From Synergistaceae bacterium (GTDB taxonomy: Bacteria > Synergistota > Synergistia > Synergistales > Synergistaceae): a DNA stretch of 35,948 nucleotides. The position numbers and the translations under genes were made by a program. The stretch covers positions 1-35,948 of the forward strand of contig JAISYN010000061.1 of NCBI GenBank assembly GCA_031269915.1. The letters run 5' to 3'. Shown here in pieces: positions 1 through 35,948 of the stretch (the stretch's first letter is position 1; every line of letters starts with the position of its first letter). The notes beneath the pieces were generated by a model. That model was not told where the DNA came from. It did not search any database and saw only the letters and a program-made list of their open reading frames with translations.

Positions 1-321
1 GAGTATATCAAGGGTATCCTGAAGCCGGGCGAGTCGTTCTTTTACTATCTTGCGCTGATCAAGAAGCATTCGCAGGCGTTGGCCAATAGTCACATCCCCC
101 TGCCGAGCGCATTCCATAAAAGTCTTAATGTCCTTAATCGACATACCGGCTTTTTTCAAACAATCTATGATCAGAAGCCATTCGAGATCATCGTCTTTGA
201 ACATCCGAATGCCGCTGCTGGAACGTTCGACAAAAGGAAGCAAACCTTCTTTATCATAATAACGCAGAGTGGACGGCGCCACTTTCAGCTTTTTTGCCAT
301 CTCTCCAACTGTATACAGCAT
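1..321 (-). CDS. MerR-family transcriptional regulator (N-terminal part, runs off the left edge)
   Basis: Reverse translation from ATG at 321 gives MLYTVGEMAKKLKVAPSTLRYYDKEGLLPFVERSSSGIRMFKDDDLEWLLIIDCLKKAGMSIKDIKTFM..., a typical MerR winged-helix. Open for 107 codons to the edge; absent from the ORF track because it has no stop in the window. Confidence 0.93.
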   Translation of the reverse strand, partial: MLYTVGEMAKKLKVAPSTLRYYDKEGLLPFVERSSSGIRMFKDDDLEWLLIIDCLKKAGMSIKDIKTFMECARQGDVTIGQRLRMLLDQRKIVKERLARLQDTLDIL

Positions 322-355
322 GTTCCATCACTCCAAAATTTCTTGCGAAAAGGTA

Positions 356-386
356 TTGACTTAAAGCCGGCTTTAACTCACATAAT
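356..386 (+). promoter_or_regulatory. MerR-type promoter/operator: TTGACT-19 bp-CATAAT with perfect 16-bp palindrome TTAAAGCCGGCTTTAA (361-376)
   Basis: TTGACT at 356-361, CATAAT at 381-386, 19-bp spacer, palindrome at the -35/spacer junction; lies between the divergent MerR gene and the aldo/keto reductase. Confidence 0.75.
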
Positions 387-417
387 CAAGCTGAACCCTC
401 AGGACACATTAATATAA

Positions 418-1440
<1,023 letters not shown>

Positions 1441-1466
1441 GCATTGGAATCTCAGGAGGTGATTTT

Positions 1467-3308
1467 ATGCGGACGATGTTCGCGGTTATTTTCATTGTGT
1501 TGTTAGGGATATTGGGAGGCTGTGGAAGCGGGAACACGAGCCCCTCAAGCGACGATACGACCAATGTTTCCCATGCCACAGGGGATACCGCCGTTTTGGA
1601 TGTTATCAATAACCCACTGTTCGGCGAGTTCGGAAAGTTCATCTTTCCGATTGAGGGAGGATTGCCGGACAGAGGTATGAAACTTTCAAATATAGGAACG
1701 CTTCTGCCCTACCACAACAATATCAATACGGACACGACCGTGCGCGTTATCAGCTATATGATGGATGAGGTCAGCAAGGGACAGACCATCTTCTATGACA
1801 TATATTCGGACGGAGAAAAACGAGCCGACCCTTCCAAGGAAGATACCGGATTGTTCTTTTTTCGAGGCGAACCGGACGCGCCCTTTGCCATAGTCTGCGC
1901 TGGCGGCGGCTTTTCCTATGTGGGTTCCATTCACGAAAGTTTCCCCGCAGCTTTGGAGTTGAGCCGGAAAGGGTATAACGCTTTTACCATTCAATACCGC
2001 ACAGGCGGGGCGGATGTGGCTTGTGAGGACTTGGCGGCGGCTATTTCATTCGTATTCGCAAACGCCGAATCCCTTGGGGTAAATACGGACGGGTATTCGC
2101 TCTGGGGCGGTTCGGCTGGGGCAAGAATGGCGGCATATTTCGGTTCTTACGGCCCTGCGGCTTACGGAGGCGACAACGTGCCAAAGCCGGATACTATCGT
2201 CATGCAGTACACCGGTCACTCTGACTATACGGCAAATGACCCTCCGACTTTCGCCTGCATAGGGGAAAACGACGGCATTGCCAGCCCACAGGCAATGGAA
2301 CGGCGCGTCAATGCCCTGAAAGCGCTCGGGATAGATGCCGAATTTCACGTTTATCCGAACCTCGGTCACGGTTTCGGGCTTGGGATTGGCACATCCGCTG
2401 AGGGATGGTGGCAGGACGCTCTAGCATTCTGGGAAAAACACATCCCTGGCATCAATCAAGCAGGCATTCCCGCAGAACTGGAGACCATCCCGCGGGAATA
2501 CTTGAATCCTGCCAAACAGCAAGGGACGCTTGTGGAACTGAACTATGACACCTACGAATCCAAAACATACGAGCAGAAAACACAAAAGCTCACGAAACGC
2601 GCAATCGTCTATCTCCCATACGACTACAGCGAGGATATGCGGTATGACGTGTTTTACCTGATGCACGGCGGCTGGGGGAATGAAACGACGACGCTCGGAA
2701 CGCCGGGCAACCCTTCCGCATTCAAGAATGTGATAGATAACGCGATAAGCGAGGGTAAGTGTGAGCCGCTCATCATCGTATGTCCCACCTACAACAATAC
2801 AAGCCCGCAGGACAGCGGGAGCTTCAGCTTGGCGCTTGAACTCACCCGGAATTATCACAACGAACTCCTAAACGACCTCATTCCGGCTGTGGAGAGCGCC
2901 TATTCATCTTATGCGGACAGCGTTTCGCCGGAAGGTTTGATGGCCTCCCGCGACCATCGCGGGTTCGGCGGGTTTTCGATGGGTTCCGTGGCAACATGGC
3001 GGACATTCCAGTATGGATTGGATTACTTTCGCTATTTCCTCCCGATGAGCTGTGGCACATCGCTGGACGAGGAAAACATATTCGCCGCAGCTAAGAACCG
3101 CAACCAAAATGATTATTTTGTTTATGTCATCACCGGAACGGAGGACTTTGCCTATAGGTACGATGAGAACAGAGTGAAACTGATGCGGGAATCCTCATAT
3201 TTTACGGAAAACGTCAATTTTGCATACCGCGTCAAAGAGGGCTATTCCCACGACGGACTTGCCGCGATGGAATATACATATAACGGGCTTCTGTGGTTTT
3301 GGAACTGA
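1467..3308 (+). CDS. Predicted lipoprotein with two alpha/beta-hydrolase (esterase) domains
   Basis: ATG 1467 preceded by AGGAGGTGATTTT; N-terminus MRTMFAVIFIVLLGILGGCGSG (lipobox). First domain has GGSAG nucleophile elbow and HGFG; second is esterase D/feruloyl-esterase-like (YLPYDYSEDMRYDVFYLMHGGWGN, GFSMGS). Confidence 0.85.
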   Translation: MRTMFAVIFIVLLGILGGCGSGNTSPSSDDTTNVSHATGDTAVLDVINNPLFGEFGKFIFPIEGGLPDRGMKLSNIGTLLPYHNNINTDTTVRVISYMMDEVSKGQTIFYDIYSDGEKRADPSKEDTGLFFFRGEPDAPFAIVCAGGGFSYVGSIHESFPAALELSRKGYNAFTIQYRTGGADVACEDLAAAISFVFANAESLGVNTDGYSLWGGSAGARMAAYFGSYGPAAYGGDNVPKPDTIVMQYTGHSDYTANDPPTFACIGENDGIASPQAMERRVNALKALGIDAEFHVYPNLGHGFGLGIGTSAEGWWQDALAFWEKHIPGINQAGIPAELETIPREYLNPAKQQGTLVELNYDTYESKTYEQKTQKLTKRAIVYLPYDYSEDMRYDVFYLMHGGWGNETTTLGTPGNPSAFKNVIDNAISEGKCEPLIIVCPTYNNTSPQDSGSFSLALELTRNYHNELLNDLIPAVESAYSSYADSVSPEGLMASRDHRGFGGFSMGSVATWRTFQYGLDYFRYFLPMSCGTSLDEENIFAAAKNRNQNDYFVYVITGTEDFAYRYDENRVKLMRESSYFTENVNFAYRVKEGYSHDGLAAMEYTYNGLLWFWN

Positions 3309-3526
3309 GAAGTCTGAATTATGGCAGGTTTACGGATATTTACTCTATAGGAACGCGCGACCCGTTTGTCCGTGAGTTTGAAGAATATGTGGCGGCGTTA
3401 AAGGAAACGGGCGTAACAGTGAAATCCTATTCGCTCGAAGGATGGCCGCACGGATTCGGAGCGGCGGACTGCGAGTGGATAAAAGAATTTGACAGATGGT
3501 TGAGTCCGATACTGGGAAACAACTAA
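3293..3526 (+). pseudogene. 3' remnant of an alpha/beta-hydrolase/esterase gene
   Basis: 77-aa ORF overlapping the previous stop; YSIGTRDPFVREFEEYVAALKETGVTVKSYSLEGWPHGFGAADCEWIKEFDRWLSPIL matches only the C-terminal part of the BD-FAE/esterase fold. Confidence 0.6.
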
Positions 3527-3557
3527 GGATATTCATCATGAAAAGAGGGAATCAGAT

Positions 3558-4418
3558 ATGGAATATGTAACGCTCAACAACGGAGTCAAAATGCCGATTC
3601 TCGGCTTTGGCGTCTATCAAATCGCCGACTTGAGTGATTGCGAAAGGTGCGTTCTGGACGCGATTGACGCCGGATATCGCTCCATCGACACGGCGCAAAG
3701 CTACAAGAACGAGGAAGCTGTTGGCAGCGCCATACAAAAATGCGGGATCGATAGAAAAGACCTCTTCATCACAACAAAGCTGTGGATTGATAATTACGGC
3801 TATGAGAAAGCGAAGAAGTCAATCGATAATTCGCTCCGCAGACTCAAAACCGACTACGCCGACCTGCTCCTTCTGCATCAGCCATTCAGCGATATATACG
3901 GGGCATATCGCGCGCTCGAAGACGCGTACAGGGACGGGAAAGCCCGCGCCATAGGCGTAAGCAACTTCTATCCCGACCGGCTTGCGGATATCGCCACGTT
4001 TGCCGGAATGAAACCGCAGATCAACCAGGTCGAAACGCATGTCTTCCAGCAACAGAAGAAAGCGCGGGAAGTTTTGGCGAGATACGGCGTTCAAATCGAA
4101 TCATGGGCGCCGTTTGCGGAAGGGCGGAACGATTTCTTCACAAATGAGACTCTCAGTGAAATCGGGGTAAAGTATGGGAAAAGCGTTGCCCAGACAGCGC
4201 TTCGTTTCCTCATTCAAAATGGCATCGTGGTTATTCCTAAGACCACGCGCAAAGAGCGCATGGCGGAAAACTTCGATGTGTTCGACTTCACGCTCTCCCA
4301 TGACGATATGGATACAATCGAAAAGCTGGACAAGGCGGAGAGCCTGTTCTTCCGTCATGATACGCCCGAAACGGTCGAGATGTTCGCTAGATTTGTTAAG
4401 GAAAGAGGGGAATGCTGA
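3558..4418 (+). CDS. Aldo/keto reductase (2,5-diketo-D-gluconate reductase-like)
   Basis: 286 aa; LNNGVKMPILGFGVYQI, DAGYRSIDTAQSYKNEEAVG, LLLLHQPF, AIGVSNFYPDRL, IPKTTRKERMAEN. Confidence 0.95.
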   Translation: MEYVTLNNGVKMPILGFGVYQIADLSDCERCVLDAIDAGYRSIDTAQSYKNEEAVGSAIQKCGIDRKDLFITTKLWIDNYGYEKAKKSIDNSLRRLKTDYADLLLLHQPFSDIYGAYRALEDAYRDGKARAIGVSNFYPDRLADIATFAGMKPQINQVETHVFQQQKKAREVLARYGVQIESWAPFAEGRNDFFTNETLSEIGVKYGKSVAQTALRFLIQNGIVVIPKTTRKERMAENFDVFDFTLSHDDMDTIEKLDKAESLFFRHDTPETVEMFARFVKERGEC

Positions 4419-4541
4419 ACATTAGAAAGAAAGAGGAGGGTGGTCCATTAAAACGTTAGGGGTTGAAATGATGTTTCTGAGATTTTGGAGATATCGCATC
4501 GATTGAAATATCGCAAACGTTTAAATTTGGAGGGAAAACAG

Positions 4542-5135
4542 TTGAAAAGTATTTTTCTGGCGACGTTAACGTTTTTGTATGTAATGGCAAGTACAACAGC
4601 ACATGCCCAAAATCATGGCGGTAAAAAAATCCTTATCGCCTATTTTTCACACGGAGGCAATACGCGTGTCGTCGCTGAGATACTTCAAAAAGAAATCGGC
4701 GGAGACATTTTTGAAATCAAAACAGTACAAACGTACCCCAAAGAGTTCAACCCGCTGATCGACATGGCTAAACGAGAACAGGAGGCAAACGCCCGCCCTT
4801 CCCTGTCAACCCAAGTTGAAGATATGAGCGCATACGATACCATTTTCTTAGGATATCCGAACTGGTGGGGAACTATGCCGATGGCGCTGTTTTCTTTTTT
4901 GGAACAATATGACTTTGCCGGAAAGACAGTCATTCCATTTTGTACGCATAACGGAAGCCGTTTAGGAAGCAGCGTCAGAGACATTGAACGCCTTTGTCCC
5001 GAAGCGACAATCCTTGACGGGTTGGCCCTCAATGGCGGGCGAAGTGGGAGTTTCGAACTTGGCAGTAACGCCGCGCGTACAAAAGTACAAGATGAGATTA
5101 TTCTCTGGCTGCGCAAACTTGGAATGAGTAATTAA
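4542..5135 (+). CDS. Exported flavodoxin-family protein
   Basis: TTG start at 4542 after GGAGGG gives a signal peptide MKSIFLATLTFLYVMASTTAHAQ; then KKILIAYFSHGGNTRVVAEIL (FMN loop) and YPNWWGTMPMALFSFLEQYDFAGKTVIPFCTHNGS. The ORF-track start at 4485 is less likely. Confidence 0.88.
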   Translation: MKSIFLATLTFLYVMASTTAHAQNHGGKKILIAYFSHGGNTRVVAEILQKEIGGDIFEIKTVQTYPKEFNPLIDMAKREQEANARPSLSTQVEDMSAYDTIFLGYPNWWGTMPMALFSFLEQYDFAGKTVIPFCTHNGSRLGSSVRDIERLCPEATILDGLALNGGRSGSFELGSNAARTKVQDEIILWLRKLGMSN

Positions 5136-5203
5136 TTGGACGGGAAATGATTTGAAAGATAATTCTCCGCGCGACTCCGGAATATCGGTTTGAGGCGACG
5201 AAA

Positions 5204-5902
5204 ATGCCTTTGAGGTTAGCGATCAGGCTTATCATCGACCTCGCCATGACGGTTCTCCTGCTATGCGCGATGGCCTATCGCATCACCGGGGATGTTGCCC
5301 ACGAATGGATCGGCATTACCGTGACCGCTCTGTTCATTTTACATAATGCCGTCAACTGGAGGTGGTATCGGGGGATATTCACAGGGAAATACGATTTTCG
5401 CCGTGTCTTGAACACCGCCGTCAACCTGCTTCTTTTTGTAACGATGGCGGCACTGGTGATTAGCGGAGTTTTGATTTCCCGAACCGTGTTCGCTTTCATG
5501 GGTTTCAGCGGTGGAATGCAAATCAGGCAGGCGCATACCGCCGCGGCGTATTGGGGGCTGATCTTTATAGCCGTGCACCTCGGTATGCACTGGGAAATGA
5601 TCATGGCAGTCATGCGGAGAACGACAAAGAGCGCCGGAACAAGCTCCGTTTGGGTGATCATAATAATGCGGACTGTTACGGCGCTGATTGTCATTTACGG
5701 GGTGTACGCTTCTTTCGACCGGGAAATGGGAGGCAAATTGTTCCTGGGCTATTCCTTCGACTTCTGGAATCCCGACAGGCCCGCTTTTCTCTTTTTCACC
5801 AGCAACTTGGCCATCATGGGAGTTTATATCTGCCTGACTTACTATGCGTTGAAATTGCTGGCTTATCGCCGAACACTAAAACAAGGTGAAAGGCAATCAT
5901 AG
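5204..5902 (+). CDS. DUF4405-type membrane protein (cytochrome b-like, probable heme ligands)
   Basis: 232 aa with several TM helices and His residues in HEWIG, HNAVNWRWYRG, HTAAAYWG, HLGMHWEM. Confidence 0.8.
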   Translation: MPLRLAIRLIIDLAMTVLLLCAMAYRITGDVAHEWIGITVTALFILHNAVNWRWYRGIFTGKYDFRRVLNTAVNLLLFVTMAALVISGVLISRTVFAFMGFSGGMQIRQAHTAAAYWGLIFIAVHLGMHWEMIMAVMRRTTKSAGTSSVWVIIIMRTVTALIVIYGVYASFDREMGGKLFLGYSFDFWNPDRPAFLFFTSNLAIMGVYICLTYYALKLLAYRRTLKQGERQS

Positions 5903-5907
5903 ACACA

Positions 5908-6185
5908 ATGAGGTTCGATGGGCTGAGCATAGGCGTCATCGCGTTTCTGATTATAGGCATTTTTCATCCTATCGTCGTCAAGGGGGAATACTACTTTACG
6001 GAGAAGATATGGCCGTTGTTTTTGCTGGCGGGGATTATTGCGCTTGCCTTATCCTGTTTTGTCCGGCAGACGCTCCTGTCGTCCGCTCTCGGCGTTCTTG
6101 GATGCACATGCCTCTGGTCGGTTTTGGAGCTGAAAAAGCAGACAAAGCGGAAGGACATTTCATCAGAAGCAAGAGAATCAAGTAA
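5908..6185 (+). pseudogene. DUF4491-like small membrane protein, apparently frameshifted near its C-terminus
   Basis: MRFDGLSIGVIAFLIIGIFHPIVVKGEYYFTEKIWPLFLLAG...LGVLGCTCLWSVLELKK in frame 1. A -1 shift at AAAAAG (6133-6138) continues as ADKAEGHFIRSKRIK* ending at 6185; the unshifted ORF runs into AT-rich intergenic DNA to 6315. Confidence 0.65.
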
Positions 6186-6347
6186 AATAACGGTTCACTC
6201 TTACGCATCTACCATTTATCTCGGACTATCTCTTTGCAGTGATGAATTATTCTGTACTTGCGCCATATTTTCCTTGTTTGTTATTAAGGTTGCGAGGCAT
6301 AACATTTACGTATGACCCGATAAGATTTACATATTTTTAATTTACGC

Positions 6348-6375
6348 TTGAGTATGTAAAAATAAAAAATATAAA
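6348..6375 (+). promoter_or_regulatory. Candidate promoter upstream of the TAXI/TRAP genes (TTGAGT-16 bp-TATAAA)
   Basis: TTGAGT 6348-6353, TATAAA 6370-6375, in a strongly AT-rich intergenic segment. Confidence 0.45.
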
Positions 6376-6443
6376 AAGTCTAATTTCGATCTTTTTAATT
6401 CGTCGCTTCATTTCACATATATAGAAGAAGTGCTAACTTTATT

Positions 6444-6542
6444 ATGAAAGAAGGTGTAAAGGTTGGCATAGAAACAATCGCTGCTTGGTTTAGAGGGATT
6501 AATAGTATGTATACCAGGAATTTTGCTAATAATCAAAAATAG
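6444..6542 (+). CDS. Possible 32-aa leader small ORF ending at the ribosome-binding site of the first binding protein
   Basis: MKEGVKVGIETIAAWFRGINSMYTRNFANNQK*, stop TAG overlapping the GGAGG of the next gene. No strong RBS of its own. Confidence 0.3.
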   Translation: MKEGVKVGIETIAAWFRGINSMYTRNFANNQK

Positions 6543-6555
6543 GAGGAACTATATC

Positions 6556-7560
6556 ATGAAAATGGGAAAAACAGTTTACATAATTGCCATACTATGCATT
6601 CTCGTGTTTGCGTCAGCAAGCGCGTGCAACGCCGCAAACGCATCCGACAGCGCCAACAAAGCGAAGAAGCTCATATACGTCGGCTCCGCTTCGATAGGCA
6701 GCGCCGCGTATACTTCGTCTTCCGGAATCGCAACCGTAATCACCAACAATTCAGACTATATCAGCGTAAATTGTCAGGTGACTTCCGGTACTAATGAAAA
6801 TTACTCGTCCATGCTGGCGGGAGATATGGATATGGTGAATAGCGACGCGGGCTTGGCGTATCGCGTCGGTCACCCGGAGATACCGAAAGGTTCTCCTATG
6901 GAACAGATATACACGTTTGAAGCAAATTCGGACGTGAGATTTTTTACGAATTGCGAGCCTACCATTACTTCTTATATTGTTCATGCGAACAGCGATATCA
7001 AAACAGTTCAAGATATCCTGAAACCGGGCGTACGCATCGGCTTTCCGACACCGGGTAGTGTGTCCTATAGCTACAATAAGGCATTTTTTGAAGTGCTTGG
7101 CTTTAAACTCGATGACCTGAATCTTTATTATGCGGAGCGCGGTGAGCTGGTCGACGCTTTCAAAGACGGAAATATCGATGTGATCGTCAGTGTAATTGGT
7201 AATATCTCCAAACCAAACAGCGTAATCTACGAACTGAGTCTCTCAACTGACGTTCGCTTAATTTCGCTGGATGAGAATACGATGTCTTTATACAACTCAA
7301 TCTGTCCCGCTTATCTTAAGCATACAATGCCGGTCGGATGGATGCGGGGCGTGGACACCGAGGTCGTATGCGTCGTGGTTGGAGCTAACTTCATTATTAC
7401 CAAAGACATGCCGGATGACCTCGTGTATGACATGTGCAAAGCGTTGTTCGAGAACCTTGACGAATTGTATCAGATCAGCGAGTCGTTTAATTTTATCACG
7501 AAAGAAACCGCCGCCGCGGATGTTCCCTGTCCCATTCACCCGGGCGCGCTTAAATACTAG
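6556..7560 (+). CDS. TAXI-family TRAP transporter solute-binding protein (copy 1), truncated by an in-frame TAG
   Basis: ATG 6556 after AGGAGG; MKMGKTVYIIAIL signal, YVGSASIGSAAYTSSSGIATVI, KPGVRIGFPTPGS, DVPCPIHPGALKY. Frame continues after TAG as EENGFKITYIPDYKYGS* to 7614. Confidence 0.93.
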   Translation: MKMGKTVYIIAILCILVFASASACNAANASDSANKAKKLIYVGSASIGSAAYTSSSGIATVITNNSDYISVNCQVTSGTNENYSSMLAGDMDMVNSDAGLAYRVGHPEIPKGSPMEQIYTFEANSDVRFFTNCEPTITSYIVHANSDIKTVQDILKPGVRIGFPTPGSVSYSYNKAFFEVLGFKLDDLNLYYAERGELVDAFKDGNIDVIVSVIGNISKPNSVIYELSLSTDVRLISLDENTMSLYNSICPAYLKHTMPVGWMRGVDTEVVCVVVGANFIITKDMPDDLVYDMCKALFENLDELYQISESFNFITKETAAADVPCPIHPGALKY

Positions 7561-7697
7561 GAGGAAAATGGCTTTAAGATTACTTACATCCCCGATTATA
7601 AATATGGCTCATAATCGGTCGCAGCGATCGTTCGTACATTGTGCGCCGGGTAATTATACTCGAAACCGGTACAGCGGTTCATAAAATATTCCCGCCC

Positions 7698-7718
7698 CCC
7701 CCCGGTTACGCCGGGGGG
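7698..7718. other. GC-rich hairpin with a C9 tract between binding-protein copies 1 and 2
   Basis: CCCCCCGG-TTACG-CCGGGGGG, 8-bp perfect stem; no U-tract. Confidence 0.6.
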
Positions 7719-7745
7719 CAATGATTCTTCAGAGGAGGAACTATC

Positions 7746-8804
7746 ATGAAAATGGGAAAAACAGTTTACATAATTGCTATACTATCCGTTCTCGTGTTTG
7801 CGTCAGCAAGCGCGTGTAACGCCGCAAACGCTTCGGGCGCCTCCGACAGCGCAACCAAAGCGCAGAAGCTTTTATACCTTGGTTCCGCTTCGATAGGCAG
7901 CGCCTCATATGCCGGGTCTGCCGGAATCTCAACCGTAATCAGCAACAATTCGGACTATATCAGCGTCAATTGCCAAGTGACTTCCGGCTCTAATGAAAAC
8001 TATATGGCAATGTTGGCCGGAGATATGGATATAATGAATAGCGACGGCGGTCTGGCATATCGCCTCGGCCACCCGGAGATACCGGGTGACTCTCCCATGG
8101 CTCAGATATACGAGTTTGACGCGAATCCGGATATAAGATTTTTCACAAATTGCGAGCCTACCCTTAATTCTTATATTGTTCGCGCCGACAGCAATATCAA
8201 AACAGTTCAAGATATGTTAAAACCTAGCGTCCGTATCGGCTTTCCAACACCAGGCGGTGTGTCGTATAGCCGCAATAAGGCATTTTTTGAAGCGCTTGGC
8301 TTTAAACTTGATGACCTGAACATTTATTACGCGGAGCGCAATGAGCTGGTCGACGCTTTCAAAGACGGAAATATCGATGTGATCGTCAGTGTCATTGGTA
8401 ATATCTCCCTCCCAAACAGCACATTCTACGAACTGAGTCACGCAGCCGACATTCGCTTGGTCTCGGTGGATGAGGAAACGATGGCGATATTCAACTCAAT
8501 CTGTCCCGCTTACCTTAATTATACAATTCCTGCCGGCTGGATGCGCGGCGTGGATAGCGAAGTCGTAAGCGTCTTAGGCGGAAATAACTTCCTGATCAGC
8601 AAGGACATGCCTGATGACGTCGTGTATGACATGTGCAAAGCGCTGTTTGAAAACCTTGAGGAACTGTATCAGATCGGTGAGTCGTTTAGATATATCACGA
8701 AGGAAACCGCCGCAGCGGATGTCCCGTGCCCCATTCACCCGGGCGCACTTAAATACTATGAGGAAAATGGCTTTAAGATTACTTACATTCCTGATTATGA
8801 TTAA
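7746..8804 (+). CDS. TAXI-family TRAP transporter solute-binding protein (copy 2)
   Basis: 352 aa, full length, paralogue of copies 1 and 3; ends HPGALKYYEENGFKITYIPDYD. Confidence 0.95.
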   Translation: MKMGKTVYIIAILSVLVFASASACNAANASGASDSATKAQKLLYLGSASIGSASYAGSAGISTVISNNSDYISVNCQVTSGSNENYMAMLAGDMDIMNSDGGLAYRLGHPEIPGDSPMAQIYEFDANPDIRFFTNCEPTLNSYIVRADSNIKTVQDMLKPSVRIGFPTPGGVSYSRNKAFFEALGFKLDDLNIYYAERNELVDAFKDGNIDVIVSVIGNISLPNSTFYELSHAADIRLVSVDEETMAIFNSICPAYLNYTIPAGWMRGVDSEVVSVLGGNNFLISKDMPDDVVYDMCKALFENLEELYQIGESFRYITKETAAADVPCPIHPGALKYYEENGFKITYIPDYD

Positions 8805-8833
8805 GACTCAAAATAAGATAAGAGGTGCAAGCT

Positions 8834-10738
8834 ATGAAATTGATTGAATGGTACCGATACGCTCTCAAGGAAAATAATTTATCTGGAATCCGCGGCAACC
8901 TTGTCGCTATCATCGGAATTATTTCATCTTGTGTTTTTATCTACACGGCGATGTTCGGCAATTTGCCAGGCCTGACCCAGCGCGGACTCATGTTCATGGT
9001 CACTTGCTCCATAGTCTTCCTCGTCAAACCGGTAAATGGCAATAAGGACAGCAAAGCGGCGCTCGCGGCGGATCTGACGCTGGTAGCGATTACAGTCTTT
9101 GTGTTCGGCAACGTCATGATCAACTGGTTTGGCATCCTCAACCGCGCTATCAATGTCAGCGCGCAGGATATGGCCGCGTGCGTTGTCGTCAGCCTGATCG
9201 TCCTGGAGGCGACCCGCCGCGTAATCGGTTTGACCATGCCGATCATTACCCTGGTGTTTATCGCTTATGGCTTTTTGGGGCGATATGCTCCTGGTGTGTT
9301 GCGGCATCGCGGAATTTCACTAAGATCATTTACCGCTTCGGTATACACGACGCAAGAGGGCCTGTATGGTACTGCGGCGACCGCCACCGCAAACTTTATA
9401 ATGATCTTTTTGATCTTTGGCGCATTCCTTGAATTTTCCGGCGCGGGCGAAATGTTCTCGCGCGCGGCGCTCTCACTGTTGGGAGGAAGACGCGGCGGGT
9501 CGGCCAAGGCATCGATCCTGGCCTCGGCTTTAATGGGAATGATCAGCGGAAGCTCGGTGGCTGTCGTTGCCGCCACAGGTTCATTTACGATCCCATTGAT
9601 GAAGAAATACGGCTACAACGATATTGAAGCTGGCGCAATTAACGCCGTGGCCAGCACAGGCGGCCAAATCATGCCGCCTGTCATGGGATCCGCCGCGTTC
9701 ATCATGGCAAACACCATTGGTGTCTCATACTATACGATAGCCTTGATGGCGCTCGTTCCGGCGCTGCTTTACTACCTTGCCGAATTCTTTATGGTTGACA
9801 TGATCGCTGGAAAACGCGGAATCAAGGGACTGAGCCCGGATGAAAAACCTTCGTTAGTCGAGATTCTAAAAAAAGAAGGCTATATGTTCGCGCCGGTGGT
9901 TGTCTTGGTTGTATTGCTGGCAGTTTACAGGACATCTGTCCAAAAGGCGGCCATCTGGTCCATAGTGGTGACACTCTTGGTAAGTTTACCGGACAAGGCT
10001 CACCGCATTACTATTAAGAAATTTCTCGCCGCGCTGATCAACGGCGCCGTTAGCGGCATATCTCTCGGAGGGATTGTCGGCTGTGCCGGCATCATGCTCG
10101 CCATCATAATGCGTACCGGCTTGGCGCAGGCATTTACTGGCGCGCTGGTCACGATCTCCGCCGGACGCCTTATAGTGTTGCTGATCTTGAGCATGATCGC
10201 GTCTATGATTTTGGGGATGGGATTGCCGACGACTGCCTGTTACATCATTGTCTCCACTATGGCGGTACCGGCAATGATGGATCTGGGTGTGTCGAGAGAA
10301 GCCGCGCATATGTTCGCTTTTTATTTTGGCTGTATTTCATCTATTACGCCGCCAGTGGCTGTCGCGGCTTACGCTGCGGCCGGCATATCCGGCTGTGATC
10401 CGTTCAAATGCGGCTGGAAGGCTTGCGTGTTCGGCATTGCCGGATTTATAGTGCCGTATGTGTTCGTCTACCAAAACGAACTGCTGATGATGGGTACAAC
10501 GCCCAATATCATACGGGCAGTAGTTATTGCATTTCTAGGCGTCTACTTCCTCGCGTCAGGTGTTATCGGCTATGCAGTTACGACTTTCCCGAAATGGATA
10601 CAGCCAGTGCTGATCGTCGCGTCGCTGATGGTGATCGTGCCCGAGAATATCAGTACGATTATTGGCCTTGCAGTATGCGCGGTATGTATGATTTACAATT
10701 TAGTATTACATAACAAACAAAAGCGGCTAATGGCTTGA
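8834..10738 (+). CDS. TRAP transporter fused permease (small plus large membrane subunits)
   Basis: About 634 aa polytopic; EFSGAGEMFSRAALSLLGGRRGGSAKASILASALMGMISGSSVAVVAATGSFTIPLMKKYGY, GGQIMPPVMGSAAFIMA, MILGMGLPTTACYIIVSTMAVPAM, ISSITPPVAVAAYAAAGIS. Confidence 0.96.
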   Translation: MKLIEWYRYALKENNLSGIRGNLVAIIGIISSCVFIYTAMFGNLPGLTQRGLMFMVTCSIVFLVKPVNGNKDSKAALAADLTLVAITVFVFGNVMINWFGILNRAINVSAQDMAACVVVSLIVLEATRRVIGLTMPIITLVFIAYGFLGRYAPGVLRHRGISLRSFTASVYTTQEGLYGTAATATANFIMIFLIFGAFLEFSGAGEMFSRAALSLLGGRRGGSAKASILASALMGMISGSSVAVVAATGSFTIPLMKKYGYNDIEAGAINAVASTGGQIMPPVMGSAAFIMANTIGVSYYTIALMALVPALLYYLAEFFMVDMIAGKRGIKGLSPDEKPSLVEILKKEGYMFAPVVVLVVLLAVYRTSVQKAAIWSIVVTLLVSLPDKAHRITIKKFLAALINGAVSGISLGGIVGCAGIMLAIIMRTGLAQAFTGALVTISAGRLIVLLILSMIASMILGMGLPTTACYIIVSTMAVPAMMDLGVSREAAHMFAFYFGCISSITPPVAVAAYAAAGISGCDPFKCGWKACVFGIAGFIVPYVFVYQNELLMMGTTPNIIRAVVIAFLGVYFLASGVIGYAVTTFPKWIQPVLIVASLMVIVPENISTIIGLAVCAVCMIYNLVLHNKQKRLMA

Positions 10739-10745
10739 AAAGCAA

Positions 10746-10784
10746 AAAAATGGCTGTGTGCCTCTCGGATATACAACCATTTTT
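10746..10784 (+). terminator. Candidate intrinsic terminator between the permease and binding-protein copy 3
   Basis: AAAAATGGCTGT ... ACAACCATTTTT, 12-bp stem with one mismatch, ending in a T-run. Confidence 0.6.
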
Positions 10785-10834
10785 CCGACATTAAGCACAA
10801 TTAAATTCAATGTCCGATAGAGGAGGTACTAATC

Positions 10835-11896
10835 ATGAAAATGGGAAAAACAGTTTACATAATCGCCATACTATCGGTTCTCGTGTTTGAGTCAGCAAGC
10901 GCGTGTGACGCCGCAAACGCTTCCGGCGCCTCCGACAACGGCAACAAAGCGCAGACGCACATATACGTGGGTTCCGCGTCGATAGGCAGCACCGCGTATA
11001 CTACGTCTTCCGGAATCGCAACTGTAATCAGCAATAACTCAGACTATATCAGCGTCAATTGCCAAGTGACTTCCGGAACGAATGAGAATTATGCGGCTTT
11101 GTCGACCGGAGATATGGATATGATGAATTGCGATGCCGGCCTTGCATATCGCCTCGGTCACGCGGAAATACCGAAAGGCTCCCCTATGGAACAGATATAC
11201 GAGTTTGAAGCAAATTCGGACGTGAGATTTTTTACGAATTGCGAGCCTATCTTTACCTCTTATATTGTTCGCGCCGACAGCGATATCAGAACAATTCAAG
11301 ATATCCTAAAACCTAGCGTCCGTATCGGCTTTCCGACACCGGGCAGTGCGGCGTATAGCTACAATAAGGCATTTTTTGAAGTGCTTGGCTTTAATCTCGA
11401 TGACATGAATATTTATTATGCGGAGCGCGGTGAGTTGGTCGACGCTTTCAAGGATCGCAATATCGATGTGATTGTTGGCGTCATGGGTGATCTCTCCAAG
11501 CCAAACAGCGTAATTTACGAACTGAGTCTCTCAACTGACGTTCGCTTAATTTCGCTGGATGAGAATACACTGGCTTTATTCAACTCAATCTGCCCCGCTT
11601 ATCTTAAGCACATAATCCCTGTCGGCTGGATGCGAGGCGTAGATACCGAAGTTGTAGTCGTCATGAACGGAGCTAACTTCCTGATCAGCAAGGACATGCC
11701 TGATGACGTCGTATACGACATGTGCAAAGCGCTGTTCGAGAATCTTGATAAATTGTATCAGATCAGCGAGTCATTTAAGTATATCACGAAGGAAACCGCC
11801 GCAGCGGATGTCCCGTGCCCCATTCACCCGGGCGCGCTTAAATACTATGAGGAAAACGGTTTTACGATCACTTACATCCCTGATTATGACTCATAG
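10835..11896 (+). CDS. TAXI-family TRAP transporter solute-binding protein (copy 3)
   Basis: 353 aa, closely related to copies 1 and 2. Confidence 0.95.
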   Translation: MKMGKTVYIIAILSVLVFESASACDAANASGASDNGNKAQTHIYVGSASIGSTAYTTSSGIATVISNNSDYISVNCQVTSGTNENYAALSTGDMDMMNCDAGLAYRLGHAEIPKGSPMEQIYEFEANSDVRFFTNCEPIFTSYIVRADSDIRTIQDILKPSVRIGFPTPGSAAYSYNKAFFEVLGFNLDDMNIYYAERGELVDAFKDRNIDVIVGVMGDLSKPNSVIYELSLSTDVRLISLDENTLALFNSICPAYLKHIIPVGWMRGVDTEVVVVMNGANFLISKDMPDDVVYDMCKALFENLDKLYQISESFKYITKETAAADVPCPIHPGALKYYEENGFTITYIPDYDS

Positions 11897-11937
11897 AGGC
11901 AATTAAAATACGACAAATAAAAAGGAGTTGTTATCGT

Positions 11938-12303
11938 ATGTTCGTAACAAAAGTTGATAAGTCCAAACGGTACGTGGTAACGGCGGAGAATGCCCCCGGG
12001 CATGTGGACCCCGAGTGGATCGGCAAGGTGTTTCGGCAGGGATTGACGGATGGAGAAAGTGTTATGAGAGTCGGCATCGCGGATTTTGAAGATGGCTCGG
12101 TGTCCGCGCTTCATAAGCACGGCAGCGATCAGATTATCATGATCACCGAAGGCGTGGGGATCTGTTCAACAGAAACCGAAGAGATTGAAGTTCATCCCGG
12201 CGATTGCGTTTTGTTCCGCGCCGGCGAACTGCATGTCCACGGCGCCAAGCCCGGACATTCCATGTCTCACTACGCGGTCAGCCTTGATCCGAAAATGAAA
12301 TGA
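11938..12303 (+). CDS. Cupin-domain protein
   Basis: 121 aa; SALHKHGSDQIIMITEGVGICSTETEEIEVHPGDCVLFRAGELHVHGA. Confidence 0.9.
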   Translation: MFVTKVDKSKRYVVTAENAPGHVDPEWIGKVFRQGLTDGESVMRVGIADFEDGSVSALHKHGSDQIIMITEGVGICSTETEEIEVHPGDCVLFRAGELHVHGAKPGHSMSHYAVSLDPKMK

Positions 12304-12367
12304 TTTTTTGGCGCCAAGCCTGGTGAACGCAAGTGAAAATGCGCATATAACAAAGGGGATAAAACAG

Positions 12368-13564
12368 ATGGCAATCGCGGATGATATTTATGGGTCTAAG
12401 GAGAGTTTATGGGCGATCGATTTGGAGCCTGGAGCGTTGTTTGGTGTGGGTTCTCGAAAGAAAACGGGCGAGCGCTTAAAAGGATATGGCGCGACGAGCG
12501 TGCTTTTAGTTTGCGATTTGGCAATGGAGAAACTGGGTTATGCCGAAGAGCTTACTGAAATTATCAAGGCGTCTGGTATAGAGGTGTTCCAGTACGCGAT
12601 AGAACCCAAGGAACCGACCTCCACGGAATGTAACAATTGCGTTGCCTTTGCCAGGAAGCATACGATTGACGGAATAGTCGGCTTAGGTGGCGGCAGTGCC
12701 ATCGATGTCGCGAAGATGACGGGACTAGTTCTGGCGAATGGCGGGAAAACCGAGAATTATCTTGGTTACGGTACCGATTATTCCAAAACAAAAACCTTCC
12801 GGCCAGTTATCGCGCTGCCTACGACTTCCGGTACTGGAGCTGAAGTGAGTACCGCTCTCGCAATCGAAGACGACACGAAAAATATCAAGGCAATCGGCAT
12901 GCACCGCGCGACATTCGCGATTGTAGACCCATCCTACACAGTAGGTCTTCCAAAAGAAGTGACAGCCAACACGGGCATCGACGCGCTGTCTCACGCGCTG
13001 GATTCGGTCTGCAATACCGCTGGGATGCGGAACTGGCTGGCGGACGCGCTTTCTTATGAAGGCATGCGGGTCTGCCACAAATGGCTGCCCGTCGCCTATG
13101 AGGATAGCGATAACCTGGAAGCGCGTTCCTGGATGAGTTACGCTGCGATGGTAGGCGGATACATACTCAAGCTGAGAAGATGCTCATGGGCTCATGCTTT
13201 CGCCAACAAGGTATCGGACCGATATCATTTGCCGCATGGCGTCGGATGCAGTCTGGGGCTGTATGGTCTTGTACGCTATAACGTCACCGAGAACCCGGAG
13301 GCCAACCGCATCATCGCCAGGTCTTTCGGCGTTGACTGCCCGGAGGGCGCTGATATGGTGGAAGTCGGCAAAAAACTTGTCAAGGCGACCGATGATCTTC
13401 AAAAAAGGGTGGGCATGAAGACAATGAAAGAAGCCGGATTGGACAAGGGGTTTATTGATGACGCCATTGATAAGATCAAAAATGACGGAAAATGGAAACT
13501 TGTCCCAAATGTGCCCAACTTTGAGGTCATGGCTAAATCCATCTACGAAGCGTTTGAGATGTAA
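12368..13564 (+). CDS. Iron-containing alcohol dehydrogenase family protein
   Basis: GLGGGSAIDVAKM, LPTTSGTGAEVS, GIDALSHALDS, YHLPHGVGCSL; ATG 12368 preceded by AAAGGGGATAAAACAG. Confidence 0.93.
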   Translation: MAIADDIYGSKESLWAIDLEPGALFGVGSRKKTGERLKGYGATSVLLVCDLAMEKLGYAEELTEIIKASGIEVFQYAIEPKEPTSTECNNCVAFARKHTIDGIVGLGGGSAIDVAKMTGLVLANGGKTENYLGYGTDYSKTKTFRPVIALPTTSGTGAEVSTALAIEDDTKNIKAIGMHRATFAIVDPSYTVGLPKEVTANTGIDALSHALDSVCNTAGMRNWLADALSYEGMRVCHKWLPVAYEDSDNLEARSWMSYAAMVGGYILKLRRCSWAHAFANKVSDRYHLPHGVGCSLGLYGLVRYNVTENPEANRIIARSFGVDCPEGADMVEVGKKLVKATDDLQKRVGMKTMKEAGLDKGFIDDAIDKIKNDGKWKLVPNVPNFEVMAKSIYEAFEM

Positions 13565-13600
13565 TTGAACACCTTTACAACGTTTTTGGAGGATAACTAA

Positions 13601-14371
13601 GTGAAGAAATTAGAAGGGAAAGTTGGGTTAATCACCGGTGCTGCGTCCGGAATGGGCAGGGCTTCAGCGAAGCTGTGGGCTGCGGAAGGCGCCAAAGTAG
13701 CAATTGCGGATATCCAGGACGAGATGGGTGAAGCGGTCGTCGAGGAAATCAAATCGCAAGGCGGGGACGCTTTCTACATGCATATCGACGTAACACGAGC
13801 GGACGAAGTTGAGAATATGGTCAAAAAAACACTCGAAAAATATGGCAAGCTGAATATCTTTTGGCACAATGCCGGCAACGCCGGGCCGGGACTCATAGAG
13901 CGAACCACCGAGGAGGAATACGACTTCACTTTGGCTTTACATGTCAAAGCTGGGTTCTTTGGGGCGAAGTATGCTCTGGAGGAGATGAAGAAGGTTGGCG
14001 GCGGAGCGATGCTCTTCACCAGCTCAATTGCCGGATTGAAAGTTTCCCGGAGCTCCGCGGTCTATTCGATTTGCAAATCGAGCCTGGTCATGTTGACCAA
14101 ATGTCTTGCGCTCCATTATGGAAAGTATAATATTCGCGCGAACTGTATTTGCCCTGGCGCTACCCAAACCCCATTGTTGCCGTCCTTTATGAACCGCAGC
14201 CCCGAGGATGATATTAAGGCCATCAAGGCAAATTACATCGCGAAAATTCCTCTTGGTCGGCTTGGAACCTCAGAGGATATTGCGCTGGCGTCGCTTTGGC
14301 TTGTCTCTGACGACGCTTCGTATGTAAATGGCGCTATCCTGTCCGTTGACGGCGGTTTAGCCTGCGCCTGA
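13601..14371 (+). CDS. Short-chain dehydrogenase/reductase (copy A)
   Basis: GTG start; GLITGAASGMGRASA, HNAGNAGPG, YSICK (YxxxK), CPGATQTPL. Confidence 0.95.
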   Translation: MKKLEGKVGLITGAASGMGRASAKLWAAEGAKVAIADIQDEMGEAVVEEIKSQGGDAFYMHIDVTRADEVENMVKKTLEKYGKLNIFWHNAGNAGPGLIERTTEEEYDFTLALHVKAGFFGAKYALEEMKKVGGGAMLFTSSIAGLKVSRSSAVYSICKSSLVMLTKCLALHYGKYNIRANCICPGATQTPLLPSFMNRSPEDDIKAIKANYIAKIPLGRLGTSEDIALASLWLVSDDASYVNGAILSVDGGLACA

Positions 14372-14380
14372 AAAAAACCT

Positions 14381-14410
14381 GGGAGTGTTGTTTAGAAAAG
14401 CAACGCTCTC
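14381..14410. other. Intercistronic hairpin
   Basis: GGGAGTGTTG-TTTAGAAAAG-CAACGCTCTC; 10-bp stem including wobble pairs. Confidence 0.45.
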
Positions 14411-14434
14411 AAAAACTTTTAGGAGGGTTACATC

Positions 14435-15259
14435 ATGGAAAAAAACATTAAGCTTTATATTCTCAATCTCGGACGTATTGAGATGGATTTTAACATCATC
14501 GTCAATAATGCTACCGTTGCTACCGTGTCAGACAAGGAAGCAAAACACCGCTGGGATTGGGTTCCCATTGATTCGATACTAATTGACCATCCTGAGGGCA
14601 AAATCCTGTTTGATCTCGGTTGCCATCCTGATGGAGACCCCTTAAGAGGAGGCAAACGCTTTTCAAAAACTGTAAATGAAGTGTGCCCATTCTATTATGA
14701 TGACGGGCAGACGATGGAAGAACAACTTGCGCTTTGCGGGACAAAGCCAGAAGAGATCAAGACAATTGTCTTTTCGCATATGCACTATGATCATACCGGC
14801 TATCTCTATTTGTTTCCGCACGCCAACGTTATTGTTTATAAAAAAGAACTCGAATCCGCTGTTTCATCTGTATTCGAAGAACCTAAACGGGAGTTTCATT
14901 CCTATTTGTATGAAGATATCATAGTGCCGGCCGCTAAGTATACATATATCACAGAAGATACGGAAATATTCGATGACATAAAAATGTATAATCTGAAAGG
15001 TCATACTCAAGGATTATGTGGATTAATGATCAAACTGAAAAACACAGGGCCCATGTTCTTTGTCCGCGATGCCTGCAACACATCCATTAACTATGGGCCA
15101 CCCACTCGTCTTCCGGGTCTCGTTGAAAATGTGCCTGATTATTTTGCTTCCACTGAGAAGATTAGAAAAATCGCAGCCGAGAACAATGCTACAGTTGTCT
15201 TTGGTCATGACAAAAATCAGTTTATGAGTATGAAACACGCTCCCGAATATTACGATTGA
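14435..15259 (+). CDS. MBL-fold metallo-hydrolase (N-acyl-homoserine-lactonase-like superfamily)
   Basis: IDHPEGKILFDLGCHPD, FSHMHYDHTGYL (HxHxDH), LKGHTQGLCGLMI, VVFGHDKNQF. Confidence 0.9.
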   Translation: MEKNIKLYILNLGRIEMDFNIIVNNATVATVSDKEAKHRWDWVPIDSILIDHPEGKILFDLGCHPDGDPLRGGKRFSKTVNEVCPFYYDDGQTMEEQLALCGTKPEEIKTIVFSHMHYDHTGYLYLFPHANVIVYKKELESAVSSVFEEPKREFHSYLYEDIIVPAAKYTYITEDTEIFDDIKMYNLKGHTQGLCGLMIKLKNTGPMFFVRDACNTSINYGPPTRLPGLVENVPDYFASTEKIRKIAAENNATVVFGHDKNQFMSMKHAPEYYD

Positions 15260-15273
15260 TTCAGGAACGATTA

Positions 15274-15308
15274 GCAGGAGGCCGCTCATTATTTGGGCGG
15301 TCTCCTGC
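15274..15308. terminator. Strong hairpin terminator downstream of the MBL-fold gene
   Basis: GCAGGAGGCCGC ... GCGGTCTCCTGC, 12-bp stem with one G-T wobble. Confidence 0.8.
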
Positions 15309-15347
15309 GTGATTATTATTAATTATCCACTTTAGATTGTTTCAACG

Positions 15348-16313
15348 CTACCGTTGTAATTCTTCGATCTGTGCTCTGGTCAGCCCAGTTAATTGCTCAA
15401 TTTGGCTGATTGACATTTTCATGTCAATGGCATTTTTCGCTATGGCAAAGCTTCTTTTTGATTCTCCTCTCTTTTCCCCTCTTTTTTCTCCCTCTACTAT
15501 CCCCTCGTCTCGTGCGCCTTTCAGCATGCTTCTTTCGCGAAAATCGGCGAGCACCCAGTCTTCGTATGCTTGACGCACCGCCGGGCTGGCGGCAGCTTCG
15601 CCATAGCGCGCGATGAACTGCGCCGCGCCCGCGTCGCTCTCGACAAATTCTTTCATCCTCGGCTCCATCGCGTATACCTCCTCCGGCAGTTTTTTATTGA
15701 AGTGCATCTCATACAGCAGTCGGCTCCAGCAGTACAGCGGATTCGAGAAATTCGCCGGCGCTTCCGGGAAATAGGGCAATTGCACATTGAACACCGCGAA
15801 TTGCTCCAACGCCACGTCTCGCGGTTCTTTATCGTAGACAAAATGGATAGGTTGGAGTAGTTCCCTGTTGTCCTTCCGACAGTTGTTTACATGCCCGAAA
15901 ATGTTGATTGCCGAAATGTACGGCATTTCAGCAGCCATCTCCAATGCCGTCGTTCCCTTACGCGCCTCGCTTATATACTGATAAGACGCTCCCAGCACGT
16001 TGCGCTGAAGTATAGACGGATCGAAATAAAGCTGAACCTCTTGGGCGGCGATTCTATTGGTATCGCTCTTTGCCAATACATCAATATAACATCCACGATT
16101 GCCGAGGCGTGTCTGTCTTTTCTGCGGCGTCAGTTCGACGACGGTTCCAAACACCTCGCCGCATTCGGACAGCACGGCACCGATAAAGCTCTCCGCGGCG
16201 AGTCCCGCAACACTTTCATCCTTGTAGATTTCCTCGACAACAGGATCCGCCAGCGGCGACATCACATCTGCGTCTATTTTTTTTGCTAAGCCTGAACGAT
16301 CCTCATAAATCAT
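15348..16313 (-). CDS. Rpn family recombination-promoting nuclease/putative transposase (PD-(D/E)XK family)
   Basis: MIYEDRSGLAKKIDADVMSPLADPVVEEIY..., CYIDVLAKSDTNRIAAQEVQLYFDPSILQRNVLGASYQYISEARKG, low-complexity GEKRGEKRGE before the C-terminal helix. ATG 16313 has AGAGGT upstream; the track start at 16337 is an alternative. Confidence 0.85.
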   Translation of the reverse strand: MIYEDRSGLAKKIDADVMSPLADPVVEEIYKDESVAGLAAESFIGAVLSECGEVFGTVVELTPQKRQTRLGNRGCYIDVLAKSDTNRIAAQEVQLYFDPSILQRNVLGASYQYISEARKGTTALEMAAEMPYISAINIFGHVNNCRKDNRELLQPIHFVYDKEPRDVALEQFAVFNVQLPYFPEAPANFSNPLYCWSRLLYEMHFNKKLPEEVYAMEPRMKEFVESDAGAAQFIARYGEAAASPAVRQAYEDWVLADFRERSMLKGARDEGIVEGEKRGEKRGESKRSFAIAKNAIDMKMSISQIEQLTGLTRAQIEELQR

Positions 16314-16413
16314 CCGATTTACCTCTGATAATATCATTGTGAAATATAATATAGCATACTCCGAGGGGTATTTCTACTCGTTTTTCAGGGATGGGTGATA
16401 AAACCGGGTGATT

Positions 16414-16452
16414 GCGAAGGAGGCCACCAAAGTAATGGGCGGCCTCCTTCGC
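16414..16452. terminator. Strong hairpin at the 3' end of the minus-strand catabolic operon
   Basis: GCGAAGGAGGCC ... GGCCTCCTTCGC, perfect 12-bp stem. Confidence 0.75.
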
Positions 16453-16457
16453 AATTA

Positions 16458-17336
16458 TTAATTATCTTGTTTTGGGAGTTCTCTCATCAGGCGGAAAATG
16501 CTTGACGAATCCTTCAGTCCATAACCGCGGGCCTGAGCCATGCGATACCACTGAAGGGCCAAGCTGGCAGAGTAGTTTGGGATGCCTTTTTCTCTGCACA
16601 TATCCATGATCAATTCCATATCTTTCAGCACCAAATTGATGGTGAAACCCGGTTCAATATTGCGGCTCTTGATCTTGGGTATTTTTTCTGTCAGCGCCCT
16701 GGACATTCCCGAGCTATTGCTTATAACATCCAAGAAGGTGTTCAGATCGACATCCAAATGATCGGCCATAACAAGAGCCTCGGCGGCAATGAACTTATGG
16801 CATGAGGACATGAAATTGTTGATTAGTTTCATGGTGGAACCGCCGCCGCGTTTCCCAATGAAATTGAAGGTCTTGCCGATATGCCGGACGTATGGCATGA
16901 CTTCGGCCAATTCTTCCTCGGTAGCGCCAGCCATGATGGATAGCGTACCGGCGGCAGCGCCGTGAGCGCCTCCGCTGACCGGCAGATCGACATAATTGAT
17001 ACCCTTTGCTTTGGCTGCCTCATACATGTCCAAATTGGTGGTTGAATCCACGGTACTCAAATCAAGTATCCATTGTCCGGCTTTGCCATTTGGAACCAGA
17101 TCGGCGCCAACCACTTCCCTGACCTGTTTCGGGCCGGGCAGAGACAAGAAAATGATGTCGCACTTCTCCGCGATTTGTTTGTTGTCCACGATGGTCGCGC
17201 CGGCTTCCGCGAGTTCATCTTTACGCGCCCTGCTAAGATCGCTCACCAGTAATGAACCGGTCGCCTTCAAAATATTTTTGGACATCCCGGAACCCATTGC
17301 CCCCAGGCCGACAAATCCTATCACTTTATCACTCAT
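16458..17336 (-). CDS. NAD(P)-dependent oxidoreductase, 3-hydroxyisobutyrate dehydrogenase family (copy A)
   Basis: GFVGLGAMGSGMSKNI, DLPVSGGAHGAAAGTLSIMAG, GGGSTMKLINNF (catalytic Lys region). Confidence 0.94.
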   Translation of the reverse strand: MSDKVIGFVGLGAMGSGMSKNILKATGSLLVSDLSRARKDELAEAGATIVDNKQIAEKCDIIFLSLPGPKQVREVVGADLVPNGKAGQWILDLSTVDSTTNLDMYEAAKAKGINYVDLPVSGGAHGAAAGTLSIMAGATEEELAEVMPYVRHIGKTFNFIGKRGGGSTMKLINNFMSSCHKFIAAEALVMADHLDVDLNTFLDVISNSSGMSRALTEKIPKIKSRNIEPGFTINLVLKDMELIMDMCREKGIPNYSASLALQWYRMAQARGYGLKDSSSIFRLMRELPKQDN

Positions 17337-17424
17337 AATTGTTTCGCACCCCTTTTATGCGGCTTGCCTGAAACGGTATGAAAACGAGCCAACTATCACA
17401 CCATTCCAGGCAAGCGCTAATTAT

Positions 17425-18864
17425 TTACGGCTTCAAAGCGACAAGCTTTACGCTGTAATACTGATCCAATGACCATGTCCCAAACAGTGTGCCGATGCCG
17501 CTCTGCTTATGACCTGTGTGCGGCAGGTTGGCACCCAGGATTGGCGCAGCGTTCACCACGACTCGTCCAAATTGCAACTGCTCCATGCATTTGACGATCA
17601 CCCTTGAATCATGGGCGAAGAGAAAGGAACACAACCCATAGATTGTGTCATTGGAACGAGCGATGACATCATCCAAATCATTGAAAGTCAAAATCGGATA
17701 GACTGGCCCGAACAGTTCTTCAACCGCAACTGGCATGTCGTCCTTGACGTTATCCAGTATGGAAGGCGTCATGAAAGCGCCGTCCTTAAATTGTTCCGGT
17801 AAGTCGGGAATGCTGCCGCCATATAGGAGCTTTGCCCCGCGGTCAACGCCGTCCTTGACCAGTGCGAGCAGTCTTTCCCTGGCTTTTTTGTCTATCAACG
17901 ATCCCACCAGTTTAGGCGTGTCTTTCCCCCAACCCATTTTAAACGCCTTGACTTTTTCGACCAATTTGTTTGTAAATTCATCATGGACGTCGCTGTGGAC
18001 GTAGATACGGTTGACGCAGCCGCAGCTTTGGCCGGTTTGCGCTACTTTGCGGTTTGCGACGAACGTAGTTGCGGCATCCAAATCCGCGTCGGGCATGATA
18101 ATGCAGGGCGCGTTACCGCCGAGTTCCAGTGAAACCTTTTTGATGGATGTCGCGATCTGTTTCATTATCTCCACGCCTGTGGCTGTTGAGCCGATACAGG
18201 TGACCATCGCGGGGATTTTGCTTTCGTTGAGATATTTCCCTATCACGCCGGACGGGCCGCTGACCATATTGAATACGCCGGGCGGCATGCCGATCTGCGC
18301 CGCGATTTCCGCGACCTTCAAACTTGCCAAAGGCGTGCTGATGCTAGGTTTGAGCACGCAGGTACATCCGGAAGCCATGACAGGAGTAAGTTTTGCGCCG
18401 AGATTGATCATGGGCACATTCCAAGCAAGATGCCCGACGACTACGCCTATCGGTCGTCTCAATACCCGGCAGAGAATATCGCGGTGGCCGTCGTATTCGG
18501 GCAGGCCAATGTCATAGATTCGTTTCGCCTCTTCGCCATAATACTCGAAATAACTGATAAACCTGGCGAAATCACCTTCATTGTCGGCATATGCCTTGCC
18601 GGTTTCCTGCGCCAGAATATCGATAATTTCTTCCTTTTTAGCAAGACAATTGTCCCTTAACTTGTAAAGCCAGCCAAGTTTTTCATTGATGCTTGTGTAG
18701 GACCAAGTTTTAAACGCCTTTTGAGCCGCTTTAAGCGCTTCTTCCGCCTGGGCTTCGCTTGCGCCGCGAAATGTGGCGATGACTTTCCCCGTGGCCGGAT
18801 TGATAACATCGATGGGATCGCCCTTGCCCTCCACAAGTTGGCCGTTAATGTACATTTTACTCAT
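17425..18864 (-). CDS. Aldehyde dehydrogenase (succinate-semialdehyde dehydrogenase-like)
   Basis: NPATGKVIATF, SLELGGNAPCIIMPDADLD, KVAQTGQSCGCVNRIYV (catalytic Cys), ELFGPVYPILTF. Start placed at MSKMYINGQLVEG, ATG 18864. Confidence 0.95.
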   Translation of the reverse strand: MSKMYINGQLVEGKGDPIDVINPATGKVIATFRGASEAQAEEALKAAQKAFKTWSYTSINEKLGWLYKLRDNCLAKKEEIIDILAQETGKAYADNEGDFARFISYFEYYGEEAKRIYDIGLPEYDGHRDILCRVLRRPIGVVVGHLAWNVPMINLGAKLTPVMASGCTCVLKPSISTPLASLKVAEIAAQIGMPPGVFNMVSGPSGVIGKYLNESKIPAMVTCIGSTATGVEIMKQIATSIKKVSLELGGNAPCIIMPDADLDAATTFVANRKVAQTGQSCGCVNRIYVHSDVHDEFTNKLVEKVKAFKMGWGKDTPKLVGSLIDKKARERLLALVKDGVDRGAKLLYGGSIPDLPEQFKDGAFMTPSILDNVKDDMPVAVEELFGPVYPILTFNDLDDVIARSNDTIYGLCSFLFAHDSRVIVKCMEQLQFGRVVVNAAPILGANLPHTGHKQSGIGTLFGTWSLDQYYSVKLVALKP

Positions 18865-18899
18865 CTTTATGAAACTCCTCTCTGTAACCGATATTTTTC

Positions 18900-20303
18900 T
18901 TACGATAGAAACAGCGCTATATCCCCGACATTCTTCACCTCCTCGAGGTGAATGCACATGTCGATTGCCTTTTTGACATTCTCATTGTCAAGCTTCTTGG
19001 GCGCGAAAGTTAAGCAGTCCATAAACTTGGCGGTCAGTTCTTCGTAAGACATTGGGTTTGCGGGGTCACCTTTGGGAGTGGAGGTGCCGGAGGATGTAAG
19101 AACTCTTCCATCCTTCATGCGAATCTCAACTGCCTTTTCAGGCGCCAGGAGCTTCTGGCCTTCCAAAGCCGGATCAATTTCCGCGGTGATCTTTTTAGTG
19201 ATAGCGAGAACGGCCGCATCATTGAGGTTTTCCTTTTGGATGCAATCAATGGCTACCTTGCCGTGGGCAAGAGCGACGCCAACGTTCCATGGGATGCTGA
19301 ACTGCGCATGCACTTCCTCCTTTGGCGCGCACCTGAGTTCGAACGGTTCGCAGAGAGCCCTGCCCGCCAATTCGTTAATGAACACCTTGATTGTGTCAAT
19401 CTCGCTGGGCTCTATTGAGTGTTTGCGTTTCAACTGCAACGCGGCGTCGATGTAAGAGTGAGCCTGACGGCAGCACGCATAGGGCTTGAAGCTCAAGTTG
19501 TCGATTTCGTAGACCTTGCCTATATCTTTGACGAGGACATCGTGATCGTAGTCGCCGCGCTGATAGATGTTAAACAGGCCAAAACGCCCCTCCAGGCTGT
19601 GCTGAGCGCCCGTCAGTCCTTTCTTTGCCAGCAAGGCGGACATAATGCCTCCCCGCGCCGCGAATCCGCAGGATAGCCTCTTGGTCAGCGCGTGTTCATC
19701 GTCGATATTGACCTGAACGTTGCCTGCGCACTGCGCGTAGGCGATTCCATACGCGTTGACCATCTGGCTCTCATCGAGTTTCAATAGCTTACCGGCTGCC
19801 GATGCCGCGCCAAAATAGCCGTATAGCGGCGTGAACATGAAACCGTATTTATGGATCGGATAGGTTCTGGCACGCGCTAATCTGGAAAGCATATCGGCAC
19901 CGAGCGCGACCGACGTGATGAATTCCTTGCCATCAACATTGCCGACACGCTGCGCGATCGCGAAGGCAGTCGAGACAACTATAGGCCCGATATGAACCGG
20001 CAAAGTCGCATGAGTATCGTCAAGATCCAGGGCATGCGCCATTGTCGCGTTGCAGAAAGCGGCCAGGGGCGCCGGTACTTTGCCGCCATAGGCCATGATC
20101 GTGCTTTCAGGCTTACCGCCCCATTCCTTGGCAAGCTCCACAACTTCTTTGCCGGCATCCGCCGTGCTGCCGCCGAGCAATGTCCCCAAAGTGTCCAGAA
20201 TATCCTGCTTGGCGAATTCCACCCCTTTGGCGGATATATTGCCAAATGTGGTATTTACTACATTTCTTGCAAAATCAACAGATGCGTCCGTGTTTTTTTC
20301 CAC
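18900..20303 (-). CDS. MmgE/PrpD family protein (copy A)
   Basis: DILDTLGTLLGGSTADAGKEVVELAKEWGG, HALDLDDTHATLPVHIGP. GTG 20303 (VEKNTDASVDFARN) preferred; TTG 20333 is the track start. Confidence 0.92.
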   Translation of the reverse strand: MEKNTDASVDFARNVVNTTFGNISAKGVEFAKQDILDTLGTLLGGSTADAGKEVVELAKEWGGKPESTIMAYGGKVPAPLAAFCNATMAHALDLDDTHATLPVHIGPIVVSTAFAIAQRVGNVDGKEFITSVALGADMLSRLARARTYPIHKYGFMFTPLYGYFGAASAAGKLLKLDESQMVNAYGIAYAQCAGNVQVNIDDEHALTKRLSCGFAARGGIMSALLAKKGLTGAQHSLEGRFGLFNIYQRGDYDHDVLVKDIGKVYEIDNLSFKPYACCRQAHSYIDAALQLKRKHSIEPSEIDTIKVFINELAGRALCEPFELRCAPKEEVHAQFSIPWNVGVALAHGKVAIDCIQKENLNDAAVLAITKKITAEIDPALEGQKLLAPEKAVEIRMKDGRVLTSSGTSTPKGDPANPMSYEELTAKFMDCLTFAPKKLDNENVKKAIDMCIHLEEVKNVGDIALFLS

Positions 20304-20329
20304 TTGAGAATTCCCCCTAAGATTTGCTT

Positions 20330-21103
20330 TCAAGAACAGGATATGCCGCCGTCAACGGTCAATATCGCGCCGTTGACATAAGACGCTTCGTCGGATACCA
20401 AAAACAGGGACGCTTTTGCGATATCCTCGGGCTGGCCGAAACGATGAAGCGGGGTCTTCGCGATATAGGCGTCCTCGACGGCTTTTGCGTCGTTCTTGTC
20501 GCTGTCGCGGCCCATAAAGGACGGCCAAAGCGGCGTGTTGACGGCGCCTGGGCAGATACAATTCGTCCTGATGTTGTACTGGCCATAATGGAGCGCAAGA
20601 CACTTTGTCATCATCACAAGACTGGATTTGCAAATCGAGTAGACCGTTGAGCTGCGGGATGCCTTCAAGCCCGCGAGAGAGCTGGTGAAAAGGATCGCCC
20701 CGCCGCCTATTTTTTTCATCTCCTCTATCGCAAACTTCGCCCCAAAAAAACCCGCTTTGATATGCAGCGATAGCGTGAAATCGTACTCCTCTTCCGACGT
20801 GCGCTCCACGAGTCCCGGTCCGGCGTTTCCTGCGTTGTGCCAGAAGAAGTCCAGCCTGCCGTACTTCTCGACTGTTGTATTGATCATCTTCTCGATCTCG
20901 GCCACTTTGGTTACATCGGTGTGTACAAACATCGCCTCCCCGCCGCGACTTTTGATTCCATTGACAACCTCCTCGCCTTTTTCATCCTGTACATCCACGA
21001 TCGCCATTTTTGCGCCTTCCGACGCCCACAACTCAGCCGAAGCCTTGCCCATGCCAGACGCCGCTCCTGTGATCAGTCCGACCTTGCCGCTCAGTTTGCC
21101 CAT
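20330..21103 (-). CDS. Short-chain dehydrogenase/reductase (copy B, close paralogue of 13601-14371)
   Basis: GLITGAASGMGKASAELWASEGAK, HNAGNAGPGLVERTSEEEYDFTLSLHIKAGFFGAKF, YSICKSSLVMMTKCLALHYGQYNIR. Confidence 0.95.
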   Translation of the reverse strand: MGKLSGKVGLITGAASGMGKASAELWASEGAKMAIVDVQDEKGEEVVNGIKSRGGEAMFVHTDVTKVAEIEKMINTTVEKYGRLDFFWHNAGNAGPGLVERTSEEEYDFTLSLHIKAGFFGAKFAIEEMKKIGGGAILFTSSLAGLKASRSSTVYSICKSSLVMMTKCLALHYGQYNIRTNCICPGAVNTPLWPSFMGRDSDKNDAKAVEDAYIAKTPLHRFGQPEDIAKASLFLVSDEASYVNGAILTVDGGISCS

Positions 21104-21151
21104 TTTTTTCTCCTCCTGATTTATATTTTTTATGATTGGCGCGCGTAATGG

Positions 21152-22078
21152 TTATGAGAACTGGTACGCTCTGTCATTGCCCGCGGCAAAACTTCCAGAC
21201 CGGAAAACCCAAGACCCTTCGCTGTCGGGGGCAGTATCCTTCGTGGTGATGTATAGCTCACGAAAACCGGGGCGAACCATGGGATGCGTCGTGAAAAGGT
21301 GACGCCCTTCCGTGCGCCCGGGTATCAGCACCTGCCCGATTGGAGAGCCGTAGTGGTTAAATACCAGGATACGCCCCTGGTCGGGGAGTGCCACGTACAA
21401 ATTGTCATCCGCGTCGATCGAGCAGGAATCCGGCCCGGCAAAACCGATAAAGCGGTAAGGGATTGTCGAGCGTCCGGTGGGGATAACGAATCTGTGAAGC
21501 CGGGAAGCCTGCATTTCGGTGACCCACAGAATTGATCCATCGCGCGAAAGCGCAATGCCATTTGGCTGACACATATTCCTGCAGAATGGGGTTAGCTTTT
21601 GAAAATCAGGCGATACATAATATACGCCGCCAATCGGATCGCGAAAACCGCCGATAAAGTCCGTAAAGTAAAATCCGCCGTCAGCGTCAAATACCATATC
21701 ATCCACACTGAAACCCCGGAGAATGTACTCCGCGTCCGACCCGTCGGGATTCATCACGATGATGCCACCGGCTGTTTCATTAGAAACGCAACAGACGAAC
21801 AGGCGTCCGTCCTTGTGGATTTTCACTGCCGCGGGCCGGACATTTTTCTTGTGATAGATCACCGAAAGTTTTTCGGCGCGCATGTCGACTTTGAAAACGG
21901 TATTCCCGTTGGTGGATGTAAAATACATGTCACCTTGCCGGTCAAAACAAAGGCCCTCCAAAGTGTTGGCCTCGTCGTAAGCCTTGATGAACTTCTCCGC
22001 CGTTATCGTCTGTAAGTTCGGTTCAAAAGTCGGTATTGCGCTGTAATGATCGCCTGGCCGGTAATTCAGTTGTTCCAT
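21152..22078 (-). CDS. SMP-30/gluconolactonase-like beta-propeller protein
   Basis: LEGLCFDRQGDMYFTSTNGNTVFKVD, QPNGIALSRDGSILWVTEMQASRLHRF, GPDSCSIDADDNLYVAL. Confidence 0.88.
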   Translation of the reverse strand: MEQLNYRPGDHYSAIPTFEPNLQTITAEKFIKAYDEANTLEGLCFDRQGDMYFTSTNGNTVFKVDMRAEKLSVIYHKKNVRPAAVKIHKDGRLFVCCVSNETAGGIIVMNPDGSDAEYILRGFSVDDMVFDADGGFYFTDFIGGFRDPIGGVYYVSPDFQKLTPFCRNMCQPNGIALSRDGSILWVTEMQASRLHRFVIPTGRSTIPYRFIGFAGPDSCSIDADDNLYVALPDQGRILVFNHYGSPIGQVLIPGRTEGRHLFTTHPMVRPGFRELYITTKDTAPDSEGSWVFRSGSFAAGNDRAYQFS

Positions 22079-22132
22079 CAGTATTACCCTCCTTGACTAA
22101 ATTAACAAGACTATTTCAAGGCTGCGTGGGCT

Positions 22133-23527
22133 CTATGCCTGCATAGCCTCTACGATATCGTTGCTGTTCTCCAGATTCTCCATGCCGTCAACCAACGCCC
22201 TGATCTTTTCAGCGGTATCTTTAGGCATTGGCAGGGCGCTGAACGCGATACAGTCATCCATCTTTGCCGCAATGTCCGCGTCAGTCATGGGCTTTTCCCC
22301 GCAGCCTAACGTGACATCCAAGCGGTGCTCCAGCACAGCTCCCGAGGTAGTTTCAATTTTAATGATGACCGGAGATACCTTTGCGCTGTATTCCTTATCA
22401 AGACGCTCATCAATGACTCCGTTAATTTTTGCCGCCATCTCCAACACATCGGTTCTTTTGATACCCTCCTCCGTGAAATCAGACAGGCCGACCCTGCCAT
22501 GTACGAGCGCGCACGCGGCGCTATACGGTATGCTGAACTGGCTTTCTACAATAGTGGTGGGGTGCTTTCGCACTTTCTCGGGAACACAGCCCGCCACATA
22601 TAGATGCTCATTCATCAGAATATCGACGCGTTTTACCATGTTCGGTTTCAAGTTGAATTTCTTTCTGGCCTCGAGCGCTACGTTTATTGAAGGCTGATTG
22701 GGCCTCCCGCACGGCCAGGGCTTAAAAGCCATATCTTCCTGAGCAAACTTTACGCCGAGATCAGCACGGATCGCATCTGGATTATATCGATTATGCAGGT
22801 AAACTTTGTAAAATCCGTACTTGCCTTCAAATGTATTCTGGATTCCGCGCACACCTTTTTTTGCCATCTCGCACGCGATAATTCCAGCTTTGGAAGCGAA
22901 TCCGGGCTGCATGCGCTTTGTCCAGGCGGAATCCGTGATGGCTTGATAACTGCCGCCCGCTTGGCTGTAAGCAATACCAAGGGCGTTGAGCATCTCTTCT
23001 TTGTCGAGGCGCATCACTCGCCCGGCGGCGGCCGCCGCGCCAAAGACCCCCAACAATTGCGTGTATATCCAGCCGCTTTCCACAATACCCACAGTAGCGG
23101 AGAGCCCAAGACGGCAATGGATATCGAGGCCCGCGGCAATAGCCGCCAACAAATCGCTGCCACGCACCCCGCCCATTTTTTCAGCGGCGGCCAGCGCGCT
23201 CGATACGATCACCGAGCCGCTGTGCAGCATCGCTACATCGTGCGTATCGTCATAATCATAGCCGTGGATCATAACTGTATTGATCCAGGCTGCGACATGT
23301 GCCGGATATTTCTTGCCAAACACGAAAACCCTTGACACTGGATTTCCGCCCCACTCGTCAGCAAGTTCCAGCATTTCTTTTACGCCACGTGCGGACGATC
23401 CGGCAATACCAGTTGAAAGGCTGTCAAAAATATCCTTTTTGGTAGCTTCCACAGCGGAGCCTGATAAATCGTCAAAATGCAGAGAAGAGGCATGTTCTGC
23501 CAGTTGAAAAGCGATATCCTGAGACAA
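22133..23527 (-). CDS. MmgE/PrpD family protein (copy B)
   Basis: ATKKDIFDSLSTGIAGSSARGVKEML, HGYDYDDTHDVAMLHSGSVIVSSALAAAE, GRPNQPSINVALEA. Confidence 0.93.
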   Translation of the reverse strand: MSQDIAFQLAEHASSLHFDDLSGSAVEATKKDIFDSLSTGIAGSSARGVKEMLELADEWGGNPVSRVFVFGKKYPAHVAAWINTVMIHGYDYDDTHDVAMLHSGSVIVSSALAAAEKMGGVRGSDLLAAIAAGLDIHCRLGLSATVGIVESGWIYTQLLGVFGAAAAAGRVMRLDKEEMLNALGIAYSQAGGSYQAITDSAWTKRMQPGFASKAGIIACEMAKKGVRGIQNTFEGKYGFYKVYLHNRYNPDAIRADLGVKFAQEDMAFKPWPCGRPNQPSINVALEARKKFNLKPNMVKRVDILMNEHLYVAGCVPEKVRKHPTTIVESQFSIPYSAACALVHGRVGLSDFTEEGIKRTDVLEMAAKINGVIDERLDKEYSAKVSPVIIKIETTSGAVLEHRLDVTLGCGEKPMTDADIAAKMDDCIAFSALPMPKDTAEKIRALVDGMENLENSNDIVEAMQA

Positions 23528-23591
23528 TTGAATTCCTTCTTTTGGTAAATTTATTTGTTAAAAATCAACAATGCCAAACATGTATGCGATT

Positions 23592-23789
23592 CTATTTTTT
23601 CTCGTCGCTTCCAGCGCACATTTTTCCGCCTATAGCCCATTCATCAGGAGGGATTTCCTGGAATGTAACCCAAATGAGTTCATTCGGGACATTTGCTTCC
23701 TCATGAATTATGTCAGAAATTTTTTTTGCGATTCGCGCTTTGCGTTCTTTCGGGTGTCCAGGGAAAATGCTGATATTGATATATGGCAT
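23592..23789 (-). CDS. 4-oxalocrotonate tautomerase family protein
   Basis: 65 aa beginning MPYINISIFPGHPKERKARIAKKI (Pro1 after Met removal), TFQEIPPDEWAIGGK. Confidence 0.9.
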   Translation of the reverse strand: MPYINISIFPGHPKERKARIAKKISDIIHEEANVPNELIWVTFQEIPPDEWAIGGKMCAGSDEKK

Positions 23790-23806
23790 GGTAAAACTCC
23801 CTCCTC

Positions 23807-24706
23807 CTATTTCGTAGGTTCAAGTTCGCGCAGCAACTCCACTATGGAAGATGAATCCAAATTTCCATAACCGCGCTGTTGAGCGATGCGGTACCACTGA
23901 ATCATGTTATTGCAGCCGAAGCTTGAAATCCCCGTCTCGTCGCCGAGCTGTCTAGCCAAATCCAAATCTTTCAGCGTGCCCGTGACCGGGAAGTACGATT
24001 TGGCACTTGCGCTATAATCATGGTTCGCAATGTGCTCACGCTTGATCCGCAATATTTCGTTTTGTGAAGAGCTGGACATAATCACGTTATACAGCTTTTC
24101 AAAAGGGATTCCCATGTGCTCCGCGAGCAGAACGGCTTCAGCATCCGCGAATAAGATCGCCTTTGAGAGCATATTGTTGAGAATCTTCAGCCCGATGCCG
24201 CCGCCTCGTATATCGGCATAGTGGATTTTATTCCCGATCACTTCAAGATATTGCGGCAACTGTGCACTATCCATTTCTTCCTTTGTCGCTCCCGCCATGA
24301 GGGAAAGCGTTCCGTCAGCCGCGCGCCCCGCGCCGCCGCTGATTGGGACGTCGACATATGTTATGCCTTTTTCTTTCGCAAGCTCACAGAGCTTGGCGCT
24401 CAATCCATAGGGAATTGTGCTTGTGTCGATGATGTACTGACCAGGGTGTCCGTGTTTCAAAAGCCCGTCCACCCCCGCGACCACATCCTCCACGATTGCG
24501 GGCATGAGCAAGGACAGGAAAATCACGTCACAATCTTTTGCGATCTGGATATTGTCACTTGCTGCGTCCGCGCCCGCTTTACGCAATTCCTCCTTTTTTT
24601 CTTGAACGAGGTCAGATACAAGAAGGCTGCCGAATTTTTTCAGGATTTTTTTTGCCATCGGCATACCCATAGTGCCCAATCCTATAAAACCAATTTTATG
24701 AGACAT
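23807..24706 (-). CDS. NAD(P)-dependent oxidoreductase, 3-hydroxyisobutyrate dehydrogenase family (copy B)
   Basis: GFIGLGTMGMPMAKKILKK, DVPISGGAGRAADGTLSLMAG, GGGIGLKILNNML. Confidence 0.94.
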   Translation of the reverse strand: MSHKIGFIGLGTMGMPMAKKILKKFGSLLVSDLVQEKKEELRKAGADAASDNIQIAKDCDVIFLSLLMPAIVEDVVAGVDGLLKHGHPGQYIIDTSTIPYGLSAKLCELAKEKGITYVDVPISGGAGRAADGTLSLMAGATKEEMDSAQLPQYLEVIGNKIHYADIRGGGIGLKILNNMLSKAILFADAEAVLLAEHMGIPFEKLYNVIMSSSSQNEILRIKREHIANHDYSASAKSYFPVTGTLKDLDLARQLGDETGISSFGCNNMIQWYRIAQQRGYGNLDSSSIVELLRELEPTK

Positions 24707-24766
24707 ACTCTTCGACTACTCCTTAATGTACTGTACGGTTACAGATATTCCAAATCACGGTTGCAT

Positions 24767-25576
24767 TTAACGACCTGCCCATACAGGCGGGCGCTTCTCA
24801 TGAAACGCGGCTTTGCCTTCTTTGCCGTCTTCAGTCGTTGCGAGAATCGCGGCAATGAGACACTCCATCTCGGAAGAGGAGTTCAGAGACATTTCCATGC
24901 ACCTATCGGCACAAATTTTGCAATACTTGATTGCGAGAGGCGCGTTTTTCGTGATATCCGCCATGAATGCTTCCGCCGTCTGGATCAATTCATCCGGTTC
25001 TACAACCTTGCTGACAAAGCCCAAGCGAAGAGCCTCGTCCGCGGTATAGTGTATGCCGGTCATGAGCATTTCTTTGGCTGACGCGGGAGGCATGATGCGC
25101 ATCGCCTGCGTGACTCCCAGATAAGCCGGTATGCCGCCTAATTTGACCTCAGGATACCCGATCTTCGCTTTTTTGCTGGCGATACGAAAGTCGCAGCAAC
25201 TGGCCAGGTCCGCGCCGCCGCCTAAGCAATATCCGTTGATCGCCGCGATGACGGGCCGCTCGAAGTCAAGTATGTGGCGCATGGAATCATGGACGATATT
25301 GCGCCGGACCTCGCGCAGTGTGACTGGACCTTTGAAATTCGCGCCCTGCATACGCTTGTCGGAAAGATCGGCACCGGCGATAAAACTCTTGCCCGCGCCG
25401 GTTATGATGACGCCCCAAACGTTATCGTCATTAGTCATCGTTTCAAAAATCTCGTTGATAGACATAAACACGTCATAGCTCAACGAATTCAAAGTTGACG
25501 GATTATTGAACGTTAAGGAGACGACATGCTCCTTCATCGCAAAATCAATTCCGTCATAGTGTTCTTTGTATGCCAC
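24767..25576 (-). CDS. Enoyl-CoA hydratase/isomerase family protein
   Basis: GVIITGAGKSFIAGADLS, AAINGYCLGGGADLASCCDFRIAS, IGYPEVKLGGIPAYLGVTQ. Confidence 0.94.
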   Translation of the reverse strand: MAYKEHYDGIDFAMKEHVVSLTFNNPSTLNSLSYDVFMSINEIFETMTNDDNVWGVIITGAGKSFIAGADLSDKRMQGANFKGPVTLREVRRNIVHDSMRHILDFERPVIAAINGYCLGGGADLASCCDFRIASKKAKIGYPEVKLGGIPAYLGVTQAMRIMPPASAKEMLMTGIHYTADEALRLGFVSKVVEPDELIQTAEAFMADITKNAPLAIKYCKICADRCMEMSLNSSSEMECLIAAILATTEDGKEGKAAFHEKRPPVWAGR

Positions 25577-25627
25577 TTGTTCCGATCTCCTTCTTTGTTC
25601 GATATATGTGATTGTGGAAGTGTATGC

Positions 25628-26794
25628 CTAATGCTTGATCATCATGGTCTTTGCGACAATTTTTCGCTGAATCTCTCCGGTGCCGCCCATCACGGTATAT
25701 GCGCGCAGATCGCGCAGTATCTTCTCGAGCGGATACTCCTTGCGAACCCCATAACCGCCGAGTATCTGAATTGCGTCGAACGCGACCGCGACACACAATT
25801 CGATGGCTTCGGCCTTTGTGGCGCTCGCCAGCCGCCCCAGCGGAATTCCCTTGTCGCCGGCTTCCATGGCGTAATACAGCATGGCGCGGGCCGCGTCGAC
25901 TTTCATCTGCAATTCGGCTAATTTAAAGGCGATGCCCTGATGCTCTATGATATATTTGCCGAACTGTTTCCTCTCATTCGCGTACTTAACCGCCTCGTCG
26001 ATAGCGCGTTGGGCGGCACCGCAGGTAAAGGCGGCATTAAATGGACGAGCGACATCCAATTTACCCATAGCGGTAGAGAAACCGCGGCCTAACTCGCCGA
26101 CGATGTGGTCCTCGGGAACACGGACATCCTCTAAAATTATGCCGCCGCAATTCATTAGCTTCAATCCCATCATGTCGTCAGGTTCCGGAATCCTCACGCC
26201 GTCGCGATCGCTCTCGACCAAAAAGCACGTAACACCTTTTCCCGCGCTGACGCTCTTGTCTGTCCACGCAAAAACACCAAAGTAAGAGGCGGTGCCGGCA
26301 TTATTTATCATGCACTTCGTGCCGTTGATCACCCATTCATTGCCATCTTTGACTGCGGTCGATTGAAGAGCCGAGGCGTCTGAACCGGCCTCCGGCTCGG
26401 TCAACGCGAAAGCTCCACCGGCGTCTCCACGCAAAATTCTCTCAGCCCAGGCCTTTTTTTCTTCCTCTGAAATATGGGAGTTCAGTATGGTGTCGAACTT
26501 ATCGCCTAAGCCACGGAAACTGAACGCAAATCCACAGTCCGTCTTGCTGATTTCTTCCATAACCATCGCGCGGGTGACATTTCCCAAATCCCGGCCACCA
26601 TATGCCTTCGGTACGTTCATGGCATACAGTCCGGCATCGGCTAATTTATGGTGCGCATCCCAGGGATATGCGCCCAGACCGTTATTTGCCGCTTCCAGAG
26701 CTTTTATTTGCGGCGCCAGTTCTTTTTCGCAAATTTGTCCCGCAAGTTCAGCCAGTTCGCGTTGTTCGTCTGTTGCCAAAAGATACTCTACCAT
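25628..26794 (-). CDS. Acyl-CoA dehydrogenase family protein
   Basis: FALTEPEAGSDASALQSTA, INGTKCMINNAGTAS, ANERKQFGKYIIEHQGI, ILGGYGVRKEYPLEKILRDLRAYTVMGGTGEIQRKIVAK. Confidence 0.95.
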   Translation of the reverse strand: MVEYLLATDEQRELAELAGQICEKELAPQIKALEAANNGLGAYPWDAHHKLADAGLYAMNVPKAYGGRDLGNVTRAMVMEEISKTDCGFAFSFRGLGDKFDTILNSHISEEEKKAWAERILRGDAGGAFALTEPEAGSDASALQSTAVKDGNEWVINGTKCMINNAGTASYFGVFAWTDKSVSAGKGVTCFLVESDRDGVRIPEPDDMMGLKLMNCGGIILEDVRVPEDHIVGELGRGFSTAMGKLDVARPFNAAFTCGAAQRAIDEAVKYANERKQFGKYIIEHQGIAFKLAELQMKVDAARAMLYYAMEAGDKGIPLGRLASATKAEAIELCVAVAFDAIQILGGYGVRKEYPLEKILRDLRAYTVMGGTGEIQRKIVAKTMMIKH

Positions 26795-26940
26795 TTCACG
26801 TTTCCTTTCTTTTTTGTGGGAATATATAAAAAATCTTAGCCATTTTCAAATAGAAATCAAATATGTAACTCCAATGACGAGATATGCAAAGCCTATTTCC
26901 TTCATGCTCGGGGCAGAAGGTTTTCGCGCAATGGAGAACT

Positions 26941-28116
26941 TTACTGCATGGCATAGACTACTTCATCTGCGATGAGTTGTTTAATTTCCGTATCAGAGTA
27001 GCCATACTGCTTCAAAATTGCGTTCGTGTCCTCGCCGAGCTTTGAGAAATGGGAAGCGCCATAGGTTGGGTTGGCGCCATATTGCACCGGAACACGCGGG
27101 ATGCGAAACTTTTTACCCTGCCTGATATCCTCTATATCCTCGAAGTAATTGTTTTCTTCAGCCTGTTCGTCGCTTACGCTGAAAATACCGGGATAATACG
27201 CGCTGCACGCAATATCCGCCGCCTCCAATTGTTCGACAGCCTTCTCTACGGTAATCTTCGCAAAACCCTCGTCGAATATCTCGGTAAGCTCAATGGCGTT
27301 TTCACCTTCCGTATCAGCCATGCAGGTCCACTTAGGGTTCCCGATAAGGTCTTCGCGTCCGACAATGCGTAAAAAGTTTGGAAAATCCCTTTCCCAATTA
27401 AGCGTCATGGTCTGAATCCAGCCGTCCTTGCATTTGAAGGAGTTTTTCATCGCGCGGCCGGGGTCTTTCCTCGTCTTCGGAAACTTTACGCCGTACTGCT
27501 GATCGATTATCGCGCAATGGTTTGCGTATAAACCTTCAGAATATAGCGAGGACGTCACTTTCATGCCATGTCCGGTATTCAAGCGATCCATGAGCGCGAC
27601 TATGACGCCCATAGCGAGGGATTTCCCGCATTCAATATCGCCTAAGCCTGATGGAACTACAATCGGAGGCGCGCCGCGTTCCATGATATCGTTGATAATT
27701 CCGGCCCTTGCCCAATAAGTGGTTATGTCGAAACCCGGCTTTGTCGCGACAGGACCGATTTCGCCGTAACCCGTGAGCGTCGCGTGGATGAGGCGGGGAT
27801 ATGTTTCGCACAGAGATTCATAATCCAGAGCAATATTTTTCAGCACCTGCGGCCTGTAATTGCTGACGAAAACGTCTGTTTCGGCAAGCATGCGGTGCAT
27901 AATCTCGATGCCCTTGGGTGTTCTGATGTTTATCGGGATACTTTTCATATTTCCGTGATACATTTCATAATAGTTGAGCTTACGAAGCGGGTGCCCCTTC
28001 AAAGGTTCCACCAGATATGTTTCCGCGCCGTATTCCGCCAGAATTTTTGCGCATCCGGAACCCGCTGCCGCGCGTGTGAAAGAAATTACCTTGATTCCGT
28101 TCAAAGTGTCGATCAT
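26941..28116 (-). CDS. CaiB/BaiF (class III) CoA-transferase family protein, FldA/HadA-like
   Basis: LNGIKVISFTRAAAGSGCAKILAEYGAETYLVEP, VFVSNYRPQVLKNIALDYESL, GLGDIECGKSLAMGVIVAL. Confidence 0.93.
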   Translation of the reverse strand: MIDTLNGIKVISFTRAAAGSGCAKILAEYGAETYLVEPLKGHPLRKLNYYEMYHGNMKSIPINIRTPKGIEIMHRMLAETDVFVSNYRPQVLKNIALDYESLCETYPRLIHATLTGYGEIGPVATKPGFDITTYWARAGIINDIMERGAPPIVVPSGLGDIECGKSLAMGVIVALMDRLNTGHGMKVTSSLYSEGLYANHCAIIDQQYGVKFPKTRKDPGRAMKNSFKCKDGWIQTMTLNWERDFPNFLRIVGREDLIGNPKWTCMADTEGENAIELTEIFDEGFAKITVEKAVEQLEAADIACSAYYPGIFSVSDEQAEENNYFEDIEDIRQGKKFRIPRVPVQYGANPTYGASHFSKLGEDTNAILKQYGYSDTEIKQLIADEVVYAMQ

Positions 28117-28137
28117 AAACGCAACGTCCTTTCAATT

Positions 28138-28166
28138 TTTATAGTGCTCTCACAAAAGAACACCAA
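28138..28166 (-). promoter_or_regulatory. Candidate promoter for the minus-strand catabolic operon (TTGGTG-17 bp-TATAAA)
   Basis: Reverse complement reads TTGGTG TTCTTTTGTGAGAGCAC TATAAA, about 22 nt before the CoA-transferase ATG. Confidence 0.4.
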
Positions 28167-28273
28167 CTTGAAAAAATCCATGTATGGCATCCGCTTTCTC
28201 AAATTCGTCAATGTTATTTTGTAAAATCACTATATCTCCTGAGTGCGGCAATCGTCTAATAGCAAAAAGTGGG

Positions 28274-28302
28274 GGATTATATAGGCGATACCTATACAAT
28301 CC
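28274..28302. promoter_or_regulatory. Operator-like inverted repeat GGATTaTATAGG-CGATA-CCTATAcAATCC
   Basis: 12-bp arms with one mismatch and a 5-bp spacer, upstream of the catabolic operon. Confidence 0.5.
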
Positions 28303-28451
28303 GCGCGCAAAGTATGGACGATAACTCGCCGTCACATTAAGCCCCACGCTATGCGGGGAAATCGGAAGAGCAGTATCATTGTCCAGATGTTTTGAGTTGG
28401 CGACCGAATTCTACGTCTTGCATATTCGATGGTAAACGGTGGATCGGTGAT

Positions 28452-28489
28452 AAAAAGCGGGGAAGCCGTGAAACAAACGGCCTCCCCGC
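28452..28489 (-). terminator. Intrinsic terminator for the ammonium transporter gene
   Basis: Minus strand: GCGGGGAGGCCGT-TTGTTTC-ACGGCTTCCCCGC-TTTTTA. Confidence 0.85.
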
Positions 28490-28537
28490 CGGGGGTACGC
28501 TCCGTCGACGTCTCTCGCCGCCGTCCGCAAAGACAGA

Positions 28538-29735
28538 CTAGCTGGCTTCGTTAACCTGTCTTTCGTAGTCGAATTTCAAGGCCTCGATGCCTTCCTCACG
28601 CACTTTGTCGTAATCGTACTGCAAGGCGTCGAACCCCTCCTCGCCCGTGCTCACGCGGATTACGTTTTCCACGTCGTAGACGAATATCTTGCCGTCGCCC
28701 GCCGATCCGGTGAAAAGAACGGATTTCGCGGCTTCCACGACTTTGCTCACGGGAACCTTGCACACAACCGTTTCCACCCGCACCTTGGGCAGCAGGGTCA
28801 TCTTCATTTCGGCCCCGCGGTATATCTCTTTCTTCCCCTTCTGCGCGCCGCACCCGGTGACCGCCGTCACGGTGAGCCCCGTAATGCCGATATCGTTCAG
28901 CGATTCTTTCAAGGCATCGAGCTTCTTGGGATTTGTATATATTTCCACCTTCGTCATCTTGGGATGCTCGCCAAGCATTTTTTTGGCCTCGGCGAGAGAA
29001 ACAGTATCAATGCCGGGAGTTGCGGAAAGAACCGGTTCGATTACGGGCACACCTTCCGACGCCACGACGACCGGCATGAAGTCGGCGTAACTGCTCGCGA
29101 GGGCGTGCTCGCGGATATCGAGGCCCTCGACTTCTTCGTCGCGGCTCACGCGCAATCCGACGAAGGCTTTTATGACGGAAAAGACTACCGCCATAGTCAC
29201 GGACGTCCATGCCGCCACCGCCGCTACCCCTATTATCTGGGTCACGACCATCGAGCCGCCGCCGCCGTAGAACAGGCCACCGTCCAACGCGAAGACGCCG
29301 GTCAATATGGTCCCGAGAGCCCCGCAAACGCCATGCACCCCGATCGCGCCGACGGGATCGTCGATCTTCAGCTTCTGGTCTATGAATTCGATGCCGAATA
29401 CCAGAACCGGCGCCGTTATGAGACCGATGAGGAAAGCCCCCACTGGGCTCACGGCGTCACATCCGGCCGTGATGGCGACCAGTCCGCCGAGCGCCCCGTT
29501 CAAGGTCATCGAGACATCGGGCTTGCCGTACCTGAGCCAGGTAATGAGCATCACCGCGTTGGCCGCCGTGGCCGCCGCCAGGTTCGTGTTGAATATTATC
29601 GAGCCCATCGAGACCAGCGTTTCGTCCCCGGTGGCGGAAACGGTCGAGCCGCCGTTGAAACCGAACCAGGCGAACCAGAGTATGAACACTCCCAGCGCGC
29701 CGAGGGTGAGGCTGTGTCCCGGTATCGCCCGTACA
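28538..29735 (-). pseudogene. Ammonium transporter, 3' part with fused C-terminal PII (GlnK-like) domain, disrupted by IS insertion
   Basis: Frame reads [31 protein letters not shown]...GAIGVHGVCGALGTILTGVF...MTKVEIYTNPKKLDALKESLNDIGITGLTVTAVTGCGAQKGKKEIYRGAEMKMTLLPKVRVETVV...GDGKIFVYDVENVIRVSTGEEG. Confidence 0.95.
29727..29735. repeat. Target-site duplication, left copy (GCCCGTACA)
   Basis: Identical to 31306-31314. Confidence 0.95.
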
Positions 29736-31305
29736 GGGTGTAGATATAAATTTTTGGTATTTACAGATTTACTATTTGATGATATACTGCTGAAAAAGGG
29801 AGATGTCAGTATATGGATGATGGTGACACAAGAGGCTCGACTGGCATTAAATTGGCTGAAATAGAGCGGTTAATAGAGGAATTCAAAGAAAAGTTCGAAG
29901 CGGGAACCTCTGATGCGGAGAACTTTATTACAATGTTTGAAATCGAACAATTATGGTCGGAATTGCAAAATAATACCAATAATATATATTCAGATATGGT
30001 TAGAGAACTTATGAGTACTGTGGACGAACGGGATTTAATCCGTAAAAAAAAAAGAGAGTATCGACTCCGCAAGATAACGTTGCGCACACATATAAAAACT
30101 TCGATTTCAATAATCACGTCACTGGGACAAATCTCGTTTTCGCGGTATTTGTTGATACCACAGGATATAGGCAGCAAAGAGAAACTCATGAGGCTCGCGA
30201 GAGCCAAAAGCGTTGCCCCGCTTGACTGCTATCTCGGACTAGCCGGCTTGCCGTTCAAAATCACGCCGGCAGCGATGCTTAGAATTGCCTACTGGGCGCA
30301 AAATCAGTGCTCCTACCAAAGGGCCGAAGATGCTATCTCCGAAATATCACGCATAAAAGTAAATGACGATACAGTCAGGTTGGTCGCCAACTTTGTCGGG
30401 GACGTGGTGTTCGGAAACGATTGTCAGAAGGCGGATGAAGTGTTCGCCGCGTTGGACAGCGGTAAACTTCACTTCCCGAAAGACCGTGACGGCGTGTTGT
30501 ACATACAAACTGACGGTGCCGCTCTCAATACGAGATTAAAAGATGAGACGGGTTCCACATGGCGCGAAAATAAACTGGGGGAAGTGTTTTCGTCGAAAGA
30601 TATCCATTATTGGACTGACAAAAAGGGCCAAAGGCAGCACCGGATCCTCAAAAAAGAGTATGTCAGTTACATTGGCGCCGCGTCGGAATTTAAAAAACAC
30701 TTGTTTGCCTGCGCTTTACGCGGAGGTTACGGGCGATTCAAAGAGACTGTCCTCCTCAGCGACGGTGCCGTGTGGATACGTAACATGGCGGAGGAACTAT
30801 TTCCAGACGCACAACACATCCTTGATTTCTTCCATCTGTGCGAAAATGTCAACACTTATGCAAAGCATATATTTAACATGGATGGACCCAAGTACAAAGC
30901 ATGGGCGAAAGACATTTGTGACAGGCTTAAAACGAGCGGATACCGTGATGTTTTGACCGAGTTGGAGCCCTTCAGGAACAAAAAACCGCACAATTGCCCA
31001 GTTAATCTCTATGGCTATATCTCAAACAACATCAATAACATCGACTATGCATCATACGAGAAAAAAGGCTATTTTATTGGTAGCGGCGCGGTAGAAAGCG
31101 GAAACAAAATCGTCCTCCAAGACCGCTTAAAGAGAGCCGGCATGCGTTGGAACACCGCCACGGCACAAGCCATGCTTACACTGAAATCAAAAGTGGAAAG
31201 CAATTTATGGTCGTTGGATGTCGAAAAACCTTTCTTATCACATTGTCGTTCCCTCTCTGACCCTCTTTTCCATATCTGATATACCATAAAAAAATATCTA
31301 CACCC
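29736..31305 (+). mobile_element. Insertion sequence, 1570 bp, DDE-type (ISKra4/ISLre2-like, family tentative)
   Basis: Imperfect terminal inverted repeats, 21/25 matches: GGGTGTAGATATAAATTTTTGGTAT (29736-29760) and the reverse complement of ATACCATAAAAAAATATCTACACCC (31281-31305); flanked by a 9-bp TSD; contains one transposase. Confidence 0.95.
29813..31279 (+). CDS. IS transposase
   Basis: 488 aa; YIQTDGAALNTR, LLSDGAVWIRNMAEELFPDAQHILDFFHLCENV, YFIGSGAVESGNKIVLQDRLKRAGMRWN. Confidence 0.93.
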   Translation: MDDGDTRGSTGIKLAEIERLIEEFKEKFEAGTSDAENFITMFEIEQLWSELQNNTNNIYSDMVRELMSTVDERDLIRKKKREYRLRKITLRTHIKTSISIITSLGQISFSRYLLIPQDIGSKEKLMRLARAKSVAPLDCYLGLAGLPFKITPAAMLRIAYWAQNQCSYQRAEDAISEISRIKVNDDTVRLVANFVGDVVFGNDCQKADEVFAALDSGKLHFPKDRDGVLYIQTDGAALNTRLKDETGSTWRENKLGEVFSSKDIHYWTDKKGQRQHRILKKEYVSYIGAASEFKKHLFACALRGGYGRFKETVLLSDGAVWIRNMAEELFPDAQHILDFFHLCENVNTYAKHIFNMDGPKYKAWAKDICDRLKTSGYRDVLTELEPFRNKKPHNCPVNLYGYISNNINNIDYASYEKKGYFIGSGAVESGNKIVLQDRLKRAGMRWNTATAQAMLTLKSKVESNLWSLDVEKPFLSHCRSLSDPLFHI

Positions 31306-31314
31306 GCCCGTACA
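31306..31314. repeat. Target-site duplication, right copy (GCCCGTACA)
   Basis: Identical to 29727-29735. Confidence 0.95.
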
Positions 31315-31871
31315 TGCCCCTCCGCGTCGTATTTTCCGATTCTGGGGCCGAGGAGAAAAGCCCCTACCATAGCCGCCACGCCGCCGACCATGTGGACGGC
31401 CGTGGAGCCGGCAAAATCGTGGAAGCCTCTCGCGGCAAGCCATCCGCCGCCCCATATCCAGTGGCCCGAGATCGGGTAGATCACCAGGCTGATGACGAAA
31501 CTGTAAATGCAATAAGCGGAAAATTTCGTCCTCTCCGCCATTGCGCCGGAGACTATGGTCGCGGCGGTCGCGCAGAAAACCGTCTGAAAGATCGCGAACG
31601 CGTAGGTCGGGAACGTGGAATCATAGTTGCCTCGGATTAAAAAATCAATCTTGCCGATAATACCGCTTATGTCTGAACCGAACATGATCCCGAAACCCAA
31701 AACCCAGAACGCGACCGATCCTATGCAGAAATCCATCAAATTTTTCATGATGATGTTGCCGGCGTTCTTGGCCCTCGTGAAGCCGGTTTCAACCATCGCG
31801 AACCCCGCTTGCATAAAAAACACCAGTATTGCCCCCAAAAGAACCCAAATCGTGTCGACCGACGAAAACAT
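31306..31871 (-). pseudogene. Ammonium transporter, 5' part
   Basis: MFSSVDTIWVLLGAILVFFMQAGFAMVETGFTRAKNAGNIIMKNLMDFCIGSVAFWVLGFGIMFG...[36 protein letters not shown]; residues after this in the track ORF derive from the IS. Confidence 0.95.
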
Positions 31872-31964
31872 TTTGCATCCTCCTCACTTTTCTCAAAAAA
31901 CTGCCCCTAAATTAACGCTGCTTCAAAACTCACCTCCCGAAATAAAATTTGTTCAATGCCGGCC

Positions 31965-31992
31965 ATTCTACTCAGAAAATAATTTTAGTCAA
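31965..31992 (-). promoter_or_regulatory. Candidate promoter of the ammonium transporter gene (TTGACT-16 bp-TAGAAT)
   Basis: Minus strand TTGACT AAAATTATTTTCTGAG TAGAAT, about 93 nt upstream of the ATG at 31871. Confidence 0.6.
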
Positions 31993-32232
31993 GTATTTTT
32001 TAAAATTATACGCTTGACGACAATATTAATATACATAAATTAGTTTTTAATCAGGCTTACGCAGTTATTTAGATCAAAATATACAAAATAATCTCGCTGC
32101 CGCGCATATACGGTCGATTAATATACAAAATTTTTTATTTTTCATGCTTGCATTGAACTCCGGTATTGTGTTAAACTCCCGCAATGAATTTTTTGAATTA
32201 ACAGAAAAATTATTTTGAAAGAAGGAACGCTT

Positions 32233-35200
32233 ATGGAAGAAAGAAATCATTGCCGATACTCTAAAAAAGGTTTATATGACCCGAAATTTGAACATGACGC
32301 CTGCGGAATTGGTATGCTCGTGAATATCAAGGGCGTAAAATCACACGCTCTCGTGAGGGACTCGCTGAGGGCGCTGATCAATCTCACGCACAGAGCCGGA
32401 GTCGCGGCCGATCCGGATGTGGGGGACGGCGCTGGAATACTGTTGCAGATTCCCCATCGTTTTTTGAAACGCGACTGCGCCGGAAGGGGGATTGATCTGC
32501 CAGACGAGGGCGGATACGGAGTCGCCATGATGTTTGCCTCGCCCGACGAGCCGCGGCGCGAAAAGACGCTCGCGATATTCGAAAGCATCGTCGCTTCCGA
32601 AGGGATGGAGGTCATAGGCGCGCGCCATGTGCCCACATATCCCGCCGCCGTGGGCAAACCGGCGCGCGGCGTCTGCCCGGCGATCGTCCAGGTTTTCATC
32701 AGGCGTACTGATGGCATGCCGCGCGAGGATTTCGAGCGAAAGCTGTATGTCGTTTCAAAACACGCCTTAGCACAGATAAGAAACGTCAAGTACATGGAGT
32801 CCGATCCTTATTTTTACCTGGCGAGCATATCGTCGAGGACGATCGTCTACAAGGGCATGCTGATCCCCAGGCAGATGGACGCGTTTTACATCGACCTTCG
32901 CGACGAGGACGTGGAAAGCTCCATCGCCCTGGTTCATTCGCGCTACTCGACGAATACGTTCCCCAGTTGGGAGAGGGCGCATCCCATCAGGCACATCATA
33001 CACAACGGGGAGATAAACACCATTCGCGGCAACGTCAACTGGATAAAGGCGCGCGAGTCCATTCTGGAATCCGAAAAGTACGGCGCGGACTACGAAAAAA
33101 TCCTGCCGATCATCAACGAGGACGGAAGCGACTCGGCCATGCTCGACGACTTTTTGACCTTTATGATAAACGCCGGTTACAGCCTCCCGCACGCCCTGAT
33201 GATGGCAATCCCGGAGCCGTGGGAGAAGGACGACGCGATGGATTCCGACAGGAAGGCGTTTTACGAATATTCGAGCTGCCTGATGGAGCCCTGGGACGGC
33301 CCCGCGGCAATAGCCTTCACCGACGGAGTTATCGCCGGCGCGAGGCTCGACAGGAACGGGCTCCGCCCGTCGAGATACTGTGTGACGAAAAATGATATGG
33401 TCATACTGTCGAGCGAGGTAGGGGTTCTACCCATACCGGATTCCGAGATCATACGCAAGGACAGGCTGCGCCCCGGACGGATGCTTCTCATAGACACGCG
33501 CGAGGGCAGAATAATTGAGGACGACGAGATAAAATCGTCCGTGGCGTCCGGCGCGCCGTTCAAAAAATGGGTGAGCGAGAACATACTCGAACTGAGCGGC
33601 CTGCCATCGAATCGCGGTCCCGGCGTCAGATGGCGCGACATAATGAGGGAGAAACGCGAGGCGGGCAGGCTTTCGCCTTACGAACAGGCGCTGATGAAGA
33701 ACCTCATCGGCCTGGAGTCGCTTTTCGCCTCCACGGAGAACGCGGATTTCGAGCCCTGCGCGCTTTTGGAAGCGGAAAAAATATTCGGTTACACGTGGGA
33801 GGACTTGATCCTCACGCTCAAACCGATGGCGGAAAACGCGGACGAGCCCATATCATCGATGGGCGCCGATATTCCGCCGGCCGTGCTCTCCGAGAGGCCC
33901 CAACTGCTTTACAACTACTTCAAGCAGATGTTCGCGCAGGTGACCAACCCCCCGCTCGACGCGCTCCGGGAGGCGAATGTCACGTCGTCCTCGGTGCAGT
34001 TCGGCAGCGAGGGAAATATGCTCTCGCCGGGGCCGGAAAACTGCCGCATGATACGCCACGGAACCCCCGTGATCTCGGATTCGGAACTGTTGAAGCTCCG
34101 CAACATAAATGAGCGCGGTTTCAAGTCCATAACGCTGCCGATGCTTTTCAACGACAAACTATCGAACGGCCTCAAGAAATCGCTCGACAATATACTTCTC
34201 GCCGCCGACATAGCGGTCGCGGACGGCTATAATATTTTGACGCTTTCGGACAGGGGCGCGGGAGAAAACAGGGTGCCGATTCCCGCTTTGCTCGCGACCG
34301 GGGCGCTGCATCATCATCTTATCCGAAAAAAGACCCGCCCCAGGGTGAGCGTCATCATCGAAAGCGGCGAACCGAGAGAGGTGCACCATATCGCGGCATT
34401 GGTAGGATACGGCGCTGACGCCGTAAACCCGTACCTCTCTTTCAGGATCATCAGGGACATGGCCTCGCGCAAAGCGCTGAAAGCCGACGAGGATACGGCC
34501 ATGTCGAACTACATTGACGCCCTCACCAAAGGGATCGTCAAGGTCATCTCCAAGATGGGTATTTCGACGGTGCGAAGCTATCAGGGAGCGCAGATATTCG
34601 AGGCCCTGGGCGTGAGCGAACAGGTGGTGAACGAGTATTTCACCGGGACTACCACGAGAATAGGCGGCGTGACGCTGAAAGAGATAGAGAATGAGAGCCG
34701 GGCACGGCACGAGGAGGCGTTCAGTTCCCTCATGGCCGGCGAACCGCTCGATCCCGGCGGGGAAATGAAATGGCGTCACGGCGGGGAGCATCATCTGTTC
34801 AACCCCGAGAGTATTTACTATTTGCAACAGGCGTGCCGCACGGGAGACTACGATACCTTCAAGAAATTTTCGGCGATGGCCTCGAGCAGGACGGATTACC
34901 TCAAGAACATCAGAGGGCTGCTCAACATAGTGACGCGGGGCAAGCCGATCTCTCTCGACTCCGTGGAACCGGCGGAGAATATCATGAAGCGTTTCAAGAC
35001 GGGCGCGATGTCGTACGGTTCGATAAGCCCGGAGACTCACGAATGTATCGCCATAGCGATGAACCGCATAGGCGGGAAGAGCAACAGCGGCGAGGGAGGC
35101 GAGGTTCCGGAGCGCTGGGCGCCGCGCGCCGACGGGCTGAATTCGTCGAGCGCGATAAAGCAGGTGGCTTCCGCGCGATTCGGGGTGACGATAGCGTACC

Positions 35201-35948
35201 TGAACAACGCGGCCGAGATACAAATCAAGATGGGACAAGGCGCGAAGCCGGGCGAGGGCGGGCATCTTCCCGGCACGAAAGTGTATCCGTGGATCGCCCG
35301 GGCCAGAAACTCGACGCCCGGCGTGGCGCTGATTTCCCCGCCGCCGCACCACGACATATATTCGATAGAGGATCTGTCCCAACTGATTCACGACCTCAAG
35401 AACGCGAACAGACGGGCGAGAATAAGCGTAAAGCTGGTATCGGAGGCCGGAGTCGGCACGATAGCGGTCGGAGTCGCCAAAGGGCTTGCCGACGTGATAA
35501 CCATAAGCGGCTACGACGGTGGAACGGGAGCCGCCGCGCGGGGCAGCATAAGGCACACCGGCCTGCCGTGGGAACTCGGTCTGGCCGAGGCTCATCAGAC
35601 GCTTCTGCTGAATAATTTCAGAAACCGCGTCACTCTCGAAACCGACGGCAAGCTGCTGACGGGGCGCGATATCGTGATAGCGGCCCTGCTCGGCGCGGAA
35701 GAATTCGGTTTTGCGTCCTCCGTCCTGGTGGCGCTGGGCTGCGACATGATGAGGGTTTGCAACCTCGACACGTGCCCGGTCGGGATAGCGACGCAAAACC
35801 CGGCGCTCCGAAAAAAATTCGGGGGCAAGCCGGAACACGTGGAGAATTTCATGCGGTTTTTGGCCATGGAGGTCAGGGAATGGATGGCGATGGTCGGCGC
35901 TCACACGTTCAACGAACTTATCGGACACGTCGAACTGCTCCGCGTGAA
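32233..35948 (+). CDS. gltB: Glutamate synthase large subunit (runs off the right edge)
   Basis: ATG 32233 after [137 protein letters not shown]. Not in the track because it has no stop in the window. Confidence 0.96.

Follow-up and report, generated by a model that had tools for sequence, protein, structure and literature searches.

The window analysed here is a 35,948-nucleotide stretch of contig JAISYN010000061.1 from a Synergistaceae bacterium (GCA_031269915.1). It carries a single fused TRAP permease gene together with three genes for TAXI-type solute-binding proteins (SBPs), designated S1, S2 and S3, in the order S1-S2-permease-S3 and all on the forward strand. When the gene coordinates were re-derived, they agreed with an earlier note on this DNA, as did the order SBP-SBP-permease-SBP. 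The locus comprises the following features:

6556..7560, forward: S1, TAXI-TRAP solute-binding protein, 334 aa (TIGR02122, 153.7 bits), truncated at the C-terminus by a TAG at 7558-7560
7561..7614, forward: remnant of the S1 3' end, in-frame homologous sequence EENGFKITYIPDYKYGS, running to the next in-frame TAA at 7612-7614
7698..7718, forward: G+C-rich stem-loop in the S1-S2 spacer, from a fold of 7620-7745
7746..8804, forward: S2, TAXI-TRAP solute-binding protein, 352 aa, intact (TIGR02122, 164.8 bits)
8834..10738, forward: fused TRAP permease of the DctQM type, 634 aa (TIGR02123, 597.6 bits; PF06808, 288 bits)
10746..10784, forward: hairpin separating the permease from S3, resembling a terminator but atypical (folding z -2.4)
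10835..11896, forward: S3, TAXI-TRAP solute-binding protein, 353 aa, intact (TIGR02122, 164.3 bits)

By curated models, the locus is a member of the TAXI-TRAP transporter family. All three SBPs score well above the TRAP_TAXI cut-off (154-165 bits against 84.35 for TIGR02122) and also match PF16868 (NMT1_3) in the profile search, while the permease exceeds the TRAP_fused cut-off (597.6 bits against 320.65 for TIGR02123) and also matches DctM (PF06808). A GTG at 8825, upstream of 8834, is a possible alternative start for the permease. The end of S2 lies 29 nt from the permease ATG, and 96 nt separate the permease stop from the start of S3, which has its own ribosome-binding site. An AlphaFold2 model of S2 (pLDDT 90.7) was compared with the PDB, and its top seven matches were all TAXI chains, with TM-scores (by query) of 0.70-0.76 and Foldseek E-values of about 1e-24 to 1e-26. 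The locus thus resembles VcGluP-VcGluQM of Vibrio cholerae (VC0430/VC0429; PDB 8s4j) and TtGluBP (1us4) in its SBP fold and in having a fused QM permease adjoining the SBP gene, and differs from them in possessing three SBP genes instead of one. No match to the DUF3394 claw domain was found in the permease (8834-10738) by profile search. We also observed that Cys24 follows ASA in all three SBPs (genes at 6556, 7746 and 10835), forming a weak lipobox; residue 25 is Asn in S1 and S2 and Asp in S3, which could affect membrane sorting if these proteins are lipoproteins.

An SBP trio around one TAXI-TRAP permease is uncommon. The 3:1 ratio found here departs from the usual, although not strictly defining, 1:1 ratio of TAXI-TRAP systems. 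We counted TAXI genes with a profile at 80 related permease loci among the matches listed, a sample rather than a census, drawn from Bacillota, Synergistota, Pseudomonadota, Spirochaetota and others. One permease with one SBP was present at 68 of these loci, two complete pairs at 2, and no detected SBP at 10, several of which sit at contig ends; at none of the 80 did TAXI genes outnumber permeases. Similarly, among the 20 permease loci from the closest same-phylum matches, 18 were 1:1, one held two pairs and one was cut by a contig end, again with no case of additional TAXI genes. These counts bear out the earlier statement that one binding protein per TRAP permease is usual. Individual loci vary in layout: at L093, one of the 68, the SBP lies far from the permease, and L150 (G109:C34, 397-7221) carries two complete TAXI-TRAP systems side by side, with two fused permeases between two SBPs. 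A literature search covering few subscription journals found no account of a TRAP permease with several TAXI SBPs.

The host genome contains five other complete TAXI systems, all of them 1:1, with SBPs only 23-29% identical to S2. Apart from those truncated at contig ends, all other fused permeases of the genome sit next to a TAXI gene of their own, so that the earlier note's counter-scenario, additional permeases elsewhere paired with S1 or S3, finds no unpaired complete permease to rest on. Because the source assembly is a 3.3 Mb metagenome-assembled genome in 377 contigs with 6.87% contamination, an unseen second permease may exist. The pairing of the other permeases with TAXI genes of their own, together with the fact that S1-S3 are far closer to one another than to any other SBP, makes it very improbable that an extra SBP serves something else, for instance sensing or uptake through another permease of the genome. 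Such roles have precedents, as TAXI proteins that work with GltS rather than with a TRAP permease (PMC12344293) and orphan SBPs of TTT systems with possible signalling roles (PMC5812351) have been described; the position of S3 beyond the hairpin and its pocket, the most divergent of the three, also speak for this reading.

The three SBPs are 78-80% identical to one another at the protein level and only 18-30% identical to other TAXI proteins. Synonymous divergence is nearly equal for the three pairs (dS 0.431, 0.425 and 0.416; dN/dS 0.25, 0.19 and 0.28). A dS of about 0.42 combined with dN/dS of 0.19-0.28 indicates that the copies are not fresh but have long been kept under constraint; as judged from these rates, S1-S3 is an established family under purifying selection. 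Sites at which two copies agree against the third are clustered along the gene (shuffling-based runs test: p = 5e-5 with all sites, 0.018 with silent sites alone), and this mosaic pattern fits occasional recombination or conversion between the copies, a reading that is modestly supported. The near-identity of the 5' ends noted earlier is real, since 29 nt are exactly identical across S1, S2 and S3, yet it is not remarkable given the protein identity and the common ribosome-binding and signal-peptide region. We rejected this identity as proof of gene conversion because it is too short; the whole-gene mosaic statistics are better, though modest, evidence. As for the origin of the trio, no close relative was found at E 1e-50 in 188 genomes of the phylum, nor among 10 congeners and other relatives, and the best plasmid match was 32%. 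The closest permeases among the matches listed are 42-43% identical, and a single SBP accompanies each of those inspected. The lack of any relative better than E 1e-50 in the 188 phylum genomes makes horizontal acquisition possible.

The earlier count of three binding proteins holds for the genes, as three TAXI genes are present; it overlooked a premature stop that may leave S1 non-functional. Codon 335 of S1 is an in-frame TAG in place of the TAT (Tyr) of S2 and S3, and beyond it the frame stays homologous for 17 further codons before the TAA at 7612. The stop interrupts the last helix (residues 332-340 of the S2 AlphaFold2 model) and deletes the near-invariant Glu of HPGAxKYYxE, which is conserved at 90% or more. 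The resulting tail of 4 residues after HPG is the shortest of 74 TAXI proteins, the others having at least 8. Because of this truncation, completeness is certain only for S2 and S3. We considered and rejected the TAG as a pyrrolysine sense codon: no PylB above its cut-off was found in the genome, and with no pyrrolysine gene above cut-off the TAG should be a stop. It may also be a sequencing error or a strain variant. Separately, a congener TAXI gene (L107, G007:C263, 1470-2468) is interrupted by an in-frame TAG in mid-gene, following GSGT, a different site from that in S1; this is probably a further broken gene or else an error of assembly.

These observations raise the possibility that the locus consists of decaying duplicates, with S1, and perhaps S3, becoming pseudogenes and S2 with the permease forming the sole working system. 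The premature stop in the last helix of S1 and the hairpin standing between the permease and S3 both point that way. Against this, dN/dS is well below 1 in all pairs, S3 is intact and has its own ribosome-binding site, and S1 is, stop aside, the most constrained branch, so we regard general decay as improbable. The codons unique to each copy give nonsynonymous to synonymous ratios of 16:28 for S1, 32:22 for S2 and 23:25 for S3; the smallest nonsynonymous share on the S1 branch indicates that its stop is recent. S1 remained under constraint up to the appearance of the stop and is probably now losing function.

The ligand-contact residues of VcGluP have been published (PMC11574862), and we used them to define a pocket of 13 positions, transferred through a 72-sequence alignment against which the VcGluP chain numbering was checked. 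Within the trio, positions 44, 45, 75, 125, 156, 157 and 200 (VcGluP numbering) vary. With a mapping that rests on 24% identity to VcGluP, S2 and S3 differ at 7 of the 13 positions in this alignment, S1 and S3 at 5, and S1 and S2 at 2. Position 125, in the hinge, is uncertain by two residues and is invariant in the HMMER register, which lowers the differences to 6, 4 and 2, respectively. In comparison, 36 pairs of single-SBP TAXI proteins at 70-90% identity differ at a mean of 0.4 of 13 positions, with a maximum of 3, although these control pairs are orthologue-like and paralogues could differ more anyway. A published comparison points the same way as the controls: VcGluP and TtGluBP retain a nearly unchanged site although they are just 38% identical. 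Within the trio, the pocket is only marginally richer in variable sites than the rest of the protein for S2/S3 (p 0.014-0.055) and S1/S3 (0.03-0.12), and no such excess is seen for S1/S2.

The pockets of S1 and S2 thus appear nearly the same, with 2 of 13 mapped positions differing. The suggestion that interior differences may broaden the set of ligands or tune affinities is partly supported: S2 and S3 differ at 6-7 contact positions, where the controls rarely differ. Against a simple three-protein version stand the truncation of S1 and its S2-like pocket. Since some substitutions map to ligand-contact positions, the variable residues are not all surface-exposed, as they would be in the refuting case of the earlier note, which coupled such exposure with identical ligand affinities.

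The same counts bear on dosage or redundancy, in which the copies bind the same ligand, duplication raises the amount of SBP relative to the permease, and neutral drift accounts for the pocket differences. The common requirement for more SBP than permease favours this explanation, and so do the identical 5' ends, the near-identical signal peptides and the 2 of 13 differences between S1 and S2. The S3 pocket, however, differs from that of S2 at 6-7 positions and from that of S1 at 4-5, above all 36 control pairs and despite purifying selection; on balance dosage is unlikely, while being the strongest of the competing explanations.

Two positions bear on the identity of the ligand. The equivalent of Tyr45 is Ala, Ser and Ala in S1, S2 and S3, at a position that holds an aromatic residue in 61 of the 67 other TAXI proteins, and the equivalent of Gln93 is Asp in all three. 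Glutamate-binding TAXI proteins of the VcGluP/TtGluBP type are recognized by these Tyr and Gln residues, and the trio differs from both proteins in having them replaced. In VcGluP the loss of Tyr45 and Gln93 cut affinity 213- and 990-fold, respectively. With both residues replaced, glutamate is unlikely as the ligand, and the smaller side chains in the trio pockets suggest a larger or differently shaped one.

With regard to expression, the stable fold at 10746-10784 reported earlier is real (-14.6 kcal/mol, z -2.4), but its terminator-like character is less secure, as the terminator scan gave no flag and the U-run lies within the 3' arm of the stem. Because this hairpin precedes S3, S3 may be produced at a different level. 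The stem-loop at 7698-7718 is very G+C-rich and contains a C run, with no T run after it. No known riboswitches or RNA elements were found near the locus.

Taken together, our analysis favours, with a probability of about 60%, a single TAXI-TRAP transporter fed by tandem paralogues that would be specialised for related non-glutamate ligands, S1 having been recently truncated. Tandem duplication of the SBP gene would have produced S1, S2 and S3 around the single fused permease. All three SBPs are predicted to dock on this permease, because they are about 80% identical mutually and only 18-30% identical to other TAXIs. S2, nearest the permease start, would be the canonical partner; S2 (and S1 before its truncation) and S3 would bind different, probably related organic-acid-like ligands, and each intact SBP would capture its own ligand in the periplasm and deliver it to the same elevator-type permease. 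More tentatively, and at rather less than an even chance, the locus might represent a multi-specific TAXI-TRAP system in which tandem, pocket-diversified SBPs are exchanged on one fused permease, with recombination partly homogenising the copies and with a ligand class unlike glutamate.

The genes downstream of S3 offer potential insight into the cargo. Four are codirectional with the transporter:

11938..12303, forward: cupin-domain protein (PF07883/PF02311), possible operon member
12308..13564, forward: iron-containing alcohol dehydrogenase (PF00465), start uncertain, an internal ATG near 12369 being likelier
13601..14371, forward: SDR-family oxidoreductase
14435..15259, forward: lactonase-like hydrolase of the metallo-beta-lactamase fold

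Beyond 15259, and in the opposite orientation, lie genes for an aldehyde dehydrogenase, two MmgE/PrpD proteins, hydroxyisobutyrate-type dehydrogenases, an enoyl-CoA hydratase, an acyl-CoA dehydrogenase and a CoA-transferase. This neighbourhood points to the catabolism of hydroxy acids, lactones or branched organic acids, which would be the likely class of cargo. The lactonase-like gene has a G+C content of 0.41, markedly below that of its neighbours (about 0.5). A PD-(D/E)XK-type transposase-like gene (15348-16337, reverse strand) and a UPF0236 gene of the mobile-element type (29813-31279, forward strand) flank the catabolic cluster, which is consistent with mobility of the catabolic region. 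An ORF at 28538-29689 on the reverse strand joins a C-terminal ammonium-transporter half (positions 198-396 of the 399-position profile) to a full P-II regulatory domain; its third-position G+C of 0.77 exceeds that of its neighbours, and it is possibly a truncated Amt-PII fusion.

Several SBPs per permease are known in other transporter families, and the present locus is plausibly a variant of this arrangement on TAXI-TRAP, with its function predicted from sequence. For instance, five SBPs of Pseudomonas aeruginosa, DppA1-A5, serve the one ABC permease DppBCDF (PMC4206461, PMC12728205); four have distinct ligand profiles and DppA5 showed no detected binding (PMC12728205). In both cases several paralogous SBPs go with one permease, a sharing that is predicted for the locus here, but DppBCDF is an ABC peptide transporter with measured function, whereas the present locus encodes a TRAP secondary transporter. 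Similarly, the expanded TTT (TctC/Bug) SBPs of Bordetella and Rhodoplanes (PMC5994714, PMC5812351) reflect lineage-specific SBP duplication exceeding the membrane parts of a secondary transporter. Those SBPs are mostly dispersed orphan genes, numbering tens to hundreds, in contrast to the compact tandem cluster with one TAXI-TRAP permease described here.

What a TRAP transporter can take up is determined by its SBP, and work in the field assumes one SBP for each permease. Which residues set specificity among TAXI proteins is an open question (PMC11574862), and a trio that is about 80% identical yet differs at the ligand site would form a natural set for addressing it. The trio would also allow one to ask whether a TRAP permease accepts several SBPs with different cargo, that is, whether it is promiscuous.
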